Shown piece by piece: positions 1-37,677 of a stretch of 37,677 nucleotides of DNA; the stretch's first letter is position 1, and the number at the start of each line of letters is the position of its first letter. The translations under genes were made by a program, and so were the position numbers. Source of the stretch: a virus. The notes below the pieces were generated by a model. That model saw only the letters and a program-made list of their open reading frames with translations, searched no databases and was not told the origin of the DNA. Where the stretch lies: the IMG/VR virus record IMGVR_UViG_3300042465_003697, positions 1-37,677 of that record; one strand, written 5' to 3'.

Positions 1-113
1 ATCACGAGACAAATTGTCTGCCTCGATTGTTTGCTGAGACGCAATAACTCGTGATCGAGCGAGTGCTTTTCTCATGGGCTGGATGCTATTCATTTTCTTT
101 TGTGATCGTAATT
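1..113. repeat. Direct terminal repeat, left copy
   Basis: The first 113 bases are identical to the last 113 (37565-37677). This is either the overlap left when a circular map is written as a line or a genuine terminal redundancy. The repeat lies inside coding sequence: it contains the end of the RusA gene and the start of the HTH gene. A 9-bp inverted repeat, GATCACGAG / CTCGTGATC, frames its first 56 bases; the outermost G is base 37564 in the right-hand copy. Confidence 0.97.
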
Positions 114-457
114 TCGATGCGTGGATTTCTGCTGTCCTTTGCGAAGACCGGTCTTTCCGGCCACAGTGCTCTGTCGTTGACGATAATGCCGGCATCAGCA
201 ATCCCATCTTCAGCCGCTTTCAGCGATGCCATGAAATTTGATGGATCAGGGAATGCTTTTGTCTTGAAGAATGCTTTGGCGTTGAGCTTTGCTTTTTTCC
301 ATTTTGGTTGCTGTTCATTTCTGAGAGCACAGAGCGATGCCGCCCAGGCATGCATTCGATACTTTTTCACATGCTTCGCTTTCACAGCCCAGTGGCACCG
401 AGCGTTTGGCGATAGCATGCGCGGAGGCAGGTCGAGCACTATTGTTATTTGTTCCAT
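86..457 (-). CDS. rusA: RusA-family Holliday junction resolvase
   Basis: The 123-residue product has the RusA layout and usual length. An N-terminal strand leads to the PNARCHW motif (residues 18-24). A catalytic block follows: DPSNF (71-75), SLKAAEDGI (78-86) and NDRALW (94-99). The likely metal or catalytic residues are D71, K80, D84 and D95; the usual DxDN reads DPSN here. RusA enzymes cut Holliday junctions symmetrically, in phages to resolve recombining or branched replicating DNA before packaging. It fits beside RecT, the RecB-like nuclease and SSB. The start overlaps the end of the upstream zinc-ribbon gene, with AGGG about 8 nt upstream. The stop (86-88) lies in the terminal repeat and overlaps the next gene across the join. 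Confidence 0.9.
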   Translation of the reverse strand: MEQITIVLDLPPRMLSPNARCHWAVKAKHVKKYRMHAWAASLCALRNEQQPKWKKAKLNAKAFFKTKAFPDPSNFMASLKAAEDGIADAGIIVNDRALWPERPVFAKDSRNPRIEITITKENE

Positions 458-726
458 CTGCGTTCCCTTTCTGCGTCGTATGCCTGATCTGACTCGTGAT
501 CACATTTATCACAGTCTCCCCATTCGTTACCATGCTTGCAGCAATCTAACGTGTAATGCTCAGGCTCGTATTGCTCAAATATGGATTCGGGATATTGATC
601 GAAATCAGGGTCAATAGTTTTCCCACATAGAGTGCAAACGCAGGATCCATCTTCCATCACGTCCATCATCTCATCGCAGCACTCTGGTGCTTCAGGGTAG
701 TCAGGTGGATCGTCTCGGTGGGTCAT
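445..726 (-). CDS. Small zinc-ribbon protein, unknown function
   Basis: The product has 93 residues and is acidic, with two cysteine clusters. The first is a CC pair followed 12 residues later by CVCTLCGK, which looks like a zinc ribbon. The second is CCKHGNEWGDCDKC. Such small phage proteins usually bind zinc and sometimes contact DNA or a protein partner; no specific role can be read here. Its start overlaps the stop of the RecB-like nuclease gene as ATGA, with GGAGGG 6 nt upstream, and its end overlaps the RusA start by 13 nt. Translation is therefore probably coupled along the recombination cluster. Confidence 0.75.
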   Translation of the reverse strand: MTHRDDPPDYPEAPECCDEMMDVMEDGSCVCTLCGKTIDPDFDQYPESIFEQYEPEHYTLDCCKHGNEWGDCDKCDHESDQAYDAERERRWNK

Positions 727-1901
727 GATGCGCCCTCCAGTGCGATGCCTTTGACGATCTCCATGCTTCCTTTGCTCGTTTCTGTAGCATCGTGCAAGAC
801 CTCATCGACCAGGTTGTCGAGTGCCTTGCCTTTTGCGCCAGTTCCTTGTTTGATCAAAGTCTTCACGCTTCCGATTGGGATGGAGCATTCCGCCGCAAAT
901 GCATCACCGGTGACGCCATGCGCCGATAGACGATTGAAGACGGTAGTGACATCTGACACGCTGCGACGACCTTTCTTTTCGCGCAGAGAGTAACCATCGA
1001 TCTCGCCGGCTGCGATGCGCTTGCGAAGCTCAAGATCATGAGCGACAAGAAACCACTCCATGAACTTTCGACCATGCTCGTATGTGCGGACAAGCATTTC
1101 ATTGGACATGGAGGTGTGGTCGCCCATGCGGGCAAAGATTTGTGCTTTGACCTGCTCATCCGTGCCAGAGATTGTGTCAGGGTTGATCACGTCTGTAACC
1201 GTTAAAGCAGCGGACTGAAACGCAGTGCAACTCATCTTCGCCTTGCACCACTTGCAGTGATCGCCGGCGACAGCGTCTGCGGATGTCGATGTCTCCGCTT
1301 TGCTCAGTGTGCTGATCATCGTGTTCTGTGCCAGCATCAATGCCTCAGTGTCGTAATGCGCCACCGTTGGTTTACCGGCCCAAGGCTGGATAATTGCAAC
1401 TGCTGCTGTCTCAATCGCCCGATACATGGACACGAGTGCTGCCAGTGCCATGAGTTGGTGATTATCGACCGCATCAGCAGTGGTGCCGCGACCGGTTTTG
1501 TAGTCGAGGATCAGAGCAAATGTGCCATCAATGATGATCACATCTGCCTGACCGGTGAAGCGTAGAGCAATGCGAGCACCGTCTTTGACGACGACCACCT
1601 TGCCAAACTGTGTCAGACCGAGACGCACTTCTTTCAGCGTCAACACCTCTGGGTTGCTGATATATTGAGCAATCAAGTCATCTGCTTGGGCTTTGCACAT
1701 GTCATGCGTCTGCTCTTCATCCGCTGACAGAGTGCTCATTTCAGCCTCGCCGGCAAGCACCGCATGGATGCGTGTTCCCGACGCTGCCGCTGCGCTTTCC
1801 GTGTCCTCCATGCCGAGGGACATTTGGTGCGATGGAGGACACTCCACAAGCCTTTCAAATGCGCTTGCTGATGGTAAACCGTGTCTTGGGTCTGTGTTCA
1901 T
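723..1901 (-). CDS. RecB/Cas4-like PD-(D/E)XK nuclease (DUF2800-like) with Fe-S cysteines
   Basis: The 392-residue protein begins like the DUF2800 phage family (RHGLPSASAFERLVECPPS). Nuclease signatures visible are E91 (KEVRL), GQAD with D120, and DYKTG with D133 and K135, the E-D-DxK core of PD-(D/E)XK enzymes. C21 near the N-terminus and C216-x2-C219-x5-C225 match the one-plus-three cysteine arrangement that holds a 4Fe-4S cluster in AddB and Cas4; this comparison is mine. Beside a RecT-like annealing protein, the likely job is a 5'-3' exonuclease giving single strands for annealing, as lambda Exo does for Beta. The start is supported by AAGGAG 8 nt upstream. The following gene overlaps by 4 nt. 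Confidence 0.82.
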   Translation of the reverse strand: MNTDPRHGLPSASAFERLVECPPSHQMSLGMEDTESAAAASGTRIHAVLAGEAEMSTLSADEEQTHDMCKAQADDLIAQYISNPEVLTLKEVRLGLTQFGKVVVVKDGARIALRFTGQADVIIIDGTFALILDYKTGRGTTADAVDNHQLMALAALVSMYRAIETAAVAIIQPWAGKPTVAHYDTEALMLAQNTMISTLSKAETSTSADAVAGDHCKWCKAKMSCTAFQSAALTVTDVINPDTISGTDEQVKAQIFARMGDHTSMSNEMLVRTYEHGRKFMEWFLVAHDLELRKRIAAGEIDGYSLREKKGRRSVSDVTTVFNRLSAHGVTGDAFAAECSIPIGSVKTLIKQGTGAKGKALDNLVDEVLHDATETSKGSMEIVKGIALEGAS

Positions 1902-2155
1902 TTGGATTCTCCTTTCGCTTTGGCGATTGCTGCGCGTGCAGCTTTGACAATGAGATGTTTGTCTGAATATCCGCTGTCCTGCATGGAGGTGACGGTTTGC
2001 TCCAAAGCCTCCAGCAACTCAGGAGCGGCTAATGATTGGCGCTCAATCCTTTTGCAAAGTTGAACCCATAAATAGGGCGCGTTTTCCTCTTCAAGCACTC
2101 CATCGCGATCAAATATTTTGTTGAGCAGTGCTAGCGTTTGCGGTGTGTCGCTCAT
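1898..2155 (-). CDS. Small hypothetical protein between RecT and the nuclease
   Basis: The 85-residue product starts MSDTPQTLALLNKIFDRDG and is mostly helical and charged, ending AKAKGESK. I do not recognise a family. The start is chosen because AGGAGG lies 8 nt upstream and the ATG follows the RecT stop by one base; a longer reading upstream would lie inside recT. The stop overlaps the nuclease start by 4 nt. Its position between annealing protein and exonuclease suggests an accessory of the recombination module, but that is inference from context only. Confidence 0.75.
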   Translation of the reverse strand: MSDTPQTLALLNKIFDRDGVLEEENAPYLWVQLCKRIERQSLAAPELLEALEQTVTSMQDSGYSDKHLIVKAARAAIAKAKGESK

Positions 2156-2156
2156 A

Positions 2157-3092
2157 TTATTTGCCTCCTTTCTTCGCGAGTTCAGCGAGTTGGATGAAAT
2201 TGTCGTCGAGGAATTTGAGCAACTCGGATCCTGCCTCATTGATCGGGTAGTAATTCTCGCCGCCTTCGCCGTTTGCCTGCAAAGTCTCCAGCATAGTCGA
2301 CCAATGGATGCCGGCGGCATCGAGACGATCAATGATGCGATCGGTCAATGACTTAACCGGTTGCGCCTTGCTTTCCTCTTCAGCCTCCAGCTTCGCGATC
2401 TCAGCCTTGTAGACCGGCACCTCTGGAATGTCCTTTGGTTCCTCCACCTTTTTTGGTTTCTCGATAAACAGTTTGCCGGCCTTTGCTGCGACCGGTGTCA
2501 CATCGCGCACAGCAGCATCTTGCGCTTCCTCTGCGGTAAGCATTCCCAGAGTGATGTCAGGAGCGTATAGACGGGCAAAGAATGCCGCTGCACGGTAGCG
2601 CAGCATGAGTTCAGGCATCGTGAGCCATTTGCTGCCTGATTTAGTGCTCCAGCCTTCAGACTTTGCCATAGCCAGTGTGATCTTTGGCCCATCAAGCACA
2701 GTGCCGTCATCTTTCGACTTTGCCCATGCAATGCAAGAGCGGTCACCGGTGCCTTCGGTGCCATCCATGCGGAATTGAAGAGGCTCAAATCGACCGCTGG
2801 AATTGACCATTGCGATCAGGAATGTGGCTCGAAAGCTGGGGCGACCGTGGATGATATCCACGTTCTGCAAGACCATGAACGGGTCTGCTCCGAGACGCTT
2901 TGCGATGCCGATGCCGATGGCGCAGTTGGCAATGTTGCCCTGAAATTCCTTTGGGACAAGCGAGCTGGATGCGAACATCTTGGCCTGACGTTGCAGCATG
3001 TCGAATGCTGCTGACTCCCGCTGAATTTGAACGTCTGTGATTTCTGTGGTGGTGATTTGTGTGCTCATTGTCGTTGTGTTTCGTTGGTTCAT
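2157..3092 (-). CDS. recT: RecT-like single-strand annealing protein
   Basis: The protein has 311 residues, close to the usual RecT length. The core (about 30-190) carries the family pattern: hydrophobic helices, an MVNSSGRFEPLQF segment, and MLRYRAAAFFARLYAPD followed by the LGMLTAEEAQD signature common in phage RecT proteins. The C-terminal third is acidic and probably flexible. RecT proteins coat ssDNA and anneal complementary strands. The neighbouring RecB/Cas4-like nuclease, RusA and SSB make a complete recombination set. Its ATG overlaps the previous stop as ATGA; AGGG sits only 2-3 nt from the ATG, so coupling to the upstream gene probably matters. An internal ATG at residue 9 has no SD. 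Confidence 0.87.
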   Translation of the reverse strand: MNQRNTTTMSTQITTTEITDVQIQRESAAFDMLQRQAKMFASSSLVPKEFQGNIANCAIGIGIAKRLGADPFMVLQNVDIIHGRPSFRATFLIAMVNSSGRFEPLQFRMDGTEGTGDRSCIAWAKSKDDGTVLDGPKITLAMAKSEGWSTKSGSKWLTMPELMLRYRAAAFFARLYAPDITLGMLTAEEAQDAAVRDVTPVAAKAGKLFIEKPKKVEEPKDIPEVPVYKAEIAKLEAEEESKAQPVKSLTDRIIDRLDAAGIHWSTMLETLQANGEGGENYYPINEAGSELLKFLDDNFIQLAELAKKGGK

Positions 3093-3433
3093 TTCCCTGC
3101 CTTGATGTCTGCACTATTTTGCGCGGACGTTGTTCTGCGTTCAGCGGTTTCGCTGATGTAGATTTGCTCTGCCTGCTCTTCGCAAGCGTTCCATGTTGCC
3201 TGAGAAACAATCTCACTGATGTCAGTGCCGCCGGCATAGATGCCAACAATATTGCCTTCCTTGTGCTCAAAGAACACGCCTGGAACTCCGACCATTTCGG
3301 TCAGTTCGCTACCATATCGGATATCAGGTGTGCTGCTGCAAATGTCTGTCAGTTCCAGCAGACTGGCAATTGCCTTGGTGATCAGAGACAATTGCTCTGG
3401 GATAGTGCTGATGTTGGTTCCGTTAATTTTCAT
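3089..3433 (-). CDS. Hypothetical early protein
   Basis: The 114-residue product is MKINGTNISTIPEQLSLITKAI-like, with a central hydrophobic strand-rich part (VPGVFFEHKEGNIVGIYAGG) and a polar tail. No known family recognised. The leader reads AATTCAACACATATACAAC directly before ATG, A/C-rich and without an SD. The stop overlaps the recT start as ATGA, so it probably helps set the translation level of RecT. Confidence 0.72.
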   Translation of the reverse strand: MKINGTNISTIPEQLSLITKAIASLLELTDICSSTPDIRYGSELTEMVGVPGVFFEHKEGNIVGIYAGGTDISEIVSQATWNACEEQAEQIYISETAERRTTSAQNSADIKAGK

Positions 3434-3450
3434 GTTGTATATGTGTTGAA

Positions 3451-3621
3451 TTATTCTGCGTGAAACTTTTTATCTTGGCAATCATTCCAGCCCTTGTTGT
3501 AGCTGTTGCGGCGGATGTGCCTAATCAACCGCTCATCAAGACGACTTTGCCTCCAGATAAAGACTGTAAATAACATTGTTGCGGCTAATGAACCGCATAG
3601 GAATGGGAGTAGAGTTGTCAT
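3451..3621 (-). CDS. Small single-pass membrane protein, 56 residues
   Basis: A short reading frame runs from ATG at 3619-3621 to TAA at 3451-3453. The product has a hydrophobic N-terminus (LLPFLCGSLAATMLFTVFIW, residues 4-23) followed by a basic cytoplasmic-type tail (RQSRLDERLIRHIRRNS). This is the pattern of a small N-out/C-in membrane protein. It would be the first gene of the early block. There is no SD; the leader is a tandem of ACAAC units. Function unknown. Early small membrane proteins in phages often block superinfection or alter the host envelope, but nothing in the sequence shows that here. Confidence 0.6.
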   Translation of the reverse strand: MTTLLPFLCGSLAATMLFTVFIWRQSRLDERLIRHIRRNSYNKGWNDCQDKKFHAE

Positions 3622-3642
3622 TGTTGTGTTGTGTTGTGTTTC
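3622..3642 (-). repeat. Tandem ACAAC leader repeat
   Basis: On the minus strand four ACAAC-type units run straight into the ATG of the 56-residue membrane protein. The leader has no SD and should be unstructured. A/C-rich leaders recur before other genes in the genome. Confidence 0.6.
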
Positions 3643-3653
3643 CTAACAACGCA

Positions 3654-3714
3654 ATCAAAGCACAGACATCCCACACCCGTCAACGAATTTGTTTTATTTT
3701 GTCAAAAAAGTCAA
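3654..3714 (-). promoter_or_regulatory. Candidate early promoter region
   Basis: The gap between the last lysis-block gene and the first early gene carries TTGACT (3709-3714), TTGACA (3700-3705) and TTGACG (3678-3683) on the minus strand. The last pairs with TTTGAT (3654-3659) at 18-bp spacing, 5/6 and 4/6 matches to sigma-70 boxes. The gap is AT-rich and sits where early transcription should begin. No copy of the TTCTCA-N4-TGAGAA operator is here. The exact start is unproven. Confidence 0.35.
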
Positions 3715-3715
3715 A

Positions 3716-3922
3716 CTACCCGTGCCGGCGCACCCATTTTGCGAGTGTCTCAGACAGGCTGGAGGAGTCTCCATCGTTCAGGACGCAGGCGCATTTCTCG
3801 TGTTCACAACATACCCACGTCACGCCAGGCTCGTGATGCACCTGCAATGTTGCGACCTTCCGCTTTTTGCATTTAGCGGTGCTGCAAAAGTGTGCGGCGA
3901 TGCGCTCCCATTCTGAGGTCAT
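3716..3922 (-). CDS. Small cysteine-rich protein, last gene of the lysis block
   Basis: The 68-residue product begins MTSEWERIAAHFC. Cysteines lie in a CSTAKC pair and a CCEHEKCAC cluster, suggesting bound zinc; a strand-like segment VATLQVHHEPGVTWVCC joins them. The start was placed at 3922 because the endolysin stop ends at 3924 and the ATG follows by one base; a longer frame would run into the endolysin gene. Family unknown. It ends the late transcript before the presumed early promoter. Confidence 0.6.
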   Translation of the reverse strand: MTSEWERIAAHFCSTAKCKKRKVATLQVHHEPGVTWVCCEHEKCACVLNDGDSSSLSETLAKWVRRHG

Positions 3923-3923
3923 G

Positions 3924-4547
3924 TCAGAACACGTCCTGATTCGATGCCTTACGCGCACGCATCTCAGCGAGCATGACACTTTCCTTCATGCCATTAGCCC
4001 ATGCTGGACGAAGCTGGAAGTGTGGCTGATCTTGGATTGACGACCAGTCGCCACCCCATTCAAAGCCGAGTGATTTGCCGAGTTGACCAACGATCTTATA
4101 GCTGGGCGATTCGTCGATGTACTTGCTGCCATCAGCCGAGAACACACCGACATCAAATGCCACACCGAAATTGTGGTTAGAGTAGCCTCCGCGAGCATTG
4201 GTGACGATCTTGCCAGATGACGTTCGGCCTTGAGCATAGAGCGCATTCTGCTCGTCGTATGTTCGCAGTCCGCTGATGATCTTGATTTTGATGCCTCCCA
4301 ATGCTGCGCGTTGGACAAGCTGACGAGCCTTATCGCGGAGCCGTGCGTGCAGTGTCGAGATCACGCGTTCGCTGCGCTCGTCAACTGTCTCACCGGTAAA
4401 ACTAATCGCCGGCACAGGGTCTGGCTTTGGTTGCTCCTTTGGCGGCAGTTGCTTATCCAATGCTGCAAGCGTGAGGTTGCCTGGGTTGCCGTCAGCAAAC
4501 ACGCCGAGACGAGTCTGCACAAGTTTCGTGAAGTCAGTTGTGTTCAT
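3924..4547 (-). CDS. Endolysin: M15-type peptidase with N-terminal binding domain
   Basis: The protein has 207 residues. Residues 1-35 resemble the end of a peptidoglycan-binding helical repeat (VQTRLGVFADGNPGNLTLAAL). Residues 60-185 are an M15 peptidase: SGLRTYDEQNALYAQGR leads to SNHNFGVAFD (123-132, the SxHxxGxAxD zinc motif with H125 and D132), then QPHFQ with H176 as third zinc ligand. Phage enzymes of this family cleave the L-Ala-D-Glu link of the peptidoglycan stem peptide. There is no signal peptide, so a holin should be needed for release. Its ATG overlaps the stop of a 29-residue membrane peptide as ATGA, and it lies just downstream of the holin candidate. Confidence 0.9.
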   Translation of the reverse strand: MNTTDFTKLVQTRLGVFADGNPGNLTLAALDKQLPPKEQPKPDPVPAISFTGETVDERSERVISTLHARLRDKARQLVQRAALGGIKIKIISGLRTYDEQNALYAQGRTSSGKIVTNARGGYSNHNFGVAFDVGVFSADGSKYIDESPSYKIVGQLGKSLGFEWGGDWSSIQDQPHFQLRPAWANGMKESVMLAEMRARKASNQDVF

Positions 4548-4633
4548 AGTTTATACATTGCCATCATCGTGAAGATGGTCAGAGAGATAATCGCGATGAT
4601 GATGCCGGCAGCATCTGCCAGAGTCGTGATCAT
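4544..4633 (-). CDS. 29-residue membrane peptide coupled to endolysin
   Basis: A 29-codon frame fills the gap between the holin candidate and the endolysin. It starts MITTLADAAGIIIAIISLT and ends FTMMAMYKL; residues 9-27 form one hydrophobic helix. The start lies 6 nt after the upstream stop, and the stop overlaps the endolysin ATG as ATGA. The exact fit between two lysis genes supports it as a real gene. It could be a holin partner, an antiholin, a small spanin part or chiefly a translational coupler. No SD is seen. Confidence 0.6.
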   Translation of the reverse strand: MITTLADAAGIIIAIISLTIFTMMAMYKL

Positions 4634-4639
4634 GCGTTG

Positions 4640-4855
4640 TTAGCCGTGATAGCTATTGTTGATCACACCATCATCAGCCAGATCAGCGATGCGGTTGGTC
4701 GTGTCTTTGATCAGCGATGCGCCGGCAAATGCGATTGCGGCATAGCCAGCATATTGAGCGGGCAGCATTGCGACGATTGGTAGGGATGCAACGCCAGTGC
4801 CGATTGATGCGGCTTTGGTGATGAGGGATAGCCAGAGGAGGAGTTTCTTTTTCAT
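4640..4855 (-). CDS. Holin candidate, two-helix membrane protein
   Basis: The 71-residue product has a positive N-terminus (MKKK), hydrophobic segments at about 5-32 and 33-50 separated by a Pro-containing turn (MLPAQYAGY), and a polar C-terminus. This size and topology fit a class II-like holin, the protein that opens the inner membrane so the endolysin can reach the wall. The call rests on topology and on its position two genes before the endolysin, not on a family match. The leader CAACAAACCCACTGACTA has no SD. Confidence 0.6.
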   Translation of the reverse strand: MKKKLLLWLSLITKAASIGTGVASLPIVAMLPAQYAGYAAIAFAGASLIKDTTNRIADLADDGVINNSYHG

Positions 4856-4858
4856 TAG

Positions 4859-5170
4859 TCAGTGGGTTTGTTGTTCGGGGTTAGGGTCAGTGCAGGGCGG
4901 AATGGATGCAGTTTGCAGTGTGCTGGCAGGAGGTGGGGTCTTGCTGATATTCATGTGTCCCTTGATGCGGGAAACATCAATTGCCGTGGACTGTGCTTGA
5001 GTTTTGATTTCGACCAAACTTGCAGCAGTTTCGGTAACCCGCCACTCCAATCTTGCGCCCCAAAGAACGCCACCACTTGCTGCAATCATAATCGACAAGG
5101 CGATCTTCCAGAGTTTTTCAACTCTTCCAAGCAGGATGTTACAGTGCTCAAGAACTTCAATCGGGTTCAT
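4859..5170 (-). CDS. Lysis-block membrane protein (spanin-like or second holin)
   Basis: The 103-residue protein has a short N-terminus, one transmembrane helix at about 22-41 (WKIALSIMIAASGGVLWGA), a helical stretch at 44-72 (RVTETAASLVEIKTQAQSTA) and a Pro/Ser/Thr-rich tail. This is the layout of an inner-membrane spanin (short inside end, helix, coiled periplasmic part). No partner outer-membrane lipoprotein was found near it, so the spanin reading is uncertain; an accessory holin is possible. It ends 4 nt before the holin candidate. Confidence 0.5.
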   Translation of the reverse strand: MNPIEVLEHCNILLGRVEKLWKIALSIMIAASGGVLWGARLEWRVTETAASLVEIKTQAQSTAIDVSRIKGHMNISKTPPPASTLQTASIPPCTDPNPEQQTH

Positions 5171-5173
5171 TTT

Positions 5174-5656
5174 TTATGCTAGGTCGAGAGTTTTTGATGC
5201 ATCGAAAATCTGATCAATTTCGTCTGTGGTTTTTCCAACAGCAGATCCGATTGCGGCAACGTAGCTATTGTCTCGTCTAACAGTCATTGATGTTGTCCAC
5301 CAGATTTGAGCTTTGAGCCTTTCTGTAGCATCAGGTATGCCGTTGATCGCAGCGACAACAGACTGATAGAGTCCAGCGTCGATCAATGCCAAACGCAGTG
5401 AGCGCATAGAGACTGCAACAGGCAATGAAACTGGCTCAGGCTTTGGTGCAATCGTCCAGCTGTTCGTCACGGTTTGCGTGGTAGTGTTGACTGTCTGTGC
5501 AGGGACAAGAACCTCTGTTGCTTCGTCGAAGACTGGTTTGGCGGTATTGACTACCTGCATGATGAGGTATTCAGGTGACAGTCCAACTACATCCTCGTCA
5601 TCGGCGCGGGGATAGGGTTGCAGTCGTTCGGTGAGTGTGTTGTAGAGAAGTCTCAT
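5174..5656 (-). CDS. Tail-fibre-associated protein with helical C-terminal domain
   Basis: The product has 160 residues. The N-terminal half (YPRADDEDVVGLSPEYLIMQV to SWTIAPKPEPV) resembles the short proteins that follow tail fibre genes and act in fibre assembly or attachment. The C-terminal half (SMRSLRLALIDAGLYQSVVAAI to IDQIFDASKTL) is the helical segment frequently found at the end of such proteins. The start overlaps the stop of the LamG protein as TAATG, tying it to the host-recognition cassette. No enzymatic motif is seen. Confidence 0.5.
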   Translation of the reverse strand: MRLLYNTLTERLQPYPRADDEDVVGLSPEYLIMQVVNTAKPVFDEATEVLVPAQTVNTTTQTVTNSWTIAPKPEPVSLPVAVSMRSLRLALIDAGLYQSVVAAINGIPDATERLKAQIWWTTSMTVRRDNSYVAAIGSAVGKTTDEIDQIFDASKTLDLA

Positions 5657-6324
5657 TATGAATTAGGGAATGCCTCAGTTGGTGCAGTGAAATCAGCAGT
5701 GTATCGAGCAACTCCTTTGGTTACTCGGATATCGTCAATCTTGCTGGTTAGATAAGCCGATCCGATGTTGTCATATCCGATCTTCCATGTTGTCGTGCAT
5801 GTGAAGCTGGTGCTCGATGTCAGCGTTGATCCGCTCTGCACACCGTCCACAAAACACTTCATTGATGTTCCGCTGCGACTGATTGCGATGTGATGCCATG
5901 CATCGTTCGTGATGGTGCCAAACGTGGTCAATCCACCCACTGTGCTATACCAGACAAGCGTATTTGAGTAATGGTAAAGACCGTAGGTGCCGCTGCCAAA
6001 GATGGTCTTGTAACTACCACTTGCAGTCGTGAGATACACCCATGCTTCCAGGGTGAAGTCGCCTGCAAACTCAAAGTCTGCGCTGCTAGGCGTGTCGATA
6101 TAGTCGCCAGTGCCATCAAGCAACAAAGCCGCGCTGCCATACTTGGGCGAAGTGGTGGTCAACTGAGCGTTGCCGTAAAAGGTCATCGCTCGCGCTGATG
6201 CGCTAGAATCTGTGGCACTCGTTGCTCCATTGCTGCCATCGAGGTGCAACAGCAATTTGACGCTGCTGAAATACGGATCAGTATTTCCAGCAACTGCAAA
6301 AAGATATGGATTCACCAAGTTCAT
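5656..6324 (-). CDS. LamG-domain tail protein, probable receptor binding
   Basis: The 222-residue protein is almost entirely a concanavalin A-like/LamG jelly-roll (Laminin_G_3 type). The signature runs VKLLLHLDGSNG, GSAALLLDGTGDYI, FTLEAWVYL, WHHIAISRSG, KCFVDGVQSG, IDDIRVTKGVARYT. In phage tails such domains bind glycans on the host surface. It follows the fibre gene with an ATGA overlap and precedes the fibre-associated protein. The cassette lacks the GCCGGC words common elsewhere, which suggests it was exchanged between phages. Confidence 0.82.
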   Translation of the reverse strand: MNLVNPYLFAVAGNTDPYFSSVKLLLHLDGSNGATSATDSSASARAMTFYGNAQLTTTSPKYGSAALLLDGTGDYIDTPSSADFEFAGDFTLEAWVYLTTASGSYKTIFGSGTYGLYHYSNTLVWYSTVGGLTTFGTITNDAWHHIAISRSGTSMKCFVDGVQSGSTLTSSTSFTCTTTWKIGYDNIGSAYLTSKIDDIRVTKGVARYTADFTAPTEAFPNS

Positions 6325-7331
6325 GCGCGAGTTCCAATAAGTGTCACTTTTAATCCTGCTCCTGCGATTGTTGAGCCGATTTGATCAATGTCGATGGTCA
6401 TCTCAGCATCGTCCGCCAAAGCACTATCTGAGATAACAGCAGCAGTTGCAGCAGTGACACTAGTTTTCTCGGTAGCATCAATACTCAACTTAGTGCTCAA
6501 GACAGATGTTCCACTTTCATTTAGGTCAACAACAAGAGTGCTGCCAGTTGGAGCAGTCGTAACGCTTGAACGCACTCCAGTGAGCGTCATGGCAAACGGC
6601 ATTCGGAATGTCACCTTGGCAGTCCCTGTAGTCAGAGCAGTGCCTTCGTCTGAGCAAGCATAAGCAAGCTCAACAGGCATTCCAACGAAGCTACCACCTG
6701 CACGGTAGATGAGGTTGCCTTCGATAGTGACATTGCCTGCACTGCTGCGGGCTAAGGTGGTGTCGGAGGCTGCACCAAGTTCTAGCGTGCCGACTCCAAG
6801 AGCTGTGCTAGTAGAGCTAGTGAGGCCAGAGATTGGCAGTCCAGTGCATCCAGAAAGTGTGCCACTCGATGGTGTGCCAAGTGCTCCACCATTGACGACA
6901 GGAGCACCTGCACTGTCAACATTGACTGCCAAAGCCGTAGACACTCCTGTTCCAAGTCCTGTGATTGAGCCTACTGCTGGAGTGACTGTGGATGTGCTAA
7001 CAGCGGTCACTAAGCCTTTGGCATTGACCGTGACTGCTGCTGACTGAGTTGCGCTGCCAAAGGAACCAACATTGCTATTCACAGTCGCCAAAGTTAGTGC
7101 GCCTGTGCTGGCTACGGTAGCGTCGCTGCTGAGTGACACTGGAGCGTAAGCTGTTCCTCCTGCATTCCCTACAAGTAACTGACCTGCTGTAGGTGCAGTG
7201 TTTGGAACGACTGCTGCCTGAGTCTGAGCGTGGTTGGTGACATTGTTTAGCGTCAGATTCGTTCTCATAGCTGCTTGGTCAGCAGATCCCATGAATGTAT
7301 CAACGTCGGTGGATGTGGTAAGGTCAGCCAT
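6321..7331 (-). CDS. Tail fibre protein
   Basis: The protein has 336 residues, low complexity and rich in Ala, Ser, Thr, Gly and Val. The N-terminus (MADLTTSTDVDTFMGSADQAAM) is a typical phage fibre start. The middle has short repeats such as TAPTAGQLLVGNAGG, VNAKGLVTAVST, VVNGGALGTPSSGTL and SGCTGLPISGLTSS, a pattern widespread in fibre shafts. The last 110 residues (VELAYACSDEGTALTTG to LIGTRA) look like a globular tip domain of beta type. It lies between the FN3 protein (TAATG overlap) and the LamG protein (ATGA overlap). Confidence 0.8.
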   Translation of the reverse strand: MADLTTSTDVDTFMGSADQAAMRTNLTLNNVTNHAQTQAAVVPNTAPTAGQLLVGNAGGTAYAPVSLSSDATVASTGALTLATVNSNVGSFGSATQSAAVTVNAKGLVTAVSTSTVTPAVGSITGLGTGVSTALAVNVDSAGAPVVNGGALGTPSSGTLSGCTGLPISGLTSSTSTALGVGTLELGAASDTTLARSSAGNVTIEGNLIYRAGGSFVGMPVELAYACSDEGTALTTGTAKVTFRMPFAMTLTGVRSSVTTAPTGSTLVVDLNESGTSVLSTKLSIDATEKTSVTAATAAVISDSALADDAEMTIDIDQIGSTIAGAGLKVTLIGTRA

Positions 7332-8080
7332 TAAGGTCGTATGTAAAGGTCTGTGCCACCTGGGCGACGATAACCGTCAATCCCATTTGGTCTAAGGTAG
7401 GTGTAATTGCTTGGAGGAACAAATGCTGGAGCAAAAACAAGTTCGTTACTGTAACCAGTTTCGGAAGCACCATTAGTGGCAATGATTTTGTATCCATAGA
7501 ACGGGCCGTTTCCACCATTCCACACAACTGTCGAATCTCGGTATTCAAGAAGCGTCTCATTGTCGAGCAACGAGTAAGTGCCTGAACCATACGGAGAAGG
7601 ATTTTCCGCACGGTATATTTCATAATTTGTGGCACCAGTGATTTCATTCCAATCCAGATTAACAGCTACAACAAAGTATTCTCCTAAGTCTGCTCCATCT
7701 GCTGCCTCGCCCCAACCGGTGAGAGTTGGGGCATCAAACTCCCCCGGCAAAACTACACCAACAGTATTGCTACTGAACCCTCCACCTGCATCGTTGTGTG
7801 GAGTTATCCTGTAGGTGTAGGTTTCACCTCCTGCTGTTCCTTGAGTGTCATTATATGTTAAGTTGGTGGTTGTAGTTAACGAACCATATCCACCACCATC
7901 AATATCTACCTCAACATCATAATAGAATCCTGGGCTTGTTGTCTTGTCACTAGCAGTCCAGCTAAGAGCAGCAACATCACTGCCAAGTTCAGTCGTTACC
8001 ATCAACACTGGGGCAATAGTTGGAGGAGTTAATGCTCCACCACCTTCAAGGCTTAATGCAAGGCCGAGGCTAATATCCAT
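7331..8080 (-). CDS. Tail protein with fibronectin type III domains
   Basis: The 249-residue product shows two FN3-like units: about 18-110 (TIAPVLMVTTELGSDVAALSW to ETYTYRITPHNDAGG) and about 115-215 (FDAPTLTGW to YGYKIIATNGASETGYSN). The last 25 residues are Tyr/Arg/Gly/Pro-rich (YLRPNGIDGYRRPGGTDLYI). FN3 domains in phage tails are usually surface modules for host or carbohydrate contact. It has one of the best ribosome sites in the genome, AGGAGG 8 nt before ATG, and starts the run of overlapping recognition genes. Confidence 0.75.
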   Translation of the reverse strand: MDISLGLALSLEGGGALTPPTIAPVLMVTTELGSDVAALSWTASDKTTSPGFYYDVEVDIDGGGYGSLTTTTNLTYNDTQGTAGGETYTYRITPHNDAGGGFSSNTVGVVLPGEFDAPTLTGWGEAADGADLGEYFVVAVNLDWNEITGATNYEIYRAENPSPYGSGTYSLLDNETLLEYRDSTVVWNGGNGPFYGYKIIATNGASETGYSNELVFAPAFVPPSNYTYLRPNGIDGYRRPGGTDLYIRP

Positions 8081-8130
8081 GACAGATACCTCCTTTTAAA
8101 AAGCCTAATCTTAAACCAAGATCACTCATG

Positions 8131-8391
8131 TTATTCAGTCCACAGGATTACAATTCCACCACCCAAGGTGATCGAGGATCCACGAATCGGATAGTAGCCG
8201 ACTGGCAAGACGACACTCGCCAAACCTGTAGTGTCACCGGTGTAAGCCGTGTCATCAGGATTGCCGGCAGTTGGTGCGACAACAGTCGTGATAGTAGCCT
8301 CAGAGACGACCGAAAAGCCGTAAAAGTTGGCAGCAGTTGCCGCTGTGTTCTTGACTACTTTGTAGCCTTTGGACGAGTGATCTCGGTTCAT
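8131..8391 (-). CDS. Small structural protein opening the tail-fibre block
   Basis: The 86-residue product (MNRDHSSKGYKVVKNTAATA to ITLGGGIVILWTE) is beta-rich, small and without motif. Similar short proteins sit near fibre genes and may be fibre base or head decoration proteins. It is the first gene after the operator/promoter gap at 8392-8440. The leader has no SD (CACCATATCAC before ATG). Confidence 0.6.
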   Translation of the reverse strand: MNRDHSSKGYKVVKNTAATAANFYGFSVVSEATITTVVAPTAGNPDDTAYTGDTTGLASVVLPVGYYPIRGSSITLGGGIVILWTE

Positions 8392-8408
8392 GTGATATGG
8401 TGATCTAA

Positions 8409-8438
8409 ATTATCAAATTTGCAACTCATTATTGAGAA
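8409..8438 (-). promoter_or_regulatory. Candidate tail-fibre promoter with operator
   Basis: The gap after the giant gene holds AACTCA-TTAT-TGAGAA (8423-8438 on the plus strand), a near-perfect copy of the palindrome that also precedes the portal and capsid blocks. On the minus strand GATAAT (8409-8414) is a 5/6 match to a -10 box, and the operator covers the place of the -35 box 17 bp upstream. A regulator bound there would block or help RNA polymerase. Confidence 0.5.
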
Positions 8439-8440
8439 CG

Positions 8441-11400
8441 TCAGTCTTCTTTGCCGTAGAATAGGGTCGAAGTGTCTTTGAAGACTCGGTCGGCAATACC
8501 TGGTGCGGATCCAGCCGGCGAGAATGGAGTGACCATCGCGCCCCCAGCCTTCATGATTTGCCATGCTCCACCAAGGTAATCTTCGTTTTCCATATTCTCT
8601 GGCAATTTCTTGATCGACTGAAGTAATTGATCAGACATATCCACCATTGGGTTTGTCGAAGATCTCCAGTTTCTCGGCGCATCCTGCTTTTCTCCGGTGA
8701 GTTGCTCGGTCGCCGCAGCAACTGCTGATGCAATAAAGAACTCAGCAGCAGCACCAAGCAGGAACAATCCCTGTAACGGCCCAACGATCGCAGCGCGGAT
8801 GAAGTTGTCGAGTTCCCACTCTTTGTCGTCGTCCTTGAATAGCGACCGAGTGACAGCATTAGCGACTTGGAACATCAGCCCAGGAATGACCCAATAAGCT
8901 AAGACCTTCCGCATTGTTTCCTCGTTGGTCGCTCCTCCCCGCTTCCATTTCATCACTGCCTCACCAACAAGTCCAAGTTTCTGTCGAGGATCCGAGGAAA
9001 ACATCGACAGCAGGTTGAAGACTCCGCTGGCATCATTCTCGATCAGTGATCGACCAGACCAGTCATTCGGTTGAGCGGTTCGACTCACAGCAATCTCCAT
9101 TTCACGAGCCGCATATTTGTGAGCAGCATCGTCGCCGGCACCGGCATCCTTAGCTTGAGCGAATCGGTCGCCATAGACCATTGCCGCCGAATATGAGGTC
9201 AGCACAGCATCAGCATATTGGGTCGGCACAGACCCATACACCAATGCGTTCTCAACAAGCCTGAGAATTGCATTCTTTGATTTACCAGCATTTGCCAGGA
9301 TGTGCCTGATCTCAGGAGTTCCACCAAGCTCAAGCCGGTTCTGGATGATGTTCGTGTCCCACATCTTGCCCCAATGCTCAACACCTCGCGTGAATGCCGC
9401 CGGCCATCTCGTGATTGGTATTTCACCCAATGAATAGAACACACTCGAAAGCGTCTTGATCGATGTGCCGATATTGAATGCGAGTGCTTTCATCGCCACA
9501 CCTGACTTCAGGTTCCTCATCAGTTTTGACGAGTGCATGACGAGTGCGCCTTTGCCAACTCCTCGTGACATTTCAAGCTGGATCCACGATGACAGTGTCT
9601 GCATTGCCTCTGCGCCATGACCCGATTTGATCGCATTCTGCACATCTGCATTCAGCATCACGGCTTGAGTATCGCGAAGGTATTCAGCCATATGCACCCA
9701 GTAATCCATTTGCACGAAGTGCGCTTGATAGACTGCCAATGCGCTTTCAATTCTCAGCGACGATGTGCGTCCTCGACGTGATTTGACTGCGCCAGGGTTT
9801 ACCGATTGCGAGACAACACCAGAGTTCAGCGGATCAAGGCTGGCTTGATTGCCCTGATGGTTCTTCAAAAGCGGAGCGTAAAACTGTATCTGCGGCATGC
9901 GCGTGTGAAACAGTTTCATGAAGACCTCGTTAGCAGTGTCATATTCCGCCGAGTATTCCGCGCCAAACCATGCCAGCCAGTTTTTGGCATCGTCGCTCAT
10001 GAATGCCTCAAGCTCAGTCTGGGTAACGTGATCGTAGCCATGCACTGACTGCTGGTCGAGGATGCCTGGCTGGCGCAATGCCATTGCCATGTATACAGCT
10101 TCCATCTGTGACAAAGGAATCTCGATGCGAGTGCCTAGTGTCTTGATCCTGTCGATGGTCAGGTTGCGCTTGCGTGCATTTGGCAGATTCGACCATGCAT
10201 CCATTTCATCTTCCCACAGTTTTGCCTCTTCCGCAGAGTAACCGAATGTGGATGGAGACTTGATGATCTTCGCCACCTCCTCAACTGTTTTGGTGTCGCT
10301 TTCTCTGATCTCTCCGCTCAGGTATGTGACTCGACTGCGCTCGACTTTGGTTTCGAGTTTCTCCAGTTCTTTGTCCAGCTTGATCTTCGACTTGGTGCCG
10401 TAGAGAGCACGCATGAAATCACGCAGGCTTTTCTTTCGTGCGGCTTGTGTTGTTTCAAACGCATTCACACCGAGGATCATGCGCTCATCAAATACATCCG
10501 CAGTCTTATTTGACCTGCCAAAGATTGAAGACAGCACGAATCGATGTGAACCGAGTTCGCGAAGGAGTCCCTTCATCATGCCCTTTGTAGTGCCTTTGCC
10601 TTTATCTTTACCTGCCTGCACTGTCGCTGCATTGGCCGCGCCGGCAAACGCATCAGCCTTGGCCTGCTCGACCATTTTGGCAATCTCCGCAGCACGAGCC
10701 TCGTCGATGATCTTGCGAGCATTGCGACCCTGTGTCATGAGATCTTTGAGATACTCGTGTGCCACGTCCATCTCTTCAGCAGTCGTCTGCTTGCCGTAGA
10801 GGTCACCGAATACTTCCAGCAGTTGACTCTTGGCGAACGAATCAGCGGCATCTTCAGCAGTCTGTGCCGATATGATCTCAGCCTCATAGCGTGCCGCCTC
10901 TTTGACCGTGTCATCAGCCGAAAGGCTTGCCATGTCGATGATCGTGTTCAGTTCGTCCTGCACGGTGACGATGAACTTGGATTTCGGAATCTCGCCGGCC
11001 TTGCCTTTTACAGCAGCAGATTCCAGCATCTTGTCGATGCGTTCGCCATACTCCTTCTTCAGGTATCGCTCGACCGCTTTTTCCATTTTCGGAATGCGCT
11101 CCTCGATAAACTTGAGACGTGCCTCGTCGGAAGACAGTTTCACCAATGTTGATATGCTGCCAATAGTGCCGCGAATCTCGGTGGGCATCGATGACACAAT
11201 TGCATCGTGAAGCTGGATCCACCCATTGAGTTTATCCTTCAGCATCGCCGCCTTCGCCTGCTCTGGAGTCGTCTCTTTTTCGAGCGACTTCTTGACCCAG
11301 TCAGGAGTCTTGTCGGTGACCTTGCCGAGCTTTGCAATTCGGCTTGCCTCCATCTCCGCGAGCTTGCGCTTTGCAGCACCTGGGCGACCGACATTGTAGA

Positions 11401-14400
11401 GTGCCTCACCTGAGATCGCTTGAGCACGCTTCAACGCCATCATGCCAATCTTGAGCTTGGCATCAGGTGATCCTTCAAAGAGCGGGCGCAGAGATTGCTC
11501 TATTCGTCCGGTGAAGTCTGATCGGGAGATTGAGAAAGTTGGGCTAGTCGAAGAGGTTTCTTCATCCACCTCAGTTGTAGACCCAAGCATGCGTTGACCA
11601 GTCGCTTCATCAATAGCCTCACTAGAAATAGGAGCACCTTTGGGATCGTAGGTAAAAGCGTAGCCGTATGCATCCTTGTTTAATCCAGCGACTTCAATGC
11701 CTGTCTTAATCTTTGGATTTACAGTAGCGAGATCCCGAATGATGTTGTTATCCCAGTCGCCAGTTTTCCATGTGCTTTTTGCCTTTTTGATGTTAATCAA
11801 TAAACGCTCTCCTTGGTGCTCGACTAGGCCAAAACCTTTAGGTGCTTTAAAACTGCCTTCACCAAAAACTTTAAACCCCAAACGGTCTTTGCTGGCAATA
11901 AAGTTAGCTTGATCGTTGATGATCTTTTGGTTAATCTCGTTAAGATCGGCTCGGCTCACTTGTGGCTTAATCACCACTTTGCCAATAGCACTTCTAGCAA
12001 CACGCTGAGCTATGTCCCAGAGTAATATACTAACGCCTTTAACATTTTGATTATCAAGACCCTCAGACACAGCAAGAGCACTGAGGGCTGGCAACACAGC
12101 AGCTTTGATGTCGGTCTCACCGGTAAGGATGCGAACGTCTTCAGGCACTTTAAAAGCCTTGCCCTCTCGCTTAAGGCTCATCGCCTCCCACGAACGACCG
12201 ATGAGATCGGTCATGCGTGAAATAGGATCAGCTTTTTCTACTCCCTGACTTGGCTTTGCGTTTCGTCCGAGACTGCCTGTGACACGAGAAAGGACATAAC
12301 TGCGGAGCCTCGCGACAGTATCGAGTCTAAAGCTGTTTGCTGAGCTAGCCTGCCCTCGTCCCTCAACCGTTGATTCATCCTTTCGATCGCCTCGTCTTCC
12401 GCTTTCTGATTGATAGGATTTCTGCGGGTTGTTTTCATAAGATTCGACTACTTTTTTACTGATTTTAATCTTTGTAGGACCAAAGACTGTGTCTGTGATT
12501 TTTTCTACCTTATCTAATACAGAATCCAATTCAACAGCAAAGTTGCCGTCATAGAACCCACCGTGAATAGAGATGACTGACGCGCCTTCATTGTCTGTAA
12601 GAACAGTATGCCCACCAATAAATCCGTCACTCATTCGACCTTGTGAGTCTTGCAGTTGTCCAAGTTCAGTCATGACTTGGAGAATTTGATTGTCCGTGTA
12701 TCCTTCTGGAAGGACAATCTCCAGAACTGGTGTCAATTTTTTACCTCCAAGCTTTTCAGTAATCGACGGGTTTCGGATGACGTTTCCGCCAGTCTGTTCA
12801 AGTGCTTCAGCAAGCGCAATGTTAAACATTGATGTTGCCCATCTCGGTCCTGACATTTCAAAGACCACATTTGGAGACATGGTTGCCCTGTAACTGCCGG
12901 TGCCAATTCTGACAGACCGCAAATTGATAGGAAGTCGAGATTCATTTAAAGTTTTTTGCATGCCATCCAGAAACCCTGGACCAGTGACTCTTTCGAGAAG
13001 TGTTCGTACTGGGTCGGTCTCTCCGCGCAAAGCTAACTTTTTGAGCACCTCATCAAAAACAGTTTTGTAAAGTTTACCACCTTCCTCTGATTGCATTTCA
13101 AAAGGCATAAGTTGCCGAGCCTGGGTGGCATAAGCAAGCTCAGCAGCAGATACTGAACCGAGAGCTTTGGACATGTCTTTGCCTTCAACATTTGAGATGA
13201 GATCTTTCACCACATCCCTACCTTTGCTGGCGTCTACTCCAAACTCTTGGAGTTGCTCAAGTAAGGTTTCTGTTGAACGAATTTTAGCATTAATTGCAGC
13301 CTGCTTTTTACTATCCTTCTCTCCATTTAACTCAGTTTTAAACTCGTTAAGAGCCTTGTTGAGTTGTTTCGTCGCAGCAGACTCAACTGTGCCGTCTTCA
13401 AATGCAATCGAAAGATCTTTTAGTGCATTGACCACTTCGTCGTAACTTGAGAAGTCGCGCATGCTCTTTCTGGGATTCTTTACCTTCTCCATGCCCCACC
13501 GGTATTCTTGGACGTTGTAAGCCGTCCAAACACTCTTGCCAGCCATACCTCCGGAGGCGTTAATAATGTCAGCCATCATGCCGCTGAGGGCTTGAGAAAT
13601 GTCGTATGTCGGACCCTCGCCGCCAGCAGCCAGCAACATTGCTCCGTCCTCATTTGGTGAGTAGATGCGAATGGTTTGAGACTCAGGATCAAAGTCTAGG
13701 GTTTCGAGTTCTTGTGGACTAAGGTCACTCCATGATGAAACGTTTTTCTTGTTTTCACCGTATCGGTTATGCCAGTCGAGAACCTGAAGACCTTCAGGCG
13801 AATCAATGGAAACGCTGCGGCCGGCTTCTGGTCGAGGATCCACCCAAATGTAATTAGTCTTCTTATTGTCAAGCACTTCACCAATAACAAAACCAGCACG
13901 CACGTTTCCAAGTGCAGCCTGATCCCACATGTCTGATGTTACCAGTCGGTCAAGCTCACGCTTTAACAACTCAATGTCGTCCATTGTTTCGACCTTCACC
14001 TCAACTCCGCCGGCAGTTTTTACAGAGACACTCAAAGATGTCGCCAGTTTTTTTGCAAGGTTAAGGATGCTGTCAGGATTTAAATCCAACCTGATTGCTT
14101 TGTGAAGTAGTTCAGCCGCACCGTTAAGGTAAAAGTTGCGGACCTTGTTATCAACGCCGGTAAGGTGCATTGCAAACGCTTCACCATTTCGCCATTCATC
14201 AACAATGGTGCTCATACCAAGCACCTGATTTACTGTGCCTGCTTTGAACCCAGGAGTGAACTCTGAAGCAAACGCGCTAGCACCACCGCCGATTGCTTTT
14301 GCTGCGTTTGAGATGACAGATGCCCTAGGAGACAGAAATGCAAACCACCGCAGATAAAGGTCCGCAGCGTCGATATCTCCAGTCGCAAGGTCATAACCGG

Positions 14401-17400
14401 CATCAGCCATGCCAGAGTAGAATCGCAAAGAAGCAGATGCAAGTTGAGGCGATGAGGCTGCCCATGTGTGCATGAGATTCATCTGCTCATTTAGTTTTGC
14501 AATTAACGATTCACTGTCGGAAATTCCAGCAAGACCTGGAGGCAAAGAGTATGCCTTCAAATTCTCTCCTTTTGCTTTTCCAGTAACAGTGGCAACTGGA
14601 TCGTAAATGTTGACTCGCGGAGGAGACATTCTGGAAGCCTCATCACCCGCAGGAGTTTTGATCATTATGTCATTCTGCGCACGCTTGCGAGTTGGGAAAG
14701 ACGCGCCTTGATCGACGCTGGTCCACAACGCCTCATCGACAATAACTACTGGCTTCACACTCGCTTGAACCTGCTCAAGAGTAACTTCCTGAGCCATCGA
14801 AAAATTGATGTCTGGCGATGCTTGGTTAAACCGTTGACTTAGCGGGATGACATTACCATCGGCATCGTAGGTCACGGGGTCGGCGGATTTGATTTGATCC
14901 TTTGAAAACACTACGATTTCAGCGGTGCCATCTTCTGGATCGTCGGCGTATTTACGAATGAGCGTATCCGCATTACCTCGATTCATACTACCTTCTGGCT
15001 CGCGTGAAATTTCCAGTTTGCGAGGCTCTAGGAATTTGTGAACAACCGTTCCCTGCTTTCCTGCCCACAATTCGGCAGTCTCGCGTTTTGGGAAAAAGTA
15101 GATGCCGCCTTGAATGGCGTCAGTCTTTACACCACGTCCTGCGTTTTCGGCGCGGAAACCTTCGATTAGTCCCGCCTTCTTCGCGGCCTCGTCCACCATG
15201 GCCTGAGCCTTCGCCATGTCGCCTGCCTTAGCCGAAGCGAGATGCTCAGCGTCTTGCGCGGGCGTGACACGTACCATTGACATCGTCACGCCAGCATCCG
15301 CAGCAATGCCCGCAGCAGTGTCAACAACGCCATCAGCATTGCGGTTTGATACATTCAGCCCAACGCTCTTTTCAAGCGCAGCGACGAAGTCCTGGTTGAG
15401 TCCGTTCGCATCGTGGATCGCTTTCAATTGAGAAGCGCGATAGAGAATGTTGAGTGTCTTCTCACCGACAAGGTCGATGGCATCCTTCAATTCCATGCCG
15501 GCAATGCTCGACTGGAGACTGCCAAGGTAGAGGTTGAGCGGCATGTTAGGAGTGAAGGTCGGACGCTCGACAGCTTTCGTTGTCTGCACATAATACGACT
15601 TCGCGATGTGCGAGAATGCCTCAATGATTTCCATGTTGGAAACCTTGTCGTCATCAGTGGTGGCGATGAGAGGCATGTGCTTCTGCCCCATCTGCATAGC
15701 CTGATCCTTCATCTTTGCTTCAACATCCCTGATCTGTAGAATGAGCCTCGTGCGGCTCGTCGGATCACTCATCAATCGTTTCACTCCGACTTCTGCGCTT
15801 TCCTCGATGAGGTCGAGAAGACTGCCTCCTTTGTAAAGCGTGATGACTCCAACAGAGATTCCTTCACGCTGCTCAATTGAGTTTGTGCCGAGAATCCGGT
15901 AGTTCTTATTGTCGTTCGCTTCAGATTCAAGAGTAGCATTCTCAAGAGATACATCTTCAACTGCTCCATCAATTTGGCCTGTCAGCTTGATGCGCTCTTC
16001 GACTTGTGCGGTAGTCGATGGGAACAACTCGGTAAACTGTTTGGTGAACATGTCGTAGTCCATCATCAAGGCAACATCAAGACCCTGCTTTTCCTCCAAG
16101 GTATTAACCATTGATGTAAGGAATTCCTGCTCTGCTTTTCTGATGGTGATTCGACTGTTTTTCAGATATCGCATCCATGCTTCATTCGCTTCACTGAGTG
16201 AATCAAATTGTGCGCTGACTCCCTGATCAATGATATTGCCTTTGCCATCCTTCAGAATAGGAGTCGTAAACTGGTACTTGCCATTGCCAATGTTTGCTGG
16301 AGTTCCAAGGCCAAAGTCCTGTCTGGCTTTGTTATGCCATTCAAGTGCCGCTGATTCTCTGATGTTGATTTTTCTTTTAGCTTCCTTGATCTGCTCTGGC
16401 GTTGCTTTGTTGCCTTTGTCGAAACCTTTGCGGAACAATTTATCGACTTCAGTGTAGTTGCCCTTCAAACCTTCAACTGTGATCTGGTTGGCTAAGTCAG
16501 GAGCAATGCCTGATTTTACCATATAGTCAGGCGATGTTATCAATGCGCGTGAATTCTTCACGTCTGCAATGGAGATTCTGCCTGCCATGAGGAATGACAC
16601 GATCAGTGCCGGCCCAAATGTCTGCTCTGCAATGTCCGAGATCTTCGGCATGCGCTCATCCCAGTCAGCTTTCGAGATTCCGCTTTCGATTGACCATGCA
16701 GATTGCCACTCAGAAAGCAGATCTTGGGTGAGCAAAGGTGTCGCAGTCTGCATGACCTCTTCAGAGATCTCGGTCGCCGTTCCGATTACAGTGCGCGTTG
16801 CAACGCGAATTGCTGCGCTCTTGACGCTTGTTGTTGCAGCTTTGAGCCATTTGTCGATAAATGGAATCTTGATCTTTCCTAGCGGCAAAGCATTTGAGAT
16901 GAATTCCTGAGTTGCCATAAACGGTGCCGAAATAGCACCGACAACCTCTGCGTTCTCAAATGACACTCCTGCGTTTACTGCCTCAATAGTTGCCTCATCC
17001 CTGAACTGACCTGTCATGATAGCAATCGACGCAGGGCTACTAATGAATGTCGCTGCCAGCAACGGAGTCATGCGTGCGACTCCAATGCCGGTTTCCTCCC
17101 ACCAATTATTGCCGGCGATAGGATTGATTTTGCTGTGTGCCATCATCTTTACCTGGCCGGCTAAGACTTGGAGTTCTCGACGCTTTTTGGCAACATCTAC
17201 AATTCCCTGCATCTCAGGGATGTTTTGATACAATGAAATTGCTTGTGATGTCAGCATCGACTCAGCCAATGACGCAGTGCCAGTGACTGCTTTTTCAACC
17301 TCTCGATCCATTGCAGTTGCCAGTTTCTGTAGATATGCCTGCTTCTCTTTTGGCGCAGCAGCACCCACTTCACCAATGGCATTGATCACAAGTAGACGCT

Positions 17401-18103
17401 CTTTTGGTGGTAATGGTAGAAGACTTTCAGCTACCTTCGCAAACGTATCAGACACGCCTTCAGCTTTTGTATCATATCCTTCAATGGTCTTCGCCGCCTG
17501 ATCGATGATTGTTCGGTATGGCGCAAGTCTCTGCGTATATTCAAAGTGTATATTGCCAATCGAATCATAGTAGTCTTTTACACGACCAGCAACAGGCGAG
17601 CCGGTTAATCCCACGTCAAATTCATTCATTGCGCTAATGGCTGTAAGATTGCGAGCCGCTGCGCTAAAGGCCAGGTTGTGAGCATTGTCCTGTGCTTTGT
17701 AGTCTTCACTCACGAGTTGGTAGAACTCGTCATCAGTGACGCTTTTCTTCGGTGACTTAAAGTATTGTTGCGCGTAAGTGTCTTGATAGACTGGCAATGT
17801 CAGATTGAAATGATCAATGGGCTTTTGTTCACGCCGCGCAAGCCAGGCGACATTTGCTGCGCCTTTTTTGATGGTCGCGATTTCTTCAGGTGAAGCGCCA
17901 TAACCGGCCATGACGTTGTCATCAATCTTAACACCTTCAATTGATGGTGATGTGAATGACTTTTTGATGCTTTTATCTACCTTCAAATCTTCAGCTTGGA
18001 AGTATTCATCAAGAGCGGTTGCCATCTTGAACTTCTCACCATCAGGAACCGATGGATCTTCAATGCCTAATGCAAATTCTTTGGCTTTTGTTTCGTCGAT
18101 CAT
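8441..18103 (-). CDS. Giant polyvalent internal virion (ejection) protein, 3220 residues
   Basis: One uninterrupted frame covers 26% of the genome, in the place of T7 gp16. Visible layout: an alpha-helical N-terminus (1-330); a region at 335-470 with hydrophobic helices (GVARMTPLLAATFISSPAS) and an IGTATEISEEVMQ segment typical of giant ejection proteins; an ADP-ribosyltransferase-like polyvalent module at about 940-1104, from AEHLASAKAGDMAKAQ through GGIYFFPKRETAE and QIKSADPVTYDADGNVIPL to PDINFS; a second segment ending in SPTFSIS near 2190; a charged helical stretch at 2190-2650; an LSQMEAVYMAMALRQPG domain near 2665; and a large C-terminal domain (2800-3220) with membrane-like helices at 3066-3134. 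No lytic transglycosylase motif was found. Such proteins enter the cell with the DNA. The ATG has no SD. Confidence 0.88.
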   Translation of the reverse strand: MIDETKAKEFALGIEDPSVPDGEKFKMATALDEYFQAEDLKVDKSIKKSFTSPSIEGVKIDDNVMAGYGASPEEIATIKKGAANVAWLARREQKPIDHFNLTLPVYQDTYAQQYFKSPKKSVTDDEFYQLVSEDYKAQDNAHNLAFSAAARNLTAISAMNEFDVGLTGSPVAGRVKDYYDSIGNIHFEYTQRLAPYRTIIDQAAKTIEGYDTKAEGVSDTFAKVAESLLPLPPKERLLVINAIGEVGAAAPKEKQAYLQKLATAMDREVEKAVTGTASLAESMLTSQAISLYQNIPEMQGIVDVAKKRRELQVLAGQVKMMAHSKINPIAGNNWWEETGIGVARMTPLLAATFISSPASIAIMTGQFRDEATIEAVNAGVSFENAEVVGAISAPFMATQEFISNALPLGKIKIPFIDKWLKAATTSVKSAAIRVATRTVIGTATEISEEVMQTATPLLTQDLLSEWQSAWSIESGISKADWDERMPKISDIAEQTFGPALIVSFLMAGRISIADVKNSRALITSPDYMVKSGIAPDLANQITVEGLKGNYTEVDKLFRKGFDKGNKATPEQIKEAKRKINIRESAALEWHNKARQDFGLGTPANIGNGKYQFTTPILKDGKGNIIDQGVSAQFDSLSEANEAWMRYLKNSRITIRKAEQEFLTSMVNTLEEKQGLDVALMMDYDMFTKQFTELFPSTTAQVEERIKLTGQIDGAVEDVSLENATLESEANDNKNYRILGTNSIEQREGISVGVITLYKGGSLLDLIEESAEVGVKRLMSDPTSRTRLILQIRDVEAKMKDQAMQMGQKHMPLIATTDDDKVSNMEIIEAFSHIAKSYYVQTTKAVERPTFTPNMPLNLYLGSLQSSIAGMELKDAIDLVGEKTLNILYRASQLKAIHDANGLNQDFVAALEKSVGLNVSNRNADGVVDTAAGIAADAGVTMSMVRVTPAQDAEHLASAKAGDMAKAQAMVDEAAKKAGLIEGFRAENAGRGVKTDAIQGGIYFFPKRETAELWAGKQGTVVHKFLEPRKLEISREPEGSMNRGNADTLIRKYADDPEDGTAEIVVFSKDQIKSADPVTYDADGNVIPLSQRFNQASPDINFSMAQEVTLEQVQASVKPVVIVDEALWTSVDQGASFPTRKRAQNDIMIKTPAGDEASRMSPPRVNIYDPVATVTGKAKGENLKAYSLPPGLAGISDSESLIAKLNEQMNLMHTWAASSPQLASASLRFYSGMADAGYDLATGDIDAADLYLRWFAFLSPRASVISNAAKAIGGGASAFASEFTPGFKAGTVNQVLGMSTIVDEWRNGEAFAMHLTGVDNKVRNFYLNGAAELLHKAIRLDLNPDSILNLAKKLATSLSVSVKTAGGVEVKVETMDDIELLKRELDRLVTSDMWDQAALGNVRAGFVIGEVLDNKKTNYIWVDPRPEAGRSVSIDSPEGLQVLDWHNRYGENKKNVSSWSDLSPQELETLDFDPESQTIRIYSPNEDGAMLLAAGGEGPTYDISQALSGMMADIINASGGMAGKSVWTAYNVQEYRWGMEKVKNPRKSMRDFSSYDEVVNALKDLSIAFEDGTVESAATKQLNKALNEFKTELNGEKDSKKQAAINAKIRSTETLLEQLQEFGVDASKGRDVVKDLISNVEGKDMSKALGSVSAAELAYATQARQLMPFEMQSEEGGKLYKTVFDEVLKKLALRGETDPVRTLLERVTGPGFLDGMQKTLNESRLPINLRSVRIGTGSYRATMSPNVVFEMSGPRWATSMFNIALAEALEQTGGNVIRNPSITEKLGGKKLTPVLEIVLPEGYTDNQILQVMTELGQLQDSQGRMSDGFIGGHTVLTDNEGASVISIHGGFYDGNFAVELDSVLDKVEKITDTVFGPTKIKISKKVVESYENNPQKSYQSESGRRGDRKDESTVEGRGQASSANSFRLDTVARLRSYVLSRVTGSLGRNAKPSQGVEKADPISRMTDLIGRSWEAMSLKREGKAFKVPEDVRILTGETDIKAAVLPALSALAVSEGLDNQNVKGVSILLWDIAQRVARSAIGKVVIKPQVSRADLNEINQKIINDQANFIASKDRLGFKVFGEGSFKAPKGFGLVEHQGERLLINIKKAKSTWKTGDWDNNIIRDLATVNPKIKTGIEVAGLNKDAYGYAFTYDPKGAPISSEAIDEATGQRMLGSTTEVDEETSSTSPTFSISRSDFTGRIEQSLRPLFEGSPDAKLKIGMMALKRAQAISGEALYNVGRPGAAKRKLAEMEASRIAKLGKVTDKTPDWVKKSLEKETTPEQAKAAMLKDKLNGWIQLHDAIVSSMPTEIRGTIGSISTLVKLSSDEARLKFIEERIPKMEKAVERYLKKEYGERIDKMLESAAVKGKAGEIPKSKFIVTVQDELNTIIDMASLSADDTVKEAARYEAEIISAQTAEDAADSFAKSQLLEVFGDLYGKQTTAEEMDVAHEYLKDLMTQGRNARKIIDEARAAEIAKMVEQAKADAFAGAANAATVQAGKDKGKGTTKGMMKGLLRELGSHRFVLSSIFGRSNKTADVFDERMILGVNAFETTQAARKKSLRDFMRALYGTKSKIKLDKELEKLETKVERSRVTYLSGEIRESDTKTVEEVAKIIKSPSTFGYSAEEAKLWEDEMDAWSNLPNARKRNLTIDRIKTLGTRIEIPLSQMEAVYMAMALRQPGILDQQSVHGYDHVTQTELEAFMSDDAKNWLAWFGAEYSAEYDTANEVFMKLFHTRMPQIQFYAPLLKNHQGNQASLDPLNSGVVSQSVNPGAVKSRRGRTSSLRIESALAVYQAHFVQMDYWVHMAEYLRDTQAVMLNADVQNAIKSGHGAEAMQTLSSWIQLEMSRGVGKGALVMHSSKLMRNLKSGVAMKALAFNIGTSIKTLSSVFYSLGEIPITRWPAAFTRGVEHWGKMWDTNIIQNRLELGGTPEIRHILANAGKSKNAILRLVENALVYGSVPTQYADAVLTSYSAAMVYGDRFAQAKDAGAGDDAAHKYAAREMEIAVSRTAQPNDWSGRSLIENDASGVFNLLSMFSSDPRQKLGLVGEAVMKWKRGGATNEETMRKVLAYWVIPGLMFQVANAVTRSLFKDDDKEWELDNFIRAAIVGPLQGLFLLGAAAEFFIASAVAAATEQLTGEKQDAPRNWRSSTNPMVDMSDQLLQSIKKLPENMENEDYLGGAWQIMKAGGAMVTPFSPAGSAPGIADRVFKDTSTLFYGKED

Positions 18104-18123
18104 TTGGATTCAGTCGGATTGTT

Positions 18124-19683
18124 TTATTTTTTTTGCTCGCGGATAATGCTTTGAACTTGTGATTTAGTTTTCTCCCAATCTGCTTTTGGTAGAATTGGAT
18201 TAACCGACTCTGCGCCTGAGAGTTTTAAGATACTTTCAAAGGACGAATAGATTATCTTTTTCAATGACTCAAAGTTTTGCTGTTCCTTTGGCAATTTATT
18301 GAATTCATCTTCAATTTGAAATTCAAGAGTCTGTTTAGCCATTAAGGCTTTTACTCTTTTTGGTGAGTCCTTGTCATTTTTTTCATCACCAAGATCTCCG
18401 AATCGTCCGCTGCGATAAAGGTCATTGAATATTTCGTGTGTCTCTTTTGCGTAAAAAAAGAATCCAGTTGCCTTGCCGTCTTTGATTCTTTTTTCAAATT
18501 CAAATTTAAGACCATCAGCCATATCTGGTCGATATTTCCTCATGCTTGAAATTGATTTGGCGATCTGCGCTCTGGTGGCACTGTCGATATCTTTTTCAGA
18601 ATCGTAATTCTTAATCAATGCCATTGTGTCTTGATTGAGCTTTAACGCCTGATCTTCACTCGATGGGCCAGGGTTTCTGAACATCTTCTCGATCTCTAAT
18701 TGCTGAGAAGGATCACTCCATTTGAAAAGAGGTTTTGCATCTTCAAATGTTTTGACTTGCCCATCGATTGCAAGATTAACAATAGCTTCCGACTCTGAAC
18801 TCTGAAACCTTTTCAGTGTGTTTTGGGATTGAACAATCAAAGAGGCGCGATCATCAGGATTTAACCATGAGAGATAGTTTTTATCGCTCTGCAATTTGTT
18901 GGCATTGCCAATTGGATCTTGGTTTCTTTGTTCAGAATCAATAGCCAATTGCTTTTGCTTATCAGCAGAATCCTTGATGAGTTTATAGTTTTCTTCAGAA
19001 ATGTGATTATTGGCAAACATTTCATTCGCCATTGCATCGATCCGATCAGCTGCATCAGCGGTTCCTTCTTTTCTTAACGATCCAACTGTATTGCTAAAAT
19101 CGTTCAAGATTTGTGTTCGTTTTGATTCATTCATATCGTTGCGAAGTCGTTCAATTTGCCAAGATGGAAGAATTGCTTCCGCAGCAGTTATCGCAGACTG
19201 TCCAGCATCCCATTGTCTTGCTGATTTTGCTGAATCGATGGCAGATAACACCTTGTTTTCAGACTGCTTAAACACATCTGCCTGCACACGAATTGCTCCA
19301 TTGGTGCTCCAGTTAGACAGTTTGCTTTCAAGATGCAATCTAGCCTCTGGCGTGAGTGCCATTGTCTTCACATCCTCACCGACCTTGCTTGAGATCTCGC
19401 TCCATTTCTTGCTCCAATTGGCATCGTCATTCATTCCTTCAGGCGACTGCTGATACGCGATGAAATCCTTGTGAGCCTTGTCCATCGAAAGAGTCGCAGC
19501 AGTGACATTTGTGATGTCGTCAGCTTTCTTCTTCATCTCAAGCATCTTGAACCCAGCTTGGCCGATATTCATCAAGCCTTCACCGAGTGCCGCATTGGTT
19601 ACGGCTGGAAGATCCGGTGTCTTGATCGTCGCGTTGCCCGTAGCCTGCGGCGTTGGGCTTTGTAGAATTGGAATGCGTGCCAT
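18124..19683 (-). CDS. Internal virion protein, gp15-like
   Basis: The 519-residue protein is almost wholly alpha-helical and charged, with no membrane segment. Its N-terminus (MARIPILQSPTPQATGNATIKTP) is the extended start seen in internal proteins of podoviruses. Position, size and helical content match the gp15-type ejection-channel protein, lying between the gp14-like and giant proteins. The assignment is from context and composition rather than clear sequence motifs. By eye it is more AT-rich than the terminase or portal genes. No SD. Confidence 0.65.
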   Translation of the reverse strand: MARIPILQSPTPQATGNATIKTPDLPAVTNAALGEGLMNIGQAGFKMLEMKKKADDITNVTAATLSMDKAHKDFIAYQQSPEGMNDDANWSKKWSEISSKVGEDVKTMALTPEARLHLESKLSNWSTNGAIRVQADVFKQSENKVLSAIDSAKSARQWDAGQSAITAAEAILPSWQIERLRNDMNESKRTQILNDFSNTVGSLRKEGTADAADRIDAMANEMFANNHISEENYKLIKDSADKQKQLAIDSEQRNQDPIGNANKLQSDKNYLSWLNPDDRASLIVQSQNTLKRFQSSESEAIVNLAIDGQVKTFEDAKPLFKWSDPSQQLEIEKMFRNPGPSSEDQALKLNQDTMALIKNYDSEKDIDSATRAQIAKSISSMRKYRPDMADGLKFEFEKRIKDGKATGFFFYAKETHEIFNDLYRSGRFGDLGDEKNDKDSPKRVKALMAKQTLEFQIEDEFNKLPKEQQNFESLKKIIYSSFESILKLSGAESVNPILPKADWEKTKSQVQSIIREQKK

Positions 19684-19686
19684 AAA

Positions 19687-20259
19687 TTATAGTCCAGATG
19701 GAGTGGCTGATACGGTTTTTGGAGTATATCCTGAAGGGATTGTCGATTTGCCACCGGTTGTTTGCGGTCGTGTGCTGTATCCTTGATAAGCCTGGCCGGC
19801 GATCTGTCCAATGCTGGACACTAATTGAGCATTGCCCTGCGCCTTGATTGCCGCTGACTGCTGCTTGCCCATTGCCAGAAGCGATTGACCTTCATACGAC
19901 AGTTGTCGCTGAGACAGATCTGCCATGTGCTGCTGGTCGCTCAGTTCAGTCTGCTGCTTTGCCCATGTGTCTGCCTCCAGTGACAGGCTTGTGCCGGTTC
20001 CGAGTGTTGCTCCGCTTGCTGCCATTGCTGCTGTCTGCTGCGCTCTAAACCTAGCCTGCTCAGTGACTGCTCGACGTTGGTTCTCTTCGTTCTGTTGCGC
20101 CTGACGAATCTGCTCCTGACCAATAGCCTTGTTTTGCGCTTCGGCATTGAGTTCTGCCTGCTTTGCAGCGGTTCTTGATGCCGAATATGCTACACCTGCG
20201 CCTGCTGCTGACGTTGCGACTGAGGCGAGGGCAATGATTGTTGCTGTTTCAAGTCCCAT
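19687..20259 (-). CDS. Internal virion protein, gp14-like
   Basis: The 190-residue product begins with a hydrophobic segment (TATIIALASVATSAAGAGVAYSAS, about 5-28), followed by a long Gln/Ala-rich helix (40-150) and a flexible Gly/Thr/Pro tail. T7 gp14 and relatives have this pattern and insert into the host envelope as the first part of the ejection channel. It precedes the gp15-like gene by 3 bases, in T7 order. The leader lacks an SD. Confidence 0.72.
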   Translation of the reverse strand: MGLETATIIALASVATSAAGAGVAYSASRTAAKQAELNAEAQNKAIGQEQIRQAQQNEENQRRAVTEQARFRAQQTAAMAASGATLGTGTSLSLEADTWAKQQTELSDQQHMADLSQRQLSYEGQSLLAMGKQQSAAIKAQGNAQLVSSIGQIAGQAYQGYSTRPQTTGGKSTIPSGYTPKTVSATPSGL

Positions 20260-20262
20260 AAT

Positions 20263-20670
20263 TTAGATGATGTAATGACATTTTTTGAACATGCGTTGAG
20301 ATACTATTCCGCCTGCACGTTGAGCTTCAAATTCCATGACAGGATTCATCACAATCTCGAGAAGTGAATAGCCATACCCATTGAGATTGTTGATGATTTT
20401 GACCCATGCGCGAATTGTATTCAGAATCAAAGTCCATGCTACCCTCAAATCATTGAGATTAAAGCGTCTTGGCAGGTAAACATGATCAATCTGCACAATG
20501 GGAACATCCATCGTTAATGCCGCCCAAGCACACAGAATAGGCTTGTCATCATCGCATGCGAGGAATCCGTGAGGACTCAATAGATTAGGAAGAAGCACGC
20601 ACCCACGAGCCTTTGCCCAAGACTGCAAGGTTGGAAGGTCATTGTCAGTGATTTTGCGGACAGTGATCAT
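20263..20670 (-). CDS. GNAT-like protein at the T7 gp13 position
   Basis: The product has 135 residues starting MITVRKITDNDLPTLQSWAK, a usual opening of GNAT acetyltransferases. The middle has strand and helix pieces of that fold (HGFLACDDDKPILCAWAALTM, IVQIDHVYLPRRFN). The acetyl-CoA loop Q/RxxGxG/A is not clear. T7 gp13, an internal virion protein, is also GNAT-like and has the same place before gp14, so a structural rather than enzymatic role is plausible. The start is placed at 20670, one base after the nozzle stop, with GGAAG 6 nt upstream; a longer frame would lie in the nozzle gene. Confidence 0.65.
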   Translation of the reverse strand: MITVRKITDNDLPTLQSWAKARGCVLLPNLLSPHGFLACDDDKPILCAWAALTMDVPIVQIDHVYLPRRFNLNDLRVAWTLILNTIRAWVKIINNLNGYGYSLLEIVMNPVMEFEAQRAGGIVSQRMFKKCHYII

Positions 20671-20671
20671 A

Positions 20672-23600
20672 TTATCTTCCAGCCCCCGATGTGCCGTCGA
20701 TCTCGACATCCAGTATCATGCCGGTGAGATTAAATGGCAGCGGATGCTTCGATGCGATCACGATATCCAAGCAGTTTCCCCAGTCGTGGTTCACAGCGTC
20801 AGGCAATGTCTGACCGGTGACATAACCGGTGGTGGTCGCAGTGAGTGATGGTGATACTGGGAACGCATCGATGTTGTCGATATTAATTCGAGTGCTGTAG
20901 GTGTAGTCTGCGCCTGACAATCTATTCCAGACCTGACCGTAGAATGAGCGAAACAGTCGGAATGCTGCACGAGCAACTCTCCATCTCCTCATCTGAGCGG
21001 TGCCATCACGAAGCTGGATCTCGACTCTGTTCGGGATGATGTATGCAACATAAGGAAGACCGACATTCATTGTAGCATTTGTGGCAGACCCAACAAACGT
21101 CACTGTGCTTGCGCCGGCGGTAGCTTCGATTGGTGCTCCGGTAGTAGTCACCGCCGATGTGCCGAGAATGAGTGATCGACTTGTTAGGTTAGCATTAGCT
21201 GAAACGGTATAGGTTGTCCCTGTCGAAGTCAGTATGCTGTAGCAATCGCAAAAGAATCCTGCTTTGCCTGTTGAATGTTGCGTGTCTGATGCTGATTGAT
21301 AGTTCACATCTGATGACGTAACTGCAGCTATCATGATGGAACCATCAATGGACTCAAGATTGATGGTTCCGCTTTTGCGGTTTGTCAGGAAGATGAGCGA
21401 ATCTGCTGCGGTCGAGGATGAGTAGAGCGTGCAAAGGGACAGAATCTTATCTCCGGTAAATGTCCGGTGCGAATGCCAGGCTGTGACCGAGTTCTCACGA
21501 TCATAGGTGAATCCGCTCCATGAACCGTCAGAATGCACGAGCCAGACAATCGGGTCAGGTGACTGCGAGTAAGTTATGTATTCAACTGTTGATCTGCTTG
21601 GGATGTGCTCCGCGAGCAGCATCATGTCTGGCGCAGAGTAACCATCCTTCTCAAAGACGTAGGCAAACTCACGCAAACGGTCGTCTCGTGTCAACCACAG
21701 CAGGGAGTCGCCCGAAAGAACAGGCTGATGGTGCGACGAGCCATATCGACTCCACCTGCGAAGTCTGATGTTTGCCGGCGTTAAGGCCGAGTCGGTGTCG
21801 CCGGTATCCAACGTCCACTCCTCGCCACTCGTGCCGATGACCATCGTGCGCTTGAATGATGCCAACCACTGGATCTCATTCGCTTGAGTCGCCGCAAGCG
21901 TCATGTCAATCGCACTCGTGTCGAGAGCACCGGTCAGGAATGTGTAGAAGTCATCAGTCTGGCTCCCCCAAATGCGTGTTGGCTCAGTTGTCGTCGATGC
22001 AAAGAACAGCCGCTGATCGTGGAATGCCAACGTGCGAGGATACCCACGAGAAACAGAAAATGCCGCCTTCTGCCAGATGGCAAAGTTGCTTCCAAGGACT
22101 TCGTTCGGAATCAATGAATTCACCGCGAGTTGTGGAACTCCGATGAATTGATATGGTGTCGATGCTGAATATGTATTGAGAATGAATGGTATCTTCAGAA
22201 TGCCATTCACTGGCTCAAGCGTCATTCTCGCCGCAGTTGTTGCCGTGCCTAAAGGTCGAATTGTTGTCGCTCGATACCATCCGCCAGTGTTTGGAGCGGT
22301 GCCAGAATAGGATATTGTCCCTTCATTTACATCATTGATGTACCACTCACGGAGTGTTGAGTAATTAACCTGATCAAGTGATTCCTCGATGTGAACTACA
22401 GTTGTGATTGGAGCGGATACAGATGCCCATGTTGTTCTGAAAATGAATTCATTCTGAATAAACACAGACGAACTAGTGGTCGTTGAAACCGCTGAAGTCC
22501 CCATCACCTCATTGGCAAATCTCTTCGTTGAGCTTGGTGAAAGTAGCCAGTTTGCTCCAATTTCATCAGCACTGAATGTTGTGCTCAAACTACTAATCAG
22601 CCTGTAATTAGTAATCTGAAGACCACTGCTTTTGTAGTTCACGCGAACCCATGCAGGAGCGGTGCCATCAGGAGCGTTTGCCGCAGTTGCAGCACCTGCT
22701 GTGATGCACACATAGTTGCTTGCTTCGTATTCAGCGATTGCGCCAAATGCATAAGTTGTCCCAAGGTTCCACGATGACGTGTATGTAGCTTCAGTCCAAT
22801 CAGCGGTTTTGAATATGGCAGCGGTTGATGTCGTTGCCGATTCATAGACAAAAGTGCGGATGTAGTCAGAACTTGTGGTGACGTAGAATGCTCCTGTTGC
22901 AGCGGTATATGTAGAAGGAAGAGAACTTGTCTCATCAAGTAAAAACGTGTTTGTGGCGACTCCACTGATTGTGAATGTCCCGTTCGCATTTGTCGCTCCA
23001 CCAACACCGTAAATTGTCACTGATGCACCATTGCTTAATCCATGCGCTGCTGCGGTGATCTGAATCTTTCCTGAAACAAGAAGTGCTCCTGTAATTGCCT
23101 GCGTGAATGGCAGCGTGACGATGTTCCCTTTGGTGTAGGTTGAACTCGTATTCCAGTCGTCTGCATTATAGAGCAGGCGCATCGTTGTCGCATCCTTCGG
23201 CGCATCAAGCACAGGCGCGAAATCAAATGGCACATCGACGAATGTCCACGTTCCATCACTGTTCCTCGTCAAACGCTTTGGGTGCTTGGTCGAGCAAGTG
23301 AAGAACATGACGTCATTCAATTGGATATAGTGCAGCAACGGTATCTCGGTTGATGTGTAATCAGTCGTGACGGTAGCCACTGAGGTGAATGCGCCGGCGG
23401 TGTAGGAATACACCACAATTGAGTTCACCTTGAAGGCGAGCACAAAGTTCACCTCAGTGCTGCGCCTGAATGGGATGACTCTCAAGATGCCACTGTCTGT
23501 CACTCCAAACCGTGTGCCTGGACGCTTGAACGCTCCACCGTAGGAACGCACCATGAAGTTTTCCAGCATGCGACATCCGGTTGCATACTTCTCAGAGTCT

Positions 23601-23674
23601 GTCCTCCCATCCATGATCGGTGACATTTCGCCACCGTTGAAGACCGCTTTGATCGTTTGAATCTGTGAACTCAT
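20672..23674 (-). CDS. Tail nozzle protein (tail tubular protein B-like)
   Basis: The 1000-residue protein starts with the nozzle signature: FNGGEMSPIMDGRTDSEKY, then LENFMVRSYGGAFKRPGTRF (residues 11-55). Beta-rich segments follow throughout, including RLFFASTTTEPTRIWGSQTDDF (about 560-580) and SGEEWTLDTGD. Nozzle proteins form the hexameric end of the podovirus tail tube and carry fibres. It is longer than T7 gp12 (about 800 residues), with extra beta domains around 190-480. GGAGG lies 9 nt before the ATG, which overlaps the adaptor stop as ATGA. Confidence 0.88.
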   Translation of the reverse strand: MSSQIQTIKAVFNGGEMSPIMDGRTDSEKYATGCRMLENFMVRSYGGAFKRPGTRFGVTDSGILRVIPFRRSTEVNFVLAFKVNSIVVYSYTAGAFTSVATVTTDYTSTEIPLLHYIQLNDVMFFTCSTKHPKRLTRNSDGTWTFVDVPFDFAPVLDAPKDATTMRLLYNADDWNTSSTYTKGNIVTLPFTQAITGALLVSGKIQITAAAHGLSNGASVTIYGVGGATNANGTFTISGVATNTFLLDETSSLPSTYTAATGAFYVTTSSDYIRTFVYESATTSTAAIFKTADWTEATYTSSWNLGTTYAFGAIAEYEASNYVCITAGAATAANAPDGTAPAWVRVNYKSSGLQITNYRLISSLSTTFSADEIGANWLLSPSSTKRFANEVMGTSAVSTTTSSSVFIQNEFIFRTTWASVSAPITTVVHIEESLDQVNYSTLREWYINDVNEGTISYSGTAPNTGGWYRATTIRPLGTATTAARMTLEPVNGILKIPFILNTYSASTPYQFIGVPQLAVNSLIPNEVLGSNFAIWQKAAFSVSRGYPRTLAFHDQRLFFASTTTEPTRIWGSQTDDFYTFLTGALDTSAIDMTLAATQANEIQWLASFKRTMVIGTSGEEWTLDTGDTDSALTPANIRLRRWSRYGSSHHQPVLSGDSLLWLTRDDRLREFAYVFEKDGYSAPDMMLLAEHIPSRSTVEYITYSQSPDPIVWLVHSDGSWSGFTYDRENSVTAWHSHRTFTGDKILSLCTLYSSSTAADSLIFLTNRKSGTINLESIDGSIMIAAVTSSDVNYQSASDTQHSTGKAGFFCDCYSILTSTGTTYTVSANANLTSRSLILGTSAVTTTGAPIEATAGASTVTFVGSATNATMNVGLPYVAYIIPNRVEIQLRDGTAQMRRWRVARAAFRLFRSFYGQVWNRLSGADYTYSTRINIDNIDAFPVSPSLTATTTGYVTGQTLPDAVNHDWGNCLDIVIASKHPLPFNLTGMILDVEIDGTSGAGR

Positions 23675-24525
23675 AGTGAATAACCTCCGCGAGAAAGGAC
23701 AACCTGAGAGTCATCAAACGGAGTGATGCGCCGGCCTTTTCCCTCGTTGGCATCTCGTGACTTCACAGGTGGTGCTGCTGCCTTCGTAAAGAACTGGTGA
23801 AGCTCAGTTGCTCGACCACTGCTGCCGGCGGTGTCTGAAGCGATGTATGAGGCGAGCAAATAACTGAATGCGGTCACGAAGTCGGCTGGATACTCAGTGA
23901 TGTCAGTGATGCGCTGGATGTATTTCAGATTGATCGTCTCGTCATCGCAAAGAATCAGTCCCTTTTCGAGCAGGAAGTCGGATCCATCGTCTTCATTCTG
24001 TCCACCGTCAGCATTGATCGATAGCGGGCGAAGGCAGTCTGCTGGAGGAGTGTGCTGGAAGTCATAGGCGAACTGAGGAATGCCGACAACGCTGCCAGTT
24101 GCGCTCGTGTAAGTGCCGGCAAAGACCGAGTCGTCCAAAGTGAAATGGTTTCCATCGACGGTGACATACCACTGACCGTTTGCGGCGGTGACACCTTCAA
24201 CATCCTTCACATAAACGCGATCTCCTGTGGTGTAACCATGCCCAGGATGAGTGATTTTAATCAACCCGCCTTCATTAGTCACGGCTGAACCCGTGAGCGT
24301 GTGATAAGTGACGGTCTGCCTCTTTCGTGCAGTAGCAAAGTTCCACGGATGCATTCGCAGCGTTTCATCGAGTGCAGTGTAGACAGGCGTTCCAGCTTCA
24401 GGATTCCACCATTTACGAAGGCTCACAGCCTGCTGTGTGCTGTCAGTTGATAGTGGTGCTGCCAACGCTCGTCCACCAAGGTGGGCAATTGCCAGATTCG
24501 CGATCTCGGTTGCTGTTGCTGCCAT
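23671..24525 (-). CDS. Tail adaptor protein (tail tubular protein A-like)
   Basis: The 284-residue protein begins MAATATEIANLAIAHLGG and carries the helical bundle typical of adaptors (LRKWWNPEAG, LDETLRMHPWNFATARKR). A beta insertion at about 85-145 (LIKITHPGHGYTTGDRVYVKDV) resembles an Ig-like insert. The end (LASYIASDTAGSSGRATELHQFFTKA) is the helix pair that closes many gp11-like adaptors. It binds the portal and nozzle. The start at 24525 is preferred over GTG at 24543, which lies in the T-run of a terminator hairpin. No SD. Confidence 0.85.
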   Translation of the reverse strand: MAATATEIANLAIAHLGGRALAAPLSTDSTQQAVSLRKWWNPEAGTPVYTALDETLRMHPWNFATARKRQTVTYHTLTGSAVTNEGGLIKITHPGHGYTTGDRVYVKDVEGVTAANGQWYVTVDGNHFTLDDSVFAGTYTSATGSVVGIPQFAYDFQHTPPADCLRPLSINADGGQNEDDGSDFLLEKGLILCDDETINLKYIQRITDITEYPADFVTAFSYLLASYIASDTAGSSGRATELHQFFTKAAAPPVKSRDANEGKGRRITPFDDSQVVLSRGGYSL

Positions 24526-24543
24526 AGTAGTGGGATAATACAC

Positions 24544-24577
24544 AAAAAGCGGAGAAGTGCAACCGCACCGCTCCGCT
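24544..24577 (-). terminator. Terminator between head and tail genes
   Basis: On the minus strand AGCGGAG (24571-24577) pairs with CTCCGCT (24548-24554), an inner GTGC/GCAC stem extends it around a GGTT loop, and five T follow at 24548-24544. It is a classical intrinsic terminator. It would cut transcripts after the capsid and decoration-type genes, so tail genes need read-through. Confidence 0.8.
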
Positions 24578-24594
24578 CTTTGGTTAGTTTAGAA

Positions 24595-25068
24595 TCAATT
24601 GAAGTCCCAGTAAGCAATCGTGAAGTAAATCACTTTGCTTGCACTGACAGTGTCAGCAGATGCCAGCGTGACAATAACTTGGGTATTGTCGGTAGTGGCA
24701 ACAAAGGCCAAATCACCGGCAGTGCCAGCAAGAGTCGATCCAAAGGTAACGGTTCCACCAGTAGAAAGAACGATGCCGTCTGCGTAAACGTCAGCATTAG
24801 CGGAAGTGCCAATGTCGAGCGTCAGGGTAGTGCCAGGATCAACGCATGACACGTAGCTATCGCCACGCGATACGACTGCACCTTTGGGAAGGTAGCAGAG
24901 GCTGAACGTGTCACTGGTAGCTTCTGCGCCAGTGGTGGTGTATGTCGCAAGAAGGCACTTCAATGTGCCTCCGGTGAGAGATGCTGGCGAACGGGTTGGG
25001 CGTTCGGAACCATCAAGAAGCGCGGTGGTTTGATTGGTGAAGAGAGTAGTGTTTACGAGTGCAGCCAT
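24595..25068 (-). CDS. Small beta-rich structural protein after the capsid
   Basis: The 157-residue product (MAALVNTTLFTNQTTALLDGSERP to VIYFTIAYWDFN) is rich in Thr, Ser, Ala and Val with alternating strands, like head decoration or minor structural proteins. It lies two genes after the major capsid gene and immediately before a strong terminator, in keeping with an abundant virion protein. No family motif recognised. The leader CTCAATAAAATACCAAT has no SD. Confidence 0.6.
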   Translation of the reverse strand: MAALVNTTLFTNQTTALLDGSERPTRSPASLTGGTLKCLLATYTTTGAEATSDTFSLCYLPKGAVVSRGDSYVSCVDPGTTLTLDIGTSANADVYADGIVLSTGGTVTFGSTLAGTAGDLAFVATTDNTQVIVTLASADTVSASKVIYFTIAYWDFN

Positions 25069-25105
25069 ATTGGTATTTTATTGAGTGTTGAACTTTAGCG
25101 AGTGG

Positions 25106-25330
25106 TTAGATTGTCGGGATTGGATAAGCTGAAGGTTCCGCTGCATTGATTGCAGTGACAACATCAGTCACGGTAACGCCATTAGCGAGCTGACGAACAA
25201 AGCGACGAAGTGCAACGACGTTAGTGTCGCTAATCACAAGGTCATCATCTGTCGCGCCCTCAAGGGTGGCGGTTTCCATTGTATTTCGGCCAGGTTTGAT
25301 ACTGACTTGGTATGTAATGCGTTCGGCCAT
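25106..25330 (-). CDS. Small hypothetical protein between capsid and decoration-like genes
   Basis: The 74-residue product (MAERITYQVSIKPGRNTMET to AINAAEPSAYPIPTI) has a beta N-terminus and one helix (NVVALRRFVRQLANGVTV). Unknown family. Given its place in the head region it may be a minor head or assembly protein. It starts 15 nt after the attenuator-like hairpin that follows the capsid gene. No SD. Confidence 0.6.
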   Translation of the reverse strand: MAERITYQVSIKPGRNTMETATLEGATDDDLVISDTNVVALRRFVRQLANGVTVTDVVTAINAAEPSAYPIPTI

Positions 25331-25344
25331 AGTGGTAGGTTTAG

Positions 25345-25369
25345 AAAGGGGCGGTTGTTACACCGCCCC
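25345..25369 (-). terminator. Attenuator-like hairpin after the capsid gene
   Basis: On the minus strand GGGGCGGT (25362-25369) pairs with ACCGCCCC (25348-25355) across a 6-base loop, followed by TTTC. The stem is strong but the T-run short, so it may be a leaky terminator or a 3' mRNA stabiliser that raises capsid expression over downstream genes. Confidence 0.6.
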
Positions 25370-25383
25370 AATCAGTTCAGGTG

Positions 25384-26274
25384 TTATGGGGATTCGTCGC
25401 AATAGATACGAACAACCTTTTCATTCTCAGTGCGGACAGCACCGAGCATCATGGTCGAGCGGATCTGGAGGGCGTGGCGGCGGGTAGGCAGAATGTCCAT
25501 CTGCACCTTGCGATCAGACATGGCGAACTTGATTGCCGACTTGTGGAAGGCAAACACAGAGCGGATGTCAGTGCTGGTATTGCGTGCAAGGCGCTGTGAA
25601 GACAGGAACTTGAAGCCGAGGAAGGTATCAACCTGACCAGACACAAGAGCCTTAACGCTGCTGTAGTCTTCGCTGGTGACTTCAGTCGTGCGAAGGAGAT
25701 CTTGCACCTGTTGAGCACCGCAAACAAGCATACGGTCAGCGTTTGGCACTTCAGCCAAGTCCATCAGGTATTTAGCCCGACGAAGTTTGCCGATGGTCAG
25801 ACCGCTAGCTGCGCTCGTGCCGTTCTCAACGTAGGTTGAGGCGAGAGAGTAGTTAGTGTCGAACGCATCACTGGTCGTGCCGTCTTCGCCAATGTAGCGA
25901 GTAGCGTCAAAGGCACTGATGATCACGTCATCAATTGCGCGGTTGAATGCCATCGCATGGGATTGGACTTCATCGCTCGTTGGGAGAACGATGGAACCAA
26001 GGAAGTGCTTGTCGAACTCATCGAAGACGGTGACTTTTTCCTTCGGACGCTGGGTGAGCCAGTATTTGGATCCGTCGAATTCACCGTCAGGCGTGTCACC
26101 TTTGCGAGTGAGAACGTCCTGAGCTTCGGAATCGTTGATGAGGTTGAACCATTTCTTCTTGCCGGTGAAATCGGCGCGAGTAACGGAATTGAGCAGGCGC
26201 GAATCCATCTGCTGGAGAGCCTGGGAGAAAGAGCGTTCAAACTCTGTTGGGTAGAATGTATCAATGGTAGCCAT
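25384..26274 (-). CDS. Major capsid protein
   Basis: The 296-residue protein (MATIDTFYPTEFERSFSQALQQ) has the layout of podovirus capsid proteins of HK97-type fold: an N-terminal helical arm (10-35), an E-loop-like segment (KYWLTQRPKEKVTVFDEFDKH, about 69-90), a spine helix (SHAMAFNRAIDDVIISAFDAT), a strand/helix domain with LRRAKYLMDLAEVPNADRM, and a C-terminal part ending MMLGAVRTENEKVVRIYCDESP. Its place just after the scaffold supports this. No family-level motif is decisive. It lacks an SD; the in-frame sequence upstream has no start codon, so ATG 26274 stands. Its leader holds three stem-loops and an operator-bearing promoter candidate. Confidence 0.88.
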   Translation of the reverse strand: MATIDTFYPTEFERSFSQALQQMDSRLLNSVTRADFTGKKKWFNLINDSEAQDVLTRKGDTPDGEFDGSKYWLTQRPKEKVTVFDEFDKHFLGSIVLPTSDEVQSHAMAFNRAIDDVIISAFDATRYIGEDGTTSDAFDTNYSLASTYVENGTSAASGLTIGKLRRAKYLMDLAEVPNADRMLVCGAQQVQDLLRTTEVTSEDYSSVKALVSGQVDTFLGFKFLSSQRLARNTSTDIRSVFAFHKSAIKFAMSDRKVQMDILPTRRHALQIRSTMMLGAVRTENEKVVRIYCDESP

Positions 26275-26301
26275 GATTTTGGTGTGATGAGGTGAGGTGA
26301 C

Positions 26302-26367
26302 CTGTCCGTTGTGGACAGTGTCGGAAGTCGTTGCTTCCAGTGCTCCTTGGTTGCCTTCGTTGAAGAC
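26302..26367 (-). promoter_or_regulatory. Three-stem-loop leader of the capsid gene
   Basis: Within the 130 bases before the capsid ATG the minus strand forms three successive hairpins: GUCUUC/GAAGGC with loop AAC (26353-26367), GGAAG/CUUCC with loop CAACGA (26323-26338) and CUGUCC/GGACAG with loop ACAAC (26302-26318). All loops contain AAC. The gene has no SD, so this may be an mRNA-stabilising or translation-enhancing leader, or a protein binding site. Confidence 0.55.
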
Positions 26368-26412
26368 CTCGTAGACCGGCTTTCAGCTTGTCCATTGCTG
26401 GGGCTGATTCAG

Positions 26413-26465
26413 GATATTCTCACAAATGAGAATCAATGCAAGAACTTTTCTCATTTTTGAGAAAA
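26413..26465 (-). promoter_or_regulatory. Candidate capsid promoter with two operators
   Basis: Two perfect palindromes lie 31 bp apart (centre to centre): ATTCTCA-CAAA-TGAGAAT (26416-26433) and TTTTCTCA-TTTT-TGAGAAAA (26446-26465). On the minus strand a TTGCAT box (26436-26441) is followed after 16-17 bp by GAATAT/AATATC (26413-26419). The first operator therefore lies in the spacer and the second just upstream of the -35 box. This is a typical arrangement for control by a dimeric regulator. Confidence 0.55.
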
Positions 26466-26900
26466 AGGGATTATTGCACATGAGCGGCACATAAGAATCA
26501 GGAGTTGTAATGAACCGCTGATTTAACTTGCAAGACGCTGCGAAATGCTTCACCTTCAGGTCGAATTCAGAATAGGTTTCACCCGTTGCAGGAGTGATCC
26601 GACCACCGGAGTTGAAACCCGCTTAGGCCGAACTGCTGCAACCAGTTCGGCCTTTTGCGTTCTGGTTACTTGCCCACCGTCCATCAAACAGGGCAGCAAA
26701 ACGGAAACGTCAGCACCGCGCAAATGCAGGATGTGAGAAATCCAGTGCCATTCACCGCGTCAAACGTGAATTACTCGTTGGGAGCGGCAAGTGCTGTGCT
26801 GATGCGAGGATAAACAAGATTGGCAGGGTTCCCCTCATCACTCTTCATTTACGTGGGGAGGAGGGAGGGGTTTGGATTGAGAAGAGGATTTGAACAATTT
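26466..26900. other. Intergenic region upstream of the capsid promoter
   Basis: About 435 bases without a convincing gene on either strand. Short frames occur (for example a 25-codon minus frame starting MKSDEGNPANLVYPRIS near 26.85 kb), but none has a ribosome site, a family match or conserved layout. The region contains one strong hairpin (26625-26656, listed separately) and a G-rich stretch around 26855-26871. It may be the remains of a lost gene or hold a small RNA. Confidence 0.5.
26625..26656 (+). terminator. Terminator-like hairpin facing the plus strand
   Basis: AGGCCGAACT (26625-26634) pairs perfectly with AGTTCGGCCT (26644-26653) around a 9-base loop and is followed by TTTT on the plus strand only. 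It is a good intrinsic terminator for plus-strand RNA, although every recognised gene is on the minus strand. On the minus strand the hairpin lacks a T-run. Confidence 0.6.
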
Positions 26901-26936
26901 AACGAAAAGGGCCAGGCCGATTAAGACCTGACCCTT
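26901..26936 (-). terminator. Second terminator after the scaffold gene
   Basis: The minus-strand RNA forms a 12-bp stem, AAGGGUCAGGUC with GGCCUGGCCCUU (two G-U pairs), with loop UUAAUC, followed by TTCGTT, giving TTTTCGTT with the end of the stem. G-U pairs exist only in the minus transcript; the plus copy has mismatches, so the element is made for the minus strand. Confidence 0.75.
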
Positions 26937-26966
26937 GCTCATTCTGAGGACACTAGAGCTAGTGCA

Positions 26967-26988
26967 AAAACGCCGACACAACTCGGCA
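26967..26988 (-). terminator. First terminator after the scaffold gene
   Basis: On the minus strand TGCCGA (26983-26988) pairs with TCGGCG (26971-26976) around a GTTGTG loop and is followed by TTTTTGC. It lies 10 bases after the scaffold stop. With the next hairpin it forms a tandem terminator separating the portal-scaffold transcript from the capsid transcript. Confidence 0.7.
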
Positions 26989-26997
26989 CCTCAAATC

Positions 26998-27822
26998 TTA
27001 TGCGGTCGCAGCACCGTGCAAACGCTGAAGCTGAGACAATGCAGCGGTTTGCTTCTCAATGCCATTCTTTCCTTGGTAATCGTCACTTTTCCTGATGCGA
27101 TCAGCCTGCTCTTGGTAGGTAGCCGCGACATTGTCACCGCTGATCAGACCGGAATCTTCGCGCAGGAACTTATCCACAGCCAGCGAGGCGCGAATGAATT
27201 CAGGATCCGATGCCAGTTTGCTGGTCTTGATGTCGATGCCGACTGCCAGAGCGCCACGAGCTGCACGTTGCCAGTTGTTCGGAGCATCTGCGCCCCATTC
27301 GGTATTCAGCCCATCGATCACGCTCTGAATCTGTTGTGCCTGCAACTCAGCCGACTTGGTGACGATGCCGCTCAAGTTATCATTGTTGAGGTCGATGAGT
27401 TTGTGCAGTGCTTCAGGTGGAATGCCATACTCTGCTGCGATTGCTGCGGCTTTGTTGGCAGTGTCAGCATTCCACTCGATGCCTTCAGGCAGGTTGTCTG
27501 GCGCCTTCAGACCGTAGTCTTCAGCTTTCTCAGGAGCACCGGTGATCTTCCTGACTTCAGCGCGATAAGCGGCGATCTGTTCAGGTGTTGCGTTGGCACC
27601 TGGTATCTTGATCTCGCGTTTCTCACTGAATGCTTTTTCGAGCGACTGGTATGATGCACCGAGTTGATCGACCTTCGGCTCACCTTTGGCCTCATCCCAG
27701 AACTTGGCTGGAATGTAGTCAGGTCGAGTGACCGTTGATGGCGCAATGTCTGGTGCCGCCGGCGTTGGTGTGATTTGCGTTTTGAGCGCAGTCGTTTCTG
27801 TGGTCGTTGGTGTGTCAGGCAT
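26998..27822 (-). CDS. Scaffolding protein
   Basis: The 274-residue protein has a disordered Thr/Pro-rich start (1-35), then RPDYIPAKFWDEAKGEPKVDQL (36-57), a phrase typical of podovirus scaffolds. Long charged helices follow (LGASYQSLEKAFSEKRE; TPEQIAAYRAEVRKITG; AELQAQQIQSVIDGLNTEW) and a polar C-terminus that may bind capsid. Scaffolds guide capsid assembly and leave before or during packaging. It directly precedes the capsid gene across a tandem terminator and a new promoter candidate, which would let capsid be made in excess over scaffold. No SD. Confidence 0.85.
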   Translation of the reverse strand: MPDTPTTTETTALKTQITPTPAAPDIAPSTVTRPDYIPAKFWDEAKGEPKVDQLGASYQSLEKAFSEKREIKIPGANATPEQIAAYRAEVRKITGAPEKAEDYGLKAPDNLPEGIEWNADTANKAAAIAAEYGIPPEALHKLIDLNNDNLSGIVTKSAELQAQQIQSVIDGLNTEWGADAPNNWQRAARGALAVGIDIKTSKLASDPEFIRASLAVDKFLREDSGLISGDNVAATYQEQADRIRKSDDYQGKNGIEKQTAALSQLQRLHGAATA

Positions 27823-27828
27823 GGTGTT

Positions 27829-28176
27829 TTATTTGGTGTTGAGATCCTTCCACGAGTTGAACTCGCTTGGGCCGTAAGTGTTGACGAATCGAAGCTGGAA
27901 CTGCTGTGGATGCTCCCAGTAGTTACCGAATCCGCTGATGTCCCAGCGCGAAGGTGGAGGCGGTAGCTTGACCGGTTCTTCAGCTTCAGCCGGTGCAGGC
28001 TCGTCGATCTTGGGATCAATGAGGGAAACCTTGAGATTCGGGTTTGCCGCAACGTCTCGGATCTGTCCCAGGATGCGACCGCTGATCTTCTCACCGGCGA
28101 TGATTGTGTCATTGACGATGCGACCGATGAACTCGTCATCGCGCATCACCTCGTTGTCTTCTGTGATTGTGATCAT
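27829..28176 (-). CDS. Hypothetical head-region protein
   Basis: The 115-residue product starts MITITEDNEVMRDDEFIGRIVND. A first half with mixed strands and a helix (EKISGRILGQIRDVAANPNLKV) is joined by a Pro/Glu linker (EPAPAEAEEPVKLPPPPS) to a C-terminal segment rich in aromatics (WDISGFGNYWEHPQQFQLRF). No known family. The start was set at 28176 because a longer frame would overlap the preceding gene. It sits 7 bases before the scaffold start and is probably expressed with it. Confidence 0.65.
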   Translation of the reverse strand: MITITEDNEVMRDDEFIGRIVNDTIIAGEKISGRILGQIRDVAANPNLKVSLIDPKIDEPAPAEAEEPVKLPPPPSRWDISGFGNYWEHPQQFQLRFVNTYGPSEFNSWKDLNTK

Positions 28177-28180
28177 AATT

Positions 28181-28489
28181 TTACAGTTTAAGATTGTCAG
28201 CAGTTGGCTCCACAATAGTGTTGCTTGGGTCTTTGCTGTTTGGATATGGGTTCGGATTGCCGATGTATTTCAGTGCCATACCCTGCCGCATGATGCAGGA
28301 TTCAAGGTCGCGAATAGAGAGAATGTGTTGCGCTATTGTTTCGTGAGGGTCTTCACAAGCGCACGGCTCTGCATGCTTTCCATTTACGTGACGATGAAGG
28401 GCAGTTCTGTGCTCCTTCATGCGTTGAAGAAGGTCATCCGCCTCTTTGCGGAATGTTTTAGCGGCGATAACGGCTTCGTCTCTGGTCAT
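28181..28489 (-). CDS. Helical-hairpin protein, possible Acb2/Tad1-type sponge
   Basis: The 102-residue product begins with a long charged helix (MTRDEAVIAAKTFRKEADDL to ALHRHVNG). After a CACEDP turn comes a second helix (ETIAQHILSIRDLESCIMRQ, GMALKYIG), and the tail reads NPNPYPNSKDPSNTIVEPTA. The helix-turn-helix hairpin and the IRDLESCIMRQGM-type second helix remind me of small phage proteins classed as Acb2/Tad1 hairpin proteins, which bind cyclic nucleotides or gcADPR and block CBASS or Thoeris defence. I cannot see binding residues with certainty; a minor head protein remains possible. It lies between the Bbp19-like gene and the scaffold. No SD. Confidence 0.5.
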   Translation of the reverse strand: MTRDEAVIAAKTFRKEADDLLQRMKEHRTALHRHVNGKHAEPCACEDPHETIAQHILSIRDLESCIMRQGMALKYIGNPNPYPNSKDPSNTIVEPTADNLKL

Positions 28490-28493
28490 GGTA

Positions 28494-28784
28494 TTATGTA
28501 TCTTGTTTGTTTGGTTTCTCTGGTTTCTCGTCGTAACGGGAAAGGTATGTGTCGAGTAGCCACCGGACGTGCGCTTTGCTGCCATCTGACAAGCCTGCTT
28601 TGATCGCATCAGCACCGTTGGACTGCGTGAAAACGGTCGAGAACACGCCGCCGCATGTCTGATTCATCCACCGGAACACGAGTTGAAAGTCCTCGTTAGA
28701 GAACAGGCGAATGACAGCACCTTCGATGGATGCTTTTTCGTCACCAGTGAGAGGTGAGAGCAGTTGTGTTATTGGTGTTTCCAT
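28494..28784 (-). CDS. Bbp19-like small virion protein
   Basis: The 96-residue product shows the Bbp19-like pattern: a helix (DEKASIEGAVIRLFSNEDF), a central QLVFRWMNQTCGGVFSTVF segment, then AGLSDGSKAHVRWLLDTYL. Related proteins lie beside the portal gene in podoviruses such as Bordetella phage BPP-1. Here it starts 9 bases after the portal stop. The C-terminus is short and charged (RYDEKPEKPNKQ). The exact structural role is unknown. No SD before the ATG. Confidence 0.6.
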   Translation of the reverse strand: METPITQLLSPLTGDEKASIEGAVIRLFSNEDFQLVFRWMNQTCGGVFSTVFTQSNGADAIKAGLSDGSKAHVRWLLDTYLSRYDEKPEKPNKQDT

Positions 28785-28792
28785 TCAGTTGT

Positions 28793-30487
28793 TCACATCA
28801 TTGCCTGGGCGACCTCTTTGGCTTTATCTACGCCACCGATATCCTTCACGGCACCTGCCATCTGTTGTGCCATTGCCATCTGTTGCTGCGCCTGCATTGC
28901 CTGAGCGCGGCCTTGACGAATTGCATCGACCTCCTCTTGAGGACGCAGGAAGGAAGGATCCACGCCGGCAAGCCTTGAGCTTTCACGAATGAACCATGAC
29001 GGGTTGATTTCGTCGATGATCTCAGGAAACACTGGAGCAAGTGATGCGATCTTCTGAACCATCGTGTCAGCAGCACGCAGCGACAGTCCACGCAGAGCGA
29101 GTGCCAGCCGATTCGTCATCGTGATCACAGGATTCGGCACCTGGACAAGATTCGGCCCGATCTGTTGCACAGCTTCAGCAGGAGGAGGAGGAAGCATTCC
29201 ATTCTCAGCCCACGATTCAAACAGGCGAATCATCATTGGCTGGATCGTATCGGTCGTGTCGCGATCAAACGCAGGACTGATGGCATCCAGCTTCTCACCG
29301 GCAAGTTGGTTTGCTTCAAATGCCGTCATCTCACGGTTGTTTGCAGCGTTCATGCTAAACATCTGGAACATGTCGAGATGGCATCGCCGGCGGATCATAT
29401 CCTGACGCATCTTCACTCGCTCCATTGCCATCGACCAGTCTCCACTGACTGGCAGCGGATAGATGGAATCAGGGTTCAAGCCTGCGCCATAGTAGTTCAT
29501 GGCTCGTGCGGATGTCTTCAGCGTGCCTTCAAACGTGTCTGGCACCATCATTGGAGGGAACACTGACTTCTCAGCGTAAACATCCATCATCTTCTGCATG
29601 AAATTCAACTGACGTGACTCAGGCAGAATCGAGAATCCTGGGCCGTATCCCCAAACGTCACCAACGTCGAGAGCATCCCACTTCAGGAACCGTCCAACGT
29701 GGAACGGAAACGATTCAAACCCACCTTCCTGAACGATCTTCTGGCTAGCCTTTTCAACGTATGCAGAGACGAACGCCTTCCTCATGCCTGCTGCCATTCC
29801 GAGATCATTTCCTCGCTCACTGACTGGTCGAGGTTCGACGATGTGAATGAAGGTGAACTTCTTGTCAGAGTTGTTGTCGCATGCCTCCCTGACTGCCAGC
29901 GGTAGTTCATCTTTCCCGAACTTAGCTTCAGCCTGTCGAGCAGTCAGATCGAACTCACGCATGACGCAGTTCGCCATGCCGTTGTGATCAGTGTCAAAGA
30001 CATACGAACCGATCTTGATCTTCTCAAACCGAGTCTGGTTGTCAGGTGTGACCTGCGAGAACAAGCAGGATGTTCCAAATCCCCAAAGGTCAAAGAGCGA
30101 CTCGTGCCGTTCAGCGTAAAAGTTGCTGTTGGCGATGTATTCGGACGCGAGCATCGAGCATTCACGCAACCAATTCTTCACCGCATCATTGTCACGGAAC
30201 TTGAGGATCGGCGTGAACTCCATCCACGGTTGAGTCTTGTCGGTCGTCCATGACATATAGCCGGCAACTGCACGCTCGATGGCATCCATGCCAGTGATGT
30301 CGTAAAGTCGAGCATCACGCTGATTCGCAGGCGTGTAGTCTTTCTGTGTAACGCCAGCCTTTCGAGTGAAGATGTGCTCTGCGATCTCCTGCCAGGCAGT
30401 GTCCCAAATAGCACGAGCGTCTCTCAGCGAGTTGTAACGCTTGAGCCACCTAGCAGTGCGATCATTGCCCTCGATGTAGTCGCTCAT
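28793..30487 (-). CDS. Head-tail connector / portal protein (T7 type)
   Basis: The 564-residue protein matches the podovirus head-to-tail connecting family. The opening is RWLKRYNSLRDARAIWDTAWQE with EIAEHIFTRK (13-45), then LYDITGMDAIERAVAGYMSW, KNWLRECSMLASEYIANSNF and FDLWGFGTSCLF. Further on come RFLKWDALDVGDVWGYGPG and SILPESRQLNFMQKMMDVYA, the region of the wing and stem, and the C-terminus is a Gln/Ala/Met-rich helix (QGRAQAMQAQQQMAMAQQM) that probably forms the barrel. Twelve copies would form the DNA channel. It follows the small 85-residue gene and starts the head transcript. No SD. Confidence 0.93.
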   Translation of the reverse strand: MSDYIEGNDRTARWLKRYNSLRDARAIWDTAWQEIAEHIFTRKAGVTQKDYTPANQRDARLYDITGMDAIERAVAGYMSWTTDKTQPWMEFTPILKFRDNDAVKNWLRECSMLASEYIANSNFYAERHESLFDLWGFGTSCLFSQVTPDNQTRFEKIKIGSYVFDTDHNGMANCVMREFDLTARQAEAKFGKDELPLAVREACDNNSDKKFTFIHIVEPRPVSERGNDLGMAAGMRKAFVSAYVEKASQKIVQEGGFESFPFHVGRFLKWDALDVGDVWGYGPGFSILPESRQLNFMQKMMDVYAEKSVFPPMMVPDTFEGTLKTSARAMNYYGAGLNPDSIYPLPVSGDWSMAMERVKMRQDMIRRRCHLDMFQMFSMNAANNREMTAFEANQLAGEKLDAISPAFDRDTTDTIQPMMIRLFESWAENGMLPPPPAEAVQQIGPNLVQVPNPVITMTNRLALALRGLSLRAADTMVQKIASLAPVFPEIIDEINPSWFIRESSRLAGVDPSFLRPQEEVDAIRQGRAQAMQAQQQMAMAQQMAGAVKDIGGVDKAKEVAQAMM

Positions 30488-30491
30488 GTGG

Positions 30492-30749
30492 TCAGTATTT
30501 AGCCTTCATGGTCTTCACAGGTGTTACCGGCATAACCGGCGCAGGTTGCATCGCAGGAGGGGCGACAGCACCAAGTCCAGCAGCGGATCCGAGTGCAGTC
30601 TGAGCACCAAGAGCATTGGGTGATCGGGTAGATGCCAGACCTTTACGACGACCAGCAGCGATCAATGCCTGCTCACCTTGAGCCGCATCAGCGCGGACAG
30701 GTGCCGCCGCAGCAGGTGGTGCCGGTGGTGCTTTAGCTTTGCCGCCCAT
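30492..30749 (-). CDS. Small Ala/Pro-rich protein before the portal
   Basis: The 85-residue product is low complexity: MGGKAKAPPAPPAAAAPVRA, then a short basic helix (EQALIAAGRRKGLAS), TRSPNALGAQTALGSAAG and a Pro-rich tail. Such disordered small proteins preceding the portal are common in podoviruses; function unknown. It is the first gene after the operator/promoter gap and has a strong ribosome site, AGGAGG 6 nt before ATG. Confidence 0.65.
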   Translation of the reverse strand: MGGKAKAPPAPPAAAAPVRADAAQGEQALIAAGRRKGLASTRSPNALGAQTALGSAAGLGAVAPPAMQPAPVMPVTPVKTMKAKY

Positions 30750-30766
30750 GAATGCCTCCTTTGTGG

Positions 30767-30808
30767 TTTCTCATTTTTGATAATCATCTCAAAAGTGAGA
30801 AAGCGCAA
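30767..30808 (-). promoter_or_regulatory. Candidate head-gene promoter with two operators
   Basis: A perfect TCTCA-AAAG-TGAGA palindrome (30787-30800) and a second, less regular copy TTTCTCA-TTTT-TGATAAT (30767-30784) have centres 18 bp apart. On the minus strand TTGCGC (30803-30808) and GATTAT (30780-30785) are 17 bp apart, so the first operator fills the promoter spacer and the second covers the -10 box and the start region. The layout matches the capsid promoter. Confidence 0.55.
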
Positions 30809-30814
30809 GGCATT

Positions 30815-31156
30815 TCACATTCCCAGCCGAATTCTGAGCCGCTGATAGTCGAGCCAGTAGACGTGACCTTCGTTCTCTCGACAGTATCCAATCCACTTTC
30901 GACCGGTCGGATTCGGGTCAAGACGAGCCAGTTCAGCCAGATTTCCGACTGCCAGCACAACGAAATAAGCCAGATCTCGACGAGACTCTCCAAACTCACG
31001 ATAGACATCATGAGCGATGATGAACGACTCGCTGTTGCTGTAAATGTAACCGGAATGTAACGCATCAGTAACGAGTTCCTCAAAGCACATTCCAAGGTCG
31101 GAAGCGACATTTCGTGCGTAATCCGCCGGTGATGGGTCAGTTTGTGTCTTGCACAT
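30815..31156 (-). CDS. Hypothetical protein overlapping the terminase end
   Basis: The 113-residue product (MCKTQTDPSPADYARNVASDLG to DYQRLRIRLGM) is mixed alpha/beta, with a Glu/Ser/Tyr-rich first half and a segment DLAYFVVLAVGNLAELARLD. The GRKWIGYCRENEGHVYWLDY part has a strand pattern. I do not recognise it. It overlaps the TerL gene by 20 bases, ends the packaging block and precedes the head promoter candidate. No SD. Confidence 0.65.
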   Translation of the reverse strand: MCKTQTDPSPADYARNVASDLGMCFEELVTDALHSGYIYSNSESFIIAHDVYREFGESRRDLAYFVVLAVGNLAELARLDPNPTGRKWIGYCRENEGHVYWLDYQRLRIRLGM

Positions 31157-32456
31157 CGCTGCGTCTACGGTTTGAAGTTGCCTGCCCTGGGCCGGCGTGA
31201 ATCAGCCCCATCTTGTCAGCTTCAGCCATGGTGCGGATGCCGTCAGCAACATGAGATGCCCAAGTGTGGAGCGGCACATTACGGACGATGCCTGACGATG
31301 TATCTGATGCCATCTCGTATGCCTTGATCCCTTTGACTCCAGTCTCACAGGCTGGCAGTCGCCATTCGAAGCTGGGCATCAACTCACGGACGTAGCCAAT
31401 GCCCTGCCAGTAATCAGGGATCACCGGCACAACGACCATCGACCGGAACCCAGCAGCAGCGGCATCAGCCTCAAAAGTAAACCCATTGCGCTGCGTTTGC
31501 CTTGCATCGTGAGGTAGGTAGTGCCGGCCATAGTTGTAGCCTTTCGCGCTCATATGGGCAAACCGCTCAATGATGGTCAAATCTAGCCCAATGTCGCAAT
31601 CAATCCATCTCCACCGGCCAAACGCCAGCCTCTGACCATACCAGACGACCGTGTTGCGCGGCCCGCCGAGATCCCAGAATGTATGCACCGGCGACCTGCC
31701 ATCGATAGGAAACTCGCCAATGCGCTGCTCTGCCAGTGCCTTGCTCATCTCGCGACCGTAGATGGCATTCTCGTTGCTGACCGAGAAGTCACAATAGAAC
31801 TCCTGCCTGATGAGTGCCTCGCTCATGCCTGACTTGCGCTCCTCATCGATCTGCTCGAGCGAAATGGCGCCGGTGTCCTCGACCGTCATGACCTGAGTCA
31901 TCCACGCAGGATTGTCACGGTTGCACTTGAGCATGTCGAAGAAGTGATTTTCTCCGCGAGGAGTGCCGTTGAACCAGGCAAAGCCTCCATTTTCAGCCAG
32001 AATCGGGCGTGTATAATCCCATGCCAACGGATTCTGGTTCTGGTATTCCGAGAAGACAACGCCGTAGTAGTTACCGCCAACAACGTCGAGATTGTCAGTG
32101 CCGAGAATCTGAATCGTGGATCCGTTGATCAGTTCGATTCGCATGTCAGTCTGATTCGGTGGCTTTGCGAGCAACTCCTTCGGGATGTGGTCGATCACGC
32201 GCATGCCGTTGGTCACGTCCACGTTGAGCCACAACGCCTTCTTGCCCAGCGCAGCGGTCGGGAAGTAATACGCATAGTTTGCGCTCTTCTCAGCCGCTTT
32301 GCAGATCAGCTTGTTGAAGCACAGCTTGTCTTTGCCGGCTCGCCTGTGAAGCACCATCAACACACGCTTCTTTTCATCCATCTCACGCCAGATCGGGAGT
32401 TGATACGACCTGGGCGTGAATCGATGCGGAAGGTTGATTTCGATGGTGCGTGCCAC
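31137..32456 (-). CDS. terL: Terminase large subunit
   Basis: The 439-residue protein carries an N-terminal ATPase and a C-terminal nuclease. Walker A is HRRAGKDK (37-44), with Asp in place of the usual Ser/Thr, as in many phage terminases of the HRRAGKD type. Walker B is GVVFSEY (132-138, E137 catalytic), and the coupling motif follows at FNGTPRGENHFF. The RNase H-like nuclease begins at FWDLGG (D262), with another acidic site at LPHDARQ. The motor pumps DNA into the prohead and cuts it. The start is GTG at 32456, one base after the TerS stop; the coding frame supports it. Confidence 0.93.
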   Translation of the reverse strand: MARTIEINLPHRFTPRSYQLPIWREMDEKKRVLMVLHRRAGKDKLCFNKLICKAAEKSANYAYYFPTAALGKKALWLNVDVTNGMRVIDHIPKELLAKPPNQTDMRIELINGSTIQILGTDNLDVVGGNYYGVVFSEYQNQNPLAWDYTRPILAENGGFAWFNGTPRGENHFFDMLKCNRDNPAWMTQVMTVEDTGAISLEQIDEERKSGMSEALIRQEFYCDFSVSNENAIYGREMSKALAEQRIGEFPIDGRSPVHTFWDLGGPRNTVVWYGQRLAFGRWRWIDCDIGLDLTIIERFAHMSAKGYNYGRHYLPHDARQTQRNGFTFEADAAAAGFRSMVVVPVIPDYWQGIGYVRELMPSFEWRLPACETGVKGIKAYEMASDTSSGIVRNVPLHTWASHVADGIRTMAEADKMGLIHAGPGQATSNRRRSDVQDTN

Positions 32457-32457
32457 G

Positions 32458-32823
32458 TTATTGCTTGGTGATCGTGATCTTTACCTCACCGGTGACATCA
32501 GACTTCTCAGGTTCGTTCCAGCCATGCATTCGACCAAGCAGTTCAGCCGCACGCAGTTGTTGAGGATCCGCTTCAATGTGTCCATCGACAACATCCCAGA
32601 TGAATTTCACAAGTTCCTCCTTTTTTCGCTCAGTTTTCTCAGCTAGCCCAGAGCGAATCTCATCAATCCGTTCCTTCATACCACGAACTACCATGAATTC
32701 AGCGGCGTGAGTGTCAGCATCTTTCGTTTTACCAGTAGCCTGTCGCCAGGCTTCAGAGGCATTCCCGCAAATGCAGTAATTCTGCGCGAATGCTTCATGC
32801 TTGGGATTTTTCAGTGCTGGCAT
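32458..32823 (-). CDS. terS: Terminase small subunit
   Basis: The 121-residue product has the Terminase_2-type start KHEAFAQNYCICGNASEAWRQA (8-29), an HTH that recognises phage DNA, then an oligomerisation helix region (VVRGMKERIDEIRSGLAEKT and EELVKFIWDVV) and a C-terminal LLGRMHGWNEPEKSDVTGEV, the segment many TerS proteins use to bind TerL. It is followed one base later by TerL. It starts shortly after a hairpin at the end of the previous gene. Confidence 0.88.
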   Translation of the reverse strand: MPALKNPKHEAFAQNYCICGNASEAWRQATGKTKDADTHAAEFMVVRGMKERIDEIRSGLAEKTERKKEELVKFIWDVVDGHIEADPQQLRAAELLGRMHGWNEPEKSDVTGEVKITITKQ

Positions 32824-32833
32824 AATTCAAATA

Positions 32834-32852
32834 GTAACGGTCGAAGCGTTAC
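32834..32852 (-). terminator. Hairpin between the early and packaging genes
   Basis: GTAACG (32834-32839) and CGTTAC (32847-32852) are a perfect 6-bp inverted repeat around 7 bases, placed over the stop of the upstream gene. On the minus strand it is followed by TATTTG, so any termination is weak. It may act as a partial terminator between the early and packaging genes. Confidence 0.4.
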
Positions 32853-33178
32853 ATTTCAACCTCAGGTTTGGCGAGCACCCACCGCTTGAGTGTCGAGTTG
32901 GTCTTACCGAACGGAACGCCGGCATCGATTTCTTTGCCAATCTCATCGCGGAAGATTTCAGAGAATGCTTTGTTGGTTTCAAACGCTTCGCGACCGGTCA
33001 TCGTTTTCTCTTCACCAAGATCTTGCTGGTTTGCGACGAGTTTGTAGCAGTGAACGGCATTGAGATAATCGACTGCTTTTTTGTTGTGCTTCTTTCTGAG
33101 CACCTTGGATCTGAGATTATCGCCAATGATTTTGTCGGCTTGTCTGATTGCTGTGAAGTATGGGTTAATCGTTCTCAT
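32849..33178 (-). CDS. Hypothetical protein between helicase and TerS
   Basis: The 109-residue product (MRTINPYFTAIRQADKIIGD to TLKRWVLAKPEVEM) is basic in its first half (RSKVLRKKHNKKAVDYLN) and helical throughout. I do not recognise a family. It starts 8 bases after the helicase stop; the leader GAATAACACACAAC before ATG has no SD. It may belong to the replication or the packaging block. Confidence 0.65.
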   Translation of the reverse strand: MRTINPYFTAIRQADKIIGDNLRSKVLRKKHNKKAVDYLNAVHCYKLVANQQDLGEEKTMTGREAFETNKAFSEIFRDEIGKEIDAGVPFGKTNSTLKRWVLAKPEVEM

Positions 33179-33186
33179 GTTGTGTG

Positions 33187-34455
33187 TTATTCCTGAATCT
33201 CTTTGAAGGTAAATGTCGCACCAGAGAACGCAAGAGGCAACTGCCAGTGGCGTGACCCACCTCGGTTCTTATCGCACCACAGGTTTCTGAGTGCGTCATC
33301 AGTGCCGCCATCTGGTTTCTCCACCTTGCTGATGATGAACACACCGTCAGCATCCTGGCCGATTGCCCGTGATTCGCGCAGTTTGCCGGCATCGTTAAGC
33401 TGGGAAGCGGTGAGAATGTGGGTGCCAGTGCGTTTCGCGACCTGCTTCATCCGGCGTGAGATGCGTGCGATAATCTCCTCGCGAGTCGCGCCTTTCCGGC
33501 CTTCGTCCTCCATAAGTTGCAGGTAATCGACGACAGCGATGTCATATCCACCATGCTCAATGTCTGACAGGATGTCGGATGCACTTGCTGTGTCGGTATT
33601 GACCAGATCACAGCCCATGGCTGAGAGTTGTCTGATTGATCGCGAAAGCATATCCTGCTGTCCTCGGCTCATTAAACCGCTGTAGAGCGCACCGTTATCG
33701 ACTCCGCTGTCTTCACACAGGAGACGCATCGTCTGCTCGCTGGTGGGCATCTCTAGCGAATACCAAGCGACTCTGGCACCGGCTACCAGTGCATTTCTCG
33801 CGCAGTTCTGCATGATTGCCGATTTCCCGTCTGATGGTAAGCCGGCGAAGACACTGACCCTGCCTTTCTGCAATCCGCCGCATTTCTGGTCGATCATTGG
33901 GAAACCGGTTGTCCAGCCTGGTATTGCACCACCTCGTTTCATTCGCTCTTCGATCTCATCCATCGTCTGGCTGATCGCGTCCTTGATCGTGATTCGGGAC
34001 AGTTTGCGAACCACTACGTTATCGACCGCATCCAACGCTGCTTGTGCTTTTTCGATGGCATTCGCGATTGGTATGCTTTCGTCGGCAAACGCATCCAGCG
34101 CCGTCTGGTGCGCTTCGATGTTTCGTCTGGCGAGGTATTTGTCTTCGACGACTCGCTTGTATTGCAGGTAATTGCTGGAGTGTGGGACAAAGCAGAACAG
34201 TTCCGAGATGTATGCGGCACCACCGACCGACTCCAACTCTCCCTTGTTGCGGAAGTGCTGAGTGAGCAGAGGCGCATCGATTGGGGATCCTGAATCATAC
34301 AGTGCCACAAGTCCGGTAAAAACCTTCCTGTGGACGTCTGAATGGAATGCAGAGACATTCAGCGTGTTCCGAGCATCACCAATGCGTTCGACAGGGTCTT
34401 GGAGGAAGCAGGAGATGAGCGAACTTTCAGCTTCGTGGGAATGAGGTAAGGTCAT
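33187..34455 (-). CDS. dnaB: DnaB-like replicative helicase
   Basis: The 422-residue protein has the DnaB layout: an N-terminal helical domain (1-110; HEAESSLISCFLQDP, KVFTGLVALYDSG, GGAAYISEL), a linker (110-170) and a RecA-type core. Walker A is GLPSDGKS (205-212), Walker B IAVVDYLQL (D310), with AWYSLEM before and QLNDAGKLRESRAIGQDADG after (sensor and arginine finger region). It unwinds DNA 5'-3' at the fork, here probably for the host polymerase. The start at 34455 overlaps the loader stop as ATGA; a TTG 6 bases upstream is less likely. Confidence 0.92.
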   Translation of the reverse strand: MTLPHSHEAESSLISCFLQDPVERIGDARNTLNVSAFHSDVHRKVFTGLVALYDSGSPIDAPLLTQHFRNKGELESVGGAAYISELFCFVPHSSNYLQYKRVVEDKYLARRNIEAHQTALDAFADESIPIANAIEKAQAALDAVDNVVVRKLSRITIKDAISQTMDEIEERMKRGGAIPGWTTGFPMIDQKCGGLQKGRVSVFAGLPSDGKSAIMQNCARNALVAGARVAWYSLEMPTSEQTMRLLCEDSGVDNGALYSGLMSRGQQDMLSRSIRQLSAMGCDLVNTDTASASDILSDIEHGGYDIAVVDYLQLMEDEGRKGATREEIIARISRRMKQVAKRTGTHILTASQLNDAGKLRESRAIGQDADGVFIISKVEKPDGGTDDALRNLWCDKNRGGSRHWQLPLAFSGATFTFKEIQE

Positions 34456-35132
34456 AAACAAGATTGTGGGCGTTGAACTTTTGGTGCTGGTTTCTCGTCT
34501 TGATATCGTTTTGCGTTCAGGTAACTAGCTGGATATGGAATGTATCTCCCGCCATCTTTTGTCCATTCGTCTGACTTCCGTTGCCAGTTTAATGAGTCGA
34601 TGACCGCTTGAGCGTCTGGCCTGATTTTATCCCAAGCTTTTTCTGCATCGGCTTTGGCGATCTTTCTGGGATATGCAGACCAAAATTCTTCAAAACCTTC
34701 TGTCGTAGGCTTAAGCTTTTTTTCTTTTTTTGGCGACTCTTTTTCCGTTTCCGTTTCTTTATCCGTTTCCTTTTCCTTTTCTTGTAGGGTATGGATACCC
34801 TTTGGATACCCTTTCAAACCATGTTTTTCAAGACTAATGAAGATTGGATTGTGAGCCTTACATTCTCTCGAAAGATTGCCATATTGGAACTCAATGAATT
34901 TAGGAATAAAGAATTTACCACATGGCAATTTAATAACCCTATGAGCAAACTCTGATAGGGTATCCATAGGGTATGAATAGCCTATCTGAAAGGATGCCAG
35001 TTCAATGTCGGCATCAATGACTCCAGCATTATCACAGCTATCCAAAAGCCATGACCATAAAAGCTTCATTTCAGGTTTTAGCTTCCTGAACCAAGGGTCT
35101 TCCCATTTATTAGTTTCGGTAAATCGTTTCAT
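34452..35132 (-). CDS. Replication initiation / helicase loader-like protein
   Basis: The 226-residue protein starts MKRFTETNKWEDPWFRKLKP, a form typical of phage replication proteins with a winged-helix-like N-terminus (1-100). A very charged Lys/Glu linker (LQEKEKETDKETETEKESPK) follows, and a C-terminal domain (GFEEFWSAYPRKIAKADAEK, YIPYPASYLNAKRYQD) of the type found in DnaT/loader proteins beside phage helicases. It should bring DnaB to the origin. The start at 35132 overlaps the previous stop (ATGA) with GGAGGG 8 nt upstream; a longer frame would overlap the upstream gene. The linker region is strikingly purine-rich. Confidence 0.78.
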   Translation of the reverse strand: MKRFTETNKWEDPWFRKLKPEMKLLWSWLLDSCDNAGVIDADIELASFQIGYSYPMDTLSEFAHRVIKLPCGKFFIPKFIEFQYGNLSRECKAHNPIFISLEKHGLKGYPKGIHTLQEKEKETDKETETEKESPKKEKKLKPTTEGFEEFWSAYPRKIAKADAEKAWDKIRPDAQAVIDSLNWQRKSDEWTKDGGRYIPYPASYLNAKRYQDEKPAPKVQRPQSCL

Positions 35133-35323
35133 AGATTGCCCTCCGTCCATTGCGTATTCATCGCCTGTAGAATGTCGATTAAAGCGGGAACACGATCCCA
35201 TTCAAAAAATACCGCGCACTCTTGATGTGGCGGCTGATCTTTTTCGCTATCAATAATGAGTATTCCCAATTCGTGGGCTTCAATAACGATTTCTTTTCTG
35301 GATTCGAATGTATAAGTGGTCAT
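35129..35323 (-). CDS. Small hypothetical protein upstream of the loader
   Basis: The 64-residue product (MTTYTFESRKEIVIEAHELG, LGILIIDSEKDQPPHQECAV) is a small alpha/beta protein without a recognised family. ATG at 35323 is chosen because the sequence upstream is a strong hairpin and an overlapping 29-codon frame ends there as ATGA. The stop overlaps the loader start. No SD. Confidence 0.6.
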   Translation of the reverse strand: MTTYTFESRKEIVIEAHELGILIIDSEKDQPPHQECAVFFEWDRVPALIDILQAMNTQWTEGNL

Positions 35324-35409
35324 AAACAAGGCCGCCCCAGAACTCCAAGGTTGGAAACCGTCATTGCTCGGCGTCCTTGAAGGCTGGGGCGTTTTATTTC
35401 TTTGTTCAT
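35320..35409 (-). CDS. Possible 29-residue leader peptide
   Basis: A frame from ATG at 35407-35409 to TGA at 35320-35322 would encode MNKEIKRPSLQGRRAMTVSN and nine more residues. Its stop overlaps the start of the next gene as ATGA, as is common here. It lies entirely over the strong hairpin, so a translated leader could open or close the structure and control the downstream replication genes. It may equally be chance. Confidence 0.3.
   Translation of the reverse strand: MNKEIKRPSLQGRRAMTVSNLGVLGRPCL
35333..35395. promoter_or_regulatory. Long hairpin before the replication genes
   Basis: CGCCCCAG (35333-35340) pairs with CTGGGGCG (35384-35391), and in minus-strand RNA a second helix, CUUCAAGG with CCUUGGAG, continues it around a 24-base loop. 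On the plus strand the stem is followed by TTTTATTT, which would make an intrinsic terminator for plus RNA. On the minus strand it forms a stable 5' leader structure for the loader and helicase genes. Confidence 0.6.
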
Positions 35410-35552
35410 GTTGCAATGTAATCTTTAAGCCGTTTCCACGCGGCTGCCTTGCGGCAAAGGATGCTATTTGGCAGTAACTGCCGAGCAAGCGATTTTTATG
35501 ATTCTAAGAACGCTTTGCCGAACCTGCGCTGCACCGAACTGTGCCATGAGGC
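35396..35552. other. Noncoding gap with palindromes
   Basis: No convincing gene lies here apart from the leader peptide candidate. It holds a compact palindrome GGCAGTAACTGCC (35470-35482) and AAGCG...CGCTT (35488-35515) around an AT-rich stretch. On the minus strand CATAAA lies 16 bp from TTCGGC, a weak promoter possibility. The region could serve as control site or replication origin next to the loader and helicase genes; neither is shown. Confidence 0.4.
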
Positions 35553-35771
35553 TTAGTCGGTGAGCTGGCTGTTCAGCGGAAGAATGTCTCCAAGAACGGC
35601 TCGGATTGTGCGGATTTCCTGCGAGGTCAGTTCTCCGCAACGGAGCCTCAACCCCTCATCGCTCTGATCCCGCCAGTCGATCACTCGTCGTTGCGTCTGC
35701 ATGGATTCCGCCATCAGTGCCTCGCGACAGTCACAGCCAAAGTGGCATGTCATACATATTGGGTTATTCAT
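35553..35771 (-). CDS. Small cysteine-containing protein
   Basis: The 72-residue product has an N-terminal cysteine cluster MNNPICMTCHFGCDC (C6, C9, C13, C15) that may bind zinc, then a helical part (REALMAESMQTQRRVIDW) and a C-terminal ELTSQEIRTIRAVLGDIL. Family unknown. The leader TTTTGAATACCTAACT before ATG is A/C/T-rich without SD. It lies between a large coiled-coil protein and the hairpin region. Confidence 0.6.
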   Translation of the reverse strand: MNNPICMTCHFGCDCREALMAESMQTQRRVIDWRDQSDEGLRLRCGELTSQEIRTIRAVLGDILPLNSQLTD

Positions 35772-35801
35772 AGTTAGGTATTCAAAAAGTTCTGGATGTC
35801 C

Positions 35802-36677
35802 TCATACAATCCCATCTCCACCAGCATCTAGTGACTCGTCAAGAGGCTTGATGAATTTAATGAAATTGATTGGGAGTCCGCAATGATGGCAGAATTTGTA
35901 ACCTTGGAAGGCCGGTGGCGCATGCTCAAAGCACATGCACTGCCTGCATCCTGTGTCCCAGTTGCCGTCATAGTCTGACCTCCAATCACAAAAATTGTTG
36001 GCTGGGTCAATAAGCTTGGCAGCCATGTATGCAGACAAAGCGGCGTCTTGCGAAGGCGTGGTGCCGTATATCGGTGATAGGCCGCCGATGGACTTAGCCA
36101 GGCCATCGGCTAAGGCCCGCAACTTGGCAAGTTGAACGGCCTGCCTTTGGATTGTCTGAACATCGCGGGCGGATGCGTGGATGTGCGATTGCGTCCGCTC
36201 TTGAAGACGTTCGAGGAGTTCGGTGATGCCGTGCTCAAGATTACTGATTCTATCCTCATAATTCTGCTCTTTGATCTCCTGTGCCTTTTCTGGATTGCAT
36301 CTCTCGCATCCGTCTCCGACGAGTCGGGTTGACAAGGAACACTGGCATACCTCACTCTTTGCCTTCGCGGCATTAAGCTCGCGCTCTAGTTGGCGGGCGT
36401 GATCAAGCATAAAGTTATAAATAGCAGACTCCTGACATGCCGACAATAACCCGTCATTGAGTTGGTCTGTTCGTGGTGTTGGTGACGAGTCTGGTTTCGT
36501 TACCAACTCCGTAAGCACCGCATCCCGAACAGCGGCGGCGAATGCTTGGCGGGCGGGTTCGTCGGGAATCCATGAATGTGATTTTTCCGACACTCCCATG
36601 TAATGGCAGCAGAGTCGGTCACTAGCAAATGCCGCTGCGGCTCCAATGTCTGCAAGTTCTTTAAGTGTGTGTGTCAT
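35802..36677 (-). CDS. Coiled-coil protein with zinc-ribbon C-terminus
   Basis: The 291-residue protein has an N-terminal region (1-75) of the type RQAFAAAVRDAVLTELV, a coiled coil (about 95-200, RQLERELNAAKAKSE, NYEDRISNLEHGITELLERL), and cysteine pairs: CQCS with CERC near the middle and CRQCMC with FCHHCGLP near the end. The final pairs resemble the small zinc ribbon that ends many phage early proteins. It may be a scaffold for nucleic-acid-bound complexes; no enzyme motif. The start overlaps the previous stop as ATGA. Confidence 0.6.
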   Translation of the reverse strand: MTHTLKELADIGAAAAFASDRLCCHYMGVSEKSHSWIPDEPARQAFAAAVRDAVLTELVTKPDSSPTPRTDQLNDGLLSACQESAIYNFMLDHARQLERELNAAKAKSEVCQCSLSTRLVGDGCERCNPEKAQEIKEQNYEDRISNLEHGITELLERLQERTQSHIHASARDVQTIQRQAVQLAKLRALADGLAKSIGGLSPIYGTTPSQDAALSAYMAAKLIDPANNFCDWRSDYDGNWDTGCRQCMCFEHAPPAFQGYKFCHHCGLPINFIKFIKPLDESLDAGGDGIV

Positions 36678-36916
36678 TGTGTAGGTGCCTTATATTTTGA
36701 GAGTTTAGTGACCTTCAGTGGATATCCGAGATCAACTGCCCACTTCCGCATATCGTCGATATTGTATCCAACTCGGCGTTCTGCTTTTGATCCTGGGTAT
36801 CCTGCCAGCAGGATTGCGTTTGCACGCTTCAGTATCCGAAATTTTTCATCATTTGTTAGTGCAGCATGCAGAGCATACTTCCTTCGACCTGCTTCGGTTC
36901 GTTCTGTTGTGTTCAT
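36674..36916 (-). CDS. Small basic hypothetical protein
   Basis: The 80-residue product (MNTTERTEAGRRKYALHAAL) is helical and basic, with KFRILKRANAILLAGYPGS and a C-terminal NIDDMRKWAVDLGYPLKV. No known family. It starts 21 bases after the SSB stop; the leader ATAAACAAAACA has no SD. The stop overlaps the next gene (ATGA). It may be an accessory of the SSB/recombination block. Confidence 0.6.
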   Translation of the reverse strand: MNTTERTEAGRRKYALHAALTNDEKFRILKRANAILLAGYPGSKAERRVGYNIDDMRKWAVDLGYPLKVTKLSKYKAPTQ

Positions 36917-36936
36917 TGTTTTGTTTATTGATGTTA

Positions 36937-37362
36937 TCAGAAATGAATTTCTTCAGTAGAATCAAGGTCAGGCTCAGGCTTTTGATAAGCGATCTTGCGT
37001 GACGGCAATTGATCTGATTGCTCTGGCATTGCTGGTTGAGCAGATCTTGCTTTGTCATTTGGCAGCAAGGTGAACTGGGTGACAACGAAGATGAGTTTGC
37101 GCTTTTCATCGCCGGTTGTCTTATCGTTCCACTTATCCTCATCAAGCCTGGTTTCGAGCGCAACAACGTGACCTTTCTTCACAAAGTTAGCAAAAGTCTC
37201 AGCCGGCTTTTTCCAGATTTTGAAATCCAGAAACACGGTTTTCTTTTTGTCACCAAATCCAATGTCAAGTGCTCCGCTGAATTGAGCAACTGCTGACCCA
37301 TCAGGAGTGTAACGGATGTCAGGATCACGAGTTAGGCGGACGATAAATTGTTGTGCGTTCAT
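36937..37362 (-). CDS. ssb: Single-stranded DNA-binding protein
   Basis: The 141-residue product has the OB-fold order of bacterial-type SSB: FIVRLTRDPDIRYTPDGSAV (6-25), AQFSGALDIGF, VFLDFKIWKKPAETFANFV with KKGHVVALE, then KLIFVVTQFTLLP. The linker is Pro/Gln-rich and the end is acidic (DLDSTEEIHF), the type of tail that recruits host proteins. ATG at 37362 is chosen because residues upstream of it have no SSB similarity and overlap the HTH gene. It protects ssDNA in replication and RecT annealing. Confidence 0.9.
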   Translation of the reverse strand: MNAQQFIVRLTRDPDIRYTPDGSAVAQFSGALDIGFGDKKKTVFLDFKIWKKPAETFANFVKKGHVVALETRLDEDKWNDKTTGDEKRKLIFVVTQFTLLPNDKARSAQPAMPEQSDQLPSRKIAYQKPEPDLDSTEEIHF

Positions 37363-37366
37363 TTGG

Positions 37367-37657
37367 TTATTTCTTTTTAAGGTTGGTTGATTCTGAAGTT
37401 GATGCTGCGTTCCACAGTTTGGTGACGATATCTGGCGGGATGCAATGCGTTGAGCTACCACACAACCAGTTAACGATTCGCGACATTGGAATTTTGGATT
37501 TCTCCGAGAGTCGTTTGAGAGTGACCTCATTGCGAATCATCTCTGATCGGATTAGTTTGGAAAGATCACGAGACAAATTGTCTGCCTCGATTGTTTGCTG
37601 AGACGCAATAACTCGTGATCGAGCGAGTGCTTTTCTCATGGGCTGGATGCTATTCAT
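37367..37657 (-). CDS. Small HTH DNA-binding protein, candidate regulator
   Basis: The 96-residue product has an HTH of XRE type at about 43-68 (NEVTLKRLSEKSKIPMSRI, VNWLCG), with a helical N-terminal extension (1-40) and a short basic end. It is the only recognisable transcription-factor-like protein of the genome and hence a candidate for the TTCTCA-N4-TGAGAA sites, without direct proof. The start (equivalent to 91-93) overlaps the RusA stop across the map join by 8 bases. ATG at residue 7 is another possible start. The stop lies 4 bases before the SSB ATG. Confidence 0.7.
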   Translation of the reverse strand: MNSIQPMRKALARSRVIASQQTIEADNLSRDLSKLIRSEMIRNEVTLKRLSEKSKIPMSRIVNWLCGSSTHCIPPDIVTKLWNAASTSESTNLKKK

Positions 37658-37677
37658 TTTCTTTTGTGATCGTAATT
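37565..37677. repeat. Direct terminal repeat, right copy
   Basis: Identical to bases 1-113. The HTH gene starts inside this copy and RusA ends inside the left copy, so only the joined molecule gives both whole genes. This supports a circular or terminally redundant map of 37,564 bp. Confidence 0.97.

Follow-up and report, generated by a model that had tools for sequence, protein, structure and literature searches.

A helical-hairpin protein encoded in a phage head-gene block is a diverged relative of the Acb2/Tad1 family and a candidate nucleotide sponge

Acb2 and Tad1 are phage proteins that sequester bacterial alarm nucleotides. The window analyzed here, the entire 37,677-nucleotide record IMGVR_UViG_3300042465_003697 of a podovirus-like phage, raises the question of what a 102-residue protein, proposed in an initial annotation to be an Acb2/Tad1-type anti-defense sponge, is doing among the head genes. 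The explanation favored by the follow-up analysis, with a probability of about 0.72, is that the protein works as a nucleotide sponge, small and oligomeric and of the Acb2/Tad1 hairpin type, and that its gene is mobile cargo sitting in the head-gene block.

The hairpin gene occupies positions 28181..28489 on the minus strand, with its ATG at 28489 and its stop at 28181, and encodes 102 amino acids. The start can be regarded as fixed because the equivalent methionine is the start in all relatives of the same clade (hereafter the window clade); an in-frame GTG further upstream, at 28615, would give a product of 144 aa and was rejected because the relatives begin at the ATG. Across 55 pairs from the window clade, the median pN was 0.19 and the median pS 0.67. 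The ORF is under purifying selection and is therefore a real gene, which upholds the initial gene call.

The head genes described next are encoded on the same minus strand. On the upstream side it adjoins a Bbp19-like gene (28494..28784), which marks the upstream border of the insertion in the closest relatives and whose label is weak, PF25181 being matched in homologs at E-values of 0.0014 and 0.02, below the cut-off. Beyond this gene lies the portal, or head-tail connector, gene (28793..30487, PF12236). The downstream border is formed by a gene for a 114-aa protein whose function is not known (27829..28173), followed by a scaffold-like gene (26998..27822; PHROG 3742, and PHROG 458 ‘protease’) and by the major capsid protein (MCP) gene (25384..26274), identified by position and used as the lineage marker. 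Late expression would be expected from the gene order in the head-gene block. Elsewhere in the window, a DUF2800/PDDEXK nuclease is encoded at 723-1901 and also occurs in the otherwise unrelated phage L003 (6554-7783), a RecT-like protein just under the cut-off lies at 2157-3092, and a single ORF of 3220 residues (8441-18103) is probably the polyvalent protein mentioned in the initial annotation.

To follow the gene through the phage lineage, relatives were collected by their MCP and the portal-to-MCP interval was checked for the hairpin gene in 57 spanning loci. It is present in 8 of them (six distinct contigs, the other two being repeat fetches) and absent from 49, these being counted singly without collapsing near-identical contigs. 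Some of the phages without the gene are very close to the window: the portal of L192 is 99% and its Bbp19-like gene 97% identical, and the MCP of L184 is 99% identical. As in other relatives without the hairpin gene, the 114-aa-type gene of L192 and L184 follows almost directly after the Bbp19-like gene, with ∼10-20 bases from the stop of the one to the start of the other, so that the empty site is nearly seamless. In L004, the hairpin gene is a clean ORF insertion at this very point. Gene order also varies within the lineage, the hairpin gene standing before the 27829-type gene in L002 and after it in L006 and L017. The hairpin gene is an accessory gene and not a fixed head component, and its assignment as a structural protein of the head was rejected on this presence/absence pattern. 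The refuting finding named in the initial annotation, a fixed virion part, did not materialize. The interval 28173-28494 of the window, together with the matching intervals in L002, L006, L008, L017, L217, L223, L226 and L242, is a cargo site of this phage lineage. Different relatives carry unrelated small ORFs there, such as one of 125 aa at L217:6099-6476, whose function is not known.

The distribution of the gene extends beyond this lineage. The window clade comprises 11 contigs in addition to the window record, with proteins 66-100% identical, the copy in L001 being identical to that of the window. Copies with 66-70% identity were found in L003/L016, L005, L007 and L009, in replication or lysis neighborhoods. 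The L003/L016 copy is flanked by the DUF2800 nuclease on one side and by an Enc34-type ssDNA-binding protein and a DNA polymerase on the other; the L007 copy adjoins an amidase, and the L009 copy, known from a 5.3-kb contig only, lies near an exonuclease. The MCP, portal and terminase of the window were searched in the whole contigs of L002, L003, L005, L007, L008 and L016. No homolog of any of the three was found in the contigs of L003, L005 and L016, and that of L007 contained no MCP or portal homolog and only a partial terminase match (39%). In L008 the hairpin gene is 67% identical, against 40% for the portal and 54% for the MCP. A scan of genome contigs found no host or prophage copy. This pattern of identities, together with the unrelated carriers, identifies the hairpin gene as a transferred cargo gene that moves horizontally.

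A structural model of the 102-aa protein was generated with AlphaFold2 from 53 sequences. It contains exactly two helices, at residues 3-36 and 48-77, with a mean pLDDT of 84.9, in agreement with the hairpin layout proposed earlier; past the second helix the tail is extended and confidence falls. The predicted pair of long antiparallel helices, which AlphaFold2 also gives for the canonical relatives described below, is a trait of the PF24729 family and alone is not diagnostic. Helix 1 (28382..28483, minus strand) carries the conserved columns K11, R14, D18, Q22 and K25. The inter-helix segment (residues 28-50; 28340..28408, minus strand) is variable in length and sequence in the alignments and is shorter or missing in most canonical relatives. 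Helix 2 (28259..28348, minus strand) is equivalent to helix 2 of Tad1 and Acb2 in the model and alignments. The C-terminal tail (residues 78-102; 28184..28258, minus strand), NPYPNSKDPSNTIVEPTADNLKL, includes Y82 and a PTAD motif, and these 25 residues are nearly unchanged in the window clade and the canonical group alike. A Foldseek search of the PDB with the hairpin gave no significant match and is uninformative because two-helix hairpins are generic; the best BFVD fold match is annotated ‘Acb2/Tad1 hairpin domain-containing protein’, with a probability of 1.00 but an E-value of 0.026.

Taken alone, the 102-aa protein has no significant match to any Pfam, PADLOC or NCBIfam model; it scores below the curated cut-off of PF24729 (0 Pfam families), and PHROG 31827 is matched weakly (E 0.006), with an alignment confined to helix 1. 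The link to the family runs through intermediates. With tblastn, the protein retrieves relatives in phages BK735P4, cr111_1 and Gundel_1, at E-values from 2e-8 (BK735P4) to 8e-6, and these relatives score above the PF24729 cut-off. Matches in Pseudomonas phages (H7-H24), with E-values of ∼1 or more, were judged to be due to chance. The relatives belong to a canonical group from uncultured and Bacteroidota-type phages, ∼35-53% identical. PF24729 is matched by 43 of the 53 aligned proteins, a number equal to that of the canonical rows, and by 0 of the 10 window-clade proteins in the alignment when members were scanned singly. An hhalign comparison of the window-clade and canonical profiles gave an E-value of 1e-35, the best of 30 column shuffles used as a control reaching 0.011. 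The similarity extends over all parts of the protein: 1.1e-13 for the core without the tail, 4e-12 for helix 1, 1e-7 for helix 2 and 1.3e-24 for the tail. Common descent with PF24729 members above the cut-off is established by these hhalign and tblastn results.

When the joint profile was compared with the PDB, the top six matches were all Tad1 chains, the best being 8kbb (E 3.2e-5). Its helix 2 also aligns weakly with that of T4 Acb2 (hhalign E 8e-4); the window-clade profile by itself gives no match to T4 Acb2, the connection passing via the canonical relatives. The resemblance first suspected for the second helix is borne out by these matches. In the tree, the members of the window clade group together with full SH-aLRT support, and a long stem of 3.9 changes per column separates them from the canonical group. 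Alignment and phylogeny place the window clade as a diverged, monophyletic group that is sister to the Acb2/Tad1 hairpin family.

The window clade differs from its relatives at recognizable positions of helix 2. Canonical relatives and Tad1 have the pattern (S)RE...(I/L)T......MW, and at the aligned positions the window clade has A53-Q54, R60 and R68, which show no or almost no variation, along with an invariant H55. In L054 numbering of the canonical protein, the substitutions are R49 to A53, T56 to R60 and W64 to R68, with H55 also replacing a canonical arginine. The R-E, T and W that Tad1 and canonical members have in common are absent from the window clade. The canonical threonine aligns with T68 of T4 Acb2, where a change to methionine lowers affinity (PMC12657230), and the window clade has R60 at this position. 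Such replacements suggest that the ligand preference of the window clade has probably shifted. Since the C-terminal tail of Tad1 lines its ligand pocket (PMC12043709), a ligand role for the conserved 25-residue tail is plausible by analogy.

Further functional associations come from the sister group and not from the window clade itself. In six viruses, all uncultured, the canonical hairpin and tail are fused behind, that is C-terminal to, an RyR domain (L085:7515-8138, L044:7662-8267, L062:3091-3753, L099:2686-3303, L105:2620-3225 and L106:2647-3279); the PF24729 score lies slightly below the cut-off in the L085, L099 and L106 fusions. In L030, the RyR domain and the hairpin are encoded by neighboring separate genes. 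All six fused RyR parts retain H..W-x21-H-x16-D, the four ligand/catalytic residues of RyDEP at their exact spacing, RyDEP being phage RyR-domain proteins that act against Thoeris (PMC13232231). The RyR domain was found neither in the window phage nor in 30 other carriers, in a search in which no control genome matched. No published description of an RyR-hairpin fusion was found, and the recurrence of this RyDEP-type arrangement suggests that phages join two anti-signal domains in one chain. In the Tenacibaculum phage Gundel_1 (L013:9854-10425), the hairpin gene is followed directly by a Tad2-like gene (PF11195, E 1.5e-26), and the two form a candidate counter-defense pair. A Tad2 neighborhood as a general pattern was rejected, a Tad2-like gene having been found in only 1 of 54 carriers.

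These features are best accommodated by a sponge mechanism. The hairpins would pack into an oligomer whose pockets would be built from the faces of helix 2 and the conserved C-terminal tails. An alarm nucleotide of host defense (CBASS, Thoeris or similar), either cyclic or of the ADPR type, may bind in such pockets, and with the nucleotide bound, the defense effector would not be triggered. CBASS or Thoeris can be named as the target only by inference, because the clade differs from both prototypes, Acb2 and Tad1. A more specific version is tentative: the window clade might be a new type of sponge with a rewired pocket (Ala-Gln/Arg/Arg, variable inter-helix insert, tail kept) that sequesters an alarm nucleotide different from the CBASS and Thoeris ligands known for Acb2 and Tad1, and spreads between unrelated phages as single-gene cargo.

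Three other explanations were weighed against the sponge. A descendant of a sponge could by now have taken on another role, binding a host protein or nucleic acid, or acting on the signal as an enzyme instead of as a passive sponge. The newly invariant A53, H55, R60 and R68 and the length of the stem are in keeping with this idea, as is the precedent of the RyR family, in which sponge and enzyme forms coexist (PMC13232231); it is nevertheless unlikely, given that the family-wide conserved tail and most of helix 1 are retained and that no catalytic-looking set of residues is apparent beyond H55. The protein might also be cargo of a different kind, a direct inhibitor of a defense protein or a superinfection-exclusion factor, for which an ancient similarity to the hairpin family would say little about function. 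Relatives do carry unrelated small cargo ORFs at the same site, and therefore cargo status alone does not tell function. The similarity to PF24729 members is strong, however, and spans both hairpin and tail, and sister-group members carry a fused domain that acts on nucleotide signals, which makes this reading quite improbable.

The third alternative is a head-module protein that serves in assembly or in the virion, such as a minor core protein or scaffold helper, and that has only a generic helical hairpin in common with the sponges. It is suggested by the location of the gene between connector and scaffold genes and by a weak phmmer match (E 0.02) between one relative and 8egr, a portal-proximal core protein. 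The gene is missing, however, from most relatives with the same head genes (49/57) and turns up in replication or lysis neighborhoods of unrelated phages, and the homology covers the full-length sequence and not the fold alone, leaving this explanation with very little probability. The sponge reading would imply that an entire clade of hairpin sponges escapes the present family model, PF24729, and that counter-defense genes located inside head-gene blocks can be mistaken for genes of structural proteins. Ligand switching can be tested directly, thanks to the invariant substitutions in helix 2 and to natural pairs of near-identical phages of which one carries the gene and the other lacks it.

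Comparison with known systems places the protein beside, and not within, the two prototypes. Tad1 is characterized by gcADPR binding and Thoeris rescue, and Acb2 by the binding of cyclic di- and trinucleotides to its hexamer. With the Thoeris anti-defense sponge Tad1 (PDB 8kbb, 7uav, 8smd), the 102-aa protein has a matching helix 2, in which the R-E, T and W of Tad1 are replaced; the C-terminal tails are unlike, and the N-terminal four-strand beta-sheet of Tad1 (PMC12043709) has no counterpart in the AlphaFold2 model, which contains no strand. The anti-CBASS sponge Acb2 (T4 Vs.4, PDB 7uq2; Pseudomonas phage p26, 8h2j) is likewise small and all-helical, with two long antiparallel helices. T4 Acb2 requires Y8, the Y8A variant losing function (PMC12657230), whereas the 102-aa protein lacks this N-terminal Tyr segment, its helix 1 beginning at residue 3 with no N-terminal tyrosine; the equivalent of T68 is an arginine in the window clade, and the window-clade tail is missing from Acb2. 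The fold of RyDEP differs from the hairpin, to which it is joined in the canonical fusions. Also close are the canonical hairpin and tail proteins (for example WAX08067.1 of BK735P4 and QOR59169.1 of the crAss-like phage cr111_1), for which no report of any member having been tested was found: they have in common with the window clade the hairpin, the tail NPYPxSxDP...PTADGLKL and full-length homology. They match PF24729 and keep SRER...T...MW; in the window clade the corresponding residues are IAQH...R...MR, an insert lies between the helices, and the score falls below PF24729. The Acb2/Tad1-type reading of the initial annotation therefore stands as far as family homology and the variable presence of the gene are concerned, and it does not extend to identity with either prototype; as judged from these comparisons, the 102-aa protein is neither an Acb2 nor a Tad1 in the strict sense.
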